The translations under genes were made by a program, and so were the position numbers. The notes under the pieces are model-generated. The model was not told the origin of the DNA. It did no database searches and saw only the letters and a list, made by a program, of their open reading frames with translations. 64,000 bases of DNA. It comes from Bacteroidales bacterium. GTDB lineage: Bacteria; Bacteroidota; Bacteroidia; Bacteroidales; UBA6680. The DNA is taken from the NCBI GenBank assembly GCA_025210735.1, contig JAOARD010000020.1:1-64000 (forward strand), given 5' to 3'. Shown here piece after piece: positions 1 through 64,000 of the stretch; the first letter of the stretch is position 1, and every line of letters begins with the position of its first letter.

Positions 1-767
1 ACAATAGCGATGAATTTCATTCAACGCTATTGATTTTATGTACCTTCGGTACTATTAATCCGTGGTTCGATTATACAATTTATCCGAATCCCGAAGGGAT
101 GCAGATAATTACCGATGGGTGTAGCCCATTGGTATAGAAGCTACTCCCATGAAGTCCTGAAGGGACGAGGGATTTGATTTGAAATACAACAGATGTATTT
201 AACCATATTTGCACTCTTACTATTATAAAATTTCATTCGTGATGATATATAAGATCCCAAAGCTTTTCGGCTCGTATATATGGGTGGTAATTTTAACCTG
301 TACTTTCAGCACGGTTTTCGTTACATTAAACATCCCTACGCATTGCATAGGGTTATGATAATCTGGGCTTTCAGCCTGTGATGCTTTGCTAATTGCTGCT
401 AAAATTCAACTTAAGAACAATGTAACCCGCAGCTTAATATTTAACCCCTTCAGGGTTAGGTTTTATTAATATACAATAGCGATGAATTGCATTCAACGCT
501 ATTGATATAACGTACCTTCGGTACTATTAATCCGTGGTACGATTATACAGTTTGTCCGAACAAGTTCTGGAACTTGTTCTAACAGGTTAATTGACAGCTA
601 TCCTAATCCCAAAGTATCCATATTGTAAATACTGAAACTGAACTGGTTAATAGCAAAATTGCAACAATGGTTTTGTGAATTAGCAGTAGTTGGTCTGTTT
701 TAGTTACAGAACATTCTGTTCTCTTTGTTGTATATTTATATGTTGTAGTTTTTAATATAATGCAATT
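1..767 (+). repeat. Interspersed hairpin-rich repeat region with 88-bp direct duplication
   Basis: No gene is seen in this 767-base stretch. Bases 1-88 and 473-560 align without gaps, with about seven mismatches by eye. Each copy opens with a near-perfect inverted repeat (CAATAGCG...CGCTATTG with inner TGAAT/ATTCA arms, 2-32) followed by a GTACC/GGTAC hairpin. Between the copies lie more short stems: TCCC-GAA-GGGA at 89-99, ACCGATGGG/CCCATTGGT at 111-133, and an AACCC/GGGTT stem near 440. The second copy continues into a GAACAAGTTC/GAACTTGTTC palindrome at 558-579. A G-T pair in the 111-133 stem only works as a wobble if the plus strand is the RNA. It looks like the non-coding interspersed repeats found in many Bacteroidota genomes; that match is from memory, not a search. 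Confidence 0.7.
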
Positions 768-1400
768 ATGAAGGAGTTTTGGGACAACAGATATAGTTCA
801 GACGAGTACGTGTATGGCAAGGAGCCAAATAGTTTTTATAAGGAGTATTTAGACAAAATAAATTACAGTGCCAATATTCTGTTTCCGGCTGAGGGCGAAG
901 GCAGAAATGCTGTGTATGCAGCCAAAATGGGGCACTCGGTACTGGCATTTGATATAAGCAGTTCCGGAAAGGATAAGGCGTTAAGATTAGCTAAAGATTC
1001 AGGTGTTACTATAGAGTATCTGGTTGGCGATCTTAAAAGTCTGAATCTTAAACCTGAGAGTTTTGATATTGCTGTTTTAACATCGGCACACTTCCCTCCT
1101 AACCTGAGGCAAGGTTTACACCGCGATATAGCAGCACTTATAAAACCAGATGGTATTATTATTCTTGAAGGTTTTAGCGTTAATAACCTGCAGATCAGAA
1201 GAGATAATCCTGAAGTTGGAGGTCCTGACAGAGAGGATATGTTGTTTACAAAACAGATGATAGCTGATGATTTTAGCGAGTTTGAGATTATAACCCTTGA
1301 AGAGGTTGATACGATATTAAATGAGGGTGATCTGCATAATGGCAAAGGAAAGGTTATCAGGTTTGTTGGCAGAAAATTAGGAAACAATAAAACAGTATAG
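768..1400 (+). CDS. Class I SAM-dependent methyltransferase
   Basis: A 210-residue cytoplasmic methyltransferase of the TehB/thiopurine-methyltransferase-like type. The N-terminus has the FWDNRY and KEPNSF signature common in this group. Residues 40-50 (PAEGEGRNAVY) form the glycine-rich SAM-binding loop, followed by an acidic beta-2 end (AFDIS). A later FDIAVLTSAHFPP segment fits motif IV, and IKPDGIIILEGF is the usual strand after it. The substrate cannot be told from sequence; tellurite, thiol compounds or small metabolites are all possible in the family. It stands alone, with the repeat region upstream and 133 bases before the next gene. ATG at 768 gives a normal N-terminus. Confidence 0.85.
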   Translation: MKEFWDNRYSSDEYVYGKEPNSFYKEYLDKINYSANILFPAEGEGRNAVYAAKMGHSVLAFDISSSGKDKALRLAKDSGVTIEYLVGDLKSLNLKPESFDIAVLTSAHFPPNLRQGLHRDIAALIKPDGIIILEGFSVNNLQIRRDNPEVGGPDREDMLFTKQMIADDFSEFEIITLEEVDTILNEGDLHNGKGKVIRFVGRKLGNNKTV

Positions 1401-1533
1401 TAGCATGATCTGCTTAAGTAATAAGATATTTGTATAAAGTCTTAACACCTCTGCTCTGGTATTTATGCTATAAAATTTGCATATTCGTAGCTCGCAAACA
1501 TTATAAAGCAAACGGATCTGTTAATTATTAAGT

Positions 1534-2184
1534 ATGAGGTTTATTACAATTCTTTTTATAGTTGTTATCTCTCAGTTTACAACAGTTAGTGCCCAAACAG
1601 GTAGTGGTTCTGTTCAGAAAGTGCAGAATGCCAAATATCTGGGAGGTAACCTGTCTGAGCTAATGAAGAAAAGAATTGTATATCCCGAAGCAGCTATTGA
1701 AAACAGTATTGATGGTGATGTAATAGTATCGTTTGTTGTAAACCGTAATGGTAAACTCGATAGCCTTACCATAACAGAGTCGCCGGGAGATATATTGTCG
1801 GTTGAGGTTAAGTCTGCTCTTAAACGTATTATGAATAACTGGATGCCATGCAGGATTAATAGTAATAAGGTGAATAGACAGTACTCTATAGTGTTTAGAT
1901 TCAGGTTATACAAAAACCGAAAACCTCCGGTATACAGAGAGCGTGCGGATAAACTATTCATCAGAGAGAAGTATAAAAAGGCTCTGAAATTTTACAACAG
2001 AGCCATTGAGGATAATAGTTATGATTACAGACTGTTTGATTCACGGGCAGAGACAAGAGATGAACTTGGAGATACAGAAGGAGCTGATACTGACTTTAGA
2101 AAGGCTGAAAGACTACAGAACACTATAATTACAGTGGTAGATATTGTGGTTATACGTACAACTCATATGAATTCGGTTATTTAG
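1534..2184 (+). CDS. Secreted TonB-C-domain protein with C-terminal TPR-like repeat
   Basis: A 216-residue protein with a signal peptide (cleavage expected after the VSAQ at about 21). Residues 40-125 match the TonB C-terminal fold, including the RIVYPEAAIENSIDG and VIVSFVVNRNGKL stretches; in this phylum the domain often occurs in periplasmic proteins without the TonB membrane anchor. Residues about 137-195 (YRERADKLFIREKYKKALKF) look like one or two TPR helices. Partner unknown. The last 21 residues are hydrophobic and unlike a TPR end, while the minus-one frame continues open past the stop with a tyrosine-rich tail, so a frameshift near 2106-2121 is possible. Confidence 0.7.
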   Translation: MRFITILFIVVISQFTTVSAQTGSGSVQKVQNAKYLGGNLSELMKKRIVYPEAAIENSIDGDVIVSFVVNRNGKLDSLTITESPGDILSVEVKSALKRIMNNWMPCRINSNKVNRQYSIVFRFRLYKNRKPPVYRERADKLFIREKYKKALKFYNRAIEDNSYDYRLFDSRAETRDELGDTEGADTDFRKAERLQNTIITVVDIVVIRTTHMNSVI

Positions 2185-2471
2185 GTTCCTATATCTCGAA
2201 TTATTCTTTTCACTATTTATAGTCTCTGTATTACATCCTGTCTGCATTAGAGTACATATACATATATACAACTGCACAAAACATATTAGCAGCAAAACAC
2301 AATCTAATAAGCAATTAACCAATAAGATATCATAATACAAATCCACCCACAATCCACACTTATTGACATATACATTATAATTACTATATTTATAGTACGT
2401 ATGTAATTTACATACCAGATTATCATAAAATATGCTAAACATAAACCAAATATTAACCAAAAATATACGAT

Positions 2472-3452
2472 ATGAGTCAATGGTGGTTCGCAAGTGAAAA
2501 TTTCACAAATGGTTTTTCGGAATTAAAAAGCCCTGCAAAAGCTGACAGCGAAAACAGGTATTTCAGAGATGCTCAGAAGCTCTCTATAACTGCAGAAAAG
2601 GCATGGATAAAAGACAATATGGATCATCTTTTTAATAAAGATAATGATGTAATTATTGCTTCAAAGTATCAGATTGGATCGAGACGAATTGTTGACAAGG
2701 TTCATTATCTAAAAAAGAATTACCCTAAGAAAAAGGCTATTGGACCTCTGTTTCATCCAAATATTTATGCAACAAACGATTTTAAGGAGTCAAATGAAGC
2801 AATAATATTACAGATAAGGGTTTATGATGAAGATGGTCTTTCAAACAAAGAGATTGAAACTATTCAGAGTAGCTTATCTGGTGTTGGTACAGCAACGTCT
2901 ATTGCTTTTCCGGCATTAGCACCAATTGCAGGTCTGGCAACAGGTGTAGGTAACTCATTAGTTTCGTTAGTTGATACATTAAATAATCACGACAGGATAA
3001 TTGATGGCACAATAAGACTTGATATTAACAAACCAGATAATCAGGGATATGATCATTTACAACCAGGCTTTCTGATATGTTTTGGAGACGATATAGATGG
3101 TAAAAAGCTGTATCTTGGTGAAGACAGACAGATATATTCAGGTGGTAACGAAAAGAGACCTTACGAAGGTAGCTCATACATAATATTAAGAATAAGAAGA
3201 GCATTTCTTGAGTCGCCCGATTATGAGATTGATGAGCATTCCGCTACACTATTAACAGAGATACAAAATGGTAAAAACGGAAAATCTGCTAAGGCAATAT
3301 CATTTGTAAGAGAGACTATAGATTCTTATACTAAATTTAAGAAGCTAAAACGAGTTAAAGAACTAAAATCAAAAGACACGCTTACTAATGATGAGCAAGA
3401 GCTTCTGGATGAACTAATAGCAGATAATACAATTTCTGATTTCATAAATTAA
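2472..3452 (+). CDS. Unrecognised 326-residue protein with central hydrophobic helix pair
   Basis: I do not recognise this family. There is no signal peptide, so it is probably cytoplasmic or exported by a non-Sec route. Residues about 1-110 are mixed. Residues about 110-230 look like a beta-sandwich-type region (AIILQIRVYDEDGLS; GTIRLDINKP) interrupted near 134-170 by a glycine/alanine-rich hydrophobic stretch (SIAFPALAPIAGLATGVG), the sort of segment that can insert into or lie on a membrane. The C-terminus is charged and helical. The gene stands alone between a 287-base upstream gap and a strong terminator. The shape is reminiscent of pore-forming or lipid-binding proteins, but that is inference only. 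Confidence 0.55.
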   Translation: MSQWWFASENFTNGFSELKSPAKADSENRYFRDAQKLSITAEKAWIKDNMDHLFNKDNDVIIASKYQIGSRRIVDKVHYLKKNYPKKKAIGPLFHPNIYATNDFKESNEAIILQIRVYDEDGLSNKEIETIQSSLSGVGTATSIAFPALAPIAGLATGVGNSLVSLVDTLNNHDRIIDGTIRLDINKPDNQGYDHLQPGFLICFGDDIDGKKLYLGEDRQIYSGGNEKRPYEGSSYIILRIRRAFLESPDYEIDEHSATLLTEIQNGKNGKSAKAISFVRETIDSYTKFKKLKRVKELKSKDTLTNDEQELLDELIADNTISDFIN

Positions 3453-3470
3453 GCTATCAATAAAACATAT

Positions 3471-3502
3471 TTCCCGCCCAAAGCTATCCCCTTGGGTGGG
3501 AA
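3471..3502 (+). terminator. Intrinsic terminator after the 326-residue protein gene
   Basis: TTCCCGCCCAA and TTGGGTGGGAA form an 11-bp stem around a 10-base loop, with one G-T wobble. It lies 18 bases after the stop at 3452 and between convergent genes, so it may also serve the receptor gene on the minus strand. Confidence 0.7.
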
Positions 3503-3540
3503 TTATATTAATATTATCATACAGTTACTCTATTCATAAA

Positions 3541-5694
3541 TCACTTCAGATCAAACTGCCAGACCACTCCAAAATATATGGTACGATACTGATAGTGGTT
3601 AAACAACCTTGTTGTATAGTCTCTATTATAGTAAGCACTGCTCTGGTTTTTTCTGTTTAGCAAATTGTTTATTGTAGCAAATGCCACAATTGCATACCTC
3701 TTAAGTTTTATATATCGGTTAATGCTTATATCTACTCTGTTATAGTTATTGTATTGTGATGTGTATTTATCTGTAGCATAGTGTGGCTGATATATATTGT
3801 AATGGTGGTTATATCCGGCTCCGGTAATTGGTGTATAATATGTTCCCGGACGTGCCACGCAGGTTACTGATAGTGTAAATAGTTTAGGATTGTTATACTG
3901 CAATGTTGTTTTAAGCAGATAGTTAAAGTGGCTTGCTCCTTTATACTCTTTATTGTTTATTGTAATATTCTGGTTTATACAGGAGTTGGCAAACATCAGT
4001 TTAAACCTGTTAAGCAGTGTATACTCTGCATATAATTCAATACCAAACGTTTCTGTATGATCGGTACTGTAGATATTATCTACCACTTTATCGCCATCTT
4101 CTCTTTTATAATAGATAGCAGGTTTTATATTTACGTTTTTATTATCCAGAGTAAAGTCAAGAGCAAGTTGATATGCCGATAAAAGGTTGTAGCTTTTATT
4201 ATAGTAGTTTGGTTGCGATAAGCTGTTGTATTTTCCTCCGCTCAGTAACAAATATCTGCTATTTGTGAGATTATACCTGATTGCAAGCTGTGCACTATAA
4301 TACTGTTTTATATTATCTGTCGGAATATTTGCTCTTAACCCGGCTGAGAGATACAGATTATCTGTAATATCCCATTTATTATATATGTATCCCTCAATCA
4401 GTGTATTGTTTATTGTTGTATCTGTTTTATATGTTAATGCCTCAGGATTAACAGCATTATATATAACCGGAGCTGTATCGCTAAAACTATGCTCGTGGTA
4501 ATGACTGGTTACACCCATCTGTATATTCATAGTCTCAGACATAAACCATTTATAATCTGCTGATCCGTATATCTGCTTTACTTCTTGTCTGGAGTTAATA
4601 CTACCAAAACCGAATGTCTGGTCTGATATATTAACCCCGTTGTTTAAGCTGAAAACACCTTTAGTTGTGTAGTACCTGAAGTTATTCACAGAGAATAGTC
4701 GTCTCTTATCTGTGTTTACACTGCCACTGTAGTTATATATATTATATATCCCATTAAACGCCTCATCAATAACATAGTTGTAGCTGTTTATCTCAGTCTT
4801 TTTTCCAGTTCTGCTATGCAGGTTTATTCCAATATCCTTTGTATAAAACGATTTTACAGTGGGTAACTTATCTGGTTGTATAGCCACAAATGCATCTGAG
4901 AACTGGTAGTTACCATATATCTGAATAAAGTCGTCATCATCTTTAAGTTTATGTGATAGGAATAGCCCGGTACTCGCCAGACTTGTAGATACACTTAACT
5001 GATTACGCTCAAGCTGTTGCAGGGTCTGAATTTCAACCAGTCCGGCACTGGTATTTCCATGCGTAAGCGGAGGATTACTTGCATATACATACTGTTTATC
5101 AATAATGTTTGTATTAAAGATTGAGAAGAATCCTTGATTGTTAAGCTGATTGGCGCGCACAGGATTGTATACTGGTACTCCATTAAGCACCACCCTTGAT
5201 CTGTCCGCAGCACTACCTCTCAACGACGGATTTGCTGTTTCATTAACCGTGGTTGAGGCAGGTAACACAGTTATTGCCTTAAGAGGATCGCCCTGCGATA
5301 CAGGATTAAGGTATATCTCTATCTGTTTTAACTTAACCGCTGAGAACTGCTCCGATACAGGATCGTTTGCAGTAACAACAACCTGTTCTATGCTTTGGGT
5401 TTTATCCTGTAGTATAACCGTAAACTCTTTGCTAATATCAATATCCTTTACTGCTAAGTATTTTGTTTTATACGATATATGCGATACCACAAGCGTATCT
5501 GACAGAGAACTTAGTTTAAGTTTGAACCTGCCATCAAAATCGGTAGCTACTCCCCTGCCCTGATCTGATTTAATGTATACGTTAGCAGCAAACAGAGACT
5601 CGTTATATCTGTTCTGTACAGTACCCGATATCTGGTATTGTGCAGAACAGATTATGCTTATAAAGAGTAAAGATATTGTTAACAGTGCTCTCAT
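3541..5694 (-). CDS. TonB-dependent outer-membrane receptor
   Basis: A 717-residue TonB-dependent receptor that imports an unknown ligand across the outer membrane. It has a signal peptide (MRALLTISLLFISIICSAQ), then a carboxypeptidase-regulatory-like domain (about 20-105, with FDGRFKLKLSSLSDTLVVSH), a plug (about 108-225, including NPSLRGSAADRSRVVLNGVP), and a beta-barrel ending in an aromatic strand (YFGVVWQFDLK). It is somewhat shorter than SusC-type receptors and has no SusD next to it, so a metal chelate, cofactor or peptide is more likely than a glycan. It is the last gene of a minus-strand unit, 11 bases after the TPR protein gene. Confidence 0.85.
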   Translation of the reverse strand: MRALLTISLLFISIICSAQYQISGTVQNRYNESLFAANVYIKSDQGRGVATDFDGRFKLKLSSLSDTLVVSHISYKTKYLAVKDIDISKEFTVILQDKTQSIEQVVVTANDPVSEQFSAVKLKQIEIYLNPVSQGDPLKAITVLPASTTVNETANPSLRGSAADRSRVVLNGVPVYNPVRANQLNNQGFFSIFNTNIIDKQYVYASNPPLTHGNTSAGLVEIQTLQQLERNQLSVSTSLASTGLFLSHKLKDDDDFIQIYGNYQFSDAFVAIQPDKLPTVKSFYTKDIGINLHSRTGKKTEINSYNYVIDEAFNGIYNIYNYSGSVNTDKRRLFSVNNFRYYTTKGVFSLNNGVNISDQTFGFGSINSRQEVKQIYGSADYKWFMSETMNIQMGVTSHYHEHSFSDTAPVIYNAVNPEALTYKTDTTINNTLIEGYIYNKWDITDNLYLSAGLRANIPTDNIKQYYSAQLAIRYNLTNSRYLLLSGGKYNSLSQPNYYNKSYNLLSAYQLALDFTLDNKNVNIKPAIYYKREDGDKVVDNIYSTDHTETFGIELYAEYTLLNRFKLMFANSCINQNITINNKEYKGASHFNYLLKTTLQYNNPKLFTLSVTCVARPGTYYTPITGAGYNHHYNIYQPHYATDKYTSQYNNYNRVDISINRYIKLKRYAIVAFATINNLLNRKNQSSAYYNRDYTTRLFNHYQYRTIYFGVVWQFDLK

Positions 5695-5705
5695 TGTATA
5701 CTGTT

Positions 5706-6491
5706 TTATAGCTTTATTTTGTTAGCCAGATAACTTATTGATCTGTTTTCCGGAAACTTGTCAGTTGCAATAGTGTAGTATTGCTTTGCCTTATCCTGTT
5801 TATTCTCTCTTATGTACAATCTTATAAGTAGTTCATATGCCTCCTGCTCTCCCCACGATGGCAGATATCTGTTCTGTACATTCTCAGAGGTTAGCGATAT
5901 TGCCTTTAAAAGATATGCTTCAGCCTCTTTCCCTCCACCATATTGCTTAGGCGTATAGTAGTCGTTACTTCCGTATGCATAATAAGCCCTTATATTTGTT
6001 GAATCGATGACAATGGCCTGTTTTGCACTCTTTTTTATTGAGGATGCTATAAACATAGCTTTCATACCTTTAAATTGCAGGCTAAATCCGGTCATTATCG
6101 ACAATAGTGCATAGTCGTCAGAACTTTTGTTCTTTATTGATTCTATTGTGTCTATAGCCTCATCAATAGTATCTTCAGACATATCTCTGTTGCCCATTTT
6201 TATATATAGTATAGACAGGTAATATCTCTGATAGGCTATCCAGTATTTAATTATGCTACTATTACGTTTTTTATTAATCTCATTCAGTGCGTCGCCAATA
6301 TCTGTCATTGGTTTTGTGCTATTTGTTGTAATACCTTTTATAAACGTGCTGTATATCTTTTTCTGAATATCGGTTAACAACTCTGTATCACTATGCTTAC
6401 TATCTGTATTAGTCTCATTAGCAGTTATCTTCTGATTCATATTCATCAAAAACAGACCCGCTAACATTGTTACTATTAATATATATTTCAT
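5706..6491 (-). CDS. Periplasmic TPR-like protein paired with the TonB-dependent receptor
   Basis: A 261-residue protein with an N-terminal hydrophobic signal (MKYILIVTMLAGLFLM) and alpha-helical repeats resembling TPRs: YYLSILYIKMGNRDMSEDTI near 90 and AYELLIRLYIRENKQDKAKQ near 218. No lipobox cysteine is visible. It probably sits in the periplasm or membrane-anchored and assists the receptor encoded 11 bases downstream. The start codon lies inside the first unit of a tandem duplication, so an upstream near-copy of its leader (AAAAACAAATTTAGACATATG) also exists. Confidence 0.65.
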   Translation of the reverse strand: MKYILIVTMLAGLFLMNMNQKITANETNTDSKHSDTELLTDIQKKIYSTFIKGITTNSTKPMTDIGDALNEINKKRNSSIIKYWIAYQRYYLSILYIKMGNRDMSEDTIDEAIDTIESIKNKSSDDYALLSIMTGFSLQFKGMKAMFIASSIKKSAKQAIVIDSTNIRAYYAYGSNDYYTPKQYGGGKEAEAYLLKAISLTSENVQNRYLPSWGEQEAYELLIRLYIRENKQDKAKQYYTIATDKFPENRSISYLANKIKL

Positions 6492-6675
6492 ATGTCTAAA
6501 TTTGTTTTTTAAAGGTCATATGGAACTCCGCATAATAACCATCCTCGTGTGTGACGAAATTCTTGCTCATGCTCCGTTTCATATGTCTAAATTTGTTTTT
6601 AATAGGTCATATGGAACTCGCATAATTTAGTCATTCCCCTGTGTGAGAAAAGCCCTTACTCATGCTTCGTTTCAT
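6486..6675 (-). repeat. Tandem duplication of a gene leader and start codon
   Basis: Two imperfect copies (6486-6576 and 6577-6669, about 91 and 93 bases) lie head to tail, followed by the first bases of a third. Each carries, on the minus strand, an A-rich leader ending in CATATGAAA, the same leader that starts the gene ending at 6491. The inner copies encode short peptides beginning MKRSMSK. The rest of 6492-6729 holds only the operator at 6695-6718. Confidence 0.8.
6496..6582 (-). CDS. Possible 28-residue small ORF in the duplicated leader
   Basis: An open frame begins with a normal A-rich leader and ATG at 6582 and encodes a peptide starting MKRSMSKNFVTHEDGYYAEF, with TAG four bases before the next gene's ATG. 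The sister copy (6631-6675) gives only 14 residues (MKRSMSKGFSHTGE), so reading-frame conservation is weak. It may be a translated leader peptide that couples ribosomes into the TPR gene, or simply a by-product of the duplication. Confidence 0.25.
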   Translation of the reverse strand: MKRSMSKNFVTHEDGYYAEFHMTFKKQI

Positions 6676-6694
6676 TTTGTTTATGTTTTATAAA

Positions 6695-6718
6695 TTAGTT
6701 TACATTATAAACTAAATT
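6695..6718 (-). promoter_or_regulatory. Candidate operator, site A, for the winged-helix regulator
   Basis: A perfect inverted repeat (TTAGTTTA, 5-bp spacer CATTA, TAAACTAA). Over 24 bases it matches site B (7626-7649) at 21 positions. It lies between the end of the regulator gene (6730) and the TPR/receptor genes, where it could control a second promoter for the receptor half of the unit. Confidence 0.55.
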
Positions 6719-6729
6719 GGTAAAAAAAT

Positions 6730-7011
6730 TTAATTTATATATCCTTTTATTGCAGCCACATATTGCTCAAAAGCATCTATACCAGTATCGGTAATCTTTA
6801 TTGCTGTGTGCTGATAGTTATTCATATAACCCTTTGTTACTGTCAGATATCCGGCTGCCTCAAGTTTCTTTATCTGCACACTAATATTACCCGATGTAGC
6901 ATTAGTAATGCGTTTAAGCTCATTAAAATCTGATTCGCCATTGCTCACCAAATATGAGATAATTGCCAAACGTAGTTGCGAGTGTAACAACGGATTTAAA
7001 TCTTTAAACAT
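6730..7011 (-). CDS. Winged-helix transcriptional regulator (HTH_34/MarR-ArsR-like)
   Basis: A 93-residue single-domain winged-helix protein. Residues 9-55 (HSQLRLAIISYLVSNGESDF, then NELKRITNATSGNISVQIKK) contain the helix-turn-helix, and LEAAGYLTVTKGYMNNYQHT forms the wing. Proteins of this type usually repress, and often regulate their own operon. The gene overlaps the preceding membrane-protein gene by 8 bases, so the two are translationally coupled. Two matching palindromes lie upstream of the coupled pair and upstream of the TPR/receptor pair; I infer they are its operators. No metal-binding cysteines are seen, so the effector is not obvious. Confidence 0.8.
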   Translation of the reverse strand: MFKDLNPLLHSQLRLAIISYLVSNGESDFNELKRITNATSGNISVQIKKLEAAGYLTVTKGYMNNYQHTAIKITDTGIDAFEQYVAAIKGYIN

Positions 7012-7597
7012 TCTCTTTCTGTTTATTATACTTTATCATTAAAACTATACCTGGTATTAGAATTGCCACAACAGAAACCACACTCATTAAAAGAGGTTGA
7101 TACATCCAGTCAATTGCAAAACAGATAAAGGCCGAAAAATTAATAAAAATACCTGAGAAAAGTATCAACGAACTCTTTATTGATATCCCGGAAACTATTG
7201 TTCCTATCGACATAAGAATTAGTAGTATTGGCATAAGATTCTCTTTAAGAACATGCGAAAATACAAAACCAAGGATAAGCAGATTAAAAGACAAAAATAT
7301 CCAACATGTTGATACTATCTTGTTTATCTGATTCCTCCCTCTGTCTGATTTACGACGATAGAAATATATAAAAGAGAAGATACCTCCAAGTGGCATTAAC
7401 ATATACGGATACCAACTTGTATTATATAATCCACTCTTTAACATAAAAAATTGCGAAATAGTTGCTATTGCAACAAGTGCTCCCCAGAACATATATATAA
7501 ATCCATTCTCCTGGAATCTGGATCTTGCCTGAGTAATTACCTGAGTTATCAGTTCTAAACTTCTTTCAGGTGTTAAATCATTATTGTCCATATTCAT
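7004..7597 (-). CDS. Polytopic membrane protein, partner of the winged-helix regulator
   Basis: A 197-residue inner-membrane protein. The N-terminal 30 residues are soluble and acidic (MNMDNNDLTPERSLELITQV), then five or six membrane segments follow, beginning around IYMFWGALVAIATISQFFML and ending with LMSVVSVVAILIPGIVLMI and a basic tail. Membrane proteins coupled to a small winged-helix regulator are common in Bacteroidota, but the role is unknown; the membrane protein may hold or sense a signal for the regulator. It is the first gene of the unit, starting downstream of the 7616-7649 promoter/operator. Confidence 0.65.
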   Translation of the reverse strand: MNMDNNDLTPERSLELITQVITQARSRFQENGFIYMFWGALVAIATISQFFMLKSGLYNTSWYPYMLMPLGGIFSFIYFYRRKSDRGRNQINKIVSTCWIFLSFNLLILGFVFSHVLKENLMPILLILMSIGTIVSGISIKSSLILFSGIFINFSAFICFAIDWMYQPLLMSVVSVVAILIPGIVLMIKYNKQKENV

Positions 7598-7615
7598 AAA
7601 TATTTAAATTCAATT

Positions 7616-7649
7616 CAAAGATAAACTAGTTTATATTATAAACCAAATT
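7616..7649 (-). promoter_or_regulatory. Promoter with embedded operator, site B
   Basis: On the minus strand a TTTG (7644-7647) stands 20 bases from TATCTTTG (7616-7623), a good Bacteroidota -33/-7 pair. The 24-base palindrome-like site B (7626-7649) fills the spacer and the -33 element. Binding of a repressor there would block RNA polymerase. The gene start lies about 20 bases downstream. Confidence 0.6.
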
Positions 7650-7819
7650 ATTTGCAAATTTTCATTTCGCAGAAGATCTCATTTCTTTGTTATAAACATT
7701 CAATATCATATATTAGAACCATATATAATCTATGAAACTAATATGAGTAAAACTTTAATACACGAATACGATTATAGATTAAAGTTCCATCCGACAAATG
7801 AAAAAACAATTATAAACAG

Positions 7820-8248
7820 ATGAGAATATTAATATCCCTATTAATCCTATTATATTCACATAATACAGGCAACATTAACAATGAGTTAAAGGATATAAAA
7901 CATGTACTTAATAAGATTGACACTAAAAACTGTAAGCTGAAATTCAGATTTAACTATAAAAATATTAAAGAAGGGTATACTCCTGATGTTCATATGCATG
8001 GCACCAGAAACAATCTGATACTATCAGAAATATCAAAGAGTGATGTAATTGAGCTTACAAAACAGTATGCATCATTACACAAAACTGAAGACAAAAAGTT
8101 AATACGCGATATCTCAAAATTTCTGAAGTTCAATAAGTATTCAGTTCAGTTTGAATACAAAGAGGTAAAAGCTAGTGTAAAAAGTGTTATATGCCTGATA
8201 TACCACAATAATAATCAGTATATACTATTCTATATTGACTGTTTGTAA
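7820..8248 (+). CDS. Small exported protein of unknown function
   Basis: A 142-residue protein with a short N-terminal hydrophobic stretch (MRILISLLILLYS) that could be a weak signal peptide or anchor. The rest is basic and mixed alpha/beta, with a hydrophobic C-terminus (VICLIYHNNNQYILFYIDCL). No family recognised. It is monocistronic, preceded by a 220-base AT-rich gap and followed by the shared terminator at 8321-8354. The highly AT-rich codon use resembles its neighbours at 9897-10899. It could be fast-evolving lineage-specific material. Confidence 0.45.
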   Translation: MRILISLLILLYSHNTGNINNELKDIKHVLNKIDTKNCKLKFRFNYKNIKEGYTPDVHMHGTRNNLILSEISKSDVIELTKQYASLHKTEDKKLIRDISKFLKFNKYSVQFEYKEVKASVKSVICLIYHNNNQYILFYIDCL

Positions 8249-8320
8249 TTAAATAATATTCTGATAATTAAACATACAGTACTTACTAAATTATAATGTG
8301 TAATAACATATAATTTAAGA

Positions 8321-8354
8321 ATACCCCAAAAATTGGGTGCAATTTTTGGGGTAT
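8321..8354. terminator. Bidirectional intrinsic terminator
   Basis: ATACCCCAAAAATT and AATTTTTGGGGTAT form a perfect 14-bp stem with a 6-base loop between two convergent genes. Confidence 0.85.
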
Positions 8355-8361
8355 CTTCTTT

Positions 8362-9813
8362 CTACTTAAATTTATAAACAACTCCCAGATTGAAGTTAAA
8401 GTTAAATTTATTATCCCTATACCAATTATATTCAGAGTTATTAGGATTATATATTGGTTCATCAGGATAGTGCGTAAACTTGAAATCTAAATCGCTCTTT
8501 GTAAAATTATATGCTAAATTAGTTGTTCCTTGTATACGGATACGAGGCGACAGATAATAATAACCATTAAAGGATATACCTGATGTAATAAGATAACCTT
8601 TGTTGTTATTATCTCCTCCTTCAATAAAATCGAAAAAATGTGTATATTTTACATTAGCTTCAGCCTCAAACTTACTTCTTGTGCTTGGTATGTATTTAAC
8701 CTTTCCAACTGTTCGCAAAAATATATCTGGTATTACATAACTATCATCTTTCTCTTTCTTATTATTTCCGGCATATATTCCTGCTCCACCATAAACAATA
8801 TATCCCCAGGATAAATTCATGTTAACGGGTTTATAATACTCATATGTAACTGTTTGATGAAATAATAATGTAGCCGGATTATTCTTTACATGCAACGATT
8901 CATCATCAAACTCAGTATGTACATTACGGTATCTGATTGCCGGCTCAAACGATGTGTACAACTTTTTTCCACTATTAACTCTTGGTAGTGTATACATCCA
9001 CTGATCACTAAGTTCAGCAAAGTATGATGCCTTTCTTGAAGTAACAAGTCCCTCCTCACGTAATAAAGAATCAACTGCAACAAAATCGTCCATACGTTTA
9101 ATTCTTGAGTCAAAGAATCGGGTATTCTCAAGCTTCACAAGTTTATCTGCCAGATTGGTTATTTTTTCATCTGTAATATCTCCGCTTATATAACCAGCCT
9201 TTTGCAACTGATGTATCATAAACATTGCTCTTACAGCATTACTAACATCCTCTACTCTGCCTTTACCAACCGACAATGGTAATGAGAAATATATTCTAAA
9301 ATAATCATTCTCTGTCTTAGCCTTATTGCCATTCAGGTTTCCAACTGGATTATTATCTGTTCTTGTATATTCAGAATAATTAGTAGATAATCTATATGAT
9401 AATCCCCAGAATTTATTACTTGTAAAATACCTCAGATGATCCCCGTAAACATCTAACATACGATTTAATGCGGATTCTTCATAGTCGTTACTACCCTTTT
9501 CTTCATTTGTAAAGTTAAAATCCGCTCTAATTAGCGATCCTATCATATCCTGACGCAACGGACTATAATATTCGTAGTAACTATCAGCTATTAGCATTCC
9601 TCTAAAAGTATTTTCTCTATTCTTTACTTTACTATCAGATTCATACTTATAATTATTGGCAAAGTTACTTCCCTCAATATTTGTTTTTAAATCAATCTTT
9701 AAAAGCTCATACTGAGGAGGATGATAATCAGATAATTTATAGTTTCTAAGCTGACTAAAACCAGGTATCATAAATATTATTAACAATGGGGTAAGGGTTA
9801 ATAGCTTTTTCAT
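8362..9813 (-). CDS. Outer-membrane beta-barrel-type protein
   Basis: A secreted protein of about 483 residues if the ATG at 9813 is used; this start gives a clean signal peptide (MKKLLTLTPLLIIFMIPGFS), whereas the ATG at 9840 adds nine polar residues before it. The C-terminal half alternates aromatic and polar residues (YTHFFDFIEGG; FNFNFNLGVVYKFK) and ends in an aromatic-rich strand, which fits a barrel inserted by the BAM complex. The N-terminal half (about 20-260) is more helical. No known family recognised; it resembles unnamed Bacteroidota outer-membrane proteins. Confidence 0.65.
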   Translation of the reverse strand: MKKLLTLTPLLIIFMIPGFSQLRNYKLSDYHPPQYELLKIDLKTNIEGSNFANNYKYESDSKVKNRENTFRGMLIADSYYEYYSPLRQDMIGSLIRADFNFTNEEKGSNDYEESALNRMLDVYGDHLRYFTSNKFWGLSYRLSTNYSEYTRTDNNPVGNLNGNKAKTENDYFRIYFSLPLSVGKGRVEDVSNAVRAMFMIHQLQKAGYISGDITDEKITNLADKLVKLENTRFFDSRIKRMDDFVAVDSLLREEGLVTSRKASYFAELSDQWMYTLPRVNSGKKLYTSFEPAIRYRNVHTEFDDESLHVKNNPATLLFHQTVTYEYYKPVNMNLSWGYIVYGGAGIYAGNNKKEKDDSYVIPDIFLRTVGKVKYIPSTRSKFEAEANVKYTHFFDFIEGGDNNNKGYLITSGISFNGYYYLSPRIRIQGTTNLAYNFTKSDLDFKFTHYPDEPIYNPNNSEYNWYRDNKFNFNFNLGVVYKFK

Positions 9814-9896
9814 TGTATTTGGTTTTAGATTAACAACCAAACGACAACAATATTTATGCCAACAAGTAACGGTTATGGTTTGTTTTTAAATATGTA

Positions 9897-10331
9897 TCAC
9901 TTTAAGTCTTCTGATATTAAGCAATCTAAACAGATCATAAATTTTGTTATTATTCTGTTTGTTAACCCAAAGTCTGTAAATATTCCAAACCCATCGTAGA
10001 ATGTCTTCACATTAATCTGATCGCCATCTCTCTCAACAATCAATCTGGCATAACCATCAAACCTATGAGATTCGGCTTTTTTGTAATCATTAATTTTATA
10101 GTAGTTACTACCTAACACCTCAATTGTCCAATCTGCATATTCAACTATCTTCTTTACATATGTATTAAACTGCTCATGGGTTATATCTCTCTTAAATGTC
10201 TGTTTATTCTTTATTAGCAGAAAACCAAATTTTAGTTTTAAGGGTACTTTAATATCCGACATTTGATTATGCAGAGCCTCTCTCTCCTCGTCTGTAAGAA
10301 TACTCTTATTATCATCTGTATCTAATATCAT
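9897..10331 (-). CDS. Unrecognised 144-residue protein, second of a gene pair
   Basis: No family recognised. The first 30 residues are acidic and helical (DEEREALHNQM), followed by a mixed alpha/beta domain (YARLIVERDGDQINVKTFYD) with no cysteine cluster and no signal peptide. The gene begins 4 bases after the stop of the membrane protein encoded at 10336-10899, so the two are co-transcribed and probably work together. A soluble partner of a membrane protein is the simplest reading. Confidence 0.5.
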   Translation of the reverse strand: MILDTDDNKSILTDEEREALHNQMSDIKVPLKLKFGFLLIKNKQTFKRDITHEQFNTYVKKIVEYADWTIEVLGSNYYKINDYKKAESHRFDGYARLIVERDGDQINVKTFYDGFGIFTDFGLTNRIITKFMICLDCLISEDLK

Positions 10332-10335
10332 TATA

Positions 10336-10899
10336 CTATAACTTTATATTCCAACACTTAACAATACTATCCTTTTGCTCTTTTGTAATTTCCATCTCTT
10401 CCCGATGCGGATCAAAGAAGTTATCGCTATATACTATATCATACACATATATATACTTTGTTTCAGTACCTTCAGAGAACATATTGTATATATTCTCAAT
10501 AATTAACGTTCTTATCTCTCTTCTATTTACATAGTAATCAATCTCCTTCTCAACGTTAATACCTAGTTTTACTATCTTGCATTTATGCGATACATTTGAT
10601 GTATCACTACTAATCCACTCCTCTTCAAATCTGGATCTGGATGAGAGGATCATCATACTGTCAACCAATGGTACATTATATTTTTCCCTTTTATTTTGTT
10701 GCACAGAGAAATCATATTCGCCTCTAAAATTAAATGCAGAAATGATTATTAGGTTTATAAAAAATAAAACAATCTCCCATTTATTACATCTATTGATTAC
10801 TTTAAACTCTTTAAGATATAGTCTGCGATATAACATTCTTAGCAATGCTATTACAAGAAGTACTGCAAATATTAATAAGGTAATTTGTATTATTGTCAT
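10336..10899 (-). CDS. Unrecognised membrane-anchored protein, first of a gene pair
   Basis: A 187-residue protein with two N-terminal membrane segments (about 4-24 and 44-60) and a basic linker between them, followed by a soluble domain of about 125 residues (with YIYVYDIVYSDNFFDPHREE near its end). No catalytic motif is seen. It is the first gene of a two-gene unit with the 144-residue protein. Its start follows a short AT-rich gap next to the 11002-11979 gene on the same strand. Confidence 0.5.
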   Translation of the reverse strand: MTIIQITLLIFAVLLVIALLRMLYRRLYLKEFKVINRCNKWEIVLFFINLIIISAFNFRGEYDFSVQQNKREKYNVPLVDSMMILSSRSRFEEEWISSDTSNVSHKCKIVKLGINVEKEIDYYVNRREIRTLIIENIYNMFSEGTETKYIYVYDIVYSDNFFDPHREEMEITKEQKDSIVKCWNIKL

Positions 10900-11001
10900 C
10901 CTGTATGAGGTTTATTAACGCCGCAAATATAATGTTTAAGATTGGCATAACAATAGTTTCAATACACTGCTACAAACTCATTGGTTTATTTTAAAAAAAA
11001 T

Positions 11002-11979
11002 CTACAATTTATTATATGTTACAAAAAATTCATGCGGATCTCTGTTAATCAAAGCTACAAGACTATCTCTTCCAAAAGCTTTATCAATATCCTTAGCCAT
11101 CTTAGCCCCTACTATATACCACAATCTTTTATCATCAGACAAAACTGATATTTTACTCCAGTCCTCTTCTGTTATATCAGCATCCGGATTACTCTTAAAG
11201 TAGTTATATATCTCAAAATACTCTCTTGTATACTCCTCCAATTTATCAACGGTTTGTAAAGTAATATAGTCATTATCATCGTTTAATGCCTCTCCTCTTT
11301 CTCTTGCCTCATAAGCAGTATATACCGCCATTCCCTCTAAATGGGTAAGATACTCTATCAAGTGTAACATCTCACGGTGTGTCTCTATATTAAGACTAAC
11401 CATTCTGTTATTCTTTACTGCTATAAACCCTGCATGATGGCTCTCATGTATGGTATAGTATATCATCTCAGCCTTTTTATCTTTAAAACATGAGTGAATA
11501 AGGTTAAGGCTACAATTATTCTCGTAAGCAACCCCAATATCGTACCCAAATGTAAAGTATATTGTGCGCTCTTTATCTGAGATATCCGGCAAATACTTTG
11601 CTGATTCAGTACCGGCTATATTATTTTTTGCAATATTCTCTCTGGCATATTGTATATTCGCTTTTAGTTGTTTAAGCTTCTTCTTTGTCTTATCAATTGG
11701 GGTTAATAAATGCTTTACAAGTGCAAGTTCCGACGATTTTGGAACGTTATATCCAAATCTTACTGCATGATTAAGTATATGTTTTGCTGCCTTACTCTCT
11801 GCTATTTTATATAGTATAGTACTATCGCCACTCTCCAGATAATCTACAGCTAACTCGGCAAATGTAAAATCATATGCCATATTATCGTGTTTTACTATAT
11901 ATGTATCAGAGCTGTTTTTTATTCTATTACATCCTATTAGCAGCATCAACATAATTACAATAAAATATATCTTATTCAT
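11002..11979 (-). CDS. Putative zinc-dependent peptidase lipoprotein (DUF5700-like)
   Basis: A 325-residue lipoprotein: signal MNKIYFIVIMLMLLIGC with lipobox cysteine 17. Residues 178-182 are HESHH, an HExxH zinc site, and a glutamate in HLEGM (E215), 37 residues after the first ligand, suits the third ligand of a gluzincin. Length and layout agree with the DUF5700 putative zinc-peptidase family as I remember it. It would act on peptides or proteins at the periplasmic face of a membrane. Monocistronic, with short gaps both sides. The family assignment is from memory; the metal-binding motif is directly visible. Confidence 0.7.
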   Translation of the reverse strand: MNKIYFIVIMLMLLIGCNRIKNSSDTYIVKHDNMAYDFTFAELAVDYLESGDSTILYKIAESKAAKHILNHAVRFGYNVPKSSELALVKHLLTPIDKTKKKLKQLKANIQYARENIAKNNIAGTESAKYLPDISDKERTIYFTFGYDIGVAYENNCSLNLIHSCFKDKKAEMIYYTIHESHHAGFIAVKNNRMVSLNIETHREMLHLIEYLTHLEGMAVYTAYEARERGEALNDDNDYITLQTVDKLEEYTREYFEIYNYFKSNPDADITEEDWSKISVLSDDKRLWYIVGAKMAKDIDKAFGRDSLVALINRDPHEFFVTYNKL

Positions 11980-12084
11980 ACGTCTATATATGTTTTTAAT
12001 GATTATATAAATAGAGACGAATACTGTAATAATATGGTTGCAACTCAGGTATCATTTATCACTCATAAATAGCATATAAAAACA

Positions 12085-12118
12085 AAAATGCCGATTAAAC
12101 TGTGTTAACCGACATTTT
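12085..12118 (-). terminator. Intrinsic terminator of the DM9-repeat gene
   Basis: AAAATGTCGGTTAA pairs with TTAATCGGCATTTT on the minus strand around a 6-base loop. Two pairs are G-U wobbles on the minus strand but C/A mismatches on the plus strand, so the hairpin belongs to the minus-strand transcript. Confidence 0.8.
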
Positions 12119-12142
12119 ATAAATCTCTTATAACTACCGTTT

Positions 12143-13042
12143 CTAGAAGACCAGTATCTTATAGTTTGCCAACTCACGCTCTCTGCCAGAAACAATAAAG
12201 TGTGCATTGCCAAAGTTATCGCGCATTTTACCTATAAGAACATTATTACCGCTCTTAACCTTTGCTGTAAACATAGGGTGTCCGTTATTCTCAAACCCTG
12301 TAACAATAGCATTTAATGGTATCTTTCTACCTTTTGGTTTTCTCCACTTTGGTTTACCAACAAAAACCTCAAAATTGTTAACCGCAGTATTTCTTCCGTT
12401 AAACGGAAAACACCCCTGTTTAACATTTGAGTACCCGGGACATACACCACGTTGCATCTTTGCTCTTGCTACAAATGCAGGGTTACCTTCTGTATCATTA
12501 CCAGAAACAACACACCCTACAGGTAATCTGCCCGATGTAGTACTTTTCCACTTTGTGCCTTCCGTTAGTATCTCATACTCTTTAACCTCAATCTCACGTC
12601 CGCCATAACTAATATGTGCTCCTTTAAATCCCCATTTCATTTTACCAATATGGATACCGCCATTATATTTTGCTCTTGCAGCATACAGAGGTTTCTGATC
12701 TGTATCGTATCCGCATACTACAGCACCTAACGGAACTCTACCATTTGCCGAAGCAACCCATTTGCCATTACCAATATATATCTGAAACTGTGCATTGCTC
12801 TTCTCTCTGTTACCATAAGCAAAATGGGCAGACCTTAAATGTTTTCCGTATTTACCGGGTGTAAAGCTCTTATTAAATTTTGTTCTTACAAGATATAACT
12901 TTGCTCCGTTCTTCTCGTTCCCGCATACTTTTGCCTCTGATGGCACTGTTCCCGGCTTGCAGTTAACCCATGTCTGTCCGTATACGCTGGTATAAATCAT
13001 AGCAAGTCCGAGAACTGCTACAATAAATTTAAACCTCCTCAT
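12143..13042 (-). CDS. Secreted four-repeat DM9 (DUF3421) protein
   Basis: A 299-residue secreted protein with a signal peptide ending at about VYGQ. The mature part is four DM9 repeats of about 65-70 residues (roughly 24-91, 92-161, 162-229, 230-299). Each begins KW or W, then a G.(V/L/I)P..A.V.G turn (for example NGRVPLGAVVCGYD), a RAKY-type strand, an IGKM turn, and a G(G/N)RE..Y.I end. DM9 proteins are best known from animals, where oyster members bind mannose; two repeats make one lectin unit. I infer extracellular or surface carbohydrate binding. Monocistronic with its own terminator. Repeat 3 is the most divergent. Confidence 0.85.
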   Translation of the reverse strand: MRRFKFIVAVLGLAMIYTSVYGQTWVNCKPGTVPSEAKVCGNEKNGAKLYLVRTKFNKSFTPGKYGKHLRSAHFAYGNREKSNAQFQIYIGNGKWVASANGRVPLGAVVCGYDTDQKPLYAARAKYNGGIHIGKMKWGFKGAHISYGGREIEVKEYEILTEGTKWKSTTSGRLPVGCVVSGNDTEGNPAFVARAKMQRGVCPGYSNVKQGCFPFNGRNTAVNNFEVFVGKPKWRKPKGRKIPLNAIVTGFENNGHPMFTAKVKSGNNVLIGKMRDNFGNAHFIVSGRERELANYKILVF

Positions 13043-13232
13043 AATTTTTAATATTAAATGTGTTATCTATTTTCTTGTCTAAAAGCCTTAATCAAAAAGC
13101 AAACCAAAAATAGATAAATTGATAATTTAATCTAAAAAAATGAGGTACACATTTCCTCACTCAACACCTATAATATTATCAAACAACAATATATACAAGA
13201 TCAGAGTTAAAGATATTATCAGAACTTAATGT

Positions 13233-13550
13233 CTAATGAGCAAATTTAAGTCCTACAACACCTATTACAATTAACGATGCCGATAACATTCTTAAAACAC
13301 CAAATGAATCGTTAAAAAACATAATACCTACAATAAGTGTTCCTACTGCACCAATACCAGTCCATACAGCATATGCAGTACCAATTGGTATCGATTTCTG
13401 TGCCATCCACAAAAAACCTCCACTTAGAGTCATAGATACAATAGCAATTACAATACCCCAAAATTTAGAAGGCATTGTTTGTGACAATTTCAAACCCAAA
13501 GGCCATCCAATCTCAAACAGTCCGGCCATAACCAAAAATAACCAATTCAT
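13233..13550 (-). CDS. sugE: SMR-family exporter, SugE/Gdx type
   Basis: A 105-residue small multidrug resistance protein with four membrane helices. Glutamate 13 in helix 1 is the conserved proton/substrate-coupling residue. The WTGIGAVGT sequence in helix 3 and KLSQ near residue 21 point to the SugE/Gdx branch, which in characterised bacteria exports guanidinium, rather than the broad EmrE branch. It probably forms an antiparallel dimer in the inner membrane. It lies 92 bases downstream of the AraC-family gene on the same strand and may be its target. No guanidine riboswitch motif was seen in that gap. Confidence 0.9.
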   Translation of the reverse strand: MNWLFLVMAGLFEIGWPLGLKLSQTMPSKFWGIVIAIVSMTLSGGFLWMAQKSIPIGTAYAVWTGIGAVGTLIVGIMFFNDSFGVLRMLSASLIVIGVVGLKFAH

Positions 13551-13642
13551 ATATCACCCTTTATATTAAAAAAACAGGACTGCAAATTTGATTAATACAT
13601 TACATGAATTAAAGGTTATTTTATATGTAAAAATGGTTAAAA

Positions 13643-14524
13643 CTAATGTATCCGTTTAAACTCCTTAGGCGTAACACCAACATATTTCTTAAAAAACTTT
13701 GTAAAGTTTGTTGTTTCATCAAATCCCAACTTATATGATACTGTGCTAATACTACTCTCTCCCTCTGTAAGCAACCATTTAGCCACCAATACCCTGTAAT
13801 CGGTAATAACTCTCTTTGGCGATCTGCCTGTGGTGCTTTTTACACACTCATAAAGATATACCTCACTTATATTTAACATTGCAGCATAATCTGCTACACT
13901 ATTCTGTTTGGCTGAATATTTCATTACAAGCTCTTCAAAAGCCGAAGATATCTCTTCGCTTCTGGTAATACTAACCTTGTTTACTCCAATATTTACAAAA
14001 CGCCTTACAGTATATAAAAGAATATCCAGATAAGATTGTATAATATTCCTGCTATCAAAACCATTTAGTTTATACTCATCATACATCTTCTCAAAGATAT
14101 CTGAAACAACATTTAACTGCTCCTTACTCAGTTTATATATAGACGAGGTATAAATCTTAAAAAACTGAAACTCATTCTGCAACTCAAAACCTCTCATTGC
14201 CTTACTAATAAACTCAGGTTTAAAGAGCAAGCCAATGCCATTAATTCTGTTTCCTGTATTCCTGTATGAGAATATCTGTCCGGGCGAAACAAAGCTAATT
14301 GTATTATTAAGGTCACTATATGAGTTCTTTCCTACAACTAAGGTTCCTTCATCAAAAGAGGCAAGAGTAACATCAAAGTACGATGTATGAAACACATTAT
14401 TATCCTGATTCAGTATATCTATATCAATATCATTAAGTCTGTACATAAAAAAATCCGGATAAACCATTCCGTCTTTAAGTCCGAATTTTTTTATAAGACC
14501 TTTAATATCAATATTACTATGCAT
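13643..14524 (-). CDS. AraC-family transcriptional regulator
   Basis: A 293-residue DNA-binding regulator. Residues 1-170 form a ligand-sensing, cupin-like N-terminal domain. Residues about 195-293 carry the two helix-turn-helix motifs: SVADYAAMLNISEVYLYECV, and ISTVSYKLGFDETTNFTKFF followed by GVTPKEFKR, the family signature. Effector unknown. It is divergent from the sigma-factor gene at 14631 (106-base gap) and directly upstream of the SugE-like exporter, so it may control either side. Confidence 0.9.
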   Translation of the reverse strand: MHSNIDIKGLIKKFGLKDGMVYPDFFMYRLNDIDIDILNQDNNVFHTSYFDVTLASFDEGTLVVGKNSYSDLNNTISFVSPGQIFSYRNTGNRINGIGLLFKPEFISKAMRGFELQNEFQFFKIYTSSIYKLSKEQLNVVSDIFEKMYDEYKLNGFDSRNIIQSYLDILLYTVRRFVNIGVNKVSITRSEEISSAFEELVMKYSAKQNSVADYAAMLNISEVYLYECVKSTTGRSPKRVITDYRVLVAKWLLTEGESSISTVSYKLGFDETTNFTKFFKKYVGVTPKEFKRIH

Positions 14525-14630
14525 AATAATAAAATTTGTTTCCTGACAAAGTTGTAATAATTTCAGGAAAATTTAATTTAAATGTCACAAAAAACAGAAT
14601 AATCCGACATATAAGCAAAACAGATACTCT

Positions 14631-15119
14631 TTGGATAATTTTAATAACATATATAAAGACAATTACAAAAGCACGCTAAGAGTTGCCATTAAGATTATTG
14701 GCGATAATCATATTGCTGCCGATATTGTACAGGAGGTCTTTATAGATCTGTATAAAAAACTACAGAACAAAGAGATTATTAAAAACTATAAAGCGTGGTT
14801 ATACAGGCTTACATATAACAAATCTATAGACTATTTCAGAAGTGTAAAAAAGAATACCACCACAGAGTTTAATGATAATAATCATACCAATGAGATATCC
14901 AATTGTTACGATACAACCACTATAGATGAACTACAAAAGGCATTAGCCAGAATGAAACCAAAAGATAAACTACTTATGGTTCTGTACAGCGAAGGATTAT
15001 CGTACAGAGAGATATCTGAGGTAGCCAATATTAAATACAGTTCTGTTGGTAAAACAATATCCAGAACAATTGAAAAACTAGAACAGGAACTAAAACTACA
15101 ATATCATGACTTGTATTAA
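14631..15119 (+). CDS. ECF-type RNA polymerase sigma factor
   Basis: A 162-residue ECF sigma factor. Region 2 is seen in AADIVQEVFIDLYKKL and the AWLYRLTYNKSIDYFR stretch; region 4 in LARMKPKDKLLMVLYSEGLS and YREISEVANIKYSSVGKTIS. The frame starts with TTG at 14631; no in-frame ATG gives region 2 intact, so TTG seems the real start, an unusual choice that may keep expression low. Its 3' end overlaps the anti-sigma gene by 14 bases. With the next three genes it forms a sigma/anti-sigma operon with two secreted proteins. Confidence 0.9.
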   Translation: MDNFNNIYKDNYKSTLRVAIKIIGDNHIAADIVQEVFIDLYKKLQNKEIIKNYKAWLYRLTYNKSIDYFRSVKKNTTTEFNDNNHTNEISNCYDTTTIDELQKALARMKPKDKLLMVLYSEGLSYREISEVANIKYSSVGKTISRTIEKLEQELKLQYHDLY

Positions 15120-15552
15120 CAGAGATACCATACAGCAATATATTGACAACGAGGTAAGCAGTTCTGAAAAAGTCAGGATTGAGAGACACATTGCCACATG
15201 CAACAGATGCGCTACAGATGTTAATCAGACAAAACAGATTAAAAAGGATATATGCAGTGCCTTACATATTGATACAGATATTGAAATTCCTGTTTTCGCT
15301 GCCCCTGATATTAAAGTTAAGAGAAACACATTTAATATAAAGAGGATATTATACGTAGCAGCAGTTATACTATTTATAACAAGTTTATCTGTTGTTGTAT
15401 CGATATCGCATACTAATAACAACAATATTACGCCAGATATAGATCTTATGCAGAATTACGAATACGATGCAAACAAATCTATATTCGATACAGAGATAAC
15501 TGTAATTGTAACTGATAACGAAGGAAACAGCACTGCATACAGTATTGAATAA
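15106..15552 (+). CDS. Membrane anti-sigma factor with zinc-finger N-terminus
   Basis: A 148-residue single-pass protein. The N-terminal HxxxCxxC motif (H28, C32, C35, in RHIATCNRCA) with C3 fits the zf-HC2 anti-sigma domain that binds and holds an ECF sigma factor. One membrane helix lies near residues 84-104 (ILYVAAVILFITSLSVVVSI), leaving about 45 residues in the periplasm. It overlaps the sigma gene by 14 bases, as expected for a coupled pair. How the signal releases the sigma factor is not visible; no dedicated site-1 protease is adjacent, though an S41-type peptidase is encoded two genes on. Confidence 0.85.
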   Translation: MTCINRDTIQQYIDNEVSSSEKVRIERHIATCNRCATDVNQTKQIKKDICSALHIDTDIEIPVFAAPDIKVKRNTFNIKRILYVAAVILFITSLSVVVSISHTNNNNITPDIDLMQNYEYDANKSIFDTEITVIVTDNEGNSTAYSIE

Positions 15553-15639
15553 CATATTATAAATAAAAAAGAATAAACAGAGGTTTGTATACACCGGTGA
15601 AAACAGACTTATATATACTTATAACTAAAATATAAGATA

Positions 15640-16902
15640 ATGAGAGCAATAATATTATCAGCCTTAATAGTGTTAACATTAACACTAAAGGCACAGAACA
15701 ACATATACAATACAGGTACAATAAATCTGGTTCCTGTTAATGATTACGGAACAGGTAATAACTGGAATGAAATATTCAGCTCATACAAACAAAATAAAAA
15801 AGACAAATACATTGGCGATAGAACATCGCTTGTAATGTTGAATAACGGATATGCGGTTGTGAACCATACCAGAAAAAACTACTACAGCCTGTTTGATGAG
15901 AATGGTAAGTTTAAAGGCAGATTTCGTATAAAGGTTGATGGTAAAACCATTAAAAGAGCCATAAAGATAATATGTGCCACAGATAACAACAGACTGGTTA
16001 CCACACCTGACATTACAGGAAACGTATATATCACAGATCTTAATGGTAACTGCGTTGAGCATCTTAAGATTGATTACCTTGGGTTACAGGTAACTCCTGT
16101 TGCAGGTAATAAAATTGCAATACTCGGGCATGTTCCCTGGAAAGGCAACATGAACAAGACTATAATTGATGTTATAGACTACAAAACCAAAAAACATAAA
16201 ATAATATGGGATGAGTTTAGAAAATTTCCTGTTGGAAATGGAGAAAAACGTAAATTCTACTACTCATATAAATTCGATGATGGAAAATCTATGACTATAT
16301 CTACCATTCCGTACAGATATTATCTGCCTAAACAGATTTTAAGTATTGATGGTAATATTATAATTGCAAATCCTAAGAAAGGGTTAATATCAGTATATAA
16401 CGAGTATGGTAAAAAGTTATCAGAATCGGATTTACAGAAGATAAAAAACTATATATCTGTTGAGGAGATGAAGACAATACAGAGAAGAGCTATTGAGAAG
16501 TTCAGGAACCACAATTTCAAAGGATATCCAATGGAGAAAAAATTAGCTGCCGATAGTAAAGCTTCTGCATACCTGATAAATAAAATGGAAGAAGATTTAA
16601 AGAGTATAACATCTCCTGTAAAACTGTCATACTACATAACAGTAATAAAAGATTCCGAAAACAATCTGCTGCTTTTTGAGATACCAAGAGAAAAGAACAG
16701 CAATAAATTCAATGTATGGGTATATAAAAACGGAGAGATACTTCCACAAAAAAACACACTAATATCAGACTCTTATAAGCTTAAAATAATGGGCTCTAAA
16801 ATAGCATTCCACAACGGATTTATCTACAGCCTGCAAGAGAAGAAGGGAACCAATGATGATATCCTGCATCTGGTAAAATTCAGACTTGAACCAAAACAAT
16901 AA
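15640..16902 (+). CDS. Secreted beta-propeller-like protein
   Basis: A 420-residue secreted protein with signal MRAIILSALIVLTLTLKAQ. The body shows repeating strand groups with aspartate/glycine turns typical of a propeller (YSLFDENGKFKGRF, VYITDLNGNCVEHL, ISVYNEYGKKLSES), interrupted by a helical insert around 270-330. It resembles the six-bladed propellers common in Bacteroidota, but the exact family is uncertain. It starts 87 bases after the anti-sigma gene and 15 bases before the peptidase gene, so it belongs to the sigma operon. It may be a sensor or envelope target of that sigma factor. Confidence 0.6.
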   Translation: MRAIILSALIVLTLTLKAQNNIYNTGTINLVPVNDYGTGNNWNEIFSSYKQNKKDKYIGDRTSLVMLNNGYAVVNHTRKNYYSLFDENGKFKGRFRIKVDGKTIKRAIKIICATDNNRLVTTPDITGNVYITDLNGNCVEHLKIDYLGLQVTPVAGNKIAILGHVPWKGNMNKTIIDVIDYKTKKHKIIWDEFRKFPVGNGEKRKFYYSYKFDDGKSMTISTIPYRYYLPKQILSIDGNIIIANPKKGLISVYNEYGKKLSESDLQKIKNYISVEEMKTIQRRAIEKFRNHNFKGYPMEKKLAADSKASAYLINKMEEDLKSITSPVKLSYYITVIKDSENNLLLFEIPREKNSNKFNVWVYKNGEILPQKNTLISDSYKLKIMGSKIAFHNGFIYSLQEKKGTNDDILHLVKFRLEPKQ

Positions 16903-16917
16903 ACGTATAAATTAATT

Positions 16918-19023
16918 ATGACAAGAGTTTTATTTGCAACTATTTTAGTATTTGTAACATCAGTTATAAATGCACAGACTAAAGAGTTATTATGGCCTGT
17001 TAAAAATTCAAAGACAGGCCTTAATATACTATTCTCACCAAATACCTATATAGATAATGAGTTAAACTTCGATAACCTTTTTATTGGAGGTAAAGAGGGC
17101 GATACAGTTATAGCTCCGGCCGGTGGAAAAATTGTATCATATGGTTACTCATACCATACAAAACTTAATTACAGTTTTAGTTTTAGCACCCCTGTAGATA
17201 ACTTTACCAAAGACACAAAGGCTATTGCTGAAAGTAAAGATGGAGTTATTAAACAACAGTTTGTAAACGTTGCTTTAGGTATAAAAACAGATAATGGCAA
17301 TATATACATTAGCGGGCTTAAACCTCTGAATGTTCTAAAAACAGGACAGCAAATAAAAAAGGGCGATCCTATCGGAGTCATCGGACACTCGTACCATAAA
17401 ATACCTGAGCCATCAATATCTGTATCAATATCTAAAAAGCAGAAATCTGCAGATCCTATGACTCCATTTGGGCTTAAAACAACATTTATCCCGCCTAAAA
17501 AGAGTGTAAAGAAGAGCATATTATCATCAGAGGAGATGAATCAGGATCTGAATATATTAACCAACGCAATTAAAGAGGGTTTTCCGGGGCTGTACGATTA
17601 CATAACTCCAGAAGATTTCCAGAAACATACAGACCTGTTAAAAGAGCAGATAAGTAATCCTCTTAAACCTCATGTGTTTGAGAATCATTTAAAAAATCTG
17701 ATGCTAAATATCCACGATTTCCATCTTGGTATATTATCAGAACCATTAAAAAGAATGAAGATGCCGAGGTACCTGTCAGATATCAGATTCGGATGGCTTA
17801 ACGATACACTTATAGTAACAAACACTATTAAAGAGAGAGCAGATCTTATAGGAAAGCAGATAGTAAGTATTGATGGTATATCGGCTGACTCTCTTAAAAA
17901 GATAACCGGCAACTACATTCCACAACAATACGCCTCATCTGATGCTTTTGTTGAGGCATATAACAACTATGTTAACCTTGCAATATTCGACTGGGGTTAT
18001 TTCTATTACAACAAAATAGATAATGACAAATACAGTATGAACATCACATTTAAAGATGGCAGCTCTGAGAAGTTTTCAGGATACGGATTTAGCAGAAATA
18101 AAAAGATTAAGTTTGCAACCAGTTGGAAGAAATATCACCGTACAAACTGGTATAAAACCAGAAACTTTGATACAAAGATACTTTCTGATACAATTGGTTA
18201 TCTCGGACTAAACTCCTTTCAGCTAAACGATGTAGAGCTTGACAGTATAACATACTTTGTAAAAACTGTTTCTGACAAAGGTCTTAATAACCTGATTATT
18301 GATGTAAGAAATAACTTTGGTGGCGATACAAAAGTTATTGACCATATCTATAGCCTTATTGCCGATAAACCTTTCAGCCAGTACGATTACAGAATGGTAA
18401 ACAGACGTGGTAATTTTAAATTTATGGAATATTGCCTTAACTACACAAACGATTACGAAATATTCCCTGAGTTTGGAGAGTTAAAAGAGGATAACCACTA
18501 CTACGAGTACAATACCAACATAAATAAACCTGATAGTCTGGTAAATTTTAAAGGCAGAGTATATGTACTTACAAACGAGATATCATTCTCGGCAGCCACA
18601 GTATTCCCGGCTATGGTACATAAATACAGACGCGGACTTATAGTTGGCAGAGAGACCAGAGGAGCATATCATCAGCTAAAAGCAGAGAAATTTGCGCAGG
18701 TTAAACTACCAAACTCAGGTATAGTTGTTCGCATACCTCTTATTAAAATTGTGTTTGATAAAAACAACAATACCGATATACCTTTTGGCAGAGGAGTTAT
18801 GCCCGATTATCCGGTAAAATTCTCATTAAATGAGATGGCATATGTTGGAGGCGACTCAATATTAAACTACACCAGACATCTTATTGCAAAAGATATATAT
18901 CTGAAACCTCTTCCTGAAGAGAAAAAATCAGAGAACACGACAAAAAGATATATGATATTCGGCATTATTGGTATTGTGTTACTTACAATACTAGTTGCAA
19001 TTATCAGGAAACAGAAAAAATAG
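16918..19023 (+). CDS. M23-like/S41 peptidase fusion with C-terminal membrane anchor
   Basis: A 701-residue envelope protein with a signal peptide (to about residue 20). Residues 20-190 look like an M23/LytM-type beta-sheet domain (GDTVIAPAGGKIVSYG; GQQIKKGDPIGVIG), but the HxxxD and HxH zinc ligands are not visible, so it is probably a non-catalytic binding domain. Residues about 400-640 are an S41 peptidase core: IGYLGLNSFQ, LIIDVRNNFGGDT, then ISFSAAT with probable nucleophile S558. One membrane helix (MIFGIIGIVLLTILVAII) ends the protein, leaving a short basic tail. It likely cleaves envelope peptides or proteins. Last gene of the sigma operon. Confidence 0.8.
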   Translation: MTRVLFATILVFVTSVINAQTKELLWPVKNSKTGLNILFSPNTYIDNELNFDNLFIGGKEGDTVIAPAGGKIVSYGYSYHTKLNYSFSFSTPVDNFTKDTKAIAESKDGVIKQQFVNVALGIKTDNGNIYISGLKPLNVLKTGQQIKKGDPIGVIGHSYHKIPEPSISVSISKKQKSADPMTPFGLKTTFIPPKKSVKKSILSSEEMNQDLNILTNAIKEGFPGLYDYITPEDFQKHTDLLKEQISNPLKPHVFENHLKNLMLNIHDFHLGILSEPLKRMKMPRYLSDIRFGWLNDTLIVTNTIKERADLIGKQIVSIDGISADSLKKITGNYIPQQYASSDAFVEAYNNYVNLAIFDWGYFYYNKIDNDKYSMNITFKDGSSEKFSGYGFSRNKKIKFATSWKKYHRTNWYKTRNFDTKILSDTIGYLGLNSFQLNDVELDSITYFVKTVSDKGLNNLIIDVRNNFGGDTKVIDHIYSLIADKPFSQYDYRMVNRRGNFKFMEYCLNYTNDYEIFPEFGELKEDNHYYEYNTNINKPDSLVNFKGRVYVLTNEISFSAATVFPAMVHKYRRGLIVGRETRGAYHQLKAEKFAQVKLPNSGIVVRIPLIKIVFDKNNNTDIPFGRGVMPDYPVKFSLNEMAYVGGDSILNYTRHLIAKDIYLKPLPEEKKSENTTKRYMIFGIIGIVLLTILVAIIRKQKK

Positions 19024-19041
19024 TACCATATTCATATACAA

Positions 19042-19075
19042 CAGAGGGAAGTAACAACTATATTACCTCCCTCTG
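19042..19075. terminator. Intrinsic terminator between convergent genes
   Basis: CAGAGGGAAGTAA and TTACCTCCCTCTG form a 13-bp stem (one mismatch on plus, a G-U wobble on minus) with an 8-base loop, 18 bases after the peptidase stop and 20 before the end of the minus-strand gene. Confidence 0.7.
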
Positions 19076-19095
19076 ATGCTATATCTATATCCTGG

Positions 19096-19383
19096 TTACT
19101 TCAAAAATCTGGCTCTTCTGTATAAAGCCTCATCAAAAATATCCTCTAACTCCTTAGTCTCGTTTCTATTAATATTGGGTACTATCTTTATATCTGATTG
19201 CATCTCAACATTATCATCAGGTAAACACCCCGGTTTATCATCAACCCTATCACCTTCTTTAATAACCTTTTCGTCACAATCAATAAGTGCCGATTTAATA
19301 TCCTTATAGATATCTTCATCAACCAGAGCCGATTTTGCTCCGGTAAGATATTTTGAGCGTACCGATGTCAACTTTATACCCAT
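19096..19383 (-). CDS. Small acidic protein of unknown function
   Basis: A 95-residue cytoplasmic-looking protein with no signal or membrane segment. It is acidic in the middle (DEDIYKDIKSALIDCDEKVI) and basic at the C-terminus (ALYRRARFLK). No family recognised. It lies 66 bases after a small membrane-protein gene on the same strand and ends at a terminator shared with the S41 gene. The normal start context and absence of a better overlapping frame support it as real. Confidence 0.45.
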   Translation of the reverse strand: MGIKLTSVRSKYLTGAKSALVDEDIYKDIKSALIDCDEKVIKEGDRVDDKPGCLPDDNVEMQSDIKIVPNINRNETKELEDIFDEALYRRARFLK

Positions 19384-19449
19384 ACTGTTCCTTATAATTA
19401 CCGCTATAGTAATTTACAACAATATTTATATTAGAGTCAAGTGTATATG

Positions 19450-19641
19450 CTACTTTTTCTTAATCGACCTATAAAAATTATACCCCGAATAAACTACAAA
19501 TACTGCCCAGATAGCTCTGAACGTCCAGTTATCCATCTCCATAAATAGTATTCTGGCCTTCTCCGGATTATCAACAAAATTTATAACAATAACCATTATT
19601 CCAAGAACAACAACTATAAGTGATATAATACTCCTCTTCAT
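19450..19641 (-). CDS. Small two-helix membrane protein
   Basis: A 63-residue protein with two membrane helices (about 5-24 and 41-57) and a basic end (SIKKK). Unknown function. It lies 39 bases downstream of the DUF6090-like gene on the same strand and is probably co-transcribed with it. Confidence 0.55.
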   Translation of the reverse strand: MKRSIISLIVVVLGIMVIVINFVDNPEKARILFMEMDNWTFRAIWAVFVVYSGYNFYRSIKKK

Positions 19642-19680
19642 CTCTTTATGTTATATTCAATTATAAAATATCGTCTAAAT

Positions 19681-20376
19681 CTAATTATTATTCACTGTAA
19701 TACCATACTTCTCTAATCTATCTTTTAACACCCTACTCTTTTCAAGCAGATTTTCATACGATGAAAACGATGTTTTAAAGGATAAATAATACAGCGCTGC
19801 AATATTCTCAAACTCTACTGAATTTAAAACCTTTTGCTCATCAATTAACTTACCTTGTATAATCGAAGACTCTTTAAGAATGTATGGTAAAATAATAGTT
19901 TTGTATCTGTCAAACCCAACCTTATCGGTAAATGAAACCTCATTAATAGCATCGTTATACTCAACAATATTCTTCTTAAGATCAGGATCACTAATTATAT
20001 TAAAACTTCCGCTCTTAAGCATAGCATCAAATGTACCCTGATCAAAATCATGAGTTTTTGATCCTGTCAGAATATGGAATACCACCTTCAAAGAATCAAT
20101 ACTTTTACCCCCTTCGTACATATAATTTATATTCCCTTTAAGTCTTTTCAGAGTAACACTATCAGTTGCTATTATATGCTCCAATGTCTTAATATTATCC
20201 TCTACATTCATTAAAAGATTCTCAAGATAGAGGTTAGCAATCTTCTCCTCTTTTGCATCCTGCCCCCAGTTATTAAGCACAAAACCAGATGTAACACCCA
20301 GGAATACAACAATAAGTTCTAATGTAAGTTTTTTCCAATTCTTCGGAATCAATCTGCTGATCTTCTTATCGGCCAT
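19681..20376 (-). CDS. DUF6090-like membrane-anchored protein
   Basis: A 231-residue protein with one N-terminal membrane helix (about 17-36; KLTLELIVVFLGVTSGFVLN) followed by NNWGQDAKEE, the pattern that opens DUF6090 proteins, common in Bacteroidota. The remaining 190 residues are helical and probably periplasmic, with DFDQGTFDAMLKSGSFNIIS in the middle. No activity is known. It starts 2 bases after the macrodomain gene ends, so the two are probably one transcript, though a functional link is not established. Confidence 0.75.
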   Translation of the reverse strand: MADKKISRLIPKNWKKLTLELIVVFLGVTSGFVLNNWGQDAKEEKIANLYLENLLMNVEDNIKTLEHIIATDSVTLKRLKGNINYMYEGGKSIDSLKVVFHILTGSKTHDFDQGTFDAMLKSGSFNIISDPDLKKNIVEYNDAINEVSFTDKVGFDRYKTIILPYILKESSIIQGKLIDEQKVLNSVEFENIAALYYLSFKTSFSSYENLLEKSRVLKDRLEKYGITVNNN

Positions 20377-20378
20377 AA

Positions 20379-20882
20379 TTATATAATATCTTTGTAAAGT
20401 TTATAATTTTCATCGTCAAAGCAGACAAATATAACCTTTTCAACTACATCTGATACAATATTCTTTACCGCAGATACAGCAATTTCAGCAGCTTTAGCCT
20501 TAGGAAATCTGTATACACCTGTACCTATATTCGGAAAAGCAATACTCTTAACACCATTCTGCTCAGCTAGTTTTACAGAGTTCAAATAACAGCTCTTCAG
20601 TAATTCTGCTTCACCTTTACCACCACCGGTCCAAACCGGTCCAACTGTATGAATAACATATTTTGCAGGCATATTTCCGGCAGTAGTAATAACAGCTTCT
20701 CCTGTTTTGCACCCGCCCTGCCTGTTACGTATCTCTATACACTCATCAAGAATAACCTTACCCCCTGCTCTGTGAATTGCACCATCAACACCGCCGCCGC
20801 CAAGCAACGAACTATTTGCTGCATTCACAATCGCATCAACATTAAATGTTGTTATATCACCTTTTACAAGCTCAATATTCAT
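20379..20882 (-). CDS. ymdB: Macrodomain O-acetyl-ADP-ribose deacetylase
   Basis: A 167-residue single macrodomain of the MacroD/YmdB type. It shows [20 protein letters not shown] at the N-terminus, the [14 protein letters not shown] loop (28-41) that contacts the distal ribose, IHTVGPVW, and the IGTGVYRFP phosphate loop. Members hydrolyse O-acetyl-ADP-ribose and can remove ADP-ribose from glutamate/aspartate or RNA 5' ends. Cytoplasmic. All ligand loops are intact, so activity is likely. A KptA RNA phosphotransferase, whose reaction makes ADP-ribose 1'',2''-cyclic phosphate, is encoded about 5.5 kb away, not in the same operon. Confidence 0.92.
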
Positions 20883-21342
20883 AATAATATATTTTTAACT
20901 TTTCAGAACTCACATGTTTAGTTATCTGTTAGCACCTGCAACCATTACACTGTACTTTTTACAGATTAAATTTTCACGTTAAATTAATATTTGCAACCAT
21001 TAAATTCAAATATTTTCACAGGCTTCATCTAATTAAAACTCTGCTATACAGATGTTCTTATTTTGGTAACAAACACACCAATAAACCTGAATACTCTTAA
21101 CATTTATGCAAAAATGTTAAACATTTATACCAATAAAATTGTCTTTTTATTTTGTTATTCTGCTTATAAAGAGGTAAATTTAAAATAACATAAACCACAA
21201 ATTATAGTTAGAGTTCTTTGAAAAGATTTAATTAAAACACCATACAGAAAAAAATACCACTGTATTTAATCTGAAATGGGTTAAAACCAAACCACATAAA
21301 AAGACTTTATAAAGATCTCTAATTACCTTAAAACAATTAATT
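20883..21342. other. 460-base intergenic region between divergent genes
   Basis: No gene seen. It must hold the promoters of the macrodomain gene (minus) and the HTH gene (plus). A weak AACATTT/AAAATGTT inverted repeat lies near 21100-21120. The long A-rich leader before 21343 suggests an extended 5' untranslated region. Confidence 0.4.
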
Positions 21343-21714
21343 ATGAACGAAACAGAAAACGATCTACTCAGATCTGTAAACTACAGAATCAAGAAAGAGA
21401 TGCGAAAACAGAAGGTGATACCTACTGAATTTGCCAGAAGAATTGGGGTTTCTGTATCAAGCATCACACGAATGTTATCAGTTGATACATGCAGTGTAAG
21501 CAGACTACAGGAGTACTCAGAAGCGTTGAACCATAATTTTTTTACTGAACTTGCCGACGAACTCAACATTAACTATCCGGAGTCGGATAAAGTATCGCAA
21601 CTGAAAGCTGAAATAAAAAAACTTAAGAACATCATCAGAGATAAAGATGGAGAGATAAAAACTCTTCGGTCTACAATAACACTTATCTCCGGTAATAATA
21701 CAACAGATAAATAA
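21343..21714 (+). CDS. Small HTH protein with C-terminal coiled coil
   Basis: A 123-residue protein. Residues 9-75 contain a Cro/XRE-like helix-turn-helix (KVIPTEFARRIGVSVSSITR, then SRLQEYSEALNHNFFTELAD). Residues 80-115 are a heptad-rich coiled coil (VSQLKAEIKKLKNIIRDKDG), probably for dimerisation. Proteins of this plan are common in Bacteroidota with unknown targets. It is monocistronic with a strong terminator after it and has a 460-base region before it, which fits an autonomous regulator. Confidence 0.75.
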   Translation: MNETENDLLRSVNYRIKKEMRKQKVIPTEFARRIGVSVSSITRMLSVDTCSVSRLQEYSEALNHNFFTELADELNINYPESDKVSQLKAEIKKLKNIIRDKDGEIKTLRSTITLISGNNTTDK

Positions 21715-21724
21715 TCAGGAAATA

Positions 21725-21764
21725 AACACCCTGTTTTTAACAAATAGTATAAAAACAGGGTGTT
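21725..21764 (+). terminator. Intrinsic terminator after the HTH gene
   Basis: AACACCCTGTTTTT pairs with AAAAACAGGGTGTT around a 12-base loop, eleven bases after the stop. Confidence 0.85.
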
Positions 21765-21872
21765 CTTGTTATGTTAAACAACTCACCTAATCAGAACACA
21801 ATAAAATCCAAAAGCTTATAGTCTGCAAACTGATATTTAAATTGTAAAAGCAACGTACAATTTACCGTTTTC

Positions 21873-21904
21873 TTGCCAAGACTATTTAAATATTTCTATA
21901 TTTG
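21873..21904 (+). promoter_or_regulatory. Candidate promoter of the M3 peptidase gene
   Basis: TTG (21873-21875) and TATATTTG (21897-21904), separated by 21 bases, resemble the Bacteroidota -33/-7 elements although the spacer is one or two bases long. It would leave a leader of about 130 bases before the ATG at 22042. The rest of 21765-22041 holds no gene. Confidence 0.4.
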
Positions 21905-22041
21905 ACAATACATAACTATAAACTATTTTAAATAACTGACGTCATAGAACCAGATTACATAAAAATCAGATCTGTTTTAGTGACAATATATACAAAAGGT
22001 GAATAATTTTTTACTTTATCATATAATTAAAAATCGTAATA

Positions 22042-24165
22042 ATGAGAAAGACAACAATTCTTCTTATTGGTGCGGCTGCAATGCTTATGACAGCTTGTAA
22101 CTGCGACAAAAAGAACTCTGCCAGCTCGGATAATCCGTTCTTTACAGAGTACACTACTCCACATCAGGTGCCTCCGTTTGATAAAATTCAGGATGCACAC
22201 TACATGCCTGCTTTTGTTGAAGGTATGAAACAACACAAGGCTGAGATTGATGCTATTATTGCAAACACAGAAGAGCCTACTTTTGAGAACACAATCCTGC
22301 CATACGATAAGGCTGGTAAGCTTTACGGAAAAGTTGCTACAGTGTTCTACTCTCTTAAATCAGCAAACACAAATCCTGTTATCGACTCATTAGCACAGGT
22401 ATTATCACCAATGATGAGTAAGCACAGTAGTGATATCTCTCTTAACGAGGATCTTTTTAAGAAGATTAAAACTGTATACGAGAAGCGTAACGACTCAAAT
22501 CTTGACGATCAGCAAATTCGTGTAGTTGAGAAGTATTATCAGGACTTTGTACGTAGTGGTGCAAACCTTTCTCCTGAGGATAAAGAGAAGATGAGAGCTA
22601 TCAAAAAAGAGATGTCACTTATCTCTCTTACATTAGGTCAGAACCTGCTTAAAGAGACTAACAACTTTAAAATGGTTATCGACAACAAAGATGATCTTGT
22701 TGGACTTCCTGAGGCTGTAATTAATACTGCTGCTGAGGCTGCAAAAGAGAACGATTTGGAAGGTAAGTGGTTATTCACTACTCAGAAGCCAAGCATGCTT
22801 CCTTTCCTAACTTACTCACCAAAAAGAGAGCTAAGAGAGAAGCTTTATCGCGGATACTTTATGCGTGGTAACAACAACAACGATAACGACAATAAAGAGC
22901 TGTTTGACAAACTTGTAAACCTACGTGTACGTCAGGCAAAACTTATGGGATACAACAACTTTGCTGAGTATGTAATTGAGAAGAACATGGCAAAGACTCC
23001 TGAAACTGTAATGGATTTCCTTAACAAACTTTGGGAGCCTGCAATTAAGATGGCTGCTAACGAGGTTAAGGATATGCAGGCAATTGTTGATGCTGAAGGT
23101 GGTAAATTTAAGATTGAGTCTTGGGACTGGTGGTACTATGCTGAGAAAGTTAAGAAGGCAAAATACAACCTTGAGGAGAGCGAGATTCAGCCATACTTTG
23201 TACTTGACAACGTACGTGATGGTATGTTCCATGTAGCTACAAAACTTTACGGTATTACATTCAACAAGCGTACAGATCTTCCTGTATACCACTCAGAGGT
23301 TGAAACTTGGGAAGTTAAAGAGGCTGACGGAACTCACCTTGGTATAGTATACTTTGACTGGCATCCACGTTCTACAAAAAGAGGTGGTGCATGGTGCGGA
23401 GGATTCCGTGAGTCAGGTTGGGAAAACGGTAAAAAAGTTGACCCTGTTGTATCAATTGTATGTAACTTTACTAAGCCAAGCGGCGACATACCTGCACTAT
23501 TAACCTGGGATGAGGTAACAACAATGTTCCATGAGTTTGGTCACGGTCTGCACGGACTATTTACAACAGGTAAATATTCACGTACTGCTGGTAGCGTACC
23601 AAGAGACTATGTTGAGCTTCCATCACAAATTATGGAGAACTTTGCTGCAGAGCCAGAGGTTCTTAAAGTATATGCTAAGCACTACAAAACTGGTGAGGTA
23701 ATTCCTGACGAGCTTATTGCTAAGATGCAGAAAGCTGGTACATTCAACCAGGGATTTGCTACTTCTGAGTACCTTGCTGCATCTATTCTAGATATGTCAT
23801 GGGAAACTCTTACAGAAGAGGGTAAGCACGATGTTATTGCTTTTGAGAAAGCTGCAATGGATAAGATTGGTCTTATTAATGAGATCTGGCCACGTTACAG
23901 AACTACATATTTTAACCACATATTCAGCAATGGTTATGCTGCTGGTTATTATGTATACATCTGGGCTGCTGTACTTGATGCAGATGCATTTAACGCATTC
24001 AAAGAGTCTGGCGATATCTACAACCAGGAGCTTGCTGCTAAGTTCCGTAAGCACTGTTTAAGTGAGTGTGGTAACGACGAAGGTATGGTTCAGTACAAGA
24101 AGTTTAGAGGTCAGGAGCCTGAGATTACTCCTCTATTAGAGAGGAGAGGTCTTCTTTCAAAATAA
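22042..24165 (+). CDS. dcp: M3-family peptidyl-dipeptidase lipoprotein
   Basis: A 707-residue zinc metallopeptidase of the M3 family, Dcp type, which removes dipeptides from the C-termini of peptides. The signal peptide ends in a lipobox (MLMTAC, cysteine 19), so it is a lipoprotein facing the periplasm. HEFGH lies at 497-501 in TMFHEFGHGLHGLF, and the third zinc ligand is expected in the following PSQIMENF segment. Length agrees with the family. Arginine is often CGT and codon choice is more biased than in the neighbours, which suggests high expression. Monocistronic, with a strong terminator. Confidence 0.93.
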   Translation: MRKTTILLIGAAAMLMTACNCDKKNSASSDNPFFTEYTTPHQVPPFDKIQDAHYMPAFVEGMKQHKAEIDAIIANTEEPTFENTILPYDKAGKLYGKVATVFYSLKSANTNPVIDSLAQVLSPMMSKHSSDISLNEDLFKKIKTVYEKRNDSNLDDQQIRVVEKYYQDFVRSGANLSPEDKEKMRAIKKEMSLISLTLGQNLLKETNNFKMVIDNKDDLVGLPEAVINTAAEAAKENDLEGKWLFTTQKPSMLPFLTYSPKRELREKLYRGYFMRGNNNNDNDNKELFDKLVNLRVRQAKLMGYNNFAEYVIEKNMAKTPETVMDFLNKLWEPAIKMAANEVKDMQAIVDAEGGKFKIESWDWWYYAEKVKKAKYNLEESEIQPYFVLDNVRDGMFHVATKLYGITFNKRTDLPVYHSEVETWEVKEADGTHLGIVYFDWHPRSTKRGGAWCGGFRESGWENGKKVDPVVSIVCNFTKPSGDIPALLTWDEVTTMFHEFGHGLHGLFTTGKYSRTAGSVPRDYVELPSQIMENFAAEPEVLKVYAKHYKTGEVIPDELIAKMQKAGTFNQGFATSEYLAASILDMSWETLTEEGKHDVIAFEKAAMDKIGLINEIWPRYRTTYFNHIFSNGYAAGYYVYIWAAVLDADAFNAFKESGDIYNQELAAKFRKHCLSECGNDEGMVQYKKFRGQEPEITPLLERRGLLSK

Positions 24166-24188
24166 GAACTCACAATAAATAATATACT

Positions 24189-24217
24189 AAAGGCTGATCA
24201 GAAATGATCGGCCTTTT
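24189..24217 (+). terminator. Intrinsic terminator of dcp
   Basis: AAAGGCTGATCA and TGATCGGCCTTT form a stem closed by a GAAA tetraloop and followed by a T tract. Confidence 0.9.
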
Positions 24218-24224
24218 TTATTAC

Positions 24225-25526
24225 TCACAAAACATCAAGGTATATATTATTCTTAACCTTATAAACAAGACCTGTTACAGGCAATCTGAAAACTGTAAAC
24301 ATCTCCGATGCTGTATTAGAACAACCATTACCATCAGTAACCTCAACCTGAATATTATAATTCTCCTGAATAGATGTTGGATTTCCCTCTGAAGTAACAT
24401 TATAATTTTGCACATTGGTTGCACTACCCGAATTTGATACATTTATTGGTGAAGTTATACTACCATGCGGGCCACCGAGCTCTGTCCATTCATAATCGTA
24501 ATTTGCTGGGCCACTAACCACTGTTGCTGTTAACTGAAATGTTACACCACCCGAATCGTAACACAAACTCATATTGTCCGTAATAAGTGTTACTTCAGGC
24601 TTTGCCTCTACTGTAATGGTTATCTGATAAACCGGACTTACAATATTAAGATCAACATCCTTTACTGTTAAAGAGGCGTCATATACACCTGCCGATGCTG
24701 ATACAGGAACCGATACAGTAATTGATCCTGCCACAAGCGTAGCCTCAACAACATCAACAAACCCCTCTCCCTCTGCTGCAGGTTCAAAATCAATATCATA
24801 CTCATCCGGGTCTCCTGCAGTAGCGGAGTACGGAAACTGTGCTGTTGTTATACCCGAACACAAATCAACATTGGTTGCTGTAAGAGTTATTGTAACAGTT
24901 GGTCCATCGGTACATGGAGGCGATCCGCAATTAAGCGCAGGTGGTACAGTTCCGTTACCTGTTATATATGCATCAATGGTATTACCACTGTTATCAGATG
25001 TAATTGTACCTTTATTATCAATATCATCAGCAGCAGTAATAGTACTCATATTCAACATATTTATTGTTGAGTTTGGCTTTATTACAACACCATCACCAGT
25101 ACTGGTAAACGAACCTCCATCAAGTGTTGTTACACCTGTTCCTTTAACCTCCAGTTTACCCTCAGATGTAATATTTCCTGTTATAAGAAGTGTTCCGTTA
25201 TTTATTATACTACCATTAATATTTAAAATATCGGCATTAATAGTAAGCGATGCTCCTGCTTTAATTTCAATATTTCCGGTAACAAGATTTATATTAGCAT
25301 TAATTGTAAGATCACCAGTTCCTTTTACCTCAATATTTCCACTAACTGTACCTACCGGAACCGACAGAATACCACAGTCGTTATGCACCAATATACCATC
25401 CTCTGCATTTGTATCAACAACACCAGATACACAGTCGTCAACATCGGTCTGCGCAAAACCAACACTGTATGACAAAATACAAATAGTAATTAGCAGTATA
25501 TATTGTATAGTAAAATTTCTACCCAT
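24225..25526 (-). CDS. Secreted surface protein with strand-repeat and Ig-like domains
   Basis: A 433-residue exported protein with a signal peptide (to about SVGFAQ). Residues about 50-190 are short strand repeats (GNIEVKGTGDLTINANIN; GNIEIKAGASLTINADIL) like a beta-helix or adhesin stalk. Residues about 210-410 are two Ig/PKD-like domains (VTITLTATNVDLCSGITTAQ; PEVTLITDNMSLCYDSGGVT), each with a conserved cysteine. It ends shortly after the last domain (FTVFRLPVTG), as some Bacteroidota surface proteins do, without a recognisable T9SS sorting domain. Role unknown; adhesion or envelope decoration is inferred. Confidence 0.7.
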   Translation of the reverse strand: MGRNFTIQYILLITICILSYSVGFAQTDVDDCVSGVVDTNAEDGILVHNDCGILSVPVGTVSGNIEVKGTGDLTINANINLVTGNIEIKAGASLTINADILNINGSIINNGTLLITGNITSEGKLEVKGTGVTTLDGGSFTSTGDGVVIKPNSTINMLNMSTITAADDIDNKGTITSDNSGNTIDAYITGNGTVPPALNCGSPPCTDGPTVTITLTATNVDLCSGITTAQFPYSATAGDPDEYDIDFEPAAEGEGFVDVVEATLVAGSITVSVPVSASAGVYDASLTVKDVDLNIVSPVYQITITVEAKPEVTLITDNMSLCYDSGGVTFQLTATVVSGPANYDYEWTELGGPHGSITSPINVSNSGSATNVQNYNVTSEGNPTSIQENYNIQVEVTDGNGCSNTASEMFTVFRLPVTGLVYKVKNNIYLDVL

Positions 25527-26040
25527 CTCATAACAACTAGCACTTCTTTTATACGAGGCAAAACTAACTATGTTCCATTTTTTACATAATTATTTTTAAC
25601 CATTATAAACAACATATAATTCTATGTTCCCCAGATATAAACAACTATACAAAAAACAAGGCAATTCAGCATACATTCAGTATACACAATGTTAACACAA
25701 CACACATACTCTTTTGATGACTACAAGAACAGACAGATAAGCACTATTTATATCAGTGCAACGCATTACAAAACAATTTATTGTTCAGCTTTTATAACAA
25801 TAAAACATAAATAGTAGCAACAATATATATCTGCTACAAGTGTAATAAATCGGTACATAATGTATATATTTGTATATATATATTATTTGCAAATGAGAGG
25901 TTATTAAGGTTATCTCTCAACCTTATAATAAAATTAAGAACTAAACTAAATGAGCCCCGGTTATGTGAGTACTTAGGCACAAGACAAAATCATATCTGTT
26001 GAGCTCAGCTATATAATAAAAAGACAACTAATTTAAACAT
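25527..26040. other. 514-base intergenic region between divergent genes
   Basis: No gene seen. It contains a TATATTTG (25865-25872) that could be a -7 element, though no well-placed TTG precedes it, and a short AAGGTT/AACCTT stem near 25907-25926. It probably carries promoters for the surface protein (minus) and the membrane-protein/KptA genes (plus). Confidence 0.4.
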
Positions 26041-26358
26041 ATGGAAAACATATTAATAGCAATAGCTATAGGTACAGCTGCCGGATTAATTGATATAACC
26101 CCAATGATAATCCGTAGACTGAACAGACGCGATATACTTTCGGCATTTATACACTACTTTGCATTAGGATTAATTATACCATTTGTAAACTGGGATATAG
26201 CTCCATGGATAAAAGGAGTAATAATATCGGTACTTACAGCAATACCGGTAATGATAATGGTATACCCCAAAGATAAAAAAGCTATAATACCAATAGCAAC
26301 ATTTGCACCAATACTTGGTGCTGGTATTGGTATTGCCGGATGGTACTTTATAGGTTAA
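26041..26358 (+). CDS. Small polytopic membrane protein
   Basis: A 105-residue protein with three or four membrane helices (about 4-20, 35-52, 58-74, 80-103), glycine-rich near the end (FAPILGAGIGIAGWYF). No family named with confidence. It lies 15 bases upstream of kptA and is probably co-transcribed with it. Confidence 0.6.
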   Translation: MENILIAIAIGTAAGLIDITPMIIRRLNRRDILSAFIHYFALGLIIPFVNWDIAPWIKGVIISVLTAIPVMIMVYPKDKKAIIPIATFAPILGAGIGIAGWYFIG

Positions 26359-26373
26359 AACAGTTATAACATT

Positions 26374-26922
26374 ATGACAAACGGAAAGCCCCTTATAAAA
26401 ATTAGCAAATTTCTGAGTCTTGTATTAAGACACAAGCCAGAACAGATTGGTATAGAGTTAGACAACAACGGATGGACAAGTGTAGATGAACTTATATCTA
26501 AAATGAACTCAAATGGTAAGAGTATAGATTTTGAAACATTAGAGCTTGTTGTTGATACAAATAACAAAAAGAGATTTTGCTTTAACAAAGATAAGACCCA
26601 AATACGAGCCAATCAGGGACACTCAATAGATATAGATCTTGGATATACTGCAAAAACACCTCCTGCCCTGTTGTATCATGGTACAGCAGACAGATATACA
26701 GATAGTATATATAAGCAGGGGATACAGAAAAGAGACAGACATCATGTTCATCTGAGTAGCGATATAGAAACAGCTTTATCTGTAGGTAAAAGGCACGGTA
26801 AACCTGTAATATTTGAGATAGATACAGAGCCTATGATTAACAACGGACATATATTCTACCAATCGGAGAATGGTGTATGGCTAACCAATGAGGTTCCTGC
26901 ACAATATATAAAAGTCAGATAA
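26374..26922 (+). CDS. kptA: RNA 2'-phosphotransferase (Tpt1/KptA family)
   Basis: A 182-residue KptA. In yeast the family transfers the 2'-phosphate of spliced tRNA to NAD, giving ADP-ribose 1'',2''-cyclic phosphate; bacterial members do the same in vitro and may act on RNA repair products or 5' ends. The N-terminal winged-helix half carries SKFLSLVLRHKPE with the conserved R19-H20 pair. The C-terminal ART-like half carries IRANQGHS (R79), LYHGTA (H102) and HHVHLS. All key segments are present, so it should be active. It sits between two membrane-protein genes with no RNA ligase nearby. Confidence 0.92.
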   Translation: MTNGKPLIKISKFLSLVLRHKPEQIGIELDNNGWTSVDELISKMNSNGKSIDFETLELVVDTNNKKRFCFNKDKTQIRANQGHSIDIDLGYTAKTPPALLYHGTADRYTDSIYKQGIQKRDRHHVHLSSDIETALSVGKRHGKPVIFEIDTEPMINNGHIFYQSENGVWLTNEVPAQYIKVR

Positions 26923-26989
26923 CTTAAAACAATACTACTTCAGAACAGTATAAAGGAAACAGTAACAACCCCAATAAAAACATTAAGAT

Positions 26990-27646
26990 ATGGAATTAGT
27001 AACATACCAGAAATACAGAACAGTAGAAGAAGCTGCCGAAATGGTTCATCTGCTAAAGGATAATGATATAGATTATTATATAGAGAATATAGCACCATCA
27101 ATAGATATAACTTTCTCAGGCGGAACAGAGCTGGAACATAAGATTGCTATAAAACTGTATCAGAACGATTTTGACAGAGTAGACAAACTTATGTGTAATA
27201 TAGCTGCAAACAACATAGATCTTGTTGAGGAGGATCATTACCTTTTTGAATTTACAGACAATGAGCTGTTTGATATGTTTAAAAGGTATGATGAGTGGAA
27301 CAAAACAGATCTGGTACTTGCCAGGAAGATATTAAAAGAGCATGGCAAAGATATTACCGACCAACAGGTAGAGGAGCTGAAAAAAAACAGAATAAAAGAG
27401 CTAAAAGTACCTGATAAAGGATCTGCATTTTGGCTAACAGTTGGTTTTATACTGGCTTTTCTCGGAGGTTTTTTCGGTATGCTCATAGGATATTATCACT
27501 TCTGGCTGAAAAAGATTCTGCCTAATGGCGATAAAGTATTAGTATATAATAAAAGAACACAAACATCAGGTATGATAATGTTCTGTATTGGTACCATAAG
27601 TTTTACACTATGGATAATGTGGTGGTATAAAAGAATTTTACTATAA
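26990..27646 (+). CDS. DUF2007-like membrane protein, tandem copy 1
   Basis: A 218-residue protein. The N-terminal 75 residues (LVTYQKYRTVEEAAEMVHLL) resemble the DUF2007 putative signal-transducing fold; a charged helical middle (YDEWNKTDLVLARKILKEHG) follows; two membrane helices lie near 148-167 and 193-212. The next gene encodes a homologue of the same plan, so this is a tandem duplication. Function unknown; the conserved part is the soluble N-terminus plus the DMF(K/R).YDEWN segment, while the membrane part has drifted. Confidence 0.65.
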   Translation: MELVTYQKYRTVEEAAEMVHLLKDNDIDYYIENIAPSIDITFSGGTELEHKIAIKLYQNDFDRVDKLMCNIAANNIDLVEEDHYLFEFTDNELFDMFKRYDEWNKTDLVLARKILKEHGKDITDQQVEELKKNRIKELKVPDKGSAFWLTVGFILAFLGGFFGMLIGYYHFWLKKILPNGDKVLVYNKRTQTSGMIMFCIGTISFTLWIMWWYKRILL

Positions 27647-27666
27647 AAAAATAACAGAAATATAAT

Positions 27667-28329
27667 ATGGAATTTGTTACTTATCAGAGATTCAGGACTA
27701 TTGAAGAGGCTGAAGATATAACCAAACAGCTTAAAGATTTTAATATAGAGTACAGGTTAGAGGAGATTGTAACACCTGTAGATATTACATTTACAGGTGG
27801 AAACGAGACCGAAAACAAGATTGAACTAAGAATAAATCCGGATAATTTTGATTTTGTAGATGAACTGATGAGCAATGTAGCATCGCCAGATATGCAGTTT
27901 ATAGACGAAACCCACTTTCTGCATGAGTTTACCAACAAAGAGATGATAGACATGTTCAGAAAATACGATGAGTGGAACAGATTAGACCTGACATATGCCC
28001 GCGAATTGCTAAAAAAGAGAGGTTATGATATAACCGACGAACAGATAAAGAAATTTAAGGACGATAGAATTGAGGAGTTAAGAAAACCCGAAAATGTTGA
28101 GATGGAAAAGATGTACAGAAAGTTTGCATACGTAGTTCTGGGAGGTTTTCCGCCAATAATAGATGGGCTGCAATATATGAATACAAAAAAACAACTCCCA
28201 AACGGAGAGACTGTATACTCTTATGACAAAGAGACAAGAAGAACCGGTTTATGGCTGTTTGTAACCGGAATTATCGGATTTATGACATTTCTGCTAATAG
28301 CCTATTACAGATTCCTTCATGAAGATTAA
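27667..28329 (+). CDS. DUF2007-like membrane protein, tandem copy 2
   Basis: A 220-residue paralogue of the preceding protein, about half identical by eye over the first 140 residues (FVTYQRFRTIEEAEDITKQL; DMFRKYDEWNRLDLTYAREL). The first hydrophobic segment (FAYVVLGGFPPIIDGLQYM) is weaker than in copy 1, so it may have only one clear helix near 195-212. It starts 20 bases after copy 1 and ends before a long non-coding stretch, so the two genes form one unit. Confidence 0.65.
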   Translation: MEFVTYQRFRTIEEAEDITKQLKDFNIEYRLEEIVTPVDITFTGGNETENKIELRINPDNFDFVDELMSNVASPDMQFIDETHFLHEFTNKEMIDMFRKYDEWNRLDLTYARELLKKRGYDITDEQIKKFKDDRIEELRKPENVEMEKMYRKFAYVVLGGFPPIIDGLQYMNTKKQLPNGETVYSYDKETRRTGLWLFVTGIIGFMTFLLIAYYRFLHED

Positions 28330-28497
28330 ATTACAGGATAGTTATAACTATCAATCAAACTTTACGAATAGTCATGTATCAGATTGTATTGAATTATAAC
28401 ACAGATTTACGTTTGCAAGCTCAAACAATATACACTAAAACGCATGTTTTCAATCACTTCTGAAATCAATAAATATGGGTTATTTTTGATTTTGCGG

Positions 28498-28527
28498 TTG
28501 TGTATAATGTTAAAATCGTTATATTTG
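28498..28527 (+). promoter_or_regulatory. Candidate promoter of an RNA or leader
   Basis: TTG at 28498-28500 and TATATTTG at 28520-28527, separated by 19 bases, match the Bacteroidota -33/-7 consensus closely. Transcription would start near 28533, well upstream of the thioredoxin-like gene at 28738. Confidence 0.6.
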
Positions 28528-28532
28528 AGAAT

Positions 28533-28702
28533 TAACGTATAAAAATTGTTACAAAATATTGTGGTTCTCATTATGTAAAATTATTCTTTGACACTGAAGA
28601 AGAAACCGGAAGAGTAATTTTGAGAACTTTGTGTAAATAAAAAGCACATACTTCAGTCTTAATCATCTAAAATGATGAAAAAGATTTGAGTATGTGCTTT
28701 TT
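28533..28702 (+). ncRNA. Candidate structured RNA or leader ending in a hairpin
   Basis: Between the promoter and the terminator-like hairpin there is no complete ORF, but the sequence folds. TTACA, GTTCTCA and AAAATTATTC (28549-28585) pair with GAGTAATTTT, TGAGAAC and TGTAA (about 28613-28637), giving a rod with one bulge and one internal loop. A large terminal stem (AAAAAGCACATACTT with GAGTATGTGCTTTTT, 28639-28702) follows. It may be a small RNA of about 170 bases, or an attenuating leader for the gene starting 36 bases later. An open frame ends at the same place but has no start codon. Bases 28330-28497 show nothing else. Confidence 0.45.
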
Positions 28703-28737
28703 AAGTTTTAGTGAAGTTTAATATAAAAATTATCAAG

Positions 28738-29349
28738 ATGAAGAAAGTAATTTTTGGATTAGTAATCGGTTTATTATTAGGGAGCTTTTCAACATATCTA
28801 TTTTTAGATAGAGAAACAACCGACCCTCAGGAAATTGAAAATACAACTACTGTAGAAGACGAAGATTATGACCCTTATGAAAAAACGTGGACTGGTTTTC
28901 AGATTAAATATACAGATGAATGGAATAACGGAAAGCCATTTGAAGAACAAGAATTAGCATTCTTAAGAGATGTTGACTACGAAAACTCTGAGAAGGAGCC
29001 AGACGCAACAAAAGTACGTGTAGTAAATTACTGGGCAAGCTATTGCGGTCCTTGCTTAAAAGAGATACCAGAATTAATTAAGTTAAAAAATAACAATATC
29101 GGAAAAGCAAGCTTTTTAGCTGTATTTCCAGAGAAAGGAAAAAGAAAAGCATTAATTAACATTATAAATAAAACCGGATTCAACTGGGTACAGGTAACAG
29201 ACAAACAGAATATTGGAAACACAAAAGGAAGATACCCGACAACAATGGTTTTTAGTCTTATGGATGGGAAATTATTCTTTAAAAAAGTAGGTGGACTAAA
29301 TGAAAAGGATATAAAAGAGATCCAAAGAATTATAGATGAAAATCAGTAA
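28738..29349 (+). CDS. Membrane-anchored TlpA-like thioredoxin
   Basis: A 203-residue thiol-disulfide protein if ATG at 28738 is used; an in-frame GTG at 28711 is open but would put nine polar residues before the membrane anchor. Residues 3-23 form the anchor (VIFGLVIGLLLGSFSTYLFL), then an acidic linker. The thioredoxin fold has its CGPC active site at C103-C106 in WASYCGPCLKEIP and the cis-proline loop near GRYPTTMVF. The two active cysteines suggest periplasmic disulfide reduction. Expression may depend on the structured leader just upstream. Confidence 0.85.
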   Translation: MKKVIFGLVIGLLLGSFSTYLFLDRETTDPQEIENTTTVEDEDYDPYEKTWTGFQIKYTDEWNNGKPFEEQELAFLRDVDYENSEKEPDATKVRVVNYWASYCGPCLKEIPELIKLKNNNIGKASFLAVFPEKGKRKALINIINKTGFNWVQVTDKQNIGNTKGRYPTTMVFSLMDGKLFFKKVGGLNEKDIKEIQRIIDENQ

Positions 29350-29365
29350 ATATGCAAAGCAATAT

Positions 29366-29406
29366 AATCTATTACCAACTAATTAACAGCTTGTTGGTAA
29401 TAGATT
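29366..29406. terminator. Intrinsic terminator, bidirectional
   Basis: AATCTATTACCAA and TTGGTAATAGATT form a perfect 13-bp stem with a 15-base loop between convergent genes. Confidence 0.8.
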
Positions 29407-29470
29407 GTATTAATAATTTTCAGTCTGATTATGCTTTAATATTACACACCTTTTCTCTCCTTTAAATAAT

Positions 29471-29875
29471 TCATTTTACCCTGTATTTGTGTATAACACT
29501 ACTAACCTTCTTTATATCAAAGCTCCTGTCTGGTGCAGACAGTGTGTAATTAAGATGTATCTTATCGTTATAACACTCTATCTTTACAATCATACTATCA
29601 CCCTTATATTGCTCAAAAAATATAATAGATCCTTTTGCCACAGGAATCCATGGTTCAATTACACTTATAGGCGTTTTCATTTCAGAATCTGAATATAAAG
29701 TTATTCTGCTCTCCCCTTCATAGTTAGATTTATTATAATCAACAGTGTCAATTGTGTAAGAGAAAAAAAGATTAACAGCCTCATCCTTTAACTCATTATC
29801 ATCCTTATCTCTTTTGCAGGCAAACAGTACCATAATCAGAGAAACGAAAAAAAGGTATCTTTTAATATATTTCAT
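29471..29875 (-). CDS. Small lipoprotein of unknown function
   Basis: A 134-residue lipoprotein with signal MKYIKRYLFFVSLIMVLFAC (lipobox cysteine 20) and a charged linker (KRDKDDNELKDE). The rest is a beta-rich domain (SRITLYSDSEMKTPISVIEP). No family recognised. It lies 19 bases downstream of the DUF5131 gene on the same strand and could be read through from it, but nothing else ties it to that system. Confidence 0.55.
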   Translation of the reverse strand: MKYIKRYLFFVSLIMVLFACKRDKDDNELKDEAVNLFFSYTIDTVDYNKSNYEGESRITLYSDSEMKTPISVIEPWIPVAKGSIIFFEQYKGDSMIVKIECYNDKIHLNYTLSAPDRSFDIKKVSSVIHKYRVK

Positions 29876-29894
29876 AGTGTTTTATGTTATATAG

Positions 29895-30650
29895 CTAAAC
29901 TCCATTCTCAAACTGTTTCTTTATCACTTCTGGATATTGATGCCATATTCTTCCATTTAGTTCTTTACCATTAAGTTTTTTATTACGCTTTATCTTGTCA
30001 GCTCCCCAAGTACCCCATTGCTTGAAAAAAAATGCTACATTTCCGTTTTCACATTGCTCCTTAATATTTAGAACCCATTTTATATCCATTGGTCTAGCTC
30101 TATTTCCACTTTCTCCACCAACAATAACCCAGTCTATATTTTCTAGGTTTATACTACCTAAATCTTCCAATAACGGCTCTATCGACAAGAATAATACCTT
30201 TGCCTGCAAACTTCTCAATTTATCAATACGTGGTACTCCCTGTGACTTATTTTCTACAGTAACCCCTAACCAAACATTCGAAGGTATTCTATTTCTCAAA
30301 AAATAATCATACATTCTATCAGCTCTTTTTGTAAGTATCTGATAAGTATGTTGTGGTGTTGCTTCAATTATCGAAAATATTTTATCCAAATAATCTAACG
30401 GCATTCTTTCATGAAAAATATCACTCATTGAATTCACGAAGTATACTGTTGATTTTTTCTTCTTTAAAGGCTCATTTAAACGCGATGGCACAATATTAAA
30501 TTCAAATCCATTTTCATAACCAACTGTTCTCATAGCCCTTAGTCTCTGTGCCATTACTTCCGCATAACAGTTTTTACAGCCTGAAGATATTTTTGTACAA
30601 CCAGAAGTAGGATTCCATGTTGCCTCTGTCCATTCAATCCTTGTTGCCAT
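29895..30650 (-). CDS. DUF5131 (phage Gp37/Gp68-like) three-Cys-motif protein
   Basis: A 251-residue protein of the DUF5131 family, also named after phage Gp37/Gp68. The N-terminus IEWTEATWNPTSGC is the family hallmark. Cysteines 18, 25 and 28 (C-x6-C-x2-C, in GCTKISSGCKNCYAE) form the three-Cys motif, which recalls but does not match the radical-SAM CxxxCxxC. Later segments (YQILTKRADRM, WLGVTVEN, FLSIEPLLED, DWVIVGGESG, FFKQWG) are all typical of the family. Reaction unknown; an iron-sulfur or metal site is likely. It begins 6 bases after tcmP, its usual partner. Confidence 0.88.
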   Translation of the reverse strand: MATRIEWTEATWNPTSGCTKISSGCKNCYAEVMAQRLRAMRTVGYENGFEFNIVPSRLNEPLKKKKSTVYFVNSMSDIFHERMPLDYLDKIFSIIEATPQHTYQILTKRADRMYDYFLRNRIPSNVWLGVTVENKSQGVPRIDKLRSLQAKVLFLSIEPLLEDLGSINLENIDWVIVGGESGNRARPMDIKWVLNIKEQCENGNVAFFFKQWGTWGADKIKRNKKLNGKELNGRIWHQYPEVIKKQFENGV

Positions 30651-30656
30651 TATCTT

Positions 30657-31829
30657 TTAATTTAATGAAATATTTACTTTAACATTTTTACTAGTAAAAT
30701 TGTTGTAAGATAAGTAAAACGCGCCTTTACGTGCTTCCCTATTCTTCTCAACATCAAATACTGCAATTTTTCCCATTTTTTGTAAATCCTTTAAAACTTC
30801 ATTACAATGTTTTATTAAAAACATATTCCTTAATGTAAATTCATATAACTCTTTATTGTTAACTATACTCTTATTTGAAATAAAATCAACAACCAAATTC
30901 TTCAATTTATTAAACTGATCATCTCTTGTTTTCTCTTTAAACTCATCATCAAATAATCCCAGCATTGGCTTGGGAAGCTCAAACCCTTCTCCTGTCTCAT
31001 CATTAAGATTCCATTTCACTTCTACTATCTTCTCTAACCCTTTCAAATTTGATGTGATAGAAAACATTGCAAAATAGTGACCTTTATTATCTCTCTGTAA
31101 ATAAAATGATGTTGAATAATACTCATCATCAAAATTTAGTGCAGTACGTATATGTTCAATAAATTCTTTTTCGCAAGATGCTTTTCCATTTCTCATTGGA
31201 TGGTTCTCATCAGGAAAAAAACTATAAATAAAATCACGCAATCCAACAATACATTTATCAGTCTCTTGTAAAACCTTACCTGAAAAACGATATATATTTG
31301 ATATTGGCAAAAATAATATTATCTCAGTATTTTTCTTTGAAAGTAATCTTCTTAAATCTTCTTTTTTTATATTCTTATATCCATAAGGATCTATCAACAC
31401 TAAATTTCTTGATGCAGAATTCTGTGTATCAACAAATTTAACAATCTGATCAAGAAATTCAGATGCATCTTTATTATAAAAGCCTAGATCGCAATATTTT
31501 TTTTTGTTCTTATCTGAAAGATACTTCTTTACTCCATTTATTTTATCTGAATCTAAATCATTTGCACACAAACAAACAGGTGTAAGAGATTTACCTGAAA
31601 GATTATAATAACTATTTTTAATTGCTTCAAAAGCTAAAATAGGACTACCTTTTGTCCCATCTTCATAGATACCTGTTCCACAAAAAACATCAAAGATATA
31701 GATCTTCTCGGTAAACCCAGCTAGTCTTAATATAGGTAAATAACGTTTTAGATAAGATTGGTAGTAATCTAATTTTGCTTGAGAATGGGGATACATTATT
31801 TCTTTCGCACTACTGTTTTTCTTTGCCAT
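30657..31829 (-). CDS. tcmP: Three-Cys-motif partner protein TcmP
   Basis: A 390-residue TcmP protein. FDVFCGTGIYEDG (46-58) resembles a SAM-binding motif I, and LIDPYGYKNI (145-154) resembles the catalytic DPPY-type motif IV of amino-methyltransferases, so a nucleic-acid or nucleotide methyltransferase-like activity is plausible. The C-terminal part (about 280-390) looks like a winged-helix domain (NKELYEFTLRNMFLIKHCNE). It precedes and is co-transcribed with the DUF5131 gene (6-base gap). The family was named from this neighbourhood; no function is established to my knowledge. The locus is AT-rich with no mobility gene beside it. Confidence 0.85.
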   Translation of the reverse strand: MAKKNSSAKEIMYPHSQAKLDYYQSYLKRYLPILRLAGFTEKIYIFDVFCGTGIYEDGTKGSPILAFEAIKNSYYNLSGKSLTPVCLCANDLDSDKINGVKKYLSDKNKKKYCDLGFYNKDASEFLDQIVKFVDTQNSASRNLVLIDPYGYKNIKKEDLRRLLSKKNTEIILFLPISNIYRFSGKVLQETDKCIVGLRDFIYSFFPDENHPMRNGKASCEKEFIEHIRTALNFDDEYYSTSFYLQRDNKGHYFAMFSITSNLKGLEKIVEVKWNLNDETGEGFELPKPMLGLFDDEFKEKTRDDQFNKLKNLVVDFISNKSIVNNKELYEFTLRNMFLIKHCNEVLKDLQKMGKIAVFDVEKNREARKGAFYLSYNNFTSKNVKVNISLN

Positions 31830-32128
31830 GTTAATTCTTAGATTAATTATTAAGTGATATACTTATTATAGCTTAGTTTGACATAAAAATATAAAAACAA
31901 CAAAACAATACATAATATAGTCTAGGTTTATTCATCCCGCCTTAGTATATTCTCATATTAATAAATTTAGAGTATCAAACTTTAGATTAATATGTCATCT
32001 CAAAAAAACATCCGTATTACAACTAATATTAACTACACTTTTAAGATCAATCAATAAATTTCCTAATTTTATATGCTATCAGAGTAGGTTTTGTGGTTAA
32101 GTATTTTTCAATTATAAAGAGTGTAAAA

Positions 32129-32917
32129 ATGAGGTTTGTTATCAGGTTTATTGTAGTTGTATCTGTTGTAGTTTCTGTTGGGGCTTGTAAAAACGGGGTT
32201 ACAGTTACCGAGAAGAGTGAGTGGTCAGGTATCTTTAAAGATTATCAGGTGAACAGTACGTTTGTGCTTAAGAAGTTATCAAACAATAATCTTATGGTAC
32301 ATAATATCCAAAGAACCGACAGCATGTATCTTCCGGCATCTACATTTAAGATAATTAACTCTATGATTGCGCTACAAGAGTCTGCTGTAACCAGTGTAGA
32401 TGATACCATAAAATGGGATGGTAAAGACAGAAACTGGAAGATGTGGAACAGAGATCATACAATGAGAACCGGAATGCCTGTATCGTGCGTATGGTTTTAT
32501 CAGGAACTTGCCAGACGCATTGGCAAAGAGCAGATGCAGCATTGGGTTAACCAAGCTAAGTATGGTAATATGAATATAAACCAAAATATAGATGATTTCT
32601 GGCTGGTTGGCGATTTAAGGATATCTGCAAAACAGCAGATAACATTTATTGAGAATCTGATTACAAACAAACTACCATTTGATAACAGTATAGAGGATAT
32701 TGTTAAGGAGATTATGATTACAGACTCTACAGATAGTTATACTATACACTCAAAAACCGGATGGACAGAGAATATAGGCTGGAATGTTGGATACGTTGAG
32801 ACAAAAGATGGTATATGGATATTTGCTATGAATATGGATATTCTAAGCCGACACAATCTTAAGTTCAGAAAGATAATAACCTATGATATACTAAAAACTG
32901 AAGGCATTATAGAATAA
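32129..32917 (+). CDS. Class D (OXA-type) beta-lactamase, lipoprotein
   Basis: A 262-residue serine beta-lactamase of class D. The ATG at 32129 gives a proper signal with lipobox (VSVGAC, C20); an upstream in-frame GTG at 32093 only adds a polar extension. All class D motifs are intact: STFK (S71, K74, the lysine that is carboxylated), SCV (119-121), YGN (145-147), W159 and KTG (209-211). It should hydrolyse beta-lactams in the periplasm; spectrum cannot be predicted. It is monocistronic, without IS or integron features, so it looks like a resident gene. Confidence 0.93.
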   Translation: MRFVIRFIVVVSVVVSVGACKNGVTVTEKSEWSGIFKDYQVNSTFVLKKLSNNNLMVHNIQRTDSMYLPASTFKIINSMIALQESAVTSVDDTIKWDGKDRNWKMWNRDHTMRTGMPVSCVWFYQELARRIGKEQMQHWVNQAKYGNMNINQNIDDFWLVGDLRISAKQQITFIENLITNKLPFDNSIEDIVKEIMITDSTDSYTIHSKTGWTENIGWNVGYVETKDGIWIFAMNMDILSRHNLKFRKIITYDILKTEGIIE

Positions 32918-32928
32918 TATGTGGGGTA

Positions 32929-33633
32929 TTACACCCCCATACTCTTTTTAAGGTCTGACCTGTAGCTACGGCTAACAGGTAGGCTTAGTCCGTTAACTGT
33001 AACCATATTCCCCACAACAGACTCTATTTTATCTATGGCTACAATATACTGTCGGTGAATACGTATAAATTTATCATTAGGTAATAGCTGAAAAATACCA
33101 GATATTCTCTCTCTGCTTACAACCTTTTTATTGTTATAGTGGCAAACAATATAGTCGCCCATACTCTCTATATGTGTTATACTATCGGTATCTACACGCA
33201 CAATCTTTTTATCCGATTTAAAATTCAACACCTTGCACTGTTCTGTATTATTTGCACCTGAATTAATAACAGGTTTGCAACGTTCATAATAACGCTCCAA
33301 CGCTCTGCCTAAACGCTCAATAGATATTGGTTTCACAAGATAATCAACCACATCCAGATCAAATGCATCAGCAGCATACTCTCTGTAGGCAGTGGTGTAT
33401 ATAAACCTTGGTGGGTTCTTTACAACTCTCAAAAATTCCAATCCGTTCATCTGTGGCATATCAATATCAGAGAATACCAGATCTACACTATTATCGCGCA
33501 TATAATTTATTGCAGCAGTGGCTGTATTAAACGTTGCAACAATATCAATATCGTTAAACAGTTCCAGATGTCTTGTAAGTATCCGTATTGCAATGGGTTC
33601 ATCATCAATTAATATGCATCGTGTTTTTCTCAT
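32929..33633 (-). CDS. LytTR-type response regulator
   Basis: A 234-residue response regulator. The receiver domain (1-120) has the acidic pocket D10-D11, phospho-acceptor D56 in LVFSDIDMPQMNG, the threonine of YTTAYRE and the lysine of LVKPIS. Residues about 135-234 form the LytTR DNA-binding domain (IVRVDTDSITHIESMGDYIV; FIRIHRQYIVAIDKIE; LPVSRSYRSDLK). It follows the kinase gene by 6 bases, so they are a pair. LytTR proteins bind paired nine-base repeats; three matches lie in the divergent region at 34778-34856, which suggests the facing gene is its target. Confidence 0.93.
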   Translation of the reverse strand: MRKTRCILIDDEPIAIRILTRHLELFNDIDIVATFNTATAAINYMRDNSVDLVFSDIDMPQMNGLEFLRVVKNPPRFIYTTAYREYAADAFDLDVVDYLVKPISIERLGRALERYYERCKPVINSGANNTEQCKVLNFKSDKKIVRVDTDSITHIESMGDYIVCHYNNKKVVSRERISGIFQLLPNDKFIRIHRQYIVAIDKIESVVGNMVTVNGLSLPVSRSYRSDLKKSMGV

Positions 33634-33639
33634 AATACT

Positions 33640-34713
33640 CTATAACTGTTTAAGTAACAACTCTACTCTGTATACACTGTTTTTATCATCAATATTAAGC
33701 CTGTACCCATCTTTATAAATCAACTCAAGTCTTCTTTTAAGATTCTCTATTCCTATTCCACCACTCCTGTTGTTATTTGTTATACTACTATAAGGGTTAC
33801 TGACAATAAACAAAAACTCATTACCTAAATGTGCCTGAATTGTAATTGTGCTTATGCTATCCTCTGCACGATAGCTGTGTTTAAAGGCATTCTCAACTAT
33901 TGGTAACAGTAACAGAGGAGCAATATATCTGCCATCGGTATTTATGCTTTTAAGATTAGTATCTACATTAAGTAAATTACCAAACCTGTATTGCTGTATA
34001 TTTATATAGTTCTGTATAAGGTTTAATTCATCTGTTAGTGTTACCTTCTCTGAATTACATCGGTACAGGGTATAGTCCAGAATATCTGACATCAGCATTA
34101 TTACCTCTGGTGTATGCTCTGACTTCTCCAGGCTAAGACCATATATACTGTTAAGTGAGTTAAACAGAAAATGAGGGTTTATCTGAGCCTTCAGCAGCTG
34201 AAGCTCGGCATCCTTAAGTCTTATCTCGGTCTCAGCTCTTCTTATTGCCTCTACCTCGCGTATTCGCTGAAACTTAATTATACGCTGAAACTGTTTAACA
34301 GCGGTTGCAGCCAGTACAACAAAATAGAGTCCGGTAATAAGAAATCTTGCTTCAAAGTTTGAGGGATCTATTCCGGTAAAGCTATAGTTCCAGAACAGCA
34401 GTAAAAGAACCAGAACAACAATTGTTACAAGCCATAACGATACAACAATAAGATAAAACAACATTACAAAAAACCGGAGATACCGTTTTGTAAGCAGATA
34501 CCTGGGAATAATATACTTGTTTAAAATGAGTGTTGTAAGGTAAGCTATTGGCATAATAAACAGGGTAAATATTATTGTGTTAACATAGTCCTGATTATGT
34601 TTGCCAAAGAAATATACTATAAATGCAAACGCCGATAACCAAAACAGAGGTGTAACAACAGCGTCGTAACTTCTCTCCTTTAAATATGCCCTTATCTTTT
34701 CTGATTTTATCAT
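33640..34713 (-). CDS. LytS-like sensor histidine kinase
   Basis: A 357-residue membrane kinase of the His_kinase (LytS/YehU) class. Four membrane helices (about 23-37, 44-64, 80-106, 122-140) make a compact sensor without a large periplasmic loop. A helical linker (about 145-175) leads to the phospho-acceptor H181 in AQINPHFLFNSLNSIYG, and an HATPase domain follows (APLLLLPIVENAFKH; GGIGIENLKRRL). The input is unknown and is probably membrane-borne. Its start lies 219 bases from the TolQ/MotA-like gene on the opposite strand, so the two share a control region. Confidence 0.92.
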   Translation of the reverse strand: MIKSEKIRAYLKERSYDAVVTPLFWLSAFAFIVYFFGKHNQDYVNTIIFTLFIMPIAYLTTLILNKYIIPRYLLTKRYLRFFVMLFYLIVVSLWLVTIVVLVLLLLFWNYSFTGIDPSNFEARFLITGLYFVVLAATAVKQFQRIIKFQRIREVEAIRRAETEIRLKDAELQLLKAQINPHFLFNSLNSIYGLSLEKSEHTPEVIMLMSDILDYTLYRCNSEKVTLTDELNLIQNYINIQQYRFGNLLNVDTNLKSINTDGRYIAPLLLLPIVENAFKHSYRAEDSISTITIQAHLGNEFLFIVSNPYSSITNNNRSGGIGIENLKRRLELIYKDGYRLNIDDKNSVYRVELLLKQL

Positions 34714-34777
34714 TAACGCTAAAATATGCTATATTATCGGCCAATCAAAGCATGAGCTTACATTTGCGATAAAAGGT

Positions 34778-34856
34778 ACCGTTTATAAGTTAAACCGACA
34801 ATTTTACAGTTTAAAGCATATAACTTTACATCTATAGTTATTTTTGTACCGTTTGT
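34778..34856 (+). promoter_or_regulatory. Candidate LytTR regulator binding sites
   Basis: Three nine-base matches to the LytTR consensus (W-M-M-G-T-T-N-R-K): ACCGTTTAT at 34778-34786, ACAGTTTAA at 34806-34814 (one mismatch) and ACCGTTTGT at 34848-34856. Starts are 28 and 42 bases apart, and the outer pair is 70 bases apart. The last site ends 11 bases before the -33 element of the facing gene. Confidence 0.5.
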
Positions 34857-34867
34857 CGCATTTAATT

Positions 34868-34896
34868 TTGTTTAACCTTGTTCAGCGATAGTTTTG
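34868..34896 (+). promoter_or_regulatory. Candidate promoter of the TolQ/MotA-like gene
   Basis: TTG at 34868-34870 and TAGTTTTG at 34889-34896 with an 18-base spacer fit the Bacteroidota consensus; the start codon at 34933 follows 36 bases later. Confidence 0.5.
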
Positions 34897-34932
34897 GATC
34901 AAACATTTGTTAAACTAAAAACTTTTTAAACT

Positions 34933-35307
34933 ATGATTGATTTTTTAATAACAGGAGGTTCTGTAGGAATGTTTACCATTACAATTCTTGGTATTTTTGC
35001 AATAGTTAAGTGCATAACATCGTTTGTTGTTATACAAAAACAGGGCACGGTTAGTAAACAATCGCTTGATACAATACTATTTCTGGGCAGCCTGAGTTTC
35101 TTTATAGGGATATTGTGGCAGATAATAGGTCTGTTTAGTCTTTTAAGTTCTATAAACGAACTTGGCGAAATGGTTTCTCCTTTATGTATTATGGCAGGAA
35201 TAAAGGTAAGTCTTTACGGTCTTATACTTGGAGCATTTATCCTTCTTATTACAGGTACAGCGTGGTTTATTCTAAGATGGTTAAACAATAAAAAGACCAA
35301 GGCTTAG
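34933..35307 (+). CDS. Small MotA/TolQ/ExbB-like membrane protein
   Basis: A 124-residue protein with three membrane segments (about 11-33, 49-69, 92-115). The spacing, with a short amphipathic stretch before the last helix (SPLCIMAGIKVSLYGLILGA), matches the small stand-alone MotA/TolQ/ExbB-like proteins found in Bacteroidota next to LytS/LytR pairs. No ExbD-type partner is present. It is probably the target of the divergent two-component system. Its stop codon lies within the left end of the MITE-like element at 35304. Confidence 0.7.
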   Translation: MIDFLITGGSVGMFTITILGIFAIVKCITSFVVIQKQGTVSKQSLDTILFLGSLSFFIGILWQIIGLFSLLSSINELGEMVSPLCIMAGIKVSLYGLILGAFILLITGTAWFILRWLNNKKTKA

Positions 35308-35469
35308 AAGCTGTTTAAAATTAATCCTTCAGTTTTTTTATATGGAAATATGAAGCCTAATTTCGTTAAATTTCATTTAAATGGAACCACCATTCGCATA
35401 AAATTTGCCTCATTATGCTTCAATTTTCATTCATAAAAAATTCTAAAAACAAATTAAAACAGCTTCTAA
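35304..35469. mobile_element. MITE-like element, 166 bases
   Basis: TTAGAAGCTGTTT at 35304-35316 is repeated inverted at 35457-35469, and the inner sequence is itself partly palindromic (TGAAGC near 35350, GCTTCA near 35418). There is no ORF. A nearly identical end is found again at 35468-35480, so a second, truncated copy may abut it. This matches non-autonomous transposable elements; no related transposase lies in the window. Confidence 0.6.
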
Positions 35470-35546
35470 GAAGCTGTTCTATTATCCAAAATTTACTGCG
35501 AATAATCATATGCATCTAAGTACTCCGGCTACTTCAGATGCATATG
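35458..35546. repeat. Two adjacent palindromes upstream of an AraC-family gene
   Basis: AACAGCTTCT-A-AGAAGCTGTT (35458-35478) is a perfect palindrome at the MITE junction. CATATGCATCTAAGTA and TACTT-c-AGATGCATATG (35507-35546) form a stem of about 16 bp closed by a 7-base loop. The second lacks a T tract, so it may be an operator or a processed RNA end. Confidence 0.65.
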
Positions 35547-35594
35547 TGGTTAAGATACTTTTTCTGAATCAAATAGATTTTGCATATTTGCACT

Positions 35595-36401
35595 ATGCAA
35601 TACAGTATATACAAACCAGATATATTTCAGGATCTTATTGATTGCTTCTGGATTCTTGAATTTAACGGAGATGATGATAAAAAGATATACACTCCTGCGA
35701 ATCAATACCTGAATATTATTTTTGCACCGGATAATGGGTATATACGCAACAACTGTAATGTACAAGGGGTTATTGCTGAAGGTATTTCGCAATACACAAC
35801 CGAGTATAACTACAGTAACAACAGCAGAGTTATAGGTGTCAGGTTCTCTCCTTATGGTTTATATCCTTTTCTGAACAGATACAGTTACAATAGAGCAAAC
35901 CAATCAACTGAATTGCTTTACGGTACATGTTCTCTGTTCAAAAAATTTGAACAGGAGATTAACCGTACAGATAACCATACACGAATAACAGAGCTTTTAT
36001 CTGAGTTTGTCTCTGAGTTATACTGCAAAAAACGATACTCCAAAACTGAAAGTATAAAACATGCTTACAGGTATCTGAGAGATGATAACAGAGAGGTTTC
36101 TGTAAATGATCTTACAAGGTATCTATCTTGCTCCTACTCTACCCTTGGCAGATACTTTAAAGAGGTTACCGGATTATCTACCAAAAGCTTTGAGAGACTT
36201 ATAAAGTTCCGTAAGTCGTTATGTAGCCTAACCTCTAACAGGTATAATCTTACAACAATAGGCAACAATGCCGGATATTACGATCAATCGCACTTTATAA
36301 GAGAGTTTGAATTGTTTACCAATTACAGCCCCAAAGATTACAGGCTACTGTTAACCAAAAGCAACCGTCCGGCAATAAACTACAATTTTGATCTGATTTA
36401 A
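35595..36401 (+). CDS. AraC-family transcriptional regulator
   Basis: A 268-residue regulator if ATG at 35595 is used; a TTG at 35580 is in frame but adds only five residues. The N-terminal half (about 1-150) is a sensor of the DUF6597-like type (LIDCFWILEFNGDDDKKIYT; VIGVRFSPYGLYPFLN). The HTH pair is at about 165-262: VSVNDLTRYLSCSYSTLGRY and LTTIGNNAGYYDQSHFIREF, with YSPKDYR closing the family signature. Targets unknown. The strong palindrome at 35507-35546 lies just upstream and could be its operator. Confidence 0.88.
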   Translation: MQYSIYKPDIFQDLIDCFWILEFNGDDDKKIYTPANQYLNIIFAPDNGYIRNNCNVQGVIAEGISQYTTEYNYSNNSRVIGVRFSPYGLYPFLNRYSYNRANQSTELLYGTCSLFKKFEQEINRTDNHTRITELLSEFVSELYCKKRYSKTESIKHAYRYLRDDNREVSVNDLTRYLSCSYSTLGRYFKEVTGLSTKSFERLIKFRKSLCSLTSNRYNLTTIGNNAGYYDQSHFIREFELFTNYSPKDYRLLLTKSNRPAINYNFDLI

Positions 36402-36488
36402 TCTTTCAATACTCCTGCTTAAAATATACAATTTTAATATGCCTGAACAAGCTTTATTTGTGATGTACTAACAATAAAGATATATAAT

Positions 36489-36878
36489 ATGAAGATACAT
36501 CACATTGCTATATGGGTAGATGATATTGAGTTAATAAAACAGTTCTATACAGATTATTTTAGCGCTATAGCATCAGACAGATACCACAATAGTAAAAAGC
36601 GGTTTACATCATACTTTTTAAGCTTTCGGGATTCAGATTGTAAAATAGAGATTATGCACATGCCTGATATAATAAAAAGAGAGGATAAACATGAATCTCT
36701 ATCTGGCCTGGCACATATAGCTTTATCTGTAGGTTCCCGGTTAAAGGTTGATGAATTAACAGAGAAATTGCGTAAAGATGGTTATATTGTAAAAGGAGAG
36801 CCAAGAGTAACCGGCGATGGCTTTTACGAAAGTGTAATACTTGATCCGGAAGATAATCTGATAGAGATAACTGAGTAA
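36489..36878 (+). CDS. Glyoxalase/VOC-family protein
   Basis: A 129-residue vicinal-oxygen-chelate protein with two beta-alpha-beta-beta-beta halves: MKIHHIAIWVDDIELIKQFY and LAHIALSVGSRLKVDELTEK, ending in VILDPEDNLIEITE. Metal ligands are suggested by H5, E54, H76 and the final glutamate. Members include glyoxalases, dioxygenases and fosfomycin-resistance enzymes; this short type is usually called a lactoylglutathione-lyase-like protein without proof. First gene of a tight five-gene run (gaps 5, 10 and 12 bases, then a 1-base overlap). Confidence 0.85.
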   Translation: MKIHHIAIWVDDIELIKQFYTDYFSAIASDRYHNSKKRFTSYFLSFRDSDCKIEIMHMPDIIKREDKHESLSGLAHIALSVGSRLKVDELTEKLRKDGYIVKGEPRVTGDGFYESVILDPEDNLIEITE

Positions 36879-36883
36879 AAAGG

Positions 36884-37480
36884 ATGATAAAGAATATAAT
36901 ATTTGATTTTGGTGGTGTTCTGGTAGATTGGAACCCTGAATATCTGTACAGTGAGGTGTTTGACAACAGAGAGGATATGGACTTTTTCTTATCTGAGATA
37001 TGTAATAGTGAATGGAATACTATGCAGGATGCCGGACAAACACTGGCTAAAGGAACAGAACTACTTACGCAAAAGTACCCGGAGTATAGTAATCTAATTA
37101 AGATGTACTACGGCAAGTGGGAAGTTATGCTTAAAGATAAGATAGAGGCAAACACAGATCTGCTACCTTTATTAAAAAATAATTACAGACTATTTGGTTT
37201 AACAAACTGGTCGGCAGAGACATTTCCGATTGCACTAAACAGATTCAGTTTCTTTAAACTGTTTGAGGGTATTGTTGTTTCAGGCGAAGAGAAGCTTGTA
37301 AAACCGGACAGAAGAATATTTGATGTTCTGCTAAACAGATACAACATAAAAGCAAACGAATCGCTGTTTATTGACGATAACTCAGACAATATTATAGCAG
37401 CAGACAAGTTAGGTTTTAAAACTATACACTATAGTGATATTGACCTTAAGGAGCAACTAACCAATATGAACATTCTATAA
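36884..37480 (+). CDS. HAD-family hydrolase
   Basis: A 198-residue HAD phosphatase of the small helical-cap (YihX-like) type. Motif I is IIFDFGGVLVDW, with F-D-F-G in place of the commoner D-x-D; the second aspartate is replaced by glycine as in several YihX-like and haloacid dehalogenase members. Motif II is GLTNWS, the lysine is in KLVKPDRRIF, and motif IV is LFIDDNSDN. It probably hydrolyses a sugar phosphate or nucleotide. Five bases after the VOC gene. Confidence 0.85.
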   Translation: MIKNIIFDFGGVLVDWNPEYLYSEVFDNREDMDFFLSEICNSEWNTMQDAGQTLAKGTELLTQKYPEYSNLIKMYYGKWEVMLKDKIEANTDLLPLLKNNYRLFGLTNWSAETFPIALNRFSFFKLFEGIVVSGEEKLVKPDRRIFDVLLNRYNIKANESLFIDDNSDNIIAADKLGFKTIHYSDIDLKEQLTNMNIL

Positions 37481-37490
37481 AATTTACAAC

Positions 37491-38591
37491 ATGGGTGAGC
37501 CACTTAAAAACATGTACAACAAAGAGTTTGTTGATGATCTTTTAGTAAGACTTACAGAGTTTATTCCTGATATAGATAAGGAGTTATTCAGAAATCAGGT
37601 ATTTACAAACGAGTGGGATAATATGGAGCTTAAACAACGTATGCGACATATTACCATTACACTTAACAGACATATGTCGGGCAATTTTAAGAAGGATGCT
37701 GACATTATAGTTAAGCTGAGCAATATACTCATGAAGGAGACTAAAGAGTTATCATTCGGTTATATGTTTCTGCCTGATTATATTGAGGTATACGGACAAG
37801 ACCATTTTGATATATCAGTAGATGCTCTGCATGAGATAACAAAGTTTATGAGCTGTGAGTTTGCTGTAAGACCTTTTATTGTAAAAGATCAGAGCAGAAT
37901 GTTAGATATAATGTTTGAATGGTCTGAGAGCGACAATTATGCTGTAAGACGGTGTTCTACAGAAGGATGCAGACCACGATTACCTTGGGCTATTGCTCTG
38001 CCAAAACTAAAGAGCGATCCCTCTCCTATTCTGCCAATACTTGAAGGGTTAAAGGACGATGACTCAGAGACAGTACGCAGAAGTGTAGCTAATAACCTTA
38101 ACGATATATCAAAAGATAATCCGGAGCTGGTAATTGATATTGCAAAGAGGTGGCTTGGTGAATCGGAACAGAGAGATAAGTTGGTTAAACATGCATGCAG
38201 AACATTGTTAAAAGCAGGAAACAGTGAGGTAATGCAGTTATTCGGTTTTGAGAATCCGGATAATATAAAATTATTAAAGCTTAAGAGTGACACAACTGTT
38301 AAGATTGGCGATAATCTGAACTTCTCATTTGTTCTGTCAAATCCAACAAAAAACGATGCCAAGATAAGGCTTGAATATGGTATATATTTCAGATTAGCAA
38401 ATGGTAACCTTAGTCGTAAGGTATTTAAGATAAGTGAGAAGATTTACAAAGGACAATCTGAATCTGTTATTAATAGTAAACACTCTTTCAGAATTATTAC
38501 AACAAAGAAGTTCTACCCCGGAGAGCATAAAATATCGATAATTGTTAATGGTATTGAGTCAGCTTTTGCTAACTTTAATTTAACCAACTAA
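37491..38591 (+). CDS. AlkD-like DNA alkylation repair protein
   Basis: A 366-residue protein built mainly of HEAT-like helical repeats. YMFLPDYIEVYGQDHFDISV, FAVRPFIVKD, WSESDNYAVRRCSTEGCRPR and LKDDDSETVRRSVANNLNDI match the longer AlkC/AlkD-like branch, which binds alkylated DNA and removes 3-methylpurines. The last 90 residues (from about 275, SDTTVKIGDNLNFSFVLSNP) look like an Ig-like C-terminal domain, seen in AlkC-type proteins. It lacks a signal peptide and should be cytoplasmic. Third gene of the run. Confidence 0.85.
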   Translation: MGEPLKNMYNKEFVDDLLVRLTEFIPDIDKELFRNQVFTNEWDNMELKQRMRHITITLNRHMSGNFKKDADIIVKLSNILMKETKELSFGYMFLPDYIEVYGQDHFDISVDALHEITKFMSCEFAVRPFIVKDQSRMLDIMFEWSESDNYAVRRCSTEGCRPRLPWAIALPKLKSDPSPILPILEGLKDDDSETVRRSVANNLNDISKDNPELVIDIAKRWLGESEQRDKLVKHACRTLLKAGNSEVMQLFGFENPDNIKLLKLKSDTTVKIGDNLNFSFVLSNPTKNDAKIRLEYGIYFRLANGNLSRKVFKISEKIYKGQSESVINSKHSFRIITTKKFYPGEHKISIIVNGIESAFANFNLTN

Positions 38592-38603
38592 AACAGGTAT
38601 ATT

Positions 38604-38951
38604 ATGGCTTACGATGAGTTACTTGCCGATAGGATACGTGAGGTATTAAAGGCTAAAAAGATTGGTACCGAAGAGAAGAAGATGATGGGTGGCTTATGTT
38701 TTATGGTAAATGACAAGATGTGTATGGGTGTAATTAAGGGTAATATGATGGCTCGTATAGATCCTGATATTTATGAGGATGCTCTTAATAAAACAGGCTG
38801 TTTAAAAATGGATTTTACCGGACGCCCAATGAAAGGTTTTGTATTTATTGAGCCCGAAGGTGTTGATCTGGAGAGTGATCTAGAGTACTGGATAGATCTG
38901 TGTCTGGAGTATAATCCGAAAGCAAAATCGAGTAAAAAGAGAAAGAAATAA
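38604..38951 (+). CDS. TfoX/Sxy N-terminal-domain protein
   Basis: A 115-residue single-domain TfoX-N protein (RIREVLKAKKIGTEEKKMMG; FMVNDKMCMGVIKGNMMARI) with a lysine-rich tail. In Proteobacteria full-length TfoX/Sxy controls competence, but stand-alone N-terminal domains in Bacteroidota have no assigned role. Its stop overlaps the next start by one base (TAATG). Confidence 0.85.
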   Translation: MAYDELLADRIREVLKAKKIGTEEKKMMGGLCFMVNDKMCMGVIKGNMMARIDPDIYEDALNKTGCLKMDFTGRPMKGFVFIEPEGVDLESDLEYWIDLCLEYNPKAKSSKKRKK

Positions 38952-39529
38952 TGACAGAGAAAGAGAAGATGTTAGCCGGTGAGTTTTACAATACCAGAGA
39001 CGAGGAGTTAATTGGTATGTATTTCAGAACCAAAAGGGCATTAAGAGCATTTAACAACTCCGATCCTGAAGATCATGAGCACCGTTTAAGGCTGTTGAGT
39101 GAGTTATTATGCAAAGAGGTTCATGATAGTGTATGGATTGAGTCTCCATTCTTCTGCGATTATGGAGAGAATATAACTATTGGTAAGAATACGTTTATAA
39201 ACAGTAATACTGTTTTTATTGATAATAATGTTATTACAATTGGCGAAAACGTTCTTATTGCCCCGAATGTACAGATATATACAGCAACACATCCTACAGT
39301 TGCAAAAGAGAGGGTTAATATTAATAATAACAATGAGGCACCGTATAAAACATTTACAAAACCAGTAACTATTGGTAACAATGTTTGGATTGGTGGCGGG
39401 GCTATTATTCTACCCGGTGTAACAATTGGCGATAATACCACAATTGGTGCCGGATCTGTTGTAAACAGAGATATTCCTTCAGGCGTACTGGCTGCCGGTA
39501 ACCCATGTAAGGTTATAAAGAAGTTGTAA
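38951..39529 (+). CDS. maa: Maltose O-acetyltransferase-like enzyme
   Basis: A 192-residue hexapeptide-repeat acetyltransferase of the LacA/Maa/NodL group, transferring acetyl from acetyl-CoA to a sugar hydroxyl. The N-terminal Mac domain is seen in EKMLAGEFYNTRDEEL, then FFCDYGENITIGKNTFINSN and left-handed beta-helix repeats follow (IGNNVWIGGGAIILPGVTIG). The catalytic histidine is in TATHPT (H97 region). The end, SGVLAAGNPCKVIKKL, is the family signature. Substrate is not certain. Last gene of the run. Confidence 0.9.
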   Translation: MTEKEKMLAGEFYNTRDEELIGMYFRTKRALRAFNNSDPEDHEHRLRLLSELLCKEVHDSVWIESPFFCDYGENITIGKNTFINSNTVFIDNNVITIGENVLIAPNVQIYTATHPTVAKERVNINNNNEAPYKTFTKPVTIGNNVWIGGGAIILPGVTIGDNTTIGAGSVVNRDIPSGVLAAGNPCKVIKKL

Positions 39530-39531
39530 AA

Positions 39532-39574
39532 AATAAGCCATATTGGAGATATGTTCTCGTCAATATGGCTTATT
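39532..39574. terminator. Bidirectional intrinsic terminator
   Basis: AATAAGCCATATTG and CAATATGGCTTATT form a perfect 14-bp stem; it overlaps the last bases of the minus-strand gene ending at 39573. Confidence 0.8.
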
Positions 39575-40154
39575 ACTGTGCCAATAAAACTATCAGGGTA
39601 ATTATTGCTGCTGCAAAACCACCTATTAACGATGCAGAAACCTGATTACTATTGCGTTTTTTCTCTTTCTTAACATCTTGCTTTACTCTCTTTATAAACG
39701 TTGTGTCTCCAACAGCTCCATATCGTTTTATAAATGCAGAGTCCTTATCTATCTTAATTGCAAGTCCTCTATACACTGTGGCTTGATAATAATCTGGTTC
39801 TTTATCAGACAGTAGCCTACCTTTCTCTCTTGTTTCTGTATCTTTAATAATAGCGGTTAATCCATTAGCACCTAACTTCCATGCCTCATATTTAAGATAA
39901 TTCATCACATTTTCGTCTGACGATTTATAACCTCCCATAGCCTTTACTGTTGCAATCTGAGTATAGTTAATAATACTGTCAGTTGTTTCATCTATCAGAT
40001 ATATCTCAGCAGTCTTTACTCTTTTTGTAGTATCAACAACTCGTGAGGATACATGTGTTTTATCACCATAGGTAACAAAGCAACCAGAGAATAACAACAA
40101 AATAGTTGTCATAAAAACTAATACAGACAGAGTTCGTTTAGTTAAGTATTGCAT
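39573..40154 (-). CDS. Lipoprotein with C-terminal membrane helix
   Basis: A 193-residue protein. The signal ends in a lipobox-like LLLFSGC (C25). The middle holds a small alpha/beta domain (YLKYEAWKLGANGLTAIIKD) reminiscent of RcsF/YbjQ-type heavy-metal-binding or DUF4156 folds. The C-terminus is a lysine-rich stretch followed by a membrane helix (ASLIGGFAAAIITLIVLLAQ), unusual for a lipoprotein. Function unknown. Divergent or co-directional partners are not obvious. Confidence 0.55.
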   Translation of the reverse strand: MQYLTKRTLSVLVFMTTILLLFSGCFVTYGDKTHVSSRVVDTTKRVKTAEIYLIDETTDSIINYTQIATVKAMGGYKSSDENVMNYLKYEAWKLGANGLTAIIKDTETREKGRLLSDKEPDYYQATVYRGLAIKIDKDSAFIKRYGAVGDTTFIKRVKQDVKKEKKRNSNQVSASLIGGFAAAIITLIVLLAQ

Positions 40155-40259
40155 ATTTAATTTGTTTTGAGGTATATAGCCAGCATAACTTCAATCATAA
40201 TCGTATACTACGATGACTTTCATGCCTTACTTCATAAATATTTTAGTTTAGTAGTTTAC

Positions 40260-41207
40260 TTATTTCAACAACATAAATGATCTGAACACAATAGCATTAT
40301 AGTTATCTTTACGTTTACATTTTTTTATAGCTTTTATCAGCTTTTTGTTATCAGGAAATAGTTCAGAAAAATATGTCCAAAATGCATACATCTTACTCAG
40401 TAAATGAGCATCGCCTGATAACATCCCGGAGTACTCTTCATATACTGTATCATGTAATTTACGCAACATAGATACACGCTCTGTTTTAGAATACTCCTTA
40501 CCTTTTATATCTGATACAAGCAATGGATTCTGTAATATACCCCTTCCTATCATTACTGAGTTAATTTCGGGAACCTCAGAAGTTAATTTATTGTAGTCTT
40601 CAGGTGTGCATATATCTCCGTTATAACACACCGGAGCTTTTATCTGTTTGTATATGCTCTTAAAGAAATCAAAATCTGCTCTGCCATCATACATCTGAGT
40701 AGCTAACCTTGGGTGTACAATTACTTCATCAAGATTATAGTTATTAAACGTGTCAATTACAGAACCAAAGTCCTCTCTGTTATCAAAACCTATTCTGCAT
40801 TTTACCGATACTTTCATATTATCGTATCCGCAAGCTACATCCAGTATCTCTGCAATTGTATTCGGACTACTAAGCAACGCAGAGCCTCTACCCTTTTTAG
40901 TTACCATTGGGTAAGGGCATCCCATATTAATGTTAACAGATGAATGTCCTTCTTCAATAAGTATATCTATGAGATCTTTTGTCTCTTCTGCATTTGCTAC
41001 AAGTATTTGAGGAATAAAATTATCGGTATTATTATTCTGAAATAACACCTCCTTTAGTTTAGAGTTTCGTATCTCCCCTCCCTTTTCAAATAAGATATAC
41101 GGCGTATAGTAACAATCAATATCGCCAAATATTGCATTATATGCATTTCTGAAAATATAATCGGTAAATCCTTGTAACGGGGCTAAATAGATCTTTTGCA
41201 TATTCAT
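40260..41207 (-). CDS. dus: tRNA-dihydrouridine synthase
   Basis: A 315-residue flavoenzyme that reduces specific uridines in tRNA. The N-terminus KIYLAPLQGFTDYIFRNAY is the FMN-binding start; VNINMGCPYPMVTKKGRGSA carries the catalytic cysteine C97; KVSVKCRIGF, VHPRLATQMYDGRADFDF and VCYNGDICTPEDYNKL complete the TIM barrel; SVMIGRGILQNPLL is the C-terminal signature. Which Dus subgroup is uncertain. ATG codons at 41207 and 41201 are both possible; the second has the more typical distance to the barrel. Confidence 0.93.
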   Translation of the reverse strand: MNMQKIYLAPLQGFTDYIFRNAYNAIFGDIDCYYTPYILFEKGGEIRNSKLKEVLFQNNNTDNFIPQILVANAEETKDLIDILIEEGHSSVNINMGCPYPMVTKKGRGSALLSSPNTIAEILDVACGYDNMKVSVKCRIGFDNREDFGSVIDTFNNYNLDEVIVHPRLATQMYDGRADFDFFKSIYKQIKAPVCYNGDICTPEDYNKLTSEVPEINSVMIGRGILQNPLLVSDIKGKEYSKTERVSMLRKLHDTVYEEYSGMLSGDAHLLSKMYAFWTYFSELFPDNKKLIKAIKKCKRKDNYNAIVFRSFMLLK

Positions 41208-41235
41208 TTATAATAATATGGTGCAAAAATAAAAA

Positions 41236-41260
41236 ATCCCTGCCTTATTCAGACAGGGAT
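41236..41260 (-). terminator. Intrinsic terminator after the C69 dipeptidase gene
   Basis: ATCCCTG and CAGGGAT form a 7-bp stem; on the minus strand it follows the dipeptidase stop at 41288 and runs into a T-rich tract. Confidence 0.65.
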
Positions 41261-41287
41261 ACATAGTTTTTATATAAAAAATTACTC

Positions 41288-42874
41288 TTAGAATTTTTCG
41301 TCGTATTTTGTCCAGATATCATCACCCATCTGCCAGGCCTTATCAACAACTTTATCTCCCCATTTTAAAGAGTATTGTGTTAAGAATCCTCTGACTTTCT
41401 TAGGCTTCTTTTTATATATCTGCATGGCTTGATCTTCAATTGTTTTCTGGTTATTAAACAACTCCTTCTGCCATGGTTGCCAAACAGCATCAATATCATG
41501 ACGCATATCGCCCCATCGTTGCGATGCTAATGTTCCCAGACGGTTAAATGCCCACCATGCCGATTTCATTGTAAATCCATTAGGTCGTCCCGGTGTTTTA
41601 TATGACTCAGGCATATCTGTAATAGAACAGTAGAATGGTACATATATAGATGTTGCCATATTATCCTGTGCTAACCATACAACACCACCAATCTCATCCG
41701 GCAACCAGTCACGACACTGAATTATTGTTCCGTACATTGTATACCAACGAGCAATAGTACGCTCTCCCAATTCATTCCATCCGCCGTTAACTTTATGAAG
41801 CGTATTTGCATCATACGGCATATGAGGGCTTGCAAGTGGAGATATTACCATTTTACCATCCTTATCCGGAACCAACAGGTTTTTAATCATATCAAATGGT
41901 GTTCCTTCATAATAGTCCTGAAAAGCCATTACCATATCATCTAATGTTACTTTTTTATCTGGCTTTACAGAAAATGGATAGTTCTCAGAGTTTGGATCAA
42001 GCTTTAGAGACGGAGCAAGAAGATCAAATACCCTCCACTCTCTTCGTCTTGAAGCCATAGATGTACGACTTTTTGGTGCATAAGCATAGTTAAAGCGGAA
42101 TGTCTCTCCCTCTTTCCACCATCCGTTATCTTTTGCTACCTGATAAACATTATCAGAAGCCATAAAATAGTCTTTATTATTAAGGTCTATCTCTTTTATG
42201 GTACTAGCATTTGCATTAACAGATATATGATCGTCCGGTACCCTCTGTGCCACCCATACTGCACCAACTTTTCCTTTTCCTGGTCCAACAATCTCAAGGT
42301 GCCACACCTCTTTAGGATCAGCAATAGTTAATACCTCTCCATAATCATTCCATCCGTATTTACCAAGAAGTTCTCCTGCCATCTTTATAGCTTCACGCGC
42401 TGTTGTACAACGCTCTAACATTAGCTGACACAGACGCTGACAATCAATAATTCCTTTATCACTCTGTAGCTCTTCGCGACCACCAAATGTACTCTCACCA
42501 ATACCCAACTGCTTTGTATTCATACATGGATATGCAGTATTTATAAAACCATATGTCTCACTAATCTGTGGTATTGATCCTATTGGTGTATGTTTGTATG
42601 TAGGCATCTTAAAATCGTTACATGCCTCACGTTTATACATTGTTGTGGTTGCTCCTTTTTTATGTTTCTTTGCCGGAATTATATCCATCCACGATCTTGT
42701 TCTGTGACTATCATCTGTATGGCTTGTCATTACAGAACCATCAAAAGATGCCAGTTTTCCAACTGTAATTGATGTACATCCTTCCGGGAATCCACCCTTC
42801 CAATCACTTTTATCCTGTGCATTAACAAGTAATACAGAACAAAACATTAGTGCTAAAAGCTTAACTCTTCTCAT
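41288..42874 (-). CDS. C69-family dipeptidase, secreted
   Basis: A 528-residue Ntn-hydrolase of family C69 (PepD-like), which cleaves dipeptides. Signal MRRVKLLALMFCSVLLVNAQ is followed within 12 residues by EGCTSITVGKLASFDGSVM, where C33 should become the N-terminal nucleophile after processing. VWHLEIVGPGKGKVGAVWVA, then RVPDDHISVNAN and QCRDWLPDEIGGVVWLAQDN are typical of the long periplasmic C69 branch in Bacteroidota. It probably works with the M3 peptidase in peptide use. Monocistronic. Confidence 0.92.
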   Translation of the reverse strand: MRRVKLLALMFCSVLLVNAQDKSDWKGGFPEGCTSITVGKLASFDGSVMTSHTDDSHRTRSWMDIIPAKKHKKGATTTMYKREACNDFKMPTYKHTPIGSIPQISETYGFINTAYPCMNTKQLGIGESTFGGREELQSDKGIIDCQRLCQLMLERCTTAREAIKMAGELLGKYGWNDYGEVLTIADPKEVWHLEIVGPGKGKVGAVWVAQRVPDDHISVNANASTIKEIDLNNKDYFMASDNVYQVAKDNGWWKEGETFRFNYAYAPKSRTSMASRRREWRVFDLLAPSLKLDPNSENYPFSVKPDKKVTLDDMVMAFQDYYEGTPFDMIKNLLVPDKDGKMVISPLASPHMPYDANTLHKVNGGWNELGERTIARWYTMYGTIIQCRDWLPDEIGGVVWLAQDNMATSIYVPFYCSITDMPESYKTPGRPNGFTMKSAWWAFNRLGTLASQRWGDMRHDIDAVWQPWQKELFNNQKTIEDQAMQIYKKKPKKVRGFLTQYSLKWGDKVVDKAWQMGDDIWTKYDEKF

Positions 42875-43293
42875 TACTATATAGTTTGGTCAATAATTTT
42901 AAATTTATGTAGCTAAAATAATCTTTATTAGAATAAAATCACTGTAGAAATGTCATAAAAGCGCAATAAAAGTGACAGAATAGCACAGAGATATGACAAA
43001 TGGAATAAGCACTGTCAGATACCAATCTGGATAGCACTACTTTACACTCTTAATTTATGTTAACAACCTTTAATTAGTCTTAACACAAAAACACTTATAT
43101 AATTAATTATAAGCAAATTAACTCAAATCCGATATTTTTTATATAAAACCCTTAGGTACAAATGTTGTTAATATTAGTATAAATTTAGTTCAGGTATTTA
43201 AAGCATTTATAAAAAATAAGAAGATGCAACGAAGTATGATATTAGTTATGATCTGAGTTCTGTCTGACCACTGAAAAAGAAAATATAAACAAG
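42875..43293. other. 419-base intergenic region between divergent genes
   Basis: No gene seen. The sequence is AT-rich and must contain promoters for the dipeptidase (minus) and htrA (plus). A TTG-N-TATAAATTTAG arrangement near 43160-43185 is the best htrA promoter candidate but is not a close match. Confidence 0.4.
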
Positions 43294-44781
43294 ATGAAAA
43301 GATTAACAGGAATGGTGTTAGCGGCAATACTAGGTAGTGCACTAACAATAGGAGGTTTTCTTCTTCTAGTAAATAACAACAATACAGTAAAAATAGAGCA
43401 CATTGCAGGTACTCCTGCGGTTGGAACAACATATACGGTTGATAATAATGGAGAGATAATTCCTCTTGATTTTAAAAGTGTATCAAAAAAAGTTATGCCT
43501 GCTGTTGTACATATTCGCTCAACACAGTTAGTAAAAAACAGATACGGAAACAGTAAACCTGATCCTTATCATGAGTTCTTCAGAGAGTTCTTTGGCCCAC
43601 AATACAGAGATAACGGAAGAGATAGAGGACCAAGGGCACGAGTAGGATCTGGTTCTGGTGTTATTATAAATAAAGACGGATATATTGTAACAAACAATCA
43701 TGTTATAGCAAATGCAGATGATATTGATGTTACACTTAATGATAACAGAACATATAAAGCAACAGTGATAGGCACTGACCCTTCAACAGATTTAGCATTA
43801 ATACAGATAAAAGAGAAAGATCTGCCTTACGTTCCTCTTGTTGACTCTGATAACGTGGAGGTTGGTGAATGGGTTATTGCAGTTGGGAATCCGTTCAATT
43901 TAACATCTACCGTAACAGCTGGTATTGTAAGTGCAAAAGCCAGAAATATTAATATCCTGAGAGACAGAAGTGCAATAGAATCGTTTATCCAGACAGATGC
44001 AGCAATAAATCCGGGTAATAGCGGTGGTGCTCTGGTAAACCTTCAGGGAGGATTAATTGGTATTAATACAGCTATTGCAAGCAATACCGGATCATATACA
44101 GGTTATGGTTTTGCTGTACCATCAAATATAGTTAATAAAGTTATTGAAGATCTTATGAAATACGGTATAGTTCAGAGAGGATATTTAGGTGTTTCAATAA
44201 GAAGTGTTGATGCAGCTCTGGCCAAAGAGAAAGAATTAGATGTTTTTGAAGGAGTATATATTAATGGTGTTTCAGAAAATAGTGGAGCTGAGAAAGCAGG
44301 AATAAAAGAAGGTGATGTAATTGTTAAAATTGATAATACAACAATAAAATCGACTGCAGAACTGTTAGAGAAGATAGGAAGGCATCGTCCGGGAGATAAG
44401 GTTAAAGTAACGATTAACAGATTCGGTGATGTAAAAGATATTGATGTCACACTAAGAAATATTGATGGTGAGACTAAAATTAAAGAAAAAAAGGAAATAA
44501 ATATTATTGAGAGACTTGGCATAGAAATTGAAGATGTATCTGACGAAGATGCGAAAAAACTTGATATAGAAAAAGGTATAAGAATTAATAAGTTAAAGAG
44601 TGGAATTTTAAAATCGAAGACTAGTATAAAGGAGGGTTTCATAATTACAAAAGTGGATGGCAGGCCAGTCACCACAACAAAATCGTTAACTAAATACCTA
44701 AAAAATAAGAAGGGGGGCGTAATGATTGAAGGTATTTATGATGATTATCCCGGAACATACTACTACGCTTTTGGGCTATAA
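43294..44781 (+). CDS. degQ: HtrA/DegP-family periplasmic serine protease
   Basis: A 495-residue Do-family protease. The N-terminal hydrophobic segment (7-26) is a signal or anchor. The trypsin-like domain has H136 (IVTNNHVI), D166 (STDLALIQ) and S243 (INPGNSGGAL). Two PDZ domains follow, the first at about 280-375 (RGYLGVSIRSVDAALAKEKE), the second at about 395-490 (IERLGIEIEDVSDEDAKKLD). It degrades or refolds damaged envelope proteins. Between H136 and the first strand is a basic insert (YRDNGRDRGPRAR), as in many Bacteroidota homologues. Monocistronic with a good terminator. Confidence 0.95.
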   Translation: MKRLTGMVLAAILGSALTIGGFLLLVNNNNTVKIEHIAGTPAVGTTYTVDNNGEIIPLDFKSVSKKVMPAVVHIRSTQLVKNRYGNSKPDPYHEFFREFFGPQYRDNGRDRGPRARVGSGSGVIINKDGYIVTNNHVIANADDIDVTLNDNRTYKATVIGTDPSTDLALIQIKEKDLPYVPLVDSDNVEVGEWVIAVGNPFNLTSTVTAGIVSAKARNINILRDRSAIESFIQTDAAINPGNSGGALVNLQGGLIGINTAIASNTGSYTGYGFAVPSNIVNKVIEDLMKYGIVQRGYLGVSIRSVDAALAKEKELDVFEGVYINGVSENSGAEKAGIKEGDVIVKIDNTTIKSTAELLEKIGRHRPGDKVKVTINRFGDVKDIDVTLRNIDGETKIKEKKEINIIERLGIEIEDVSDEDAKKLDIEKGIRINKLKSGILKSKTSIKEGFIITKVDGRPVTTTKSLTKYLKNKKGGVMIEGIYDDYPGTYYYAFGL

Positions 44782-44796
44782 GCAACATAACCATTA

Positions 44797-44824
44797 AAAA
44801 AGAGCTGCAAATTGCAGCTCTTTT
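44797..44824 (+). terminator. Intrinsic terminator of the HtrA gene
   Basis: AAAAGAGCTGCAA and TTGCAGCTCTTTT form a 13-bp stem with a very short loop and a T-rich end. Confidence 0.85.
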
Positions 44825-44924
44825 ACTTTGCTCTATAAACGTTATAAAATATTCACAAATTTATGTCAGGATAGCTTAGAATTATTTGTTATTATTGCAT
44901 ATTCAAACCATGCTCTATAAATAA

Positions 44925-47114
44925 ATGTGTAAAATACGTAATATAGTTTTAATTGCTATTACCCTTATATACTCTACTGTATTAAGTGCTAATAATAACC
45001 CCGACAGTATAGTTAATTCATTGTTAAATGATGCTAACTTAGATAAATCATTGGAGGAGTATGCTAGAATCTTAAACAAAACATATTCTGACTACACCAC
45101 AGAAACAATAAAAATTGGTAACAGAGTATTAAAAAACAAAACCAATATAGAAGATTCTCTGAATTTTGGACGACTAAATGCACGTATTGGTGACGCTTAT
45201 TTTGAAATGGATCAATATGATAGTGCTGCTTATTATTATAATATTTCACTACCTATTCTTAAATCAAAAGAAACTGATACCTTATCTTACTATGCAATGC
45301 TATCCTGTCTTGGAAAGTCTAATATGTATATTGGTGAGGTTAAAAAAAGTTTTATTGTGCTTAACGAAGTAAAAGATTTTTATGCCCAAAACAATCATTT
45401 AGAAAAACTTGCTAATACATACACTCGTATAGGTTTTATTCATTCGTATATAAATGAACTTGATAGTTGCATTATTTATCACAAAAAATCTCTTTCTATA
45501 TACCAAAAGCTTAATATGAAAAATCATATTTATGTGGGATACTCAAATATTGGCTCAGTGTATAACCGTATGAGCGAGTTTGATAAAGCTAAAAACTACT
45601 ATATTCAATCAATGAAAGGCTTTATATCACTGAAAGACACACTAAATACAGCTATTACTCAAAATAATATAGGACTAGTATATGAAGGAAAAAGTGATTA
45701 CAGAAAAGCTTTAGAATACTATTACCAGTCTTATGAAATGTTTAAAGATTTAAATAACAAAAGGGTTCAAACATTAATCCTTTTTAATATTGCATCTGTA
45801 CATAACAAGTTAAATAATAACAAAAACGCAGAAAAAGAATTATTAAAAGCATTAAGTATAGCAAAAGAAGCAGGTCTAAAAGTTATTGAACAAGGAATAT
45901 ACGAAGAGCTAATAATCACATATGAGAACACTAAAAATTATAAAAAAGCATACGAACTTACAAATATTTCTGAATCATTAAAGGATTCTATTGCACATGA
46001 AGATCATAAACAAGAGTTAATTGCACTGCAAAAAGAACTTGAAACTGAAAGAATTAGTAACGATTTAAAAATAGCAAAAAAGAAAAATGAGACAAATGAG
46101 ATCAACATGAAGTATCATAAAGTTGTTAGCTCTGCTGTTCTTGTTTTCTTTATTATGCTTCTTATCTTCTTTCTGATTGTCAGAAATAAAAACAAAAAAT
46201 ATATAAGAATAAACGGTGAATATCTGAGAGAGCTTAACCAACGCGAGCAGGTTGAGAAAGAACTTCATGTACTGAATCACTCTTTAGAGAAAAAGGTTGA
46301 AGAGAGAACTATACAGCTATCTGATGCAAATAAAAATCTGGAAAAAGAGATTGAGTTCCAGAAAGAATTATCTAATCTTTTACAACAAGCAAAAGAGAAA
46401 GCTGATAAAGCAAACAATCTTAAAACTATATTCCTTGCCAACATGTCGCACGAGATCAGGACTCCAATGAATGCTATTCTTGGTTTCTCTAAACTCTTGC
46501 AAAAGAACAGTATTAATTACGAAAAAAGATTAAAATATGTATCTGTAATTAATAGTACAGGGCAGGATCTGCTAAGACTTATTGATGATATTATTGCAAT
46601 ATCTAAGATTGAAGCGGACGAACTATCAATATTTCCTGAACCTTTTGACTTATGGAATACAATACTTGAGATTAATGAGGTAGCAATAGACATGCAGAAA
46701 CACCTGAGTAAGGAGAGTATTAATATTGAATTAAACATAAGTAATGAGTGCAAAAGGGTTGTTTCTGGAGATAAAACAAGAATAAAACAGGTTATGATTA
46801 ACCTGATAAGTAATGCATTTAAATTCACACATAAGGGCAAAATTGAGTTTGGGTGTATACATCAGAAAGAGAATACATACAAGTTCTATGTTAAGGATAC
46901 AGGTATTGGAATTACCAAAGAGCAACTGGAATATATATTTGAACCTTTCAGACAAGGGGAAGAAGGTAGTGCAAGAACATACGGAGGTATTGGTATTGGC
47001 CTGTCAATATCATCAAATATTACTAAGCTTATGAATAGTTCTATTAAAGTTAACACTGCACCTAATAAAGGCTCTGAGTTCTATTTTATTCTGAACATGA
47101 ATCAGGAAGACTAG
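44925..47114 (+). CDS. TPR-containing sensor histidine kinase
   Basis: A 729-residue membrane kinase. Signal peptide (to about 22), then about eight TPR-like repeats in the periplasm (to about 375; for example [20 protein letters not shown] and [20 protein letters not shown]). A membrane helix lies at about 395-418, a coiled coil at 430-490, then HisKA with H509 in [20 protein letters not shown]. The HATPase has [29 protein letters not shown] and [10 protein letters not shown]. No receiver domain or adjacent regulator gene, so its partner is elsewhere. The frame after the TPR part overlaps no other gene. Confidence 0.93.
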
Positions 47115-47193
47115 TAGAATAAAGAGATATTATCATTCAACGGAATTGGTACTAATTCAATACAACCTTTGAGAAAAAACTTATACACATAAA

Positions 47194-47220
47194 AAAGAGT
47201 CGCCAAACTGACGACTCTTT
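47194..47220. terminator. Bidirectional intrinsic terminator
   Basis: AAAGAGTCG and CGACTCTTT form a 9-bp stem between the convergent kinase and kdsA genes, with T tracts on both sides. Confidence 0.8.
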
Positions 47221-47229
47221 CATTTTATA

Positions 47230-48054
47230 CTAAAAATTATTTATTGTCTTTCTTATCTCAACCAGTCTGGTTAGCATCTGTTCAAGTCTGTCCAGATGCA
47301 ACATATTTGCTCCGTCAGACTTTGCCTCAGCTGGATTCGGATGTGTTTCAATAAAAAGTCCATCAACACCAACCGCAACCCCTGCTCGTGCAACTGTCTC
47401 TATAAGTTCTGGTTTTCCACCTGTTACACCACTACTCTGATTAGGCTGCTGAAGAGAGTGTGTAATATCCAGAACAACAGGTGTACCATACTGCTGCATC
47501 TCAGGAATACCTCTATAATCAATAACCATATCCTGATAACCAAACATAGTACCTCTATCTGTAAGAACAACCTTCTCGTTACCAGAGTCCAACACTTTTT
47601 GAACGGCAAATTTCATAGATTGAGGCGAAAGAAACTGCCCCTTCTTGATATTTACAACCTTACCCGTTTTTGCCGCTGCAACCAACAAATCTGTCTGACG
47701 ACAAAGAAAAGCAGGTATCTGAAGTACATCTACATAATTAGCAGCAACAGCTGCCTCTTCAACAGAGTGTATATCTGTAACCACAGGTACATTAAACTTT
47801 TCTGATACAGCTCTAAGTATTTCCAGAGCCTTAACATCACCTATTCCGGTAAATGAATCTAATCTGGATCTGTTTGCCTTACGATACGATCCTTTAAAAA
47901 TAAAAGGAATCTTTAATCTGTCTGTTATATCAATAATACGTTCAGCAATTTCAAAAGCCATTTCGCTACCTTCAATAGCACAAGGCCCTGCCATTAAAAA
48001 GAAGTTCCCACTATCAGTGTGTTTAATATTATCAAGAAATTTATTTATCATCAT
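47230..48054 (-). CDS. kdsA: 3-deoxy-8-phosphooctulonate synthase
   Basis: A 274-residue enzyme condensing phosphoenolpyruvate with arabinose 5-phosphate to KDO-8-phosphate, the first committed step of the KDO part of LPS. FFLMAGPCAIEGSEMAFEIA, FIFKGSYRKANRSRLDSFTG, ALEILRAVSEKFNVPVVTDI, IKKGQFLSPQSMK and FIETHPNPAEAKSDGANML are all family signatures. Length is normal. Its start lies 26 bases after rarA's stop, and the sensor, rarA and kdsA genes are probably one transcript. Confidence 0.96.
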   Translation of the reverse strand: MMINKFLDNIKHTDSGNFFLMAGPCAIEGSEMAFEIAERIIDITDRLKIPFIFKGSYRKANRSRLDSFTGIGDVKALEILRAVSEKFNVPVVTDIHSVEEAAVAANYVDVLQIPAFLCRQTDLLVAAAKTGKVVNIKKGQFLSPQSMKFAVQKVLDSGNEKVVLTDRGTMFGYQDMVIDYRGIPEMQQYGTPVVLDITHSLQQPNQSSGVTGGKPELIETVARAGVAVGVDGLFIETHPNPAEAKSDGANMLHLDRLEQMLTRLVEIRKTINNF

Positions 48055-48080
48055 ATAAATGTATTAAAAGCACAAATTTA

Positions 48081-49355
48081 CTAATATTTATATCTTTTTC
48101 CCCAATAAGCACTCATTCTCTTCCTTATCTCAGACTCTTTACTGTTTACAGATGGATCATAAAGTGTTGTGCCAGAAACGCTCTCAGGCATAAACTCCTG
48201 ATCGATAAAATTACCCGGATATGCATGCGAATATTTGTAGCCTTTACCATAACCTATCTCCTTCATTAATTTTGTTGGAGCATTACGTAACGACAAAGGA
48301 ACAGGTAAATCACCCGTTTTTTGTACAAAATCCATAGCTCTGTTAATTGCTTCATAAGCAGAGTTACTTTTGGGAGAAGTAGCCAAATATATTGCAGTTT
48401 GCGACAAAACAATACGAGCCTCTGGCATACCTATTGTCTGAACTGCCTGAAAACAATTATTTGCTAATAAAAGTGCATTAGGATTTGCTAGTCCAATATC
48501 CTCTGCTGCAAGAATAATAAGTCTGCGGGCTATAAACTTAATGTCCTCTCCACTACTTAGCATTCTGGCCAACCAATATACTGCCGCGTTAGGATCCGAT
48601 CCTCTGATTGATTTAATAAATGCAGAAATAACATCATAATGCATCTCTCCGCCTTTATCATATGCAGCAATATTATTCTGTAGTATCTCAGATACCAATT
48701 CATCAGTTATTATAATATCTTCGGTAGTAGAGGCATTTATTACAATCTCTAATACATTAAGCAGCTTTCTACCATCTCCACCTGAAAACCGATAAAGAGC
48801 ATCCTTCTCTTTTATACTAATATTCAGTTCTTTTAACTGAGTATCTTTTGTAATAGCATTATTCAGAAGCGTATCCAGTTCCTCTACACTTAAACTCTCA
48901 AGTATATATACCTGACAGCGCGAAAGCAGAGGTCTTATAACTTCGAAACTAGGATTCTCTGTAGTAGCACCAATTAATGTAATAATTCCCTGTTCAACGG
49001 CTGCCAACAAAGAATCTTGTTGCGATTTACTAAATCTGTGTATCTCATCAATAAACAGTATTGGGTTTGGTGTATTAAAAAACTGCTGCTTTTTTGCAGC
49101 ATCAATAGTTTCTCTTACATCCTTAACACCTGAACTTACTGCACTGAGAGTATAAAACTGACGATTTAGTTCTGTGGCAATAATATTTGAAAGGGTTGTT
49201 TTGCCTACACCCGGTGGCCCCCAAAAAATAATAGATGGTATATGACCATTTGATATTGCTTTTGATAATACTGCACCTTCACCAACAAGGTGCTTCTGCC
49301 CTATATAATCTTTGAGGCTGCGCGGACGCAGCCTCTCCGCTAATGGAATAGCCAT
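48081..49355 (-). CDS. rarA: Replication-associated recombination protein A (MgsA/RarA)
   Basis: A 424-residue AAA+ ATPase that acts at stalled replication forks. N-terminal PLAERLRPRSLKDYIGQKHL is the family mark; Walker A is GPPGVGKTT, Walker B is ILFIDEIHRFSKSQQD, sensor 1 is LIGATTENPSF, and RPLLSRC carries the arginine finger. The C-terminal MgsA domain includes VISAFIKSIRGSDPNAAVYW and ERG-type segments. Length is normal. Cytoplasmic. It lies between the sensor gene (22 bases upstream) and kdsA (26 bases downstream). Confidence 0.95.
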   Translation of the reverse strand: MAIPLAERLRPRSLKDYIGQKHLVGEGAVLSKAISNGHIPSIIFWGPPGVGKTTLSNIIATELNRQFYTLSAVSSGVKDVRETIDAAKKQQFFNTPNPILFIDEIHRFSKSQQDSLLAAVEQGIITLIGATTENPSFEVIRPLLSRCQVYILESLSVEELDTLLNNAITKDTQLKELNISIKEKDALYRFSGGDGRKLLNVLEIVINASTTEDIIITDELVSEILQNNIAAYDKGGEMHYDVISAFIKSIRGSDPNAAVYWLARMLSSGEDIKFIARRLIILAAEDIGLANPNALLLANNCFQAVQTIGMPEARIVLSQTAIYLATSPKSNSAYEAINRAMDFVQKTGDLPVPLSLRNAPTKLMKEIGYGKGYKYSHAYPGNFIDQEFMPESVSGTTLYDPSVNSKESEIRKRMSAYWGKRYKY

Positions 49356-49377
49356 AAACTTATATTTTCAGAATACC

Positions 49378-51675
49378 TTATTTTGAGTATTCTCTTAAGT
49401 CATTTGATATCTTAAGTACTTTAACAACCTTATCTTCCGAATCAATTATTGGGGTATATGTCTCTAGTAGTGTAAATGAGAATCCTTTTATATCTATCTT
49501 ATTTAACGATTTAAAAGGCTGTCCTATAAGAATATTCCTCCATACCTCATCTTTATTTTCAAGAATAAGGCTATCATCAAAGAACGACATACCAATCATC
49601 TCGTCTCTTGATAAACTAAACATCTCAGCATATTTATCATTTACCTCAACAATTTTACCAGACAAATCATACTCTATAAAGAAGTTTGATCTGCTAAGAG
49701 AGTTAAGGAAATTCTGCATCTCTTCAGATTTTCTGAATGCCTCTTCCTGAGTAGCCTGAAGCTCCTCCATATTCTGACGCATCTCCTCCTCTTGCGAAGC
49801 CAATTCCTCCGATTTCTCTTTTGACTCCTCTAGCAACTGTTTAGTTCTTATATTTGTTCGTACAGAAGATATTGTTGACGCAACACTCTCTCCTATCTTC
49901 TCAATAAAATCTCTCTCATAATCCTCAAACACCTTAAAAGCAGCAATCTCTATTACCCCATAAACATTCTCATTCACCATTAGAGGTATAATAAAAACAC
50001 AATCAGGACTTTCACTACCTAACCCGGATACAATTTTTATATAATCCTTAGGTACATCTGTAAGATATATAGACTCCTTCTCCATTAAGCACTGACCAAC
50101 AAGACCAATCCCCATCTCTATTCTCTGATCTATAAACTTACGCTGCTCATATGCAACAGATGCCTTTAACTCCAAGAATCTCTCTCCATCTTCCTCCTCA
50201 ATAAGATAAAAACCACCCATATTAGCTCCTATATACTTAAGAAGATTACTCAAAACAGAATATGCAAACTCATTTACATCGTCCTGATTCTCTCTTAACA
50301 AAGAAGCAAACATTGCCAGACCAGATGAAGTCCACTGTTGTTGTTCTCCTTCAAGCTTACGCTCCTCTTCAAGAACCTTTGCCTTCTTAAGACTATTACG
50401 CATATCTAAAAGAGCCATACCCAGCCTGTCGTCATCTCCTAATACAACATAGCTACTATCCAAATCACCATCTCCTATTGATTGTGCAAAACCGCATGTA
50501 TTATTAAGTCCGTCAATAAGAGTATTAACAGATTCCATCATATCACCAACCTCATCATTCGATTCTACCTTTACCTTCATAGACGTCAAGATATTTCCCT
50601 CTGCTAACCTCTTCATGATATTGGTAATTGAACGTAATGGTTTAGTAAACATATTAGATACTATCCATATAATCAATATAAGTATTCCAACAACTCCTCC
50701 AACAATCAGTCTGCCCTTCTCCAATGACGCTTTACTATCACTTAAAAGAACCTCTTCCGGAACACGTACTCCAATATACCAGTTTTCATCTACTCCTCTA
50801 ACCTTAATAGGAACAAACGAAACAAAAAATCTGTCTTTTTCATTATCGTTATTATAAAAAGCGAATGGCTCTCCTGTATTTAACGAATCTGTAATACCGT
50901 AACGTTCATTATCTTCTTTAAAGATATTTGCAATATTCTTACTTATATACTCTTTATTATAGTGTGATATATAAATACCATCCTGTGTAAGCATAAAAGC
51001 CTTGGAATTTTCATATGGTTTAAGCTCAGAAACAATTTTCTGAAATTTCTCTAAAGCAATATCAACTCCTATTAAACCAACAAACTCATCTTTATATTCT
51101 AATGGTATTGCCAAAGATGCCATTAGAACAGAATCCTTCATAGAATCAAATTTATCTTTGTATGGCTCAAATAACACCGGTCTTGGATCATTCTTTATAA
51201 GATAATAATCTTCTTTAACATCTTCATTAGTCTGTTCCTTTAATTCCTCTTCTAAGAAAAATTGTCCATTGTTACGATTTATAGAATAACTCTTTCTTCC
51301 ATGTTTAAGATTATAGTTTTTATCTATATGATTAAGTTCCCATGAAACCCATACAGAAAGGAAATCGGGGTTATCTTTAAGTGCATTACGTGACAATAGT
51401 TTTGTATAATGGTCTATTGAAGATGGATTTGAGATAACATCGTCTCCTTCAAGAAAGCTCTTAATATGAACTATTACATCCATCTGCTCATTGAGAATCA
51501 ACTCAGCATTTTTTGTACTCTCAATTATTTTAAGTTCAACTATTTCCTCAGAATTTTTAACACTTATATCTCTTCCCGATTTGTTAATCATCCAAAAAGC
51601 AACAGAAAAAACAACAACTATAACCGGTGCAAAAAACAACACCATTTTAGTTCTTAGTCCTAAACGAAGTTTCAT
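49378..51675 (-). CDS. dCache-HAMP-GAF-PAS sensor protein without known output domain
   Basis: A 765-residue membrane sensor. Membrane helices at about 13-30 and 327-347 bracket a periplasmic dCache_1 domain (SVWVSWELNHIDKNYNLKHG; FVGLIGVDIALEKFQKIV). HAMP follows (350-400), then a GAF domain (about 455-605; GFYLIEEEDGERFLELKASV), a long coiled coil (about 610-645) and a C-terminal PAS (LSRSNFFIEYDLSGKIVEVN). There is no kinase, cyclase or MCP signalling tip, so signal output must pass to a partner. Such proteins recur in Bacteroidota. It probably leads a transcript with rarA and kdsA, but no functional tie is implied. Confidence 0.85.
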   Translation of the reverse strand: MKLRLGLRTKMVLFFAPVIVVVFSVAFWMINKSGRDISVKNSEEIVELKIIESTKNAELILNEQMDVIVHIKSFLEGDDVISNPSSIDHYTKLLSRNALKDNPDFLSVWVSWELNHIDKNYNLKHGRKSYSINRNNGQFFLEEELKEQTNEDVKEDYYLIKNDPRPVLFEPYKDKFDSMKDSVLMASLAIPLEYKDEFVGLIGVDIALEKFQKIVSELKPYENSKAFMLTQDGIYISHYNKEYISKNIANIFKEDNERYGITDSLNTGEPFAFYNNDNEKDRFFVSFVPIKVRGVDENWYIGVRVPEEVLLSDSKASLEKGRLIVGGVVGILILIIWIVSNMFTKPLRSITNIMKRLAEGNILTSMKVKVESNDEVGDMMESVNTLIDGLNNTCGFAQSIGDGDLDSSYVVLGDDDRLGMALLDMRNSLKKAKVLEEERKLEGEQQQWTSSGLAMFASLLRENQDDVNEFAYSVLSNLLKYIGANMGGFYLIEEEDGERFLELKASVAYEQRKFIDQRIEMGIGLVGQCLMEKESIYLTDVPKDYIKIVSGLGSESPDCVFIIPLMVNENVYGVIEIAAFKVFEDYERDFIEKIGESVASTISSVRTNIRTKQLLEESKEKSEELASQEEEMRQNMEELQATQEEAFRKSEEMQNFLNSLSRSNFFIEYDLSGKIVEVNDKYAEMFSLSRDEMIGMSFFDDSLILENKDEVWRNILIGQPFKSLNKIDIKGFSFTLLETYTPIIDSEDKVVKVLKISNDLREYSK

Positions 51676-51759
51676 CTCTTAATAATATTTAGTAAACGAA
51701 CACAAAGTAAGTAAATATTATAAACTATAAAAGCAAAGCTAACATTAAAAAATAAAAAA

Positions 51760-51777
51760 AGGAGGGACACCCCTCCT
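51760..51777 (-). terminator. Intrinsic terminator of the 343-residue lipoprotein gene
   Basis: AGGAGGG and CCCTCCT form a 7-bp GC-rich stem; on the minus strand it is followed by a long T tract (51745-51759). Confidence 0.9.
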
Positions 51778-51801
51778 CTGTTTTTTATATAAAACACCTT
51801 G

Positions 51802-52833
51802 CTATAAATTCAATTTTATAGGTAGTTTTGCTATAATTTTAATTACCAAAGGCATAAGTTCTATCTCTGTACCATCATCCATTTTAACAACAAATACAGG
51901 CTCTCCTTTAGCATCAATAGTTTTAACATAAATTTTACCTACACTCTTATCAGAAGGATACTGTTTTAAAGTAACATTAATTTTACTGTTAATTTCATCA
52001 AGTGTTACACCTTCACCCAACAATGCTATACCAGCTACATCAACAGTTCCGTCAAACTTCATAGTAGCAAACTGATAAAACCCTTTTGCCTCTTTAACAA
52101 AAACAGGTTTCATTGTAGGTAAATTAAGAGATAACGACATATTTGCCGATGTAATTACATTAGCTCCTTTTGCAAAACTAAATGCAACATTATATTTAGG
52201 CATTGTAAATACTACAGCCATCTGCATTTTAAAAGTTCCTAATACAGCCGTTGTGTTAACAGTAACCGGAACATTCATTGTAGATTCCCATGAAGAGTCA
52301 TGAGACATCATTCCTACAACATTTTCGTTTACTTCAATCTTAACCTGAATGGACTTTAGAACATACCCGAAACTTTTAAACTTTACATACTCCAGATCCT
52401 TTACCTCTATCAATGCATTATTGTTTGCAGGATTACTTTTATCCAAAGGGAACTTCATTACAGTTGCATCAGTTGGTTCCGATGAATATATCCATTTCTG
52501 ATTAGCATCGTCCCATGTAAAGGTACCCTTTGGCATCTCTTTAGGAGACACACCTAAGGCAAAACCTTCAGGGTTAATATTTTGCGAAATCACATTCAGA
52601 ACAGAAGGTAACGTTGTTGGAAAATCAGAAATCTTCATCAATTCAGATACCGCTTTCAATGCAACAACTGCCTCTTCGTTATTCACCTCATTAAATACAT
52701 TTACAACCTCTGTATCAATATTCTGAACAGATTTCGATACATCCTTTATAGCCTCCTTGTTATTCTCATCATCTTTCTTACATGAGACTACCACAAACAT
52801 CACCGCAACCAGTAAAAAATAGAATTTTCTCAT
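51802..52833 (-). CDS. Lipoprotein of unknown function
   Basis: A 343-residue lipoprotein (signal MRKFYFLLVAVMFVVVSC, C18, then KKDDENN). The N-terminal third is helical (VQNIDTEVVNVFNEVNNEEA), the rest beta-rich with an internally repeated feel (VIEVNENVVGMMSHDSSW-like and MSLSLNLPTMKPVFVKEAKG segments). It resembles lipid-binding or barrel-like periplasmic proteins of Bacteroidota but I cannot name a family. It precedes nothing in its operon; the DUF4252 genes on the same strand start 137 bases upstream. Confidence 0.6.
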   Translation of the reverse strand: MRKFYFLLVAVMFVVVSCKKDDENNKEAIKDVSKSVQNIDTEVVNVFNEVNNEEAVVALKAVSELMKISDFPTTLPSVLNVISQNINPEGFALGVSPKEMPKGTFTWDDANQKWIYSSEPTDATVMKFPLDKSNPANNNALIEVKDLEYVKFKSFGYVLKSIQVKIEVNENVVGMMSHDSSWESTMNVPVTVNTTAVLGTFKMQMAVVFTMPKYNVAFSFAKGANVITSANMSLSLNLPTMKPVFVKEAKGFYQFATMKFDGTVDVAGIALLGEGVTLDEINSKINVTLKQYPSDKSVGKIYVKTIDAKGEPVFVVKMDDGTEIELMPLVIKIIAKLPIKLNL

Positions 52834-52969
52834 ATTACAACAATTGTTTTTACGCTATATACAATCAGCAAACAGCCAACTCATATAGCCAGAATTATTT
52901 TAGATTTAATTTCAATAATGATCTATAACAGTGTTTCTGCCTTAAATATTTACAGGCAGAACAGGGAAT

Positions 52970-53521
52970 CTACAGTCTAAGTCGCTCTAAATTCTTTAAA
53001 ACCCCAATCTTCTCCGGATCAGATAACTTAGCAACTTTCTCGAATCCAATACTTCCTACAAACGACACACACAACAGATACTCTTTATCTGACACCAAAA
53101 CTATAAGCTCACTAAAATCACCTTCACCCTCAAAGGCCTTCAGTTTTATATTTTTCTGGTACTGTTTTATAATCGCAAGATCTTCGAAACTATTATCCAA
53201 AAATTGCTTGTCAAGTTTATTAAATATCAAATATGAATTATCATGATCTCCTGAACTCTCATATCTGAGCACAGTAATCTTTTTCATATCCTTAAGCAAA
53301 TCGTGAAGTTCTTTATCCCCAACATTACCATTGTTGATAAAAAGGCTAACCAAACTTGGCGGAATGGTAAAAAAAGCCACACCAGAGTAATCTTTATAAT
53401 CAAGAAAGATCTCTTGTGTAGAAATATTCTTTGCTTTCTCTTTTTCAGAAGCACAAGACAACAGCATCACTATCAGTAGTAATGCTGTAATTTTTATAGA
53501 ATATTTATATAACTTCATCAT
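52970..53521 (-). CDS. DUF4252 lipoprotein
   Basis: A protein of about 184 residues of the DUF4252 family. The ATG at 53521 (or the next one, 53518) gives a lipoprotein signal (KITALLLIVMLLSC); the longer frame from 53551 adds ten residues and is less likely. Family features: a strand-rich start (VAFFTIPPSLVSLFINNGNV), MKKITVLRYESS, a KAFEGEGDFSELIVLV central sheet and a short helix at the end. Role unknown. Third DUF4252 gene of the sigma operon. Confidence 0.8.
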   Translation of the reverse strand: MMKLYKYSIKITALLLIVMLLSCASEKEKAKNISTQEIFLDYKDYSGVAFFTIPPSLVSLFINNGNVGDKELHDLLKDMKKITVLRYESSGDHDNSYLIFNKLDKQFLDNSFEDLAIIKQYQKNIKLKAFEGEGDFSELIVLVSDKEYLLCVSFVGSIGFEKVAKLSDPEKIGVLKNLERLRL

Positions 53522-53586
53522 ATCAAATCTGAGTTGAATAAAGGTAATCAACTCCTGATAAGTTACAAAATATTGATAAGAATAAT

Positions 53587-54099
53587 TTATTTTTCTTCAA
53601 TATTTTCTATAGATTTTAATCCATTTACCTTTGCAAGGTGGTGAATTGATGCAAGATCAATCTTCCCCTGAATAATTACAAAAATATTATCACTCTTTTC
53701 TCCTCCTACAGAAATCATTAATAATTCGCTAACCTTTCTGTTCTCTCCCTCTTTAATCAAGAACTTAATATTCTGCTCTCCCTCTGTAACCATCATAAGC
53801 TCTTTATAGCTTTTGTCTGCAAGAAGCTTTTTCTGTATTACAGAGTAAATATTTATGCTCTTATCTTCTGGCGAGCCGGTAAGCACCTTTATAGAGGTTA
53901 ATCCTTTAATCATCTTATCAAAATCAGGATCATCACTCTCTACATTAGAGAACATATTCAACATATACTCCGACATATATATCGATGTCACTCCTTTCTT
54001 TGTTGAAAAATCTTCAAACAGTTTCTCTGCATTACCATCTTGCGCCGCAACCATAAGACACATTGCTGAAACCACAAATAATAAAACTAATTTTTTCAT
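53587..54099 (-). CDS. DUF4252 secreted protein
   Basis: A 170-residue DUF4252 protein with a signal peptide (to about VAAQ). KGVTSIYMSEYMLNMFSNVE, MIKGLTSIKVLTG, EGEQNIKFLIKEGENRKVSE and LLMISVGGEKSDNIFVIIQG are typical of the family. Clearly paralogous to the genes at 52970 and 55383. Its members are generally found next to ECF sigma factors in Bacteroidota, as here. No activity is known. Confidence 0.85.
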   Translation of the reverse strand: MKKLVLLFVVSAMCLMVAAQDGNAEKLFEDFSTKKGVTSIYMSEYMLNMFSNVESDDPDFDKMIKGLTSIKVLTGSPEDKSINIYSVIQKKLLADKSYKELMMVTEGEQNIKFLIKEGENRKVSELLMISVGGEKSDNIFVIIQGKIDLASIHHLAKVNGLKSIENIEEK

Positions 54100-54269
54100 A
54101 TGTCTATATTTTTCTTTTCAATTATCAAATCAAACTTGCATTTATAATCATAATTGCAGGTAAGTAATCATATGCTCGTTTTGTCTTTTTTTCATTTATA
54201 GATGAAACCAATAAATTATATACGTTTCACATATCTCAATATTATCTATATCTAACTTAAACAACTCTA

Positions 54270-54842
54270 TTAAATATTATCAGCAGTATCGTTAACTGAT
54301 GATGTTTGAATATCATTAAGTTTGAAAGAAAATTTCAGGTAATTTAGTTTCTCAAGACTAAGTTTAAAGTCATTAATAGCATTCAGTTTAGTAAGCATTT
54401 TTCCGTCTCTCTCTATAACAGAAAGATGCTCAACAGCAACAAACTTCTGATTCATTGCATCTGATACTTTATCCATAACCTCCAAAAGAGTGCTATATGC
54501 CTGTAATTCATCAGAACTATTATCAAATCTATGATAATCCTCTTCTTTAATAAACAAAAACATTGTTGCTAAAAGTGCAATAAATATAGCTGCTGCTACC
54601 CCAACAAGTCTTCTTGAAAGGAAAATAATCTTTCCAGATTTCTCATCTGGTCTGCTCTCCTGTTTTATGGCAGACATAATTCGGTCAGACATATCAACCC
54701 CGGACATTGGATTATCATCTCTTACAGAGTTAAAAAAGCCAAACATATCAGCCTCTAAACCATTCTGTTTATTTCTCAGTTCCTCATCTTCTTTTTTAGA
54801 TGATTTGCCGGAATAGAATTTATCTAACAAGTTCTCTTCCAT
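54270..54842 (-). CDS. Probable anti-sigma factor
   Basis: A 190-residue single-pass protein. The cytoplasmic N-terminal half is acidic (ENLLDKFYSGKSSKKEDEEL), one membrane helix lies near 81-97 (GVAAAIFIALLATMFLFI), and the periplasmic part is helical (LLEVMDKVSDAMNQKFVAVE). It begins 12 bases after the sigma gene's stop. Position and topology make it the likely anti-sigma factor, although no zf-HC2 or FecR-type motif is seen. The assignment is inference. Confidence 0.65.
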   Translation of the reverse strand: MEENLLDKFYSGKSSKKEDEELRNKQNGLEADMFGFFNSVRDDNPMSGVDMSDRIMSAIKQESRPDEKSGKIIFLSRRLVGVAAAIFIALLATMFLFIKEEDYHRFDNSSDELQAYSTLLEVMDKVSDAMNQKFVAVEHLSVIERDGKMLTKLNAINDFKLSLEKLNYLKFSFKLNDIQTSSVNDTADNI

Positions 54843-54854
54843 AACTAAAATTAT

Positions 54855-55349
54855 TTATCTGCAACATTTCAAATCCTTTAACATCTCTCTAACCTTCTTT
54901 CTGGCTCTGGATACATTAACCCTTATAGCATTAATGTCCATATCTAATATTCCTGATATCTCATCATAATCATACCCCTCAATATCTTTCAGTATCATAA
55001 TCTCCTTCTGTATTCCCGATAGTTTATTCACTGCCTTCTTAATGTTCTCATACACCTCCTGACTATTATCATATACTACTTCAGGTTCTACAATACTTTC
55101 GCCAATTAACAGCTCATGACTCTTTGATCTTTTTCTTACAACATCAAGACACTGGTTTCGGGTTATACGAAGCGCCAATGCGAGACTGCTCTGATACTTC
55201 TCAAGAGTATCTTTCATTTTCCAAAGTTTGATATATACCTCTTGAATTACATCATATACATCGTCTTTATTCTTCAGATAATACCAGGCATATCTCGATA
55301 GTCGCTCATTCAATGGGATTATATTTTTTATAAACTGTTGTTCAGTCAT
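54855..55349 (-). CDS. ECF-type RNA polymerase sigma factor
   Basis: A 164-residue ECF sigma factor. Region 2: LSRYAWYYLKNKDDVYDVIQ and EVYIKLWKMKDTLEKYQSSL, then ALRITRNQCLDVVRKR. Region 4: LSGIQKEIMILKDIEGYDYD and EISGILDMDINAIRVNVSRA. It follows a DUF4252 gene by 33 bases and is followed by the probable anti-sigma factor. It is unrelated in detail to the sigma factor at 14631. It may control its own operon of DUF4252 proteins. Confidence 0.93.
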   Translation of the reverse strand: MTEQQFIKNIIPLNERLSRYAWYYLKNKDDVYDVIQEVYIKLWKMKDTLEKYQSSLALALRITRNQCLDVVRKRSKSHELLIGESIVEPEVVYDNSQEVYENIKKAVNKLSGIQKEIMILKDIEGYDYDEISGILDMDINAIRVNVSRARKKVREMLKDLKCCR

Positions 55350-55382
55350 ACATGTATATTATCAGTTAACCCCAATGTCTAT

Positions 55383-55895
55383 TTACTCCTTCTCCAACTC
55401 TTCAAGCTTTTTAATATGAATCATCTCTTTCATATTAAAAGCTTCACCTATAGATGATATATCGTTTCTGTTCAACTGTCCTTTTATCTGAATTATAACA
55501 TTCTCATCGCCATAAACAAGCACAACAAACTCCTTAATAATCTTACCCTCTTCGCGTACCATAATTACAACATCCTGATCGCTCTCATGCACACGCATCA
55601 TCTCTTTATAATACTTATTTATCTTAGCCTTCTTTATATCAGACTTAAGATCGTGATCTCCTTCAAGAGTAAATATCCTAAGCAATTCAAACTTCTCTTT
55701 CAACTCCTCAAGTTCCTTAAATTCGTCATTATTTTCACCTCCGGAACTAATATTCAGAAAATCGCTGTTAAAAGTAATAATCTTACAATCCTTACTGCTC
55801 TTATACTTCTTAAATATAGATTTCAACGGTGATGAAGCATTAATAACCAGAGTAAAAACAAATAATCCTAAAAAAATTGTTGTAATCTTTTTCAT
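55383..55895 (-). CDS. DUF4252 secreted protein, first gene of the sigma operon
   Basis: A 170-residue DUF4252 protein with signal MKKITTIFLGLFVFTLVINA. The body shows the family pattern CKIITFNSDFLNISSGGENN, LKEKFELLRIFTLEGDHDLK, YKEMMRVHESDQDVVIMVRE and FVVLVYGDENVIIQIKGQLN. It begins a five-gene minus-strand unit (DUF4252, sigma, anti-sigma, DUF4252, DUF4252), an arrangement seen repeatedly in Bacteroidota and suggesting a shared envelope-stress circuit. Confidence 0.85.
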   Translation of the reverse strand: MKKITTIFLGLFVFTLVINASSPLKSIFKKYKSSKDCKIITFNSDFLNISSGGENNDEFKELEELKEKFELLRIFTLEGDHDLKSDIKKAKINKYYKEMMRVHESDQDVVIMVREEGKIIKEFVVLVYGDENVIIQIKGQLNRNDISSIGEAFNMKEMIHIKKLEELEKE

Positions 55896-56044
55896 AATAT
55901 CACTGTTTAAATATTGCTAATTCGAATGTATTCACAAACACAACTATCAATAATGTTTTAATTTAATCATTTTTATTAAAAGAGCTCTCTTTTTATAGTT
56001 AAGACGATTCCCTATTACAAACATTACATATTTTTATAAAAAAA

Positions 56045-56073
56045 ATTCCCACTGCATATAAAACAGTGGGAAT
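56045..56073 (-). terminator. Intrinsic terminator of the barrel/TPR unit
   Basis: ATTCCCACTG and CAGTGGGAAT form a perfect 10-bp stem with a 9-base loop; on the minus strand it is followed by a T tract, 24 bases after the barrel gene's stop. Confidence 0.9.
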
Positions 56074-56096
56074 ATTACAATATAAAAGATTACTTA

Positions 56097-57761
56097 TTAC
56101 AACTTATACGTTAAACCAAGCATAAAACCGAACTTCTCTACCGGATACTGATTCCACGTTTCATACTTCTGGAATGCTATATTATGAAATCTTGTAAAGA
56201 AACTAAGTACTGGTGTATACCTATACTCTGCAGTAAAGTTAACATCCAGATTCCCTTCCAACAAAACAGATTTTGTATCACGTCCCATAGCATAACGCGA
56301 TGAGAATCCGTAGATATCCAATGCAAATATCATCTTGTCCTGAATATTATACTGTGTATTAAGAGTAATATCCCAGTCAGGTTTATGCCATGCATGCTCC
56401 TGTACTCCCATCTTATAGTTATAGTAATTACCCTTAAGATTAAATCTTAATCGCTCCGAAGGATTAATTCCTATATGACCAGACATTGTAAACAATTCAA
56501 CATCATCATAAATCAGTTTAAAGCTATTTCCAAACGGGCTCTTCTCATAATCGTTTATAAAGAAGTACATATTATCTATTAGCGAATAAGCAGCACTAAA
56601 ATTATAAGATACAACAGGGGAAAGATTTCCTTTAAGTCCACCCTTCATTGTTAACTTATTATTAGTTGGCTCTGCAACCGTACCAGGTGTAAGATATATG
56701 TTTTCTCTTACCAAACTCTCATAATCGTGCACATCTGTACCACCATTAACATCTATATAAGGAACAATCAAATCGCCTGCAATATTATATTGCAGATTTC
56801 CGAATGGATACAGATACATTTTATCCTCTCTTGGTGTATTTATGTATACTATAGACACTCCCGCTTTAACCTTCCATCTATTACCATAAGTACTAAGCCA
56901 TGGTCTTAACTTAAATTTTGTTGTAACCCCTGAATCAAGTTCATTATTTGGGATAAGTACTTTTATTCCAATATCGGCACCAACACGCTCCTTATTCCAG
57001 AAATGATCAAACGCTGTATTTACATTAAGTTTACTCTGATTAAATGAATGTTTATCTGCAACATAGTCATAACCAATATCAGCTTTATAATTTAAGTGTG
57101 TAGAATCTACATGTGTTGACTTTACATACATCTTACCTCCAATCACATTCATCCGCTGACTCATCTCATAATCATCTCTTGATACAGCAAGAAACACATC
57201 TTTTTTGGCATCATATCCATAATTATTTGCTGACGCAAGCGAATACTTAACAGATCCACCAATTACATAATCACGCCATATTCTCTTGCCAAAGGCTCTC
57301 AGATATGAATCATTATAACCTATCGACTCTTTTGTTCCATCATCAAGTTTAATCTTACCATACGATCCTAAGAATCTACCATCAAATCCATACGATCCGT
57401 ATTTAGATCTAAGATTATGGTAATTTGCCTCAACAAGCGGTGTATAAAAATTACCCATCCCGAATCTGATAAACGAATTATATAACTCATCTAATGGCTC
57501 GCCAACCATTTTGGCTGCCTTAATAGGTTTAACCGAAAACAGTGTTGACAGATGATGAGGTAATAACTCATAATTATATCTCACAGTCTTTTTTACCGTA
57601 TCATTTATTATCGGAAGATAATTTATCTTAAACGCATCGTTAACAATAGGCTCATACGCCCTTACAACCTCTATTCTCTTCTGTATTGTATCACTCTGAG
57701 CAAACACATTTGTGAATAATCCAAGCATACACAGTAACAGTATATTTCTATATATCTTCAT
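56097..57761 (-). CDS. Outer-membrane beta-barrel protein paired with a giant TPR protein
   Basis: A 554-residue protein with signal peptide (to VFAQ). Residues 25-75 are a conserved N-terminal extension (RIEVVRAYEPIVNDAFKINY). The rest alternates as barrel strands (GSVKYSLASANNYGYDAK; FTAEYRYTPVLSFFTRF) and ends FGFMLGLTYKL with an aromatic-rich last strand. It resembles a TonB-dependent receptor barrel but lacks a plug. In Bacteroidales it is commonly encoded beside a large TPR protein, as here (28-base gap). Probably an outer-membrane component of a complex of unknown role. Confidence 0.75.
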   Translation of the reverse strand: MKIYRNILLLCMLGLFTNVFAQSDTIQKRIEVVRAYEPIVNDAFKINYLPIINDTVKKTVRYNYELLPHHLSTLFSVKPIKAAKMVGEPLDELYNSFIRFGMGNFYTPLVEANYHNLRSKYGSYGFDGRFLGSYGKIKLDDGTKESIGYNDSYLRAFGKRIWRDYVIGGSVKYSLASANNYGYDAKKDVFLAVSRDDYEMSQRMNVIGGKMYVKSTHVDSTHLNYKADIGYDYVADKHSFNQSKLNVNTAFDHFWNKERVGADIGIKVLIPNNELDSGVTTKFKLRPWLSTYGNRWKVKAGVSIVYINTPREDKMYLYPFGNLQYNIAGDLIVPYIDVNGGTDVHDYESLVRENIYLTPGTVAEPTNNKLTMKGGLKGNLSPVVSYNFSAAYSLIDNMYFFINDYEKSPFGNSFKLIYDDVELFTMSGHIGINPSERLRFNLKGNYYNYKMGVQEHAWHKPDWDITLNTQYNIQDKMIFALDIYGFSSRYAMGRDTKSVLLEGNLDVNFTAEYRYTPVLSFFTRFHNIAFQKYETWNQYPVEKFGFMLGLTYKL

Positions 57762-57789
57762 TGCTTAACGTTTTCTTTTAATTAGTGCA

Positions 57790-60700
57790 TTAATCTACTT
57801 TCATAGCTGTTGATTTCTCTTCTGTACCTGTTGCATTTTTAACCAACAAAGAGTCAGAAGCCTCATTCTCTTTATTAAGCTTCTCAACCTCTCTCTTATC
57901 AACATTCTTAAAATGCAGCTCTATCTCGTCACCTTTCTTATTCAACTTAGCCTTTTCTGCCTTAATAATAGCAAGAAGCTTAGAGTTAGCAAGGTCTATT
58001 ACTCCATCATCTTGTACAGAATAACCATCAATCACACTCTGAAGCGTAGCCTTCGCCTGAAAAAGATCCTCCTTTTGTACATAAATATCAGATAACAGTA
58101 TAAAACTCTGTGCTAACCAATACTGATGAGGAGTATTGTTCTTGGCAAAATCCATTATCACTTTCTCTGTATCCTCTAGTTTATTATTACTAAAGTATAT
58201 CTGAGCAATACGATAACGCGCCTCTGCCCCCTCCTCATTAGAAACATCTTTTGCTAACCACTTATATTCATCTAGAGCCTTCTCTTTTTCATACAGTGCA
58301 CTATAAGATGATGCTTTAATATAGTGTGCACGACGGATCATTTCCGGAGCAATCTTATCTGTATGAATTACCTTATCAGCAGCAACAACCGATTCGTTAT
58401 ACATATTCAGGTTATAACTACTCTCCATTGCTCCAATTCTTGATGCAGAGAGGTGTGTATTTAACTCTGCATTCTTCTCCAATTCTACATAGTTAGCGTA
58501 TGCCTCCTTATAATTCTTCTTATACATCTCAATAGCAGCAGCCTCATACAATGCATTATCTGTAAAATCGTTTCGTCCTGCTTTTATAACAGTATTATAG
58601 TGCTTAAGGGCATTATCCTTATCACCCTCTCTATGATAGATATCAGCTAGATAAAAACCTGCATTAATAATAAAATTACCATTCTCAAAGTCCGATACAT
58701 ATGTTAACAGACTCTTCTTTGCTTCATCTGTTTTCCCCTCCATATATGCACGCTCAGCAGCTGAATATGTTAGAGAATCTCTTTCTGACATTGATACATT
58801 AGCATACTCACCAACATTCTCAACAAACTTAACATACTCATTTACCTTATTTGTCTCAACATATATATTTCTAATTCCAACAAGAGCATTCCTTGCCTCC
58901 CTTGTTCCTCTAAAATCGCCAACAACACGTTTGTAGTACTCTAGTGCAGCATCGTTATTACCCTCGTTGTAGTTTATAAGACCAAGTTGTACCAACGATT
59001 TTTTATAGAAACTACTTGTACTCTGATAACGCTCTACAATTTCTGTATATGCAGTTTTTGCCTCCTGATTTTTACCTTCAGCCATTAATGTACGTCCCTT
59101 TTCATAAAGAGCATCATCAATATACGACGACTCAGGATACTGGCTAATCAAAACATCTAATGTAGCAATCTTTTTCGCTGGTCTGGCAACAAGCCCAAAC
59201 GCAAATCCTTTCTGATACAGAGCATAATCAACAGTACCACTTTTTGCTTTAATAGTCTTGTCATACTGCTCTATTGCCATCCAGTAACGTTTCATAAGAA
59301 AGAAACAGTCACCAGCCCTGCTACATGCATCGCCATATATATCCTCTGACTTATTAACCGGCAATTCCTGATATTTCCTGAACCAACTTATTGCATCGTT
59401 ATATCTGCGTAATTTAAAGTTACAATACCCAAGATTATAGTGAGCAATATAGTACTCTTTCATTCCGTACGCACCGGTAGTTATCAGAAAATCTTTATAA
59501 TCACTCTGAGCCTTATCAAACTCTTTTAATCTGTAATAAGCTTCACCACGCCAATAGTATGTCATTGCCCTAACCTTAGGATCAAATCCGGGAACCGACA
59601 TTGACAAATCGAAATGTTGAATTGCCTCTGCAAGATCCATATTATTAAACAGCTCTATACCTCTGAAATAAGTTGTACGTTGAAATGCAGCCTTCACATT
59701 ATGGTCTGTTAAAGGCATATTATTCAATACTTCAAGTGCTCTCTTATAGTTACGCGTGTTCATAAATGCTGTAACCATAAGATTATACGCCTCCTCAGTA
59801 CGTTTTGACTTAGGATACACCTTTATGTAAGCCTCTAATGCTTCTATCGACTCATTAAATGGAGTATAGTTAAGCTCATATGCAAGTTTTGCCGAGAAGA
59901 ACATAGACTCCTCTCTTATCATAGGATCAGCATTAATTGATGCAGCCTGTTTAAATGCTGCAAGAGCCTTTGTTTTATCATCAGATTTAAGATAACAATC
60001 GGCAAGATTATAATATGCACTCTGTGATAATGAATCCTTATCAACAGTAACTTTTCTGAAATATTTTATTGCCTGGCCAATCTTATTTGATTTATAATAT
60101 ATAAATCCTGCCAGAAAATAGTCAGATCTTTCAGCCTTCTTAACCTTCTTTATAAACTCCTCTATATACGGAACAGCTTTATCATACTCTTTCTTCTGAT
60201 AATAAGAGTCTGCAACAATTCTCTGCATTTCCGGTGCTCTTTTCACCGATATCTTCTCCAGAATTCCGGGTACATAATCTATTACTGCATCATAATCTTT
60301 TTTCAGATATAAGATATGAGCACGATAATATGGTACCAAAGGTGCAAATGACTCATCATTTTCAAGGATTACAAAATTCTCTAATGCGGTCTGATAATTT
60401 CCCTCAGCATAAGCTATATGTCCATAATAATACTTGGCAGGAGCACTATAATCATTCTCCTTATCCTTTATCTCATAAAACATAAGCTTTGCCTGTTCAT
60501 ACTGCTCTGTCATAAACAGACTATACCCATATTTAAAGTAGTAAGCAAACCTGTTATCAGATGTAAGGGCTCTCTTATCTACTTTTGCAAACCACTCAAC
60601 AGCCTCTTCAAACTTCTTTTGCCGGGTTCTGAACATACCCATCTCAAGATAAGCTTTATTAACCATTGAACTCTCCGGATGACGGTAAACAAATCCCGTT

Positions 60701-60966
60701 ATCAGATTGTCTGCATCTTTGTTATAGAGTTTAATTGCACATATTGCAACATAATACTCTGAGTTTACAGCAAACTGATCATTAACATCTTTAGTGTCAT
60801 CTACAATCTCCTGAAAAATCTGCTGTGCTTCACCATACTGCCCCAAATCAAATAGGTTCAGAGCTTCATAATATTGCCTGTCTTGGTCTTTATAGTACTT
60901 TGTTTGTTGCGAAAACGCACCAAACGAGAACCAACAAATAAGTAGTATACAAATACCGGATCTCAT
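57790..60966 (-). CDS. Giant secreted TPR protein
   Basis: A 1058-residue periplasmic protein with signal peptide (to FGAFSQ) and more than 20 TPR-like repeats along its length (for example YGEAQQIFQEIVDD, FEEAVEWFAKVDKR, YDKAVPYIEEFIKK, YNDAISWFRKYQEL, YKEAYANYVELEKN). The last 60 residues are charged and low-complexity. TPR solenoids scaffold protein complexes; the outer-membrane barrel encoded downstream is the likely partner. First gene of the pair. A family name beyond tetratricopeptide repeat protein is not justified. Confidence 0.9.
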   Translation of the reverse strand: MRSGICILLICWFSFGAFSQQTKYYKDQDRQYYEALNLFDLGQYGEAQQIFQEIVDDTKDVNDQFAVNSEYYVAICAIKLYNKDADNLITGFVYRHPESSMVNKAYLEMGMFRTRQKKFEEAVEWFAKVDKRALTSDNRFAYYFKYGYSLFMTEQYEQAKLMFYEIKDKENDYSAPAKYYYGHIAYAEGNYQTALENFVILENDESFAPLVPYYRAHILYLKKDYDAVIDYVPGILEKISVKRAPEMQRIVADSYYQKKEYDKAVPYIEEFIKKVKKAERSDYFLAGFIYYKSNKIGQAIKYFRKVTVDKDSLSQSAYYNLADCYLKSDDKTKALAAFKQAASINADPMIREESMFFSAKLAYELNYTPFNESIEALEAYIKVYPKSKRTEEAYNLMVTAFMNTRNYKRALEVLNNMPLTDHNVKAAFQRTTYFRGIELFNNMDLAEAIQHFDLSMSVPGFDPKVRAMTYYWRGEAYYRLKEFDKAQSDYKDFLITTGAYGMKEYYIAHYNLGYCNFKLRRYNDAISWFRKYQELPVNKSEDIYGDACSRAGDCFFLMKRYWMAIEQYDKTIKAKSGTVDYALYQKGFAFGLVARPAKKIATLDVLISQYPESSYIDDALYEKGRTLMAEGKNQEAKTAYTEIVERYQSTSSFYKKSLVQLGLINYNEGNNDAALEYYKRVVGDFRGTREARNALVGIRNIYVETNKVNEYVKFVENVGEYANVSMSERDSLTYSAAERAYMEGKTDEAKKSLLTYVSDFENGNFIINAGFYLADIYHREGDKDNALKHYNTVIKAGRNDFTDNALYEAAAIEMYKKNYKEAYANYVELEKNAELNTHLSASRIGAMESSYNLNMYNESVVAADKVIHTDKIAPEMIRRAHYIKASSYSALYEKEKALDEYKWLAKDVSNEEGAEARYRIAQIYFSNNKLEDTEKVIMDFAKNNTPHQYWLAQSFILLSDIYVQKEDLFQAKATLQSVIDGYSVQDDGVIDLANSKLLAIIKAEKAKLNKKGDEIELHFKNVDKREVEKLNKENEASDSLLVKNATGTEEKSTAMKVD

Positions 60967-61159
60967 ATATTAAAATTATTTCGGATTTAAAGTCAATAAT
61001 AAAAAAATAACGTAACAAAAAACACTCGCAAATGTACAAATAATATACCACGGTTATATTTCCTGCAACAACCTTTATACATCAAAAGCAGTTTATACAA
61101 TAGTAAAACTATCAAAAACCAAGTATATTTTATATTTTAGCTGAAAAGTTTATTATAAA

Positions 61160-61366
61160 ATGTACATATTAAAAACTAAAGGAACATCAAAAATACCAGA
61201 TTACATACAGATAAGAGATAACGAGTTTGCTCTTATTGCACAATTTAAGGCAAAAAGTCCGCACAGAACAATATTTAAAAACGGCTTGAGTCAACACAAA
61301 GAGAAAATAATGAGGGTTATTGAGGATGTAGAATTTGGTAAACTAACAAAAATTGATCTTAATTGA
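61160..61366 (+). CDS. Small conserved protein coupled to ftsE
   Basis: A 68-residue cytoplasmic protein (MYILKTKGTSKIPDYIQIRD; FKAKSPHRTIFKNGLSQHKE). Its stop overlaps the start of ftsE by one base (TGATG), so translation is coupled. Homologues of this size next to ftsE are seen in Bacteroidales as far as I recall; the role is unknown. A real function related to FtsE is likely given the tight coupling. Confidence 0.75.
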   Translation: MYILKTKGTSKIPDYIQIRDNEFALIAQFKAKSPHRTIFKNGLSQHKEKIMRVIEDVEFGKLTKIDLN

Positions 61367-62076
61367 TGGACGAAAGAGTAATAATTACACTTGAAGATGC
61401 AAAAATATTCCAGAACGATCATCTGGTTGTTTCAGATGTAAACCTGAATGTAAACACAGGAGAGTTTATATACCTTATAGGAAGAGTTGGCTCCGGAAAA
61501 ACAAGCCTTATAAAAACACTTAACGCAGAGCTATCTCTTCAGGAGGGTTCTGGAATGGTAGCCGGATACGATTTAAGAAAGCTTAAAAGAAGACATATAC
61601 CTAAACTAAGACGTAATCTGGGTGTAATATTTCAGGATTTTAAACTGCTTACAGACAGAACTGTTTATGACAACCTGCTATTTGTTCTTAAGGCTACCGG
61701 CTGGAAAAACAAAATTGCTATAAAAGACAGAATAGACTATGTTCTGGATCTGGTAAACCTAAAATATAAAGCGTATAAAAAACCTCATCAGCTTTCGGGT
61801 GGAGAACAGCAACGTGTTGTAATTGCACGTGCATTACTTAACGATCCTGATGTAATACTTGCCGATGAGCCTACAGGTAATCTTGATCCTGACACAACAG
61901 ATGAGATAATGGACATACTATTTAGTATTAGCGCAAACGGGCGTGCTGTACTTATGGCTACACACAACTACAGTACACTAAAAAAATTCCCTGCACGAAC
62001 AATAAAGTTTGAGAAAGGAGGAATTACTGAAAGAGAATTTTACGACGAGGAGATAGATTTTGACCTGCTCCCATAA
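61366..62076 (+). CDS. ftsE: Cell-division ABC ATPase FtsE
   Basis: A 236-residue ABC ATPase of the FtsE type, which works with membrane protein FtsX to regulate peptidoglycan hydrolysis at division. ATG at 61366 overlaps the previous stop; an in-frame TTG at 61363 is a worse choice. Walker A is GRVGSGKTS (39-47), the Q-loop is LGVIFQDFKLL, the signature is LSGGEQQRVVIARAL, Walker B is VILADEPTGNLDP and the switch histidine is in MATHNYS. No ftsX follows; in Bacteroidota ftsX is often elsewhere. The gene leads into the BamA-like gene 29 bases later. Confidence 0.93.
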   Translation: MDERVIITLEDAKIFQNDHLVVSDVNLNVNTGEFIYLIGRVGSGKTSLIKTLNAELSLQEGSGMVAGYDLRKLKRRHIPKLRRNLGVIFQDFKLLTDRTVYDNLLFVLKATGWKNKIAIKDRIDYVLDLVNLKYKAYKKPHQLSGGEQQRVVIARALLNDPDVILADEPTGNLDPDTTDEIMDILFSISANGRAVLMATHNYSTLKKFPARTIKFEKGGITEREFYDEEIDFDLLP

Positions 62077-62105
62077 AGCTAATACCCTCCCTAAACTAAC
62101 CCGAT

Positions 62106-63446
62106 ATGAAAAAAACACTATTAATACTACTGATAAACATAAGTGTAATAAGCCTATATGCATCACAGCAAGATTCGTCTAAGATTAAAAGAGGATTCAA
62201 TATTGGTGCTCTCCCGGCTATTACATACGATTCAGATCTTGGTTTCCAATATGGTGGACTTCTTGATATATACCATTATGGAGACGGAACAAGATTTCCG
62301 CAATACAATCACAAACTATATCTAGAAGCATCTGCATACACAAAAGGCAGTTCAATATTCAGAATTGCATACGACACTGACGATCTTATAAAAGGCATAA
62401 GAGTTACCGCTGAAGCAAACTATGTAATTGAACAAACATTCAGATTTAATGGCTTCAACGGATATCAATCAAAGGTTAACTACGACTGGACTGATGATAA
62501 CCATAACGACTACAAATCAAGGGTGTTCTACAACTTTGATCGCCGTTTTTTTAGATCCAACATATTTATTCAGGGCAAATTAAACAACAAACTTAAATGG
62601 TTAGCCGGTATAGGATTTTACAATATCAAATGCAAAGAACCGGATATTAACAAACTAAACAAGGGTCAGGATAATGAAGATAAACTACCATCAAACACAG
62701 ATATGCCAGGTCTGTACAAACGATATATAGATTGGGGGATAATTCCCGAAGAAGAAAAAGATGGAGGTAGTCATACTCTGATAAACGCAGGTATAGTTTA
62801 CGATACCAGAAATAAAAAGGCCAATCCTTCAGAAGGTATATGGGCAGAGGCTATATTATCATATGCTCCTGACTTTTTATCAGATAAAGAACAGAGTTAT
62901 ACCAAAGCCGTTTTTGTTTTCAGGCACTACATAAACCTGATAAAAAACCGTACTAATTTTGCTTACAGAATTAAATACCAGAGCACTATTGGTGGTAAAG
63001 CCCCGTTCTATATGCAAAACGAGATGATAAAATCGTTTCACGACTCCTGGAGTGCAAACGGATTAGGAGGCACAAAAACAATAAGAGGTATAACAAGATC
63101 CAGAATAGTGGCAGATGGTTTTCTTATAACTAATCTTGAGCTCAGAAACAGGCTGTTTGACTTTAGAATGATAAAACAAAACTTCTACCTGGGGCTTGTT
63201 CTTTTTTCTGACTTTGGAGTAGTAACAGATCCAATTAATATAGATACAAAAGCATTAAAAGAGATACTAAAGAACGAATACTCTGATTATTTCAGTAGCG
63301 ATATTTACGCAATTCACTCATCAGTAGGCCTTGGTATTAAAATAGCTATGAACGAGAACTTTATTATCTCTGCTGATTACGGACTTGCTTTAGATAAAAG
63401 AGATGGAAAATCAGGTTTCTATATAGGGTTAAACTACCTGTTTTAA
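62106..63446 (+). CDS. BamA/TamA-like outer-membrane barrel protein
   Basis: A 446-residue outer-membrane protein with signal peptide (to about LYASQ). The sequence has the alternating strands and FGVVTDP, GLGIKIAMNENFIISADYG and FYIGLNYLF end typical of the Omp85/surface-antigen C-terminal barrel. No POTRA domains are present, so it is not a full BamA. GLGGTKTIRGITRSR is the conserved loop-6 region (the G-T-R-G-like motif). It may export or insert proteins or lipids; role unknown. It is translated shortly after ftsE. Confidence 0.75.
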   Translation: MKKTLLILLINISVISLYASQQDSSKIKRGFNIGALPAITYDSDLGFQYGGLLDIYHYGDGTRFPQYNHKLYLEASAYTKGSSIFRIAYDTDDLIKGIRVTAEANYVIEQTFRFNGFNGYQSKVNYDWTDDNHNDYKSRVFYNFDRRFFRSNIFIQGKLNNKLKWLAGIGFYNIKCKEPDINKLNKGQDNEDKLPSNTDMPGLYKRYIDWGIIPEEEKDGGSHTLINAGIVYDTRNKKANPSEGIWAEAILSYAPDFLSDKEQSYTKAVFVFRHYINLIKNRTNFAYRIKYQSTIGGKAPFYMQNEMIKSFHDSWSANGLGGTKTIRGITRSRIVADGFLITNLELRNRLFDFRMIKQNFYLGLVLFSDFGVVTDPINIDTKALKEILKNEYSDYFSSDIYAIHSSVGLGIKIAMNENFIISADYGLALDKRDGKSGFYIGLNYLF

Positions 63447-63487
63447 ACACAACATACTATCAACCAATAAATCCGAATTAATAAATA

Positions 63488-64000
63488 TCAGGGTTTTCCT
63501 GTTCTTGACAGATTATACACCTTGTGCTTTACAGCTCCAATGTTTAATATATTCTGCTCCATACCTTTATAATAACAAAATTCTAAAGGTATGTTCAACG
63601 ACGAATGCCTTGTTATATAGTAATCAAGCATATAGTAGAAAAACCCCTCTTTATCGGCATCGGCAGATGATGCATACAGATACAACCAGGCTCTCTGCTG
63701 ATTTCTTATAAACATCCCTATTGCACCCAGATTATTCTTATCGTCTAAGACCCCCAGAATACTCGATATACGGTTATAGAATGTAAACGACAACAGTCTG
63801 CGTAAAAAATCCTGTTCCCACTTAGACACTCTACTTACTGAATAGGTTTCATAATATTTCAGAAACTCTGATATCTGCATACCTTCCAGAACAACAAGTT
63901 TACGACGTAAAAGAGTAGTTAGCTTCTGAACTGCATCTGTTGAATATCTTACACTCGAATCAATATTTGATATCATATCTTTCTGATATGATATCCCCCC
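63488..64000 (-). CDS. GNAT-like acyltransferase, 5' part beyond the window
   Basis: The reading frame is open from the stop at 63488 to the window edge (171 codons), so the gene is truncated at its N-terminus; the ATG at 63976 is probably internal. Segments LGAIGMFIRNQQRAWLYLYA, FFYYMLDYYITRHSSLNI and LEFCYYKGMEQNILNIGAVK resemble the C-terminal half of GNAT/FemAB-like acyltransferases. Substrate unknown. A perfect GATATCATATC/GATATGATATC palindrome at 63969-63995 lies within the frame. Confidence 0.5.
   Translation of the reverse strand, partial: GGISYQKDMISNIDSSVRYSTDAVQKLTTLLRRKLVVLEGMQISEFLKYYETYSVSRVSKWEQDFLRRLLSFTFYNRISSILGVLDDKNNLGAIGMFIRNQQRAWLYLYASSADADKEGFFYYMLDYYITRHSSLNIPLEFCYYKGMEQNILNIGAVKHKVYNLSRTGKP

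Follow-up and report, generated by a model that had tools for sequence, protein, structure and literature searches.

Background

Spore photoproduct lyase (SPL) and lipoyl synthase are radical-SAM enzymes. The canonical spacing of the three cluster cysteines in this superfamily is CX3CX2C. Other three-cysteine spacings have been accepted for some members, and in SPL the residue directly after the third cluster cysteine is a tyrosine (Y99 in B. subtilis) which takes part in the radical path (PMC3742179). Among methyltransferases, RlmJ modifies 23S rRNA (m6A2030) and needs both K18 and D164, the K18A variant being inactive, while its active site is said to resemble those of DNA m6A methyltransferases (PMC3814359).

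The two proteins dealt with here, TcmP and DUF5131, are not new as a pair, since they are already listed in PADLOC as the unvalidated phage-defence candidates PDC-M30 and PDC-M41. Of 100 P. aeruginosa strains surveyed, 32 carried PDC-M30, and 68.8% of these carriers were phage-resistant, a figure that represents an association (PMC10855318). In S. meliloti, the TcmP gene SMa2243 has been tabulated beside the Hna defence gene SMa2245 among the genes raised by NolR (PMC12445080). DUF5131 was not found by name in the literature searched, where the pair appears only as the candidate PDC-M30, nor was any paper giving a function for either protein, and the statement of the initial annotation that no function is established still holds for that literature.

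The pair and its slot

The window, i.e. the whole stretch of 64,000 nucleotides of Bacteroidales DNA that was analysed, contains the pair together with one downstream ORF:

29895-30650, minus strand: DUF5131 gene ('phage Gp37/Gp68 family', three-Cys), 251 aa, predicted radical-SAM enzyme
30657-31829, minus strand: TcmP gene, 390 aa, RlmJ-like class I methyltransferase fold with C-terminal winged helix
29471-29875: lipoprotein ORF, downstream of DUF5131

Neither gene of the pair is disrupted, and each occurs once in the genome. TcmP is the upstream one and only 6 bases separate it from DUF5131, which bears out the tight two-gene coupling first noticed. The PADLOC-DB models PDC-M30A and PDC-M30B match TcmP (E 9e-105) and DUF5131 (E 1.4e-114), respectively, as do the PDC-M41A/B models, and the adjacency of A and B proteins by which PDC-M30 is defined is found in the window. 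Read-through into the lipoprotein gene, also proposed at first, is compatible with the 19-base gap, judging by gap length alone, but the gene was never found beside the pair elsewhere; as a third component of the system it was discarded, no homologue being detected in the five relatives or the related loci searched. The 263 bases that precede TcmP were searched for a Bacteroidetes-type promoter, but the consensus was not found. Moreover, no nuclease ORF, the linked component expected of a restriction-modification system, adjoins the pair in the window and, since neither a nuclease nor a reader stands next to it, simple restriction-modification logic is absent there.

The GC content of the TcmP gene (28.0%) is the lowest of the 43 window genes tested. 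TcmP is absent from the 30 relatives searched, save for one marginal match (31% over 78 residues). In a genome of the same genus, the flanks are conserved up to ~27560 and from 32052, while the sequence between them is not; there, a contig end lies on one side of the slot and other genes on the other. The content of this slot varies, and acquisition of the pair is probable. No mobile element is visible in the window.

As regards the surroundings, the same-genus homology ends, at ~27560, within the first of two tandem paralogous genes of ~220 aa (26990-27646 and 27667-28329). Beyond TcmP, and divergent from it, lies a gene at 32093-32917, with a probable start at 32126, for a transpeptidase-domain lipoprotein of class D beta-lactamase-like type (STFK and KTG motifs), of which the same-genus genome carries a 90% identical copy. 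To the left of this OXA-like gene, the slot of that genome (L294:128-5854, on G396:C88) encodes a 1153-aa protein and a 327-aa membrane protein along with three small response-regulator-like ORFs, possibly another conflict cassette. Further away, the window contains a KptA/Tpt1 RNA 2'-phosphotransferase gene (26374-26922) and, by eye, a likely macrodomain protein (20379-20882), both tied to ADP-ribose/NAD and RNA-end chemistry.

DUF5131 as a predicted radical-SAM enzyme

Membership of the DUF5131 or phage Gp37/Gp68 family, as initially assigned, was confirmed by a match to PF07505 over the whole length (E 1.3e-104, 349 bits against a gathering cut-off of 28.9, model positions 2-243 of 243). 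The Pfam matches are DUF5131 and GP88 alone, with none to the SPL family. The protein is a relative, not a member, of the radical SAM mobile pair protein A family (TIGR04471), for which it scores 102 bits against a cut-off of 355. Neither single proteins nor profiles gave anything meaningful when searched against the PDB, and DUF5131 has no sequence match among solved structures. Its AF2 model (pLDDT 94.7) was compared with the PDB using Foldseek. The top matches were spore photoproduct lyases (E 2e-4 to 2e-3), with 4fhg as the best (E 2.2e-4) at a moderate TM of 0.50 on the query, and lipoyl synthase (LIAS) came next. Three elements stand out in the sequence:

30564-30599, minus strand: C18-x6-C25-x2-C28-Y29, predicted [4Fe-4S]/SAM site
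30324-30332, minus strand: T107-K108-R109, at the end of barrel strand 102-107, predicted active-site residues
30105-30119, minus strand: G178-G179-E180-S181-G182 motif, after strand 174-178

The C-x6-C-x2-C site was thus correctly recognised from the start. All 193 sequences compared share C18, C25, C28 and Y29, as well as T107, K108, G179 and E180, and R109 is kept in 192. In the model, the third cysteine comes directly before helix 29-39. The arrangement of the radical-SAM superfamily, with three cluster cysteines where a TIM-type barrel begins, is matched by the invariant cysteines and the fold, although the spacing is CX6CX2C instead of CX3CX2C. DUF5131 is therefore very probably a radical-SAM enzyme, to judge from its modelled fold and invariant residues, and the initial label of 'three-Cys protein', while naming real cysteines, is better replaced by this reading. 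The hydrogen donor of SPL, Cys141, has no clear counterpart, the three cluster cysteines being the only invariant ones in the 193 sequences. SPL homologues of Bacteroidota, considered as a comparison set, were too few and too distant.

TcmP as an RlmJ-like protein

TcmP scores 130.1 bits with TIGR04474, against a curated cut-off of 53; the same search gave a sub-cut-off match, possibly RlmJ, in an E. coli control genome. Its AF2 model (pLDDT 90.2) finds RlmJ (6qe5, E 1.3e-5) as the best match in the PDB, with the RlmJ homologue 2oo3 in ninth place. The elements on which the comparison is built are the following:

31773-31775, minus strand: K19, equivalent of the catalytic K18 of RlmJ, kept in 119 of 121 TcmPs (98%)
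31671-31691, minus strand: motif I, D47-V-F-C-G-T-G53, predicted SAM-binding loop, parallel to DTHAGAG of RlmJ
31380-31391, minus strand: motif IV, D147-P-Y-G150, counterpart of DPPY in RlmJ, D147 being equivalent to RlmJ D164
30753-30956, minus strand: GMT-like winged helix-turn-helix, residues 292-359 (PF22560, E 3.2e-9)

TcmP and RlmJ share the motif order HxxxK - DxFxGxG - GSP - IDP. Among 121 TcmPs, motif I is well conserved (D47 99%, F49 95%, G51 98%, G53 93%), and the FCGTG loop pointed out at first does occupy residues 49-53, but its cysteine is not a family feature, being replaced by alanine in 77 sequences and found in 21, that of the window included. The IDPYG motif, likewise seen at first, spans residues 146-150; within it D147 is invariant (121/121), position 148 is P or Q and G150 is kept in 75%, so that DPPY of RlmJ becomes D[P/Q]xG in TcmPs. 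K19 and D147 are thus retained in 98-100% of TcmPs, despite a mean identity of 20%. The winged helix is found in 13 of 15 diverse long TcmPs.

The catalytic Lys-Asp pair and the fold of RlmJ are therefore present, whereas its DPPY motif and Pfam family are not: PF04378 matches none of 15 TcmPs, and the comparison by hhalign of a TcmP profile with the single E. coli RlmJ sequence gave a probability of 1%, which is not significant. Because of the loss of DPPY and this profile result, TcmP may bind rather than methylate. On the whole, model and motifs make TcmP a likely nucleic-acid methyltransferase-type protein, and they lean, with less assurance, towards a catalytically active one.

Linkage and exchange of partners

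In a sample of 395 Bacteroidota species, 88 genomes carry DUF5131 and 59 carry TcmP. TcmP occurs at 61 places in these genomes, 51 of which are within 2.5 kb of DUF5131, always on the same strand and with TcmP upstream in 48; a rough estimate from genome sizes gives ~0.1 such places by chance. A scan of 84,980 species yielded the best 80 DUF5131 loci, from many phyla, and TcmP lies within 2.5 kb in 68 of the 78 that could be scored; as regards viruses, both genes are present in 35 of the 80 contigs with the best matches. Each set of 80 was made up of the sequences most similar to the window protein and is therefore a biased sample. The pairing survives changes in gene order, as TcmP was found upstream, downstream and convergent. 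Random neighbourhoods lacking the partner, which the initial annotation had named as a refuting outcome, are hence not what the three surveys display.

The two proteins differ in how fast they diverge. Over 107 matched pairs, mean identity is 55% for DUF5131 and 20% for TcmP, DUF5131 being the more alike in 99.7% of comparisons, and a single DUF5131 family serves TcmPs having 16-41% identity to that of the window. Such a split between a constant and a variable part is the pattern expected if specificity partners were exchanged, and saturation of TcmP distances may contribute to it. Coupled evolution of the two was considered and rejected, the correlation between their distances being weak (Mantel rho 0.088, null sd 0.03), a result read as partner exchange or saturation. 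Furthermore, two different TcmPs surround one DUF5131 in 10 of the best-match genome loci, mostly from Proteobacteria (L068, L071, L073, L074, L077, L081, L087, L088, L089 and L098), as though a single enzyme were served by a pair of specificity subunits.

Neighbourhoods

In some loci the pair is embedded among restriction genes. In L121 the order is HsdR-TcmP-DUF5131-HsdS-..-HsdM, which places the pair inside a type I locus, and L130 and L137 are similar; type III genes adjoin the pair in L084 and L113 and lie near DUF5131 in L087, L089, L103, L119 and L123, some of the restriction genes having been assigned from protein size and BLAST clusters. When 20 Bacteroidota loci were set against control regions, each of the type I models (M, S and R) matched 2 of 119 neighbours and none of 119 control genes. 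These matches were placed, from size and order, in L158 and L164, which would make 2 of 20 loci against 0 of 20 control regions, an enrichment too weak to be leaned on. As regards the defence islands raised by the initial annotation, enrichment for restriction-modification genes is clear in some loci and modest overall.

Conjugative plasmids and temperate phages also carry the pair. In Gordonia phage Easley, the region between the integrase and the immunity repressor contains gp38 (DUF5131) and, convergent with it, gp39 (TcmP), and in P. aeruginosa plasmids the order is integrase-DUF5131-TcmP; the DUF5131 gene of the latter had no DNA-level match in E. coli genomes.

DUF5131 also occurs without TcmP, either beside DNA methyltransferases (L106, L127, L194, L213, L217 and L225) or beside conflict ATPases of the ABC-3C (L189), KAP (L139) and AAA_21 (L203) types. 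In 45 viral contigs with DUF5131 where TcmP was not found, 13 of 34 DNA methyltransferases, from three families, lie within 2 kb of it, compared with 5.1 expected under random placement (p 0.0002), and 31 of the 34 are on the same strand. This clustering is only suggestive, because random placement ignores the gene modules of phages, which it may partly reflect.

Several of these loci show further particularities. In L189 (4058-8021), 38 bases separate DUF5131 from the gene of a DUF2326/ABC-3C CTD10 protein, and a type I S subunit adjoins it; DUF5131 might here belong to an ABC-three-component system. In L139 (8577-10717) it is 21 bases from the KAP NTPase, and in L203 (5213-7838) it follows an AbiEii/OLD-like AAA_21 ATPase and a 224-aa protein. 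In two genomes (L147:5126-7563 and L149:5846-8366), the neighbour of DUF5131 is a gene for an M78 peptidase of XRE/ImmA type, 80% identical between them, and another conserved gene, of ~168 aa (DUF4411 by count), is shared. Distant DUF5131 domains are fused to long N-terminal parts, ParB-like by eye, in L200 (5078-6370) and L201 (3929-5818), that of L201 having no Pfam match. Finally, in L193 (5422-6501) the DUF5131 ORF runs into an apparent IS5-type transposase N-terminus.

Proposed mechanism and alternatives

The reading we favour, to which a probability of roughly 45% is given, is that TcmP and DUF5131 may form a mobile two-gene unit for nucleic-acid modification in phage-host conflict. Within it, the family and fold of each protein, the conservation of key residues, the pairing and its mobility are the parts supported by the data. 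The three cysteines of DUF5131 would hold a [4Fe-4S] cluster, at which SAM would be cleaved to give a 5'-deoxyadenosyl radical, in a protein apparently built most like spore photoproduct lyase, an enzyme acting on a DNA base. TcmP, as a putative variant of the RlmJ-type adenine-N6 methyltransferases, would pick the target nucleic acid, hold the flipped-out base and probably methylate it by means of the retained Lys-Asp pair; DUF5131 would then work on this base or on its methyl group. In this way, DUF5131 would contribute the constant chemistry and TcmP the exchangeable specificity subunit. SAM cleavage, methyl transfer, the base, the choice of DNA or RNA, the order of the steps and the outcome, be it host defence by marking host DNA or harming phage, or protection of the mobile element's own DNA, are parts which we infer. 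That the two proteins act on the same nucleic acid is given even odds, while some role of the pair in phage conflict is considered rather likely. DNA would be a more likely target than RNA, in view of the SPL fold and the methyltransferase neighbours in phages, RNA being a possible one as RlmJ acts on rRNA. The proposal of the initial annotation, that the pair modifies nucleotides or nucleic acids in the course of phage conflict, is supported in part, as family, fold, motif and neighbourhood all point that way.

A broader and more speculative extension, held to be doubtful, is that DUF5131 might be a general radical-SAM 'second-step' enzyme for bases marked or presented by a partner of methyltransferase fold. 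The partners would be RlmJ-like TcmPs in host conflict loci and DNA methyltransferases (C5, N6/N4 and D12) in phages, and the whole would constitute a modular 'methylate-then-radical' hypermodification writer with exchangeable specificity subunits.

The best surviving alternative, although unlikely, is an abortive sensor-effector couple, where TcmP would be a non-catalytic sensor of phage activity, binding SAM or nucleic acid, and DUF5131 a conserved effector which, once released, would damage a universal component (tRNA, DNA or a nucleotide), guarding restriction systems as PrrC does. A constant, effector-like DUF5131 next to a fast-changing TcmP, the position inside a type I locus, the altered motif IV of TcmP and the TcmP-less DUF5131s beside typical conflict sensors and ATPases (DUF2326/CTD10, KAP and AAA_21) would all suit this scheme. 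Nevertheless, the near-complete retention of the RlmJ catalytic lysine and aspartate would be odd in a pure sensor, and stand-alone DUF5131s near DNA methyltransferases in many phages fit modification better than a toxin.

It is improbable that the pair serves repair or demodification of DNA or RNA, with TcmP as the locator and DUF5131 reversing a lesion or stripping the hypermodified bases of a phage so that restriction enzymes can act. Even though the closest solved fold is that of a radical-SAM DNA repair enzyme and pairs are embedded in restriction loci, phages, where it is also common (161 phage records), would gain nothing from stripping their own modification, and the missing clear equivalent of Cys141 also speaks against it. 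Slightly less probable still is a maturation role, in which DUF5131 would modify a conserved residue of TcmP after translation and thereby make it an active enzyme; strict linkage and the NCBIfam name 'three-Cys-motif partner' would reflect such a dependence, but TcmP offers no obvious invariant target besides its catalytic positions, very diverse TcmPs are served by one DUF5131 family, and DUF5131 often occurs without TcmP. Lastly, a housekeeping modification of the host with no tie to phage conflict, suggested by the ordinary genes flanking the pair and the lack of a mobile element in view, is very improbable given the absence of TcmP from the relatives searched, the different content of the slot in the same-genus genome and the presence of the pair on conjugative plasmids and temperate phages.

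Comparison with known systems

The pair is widespread, being present in many phyla, plasmids and phages, and is counted in defence surveys. If the favoured reading were true, phage-host conflict would include a radical-SAM route, distinct from viperin, by which nucleic acids are modified. Prokaryotic viperins are also radical-SAM enzymes in phage conflict, but viperin is not among the 50 fold matches listed for DUF5131 and follows a different partner logic. Spore photoproduct lyase shares with DUF5131 the best solved fold match and the three cluster cysteines followed by a tyrosine, whereas it has CX3CX2C in place of CX6CX2C and DUF5131 works with a partner. RlmJ, in turn, is the best solved fold match of TcmP, with the same motif order and with K18 and D164 equivalents kept, and differs in its DPPY motif and PF04378 family, TcmP having D[P/Q]xG and an added winged helix. 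PrrC, like further modules that lie within type I restriction loci, resembles the pair in its placement between hsd genes, but these belong to other protein families and the pair carries no anticodon nuclease.

Within NCBIfam TcmP (TIGR04474) and PF07505, nothing sets the window pair apart, its TcmP being of the long form that has a winged helix, and PDC-M30/PDC-M41 of PADLOC is the same system, with both proteins adjacent. The PADLOC entry comes without a mechanism; to it are added here the folds, the catalytic residues, the swapping of partners and the alternative neighbours. What is new is a testable mechanism for a known pair, which names residues for mutation and a chemistry to look for.
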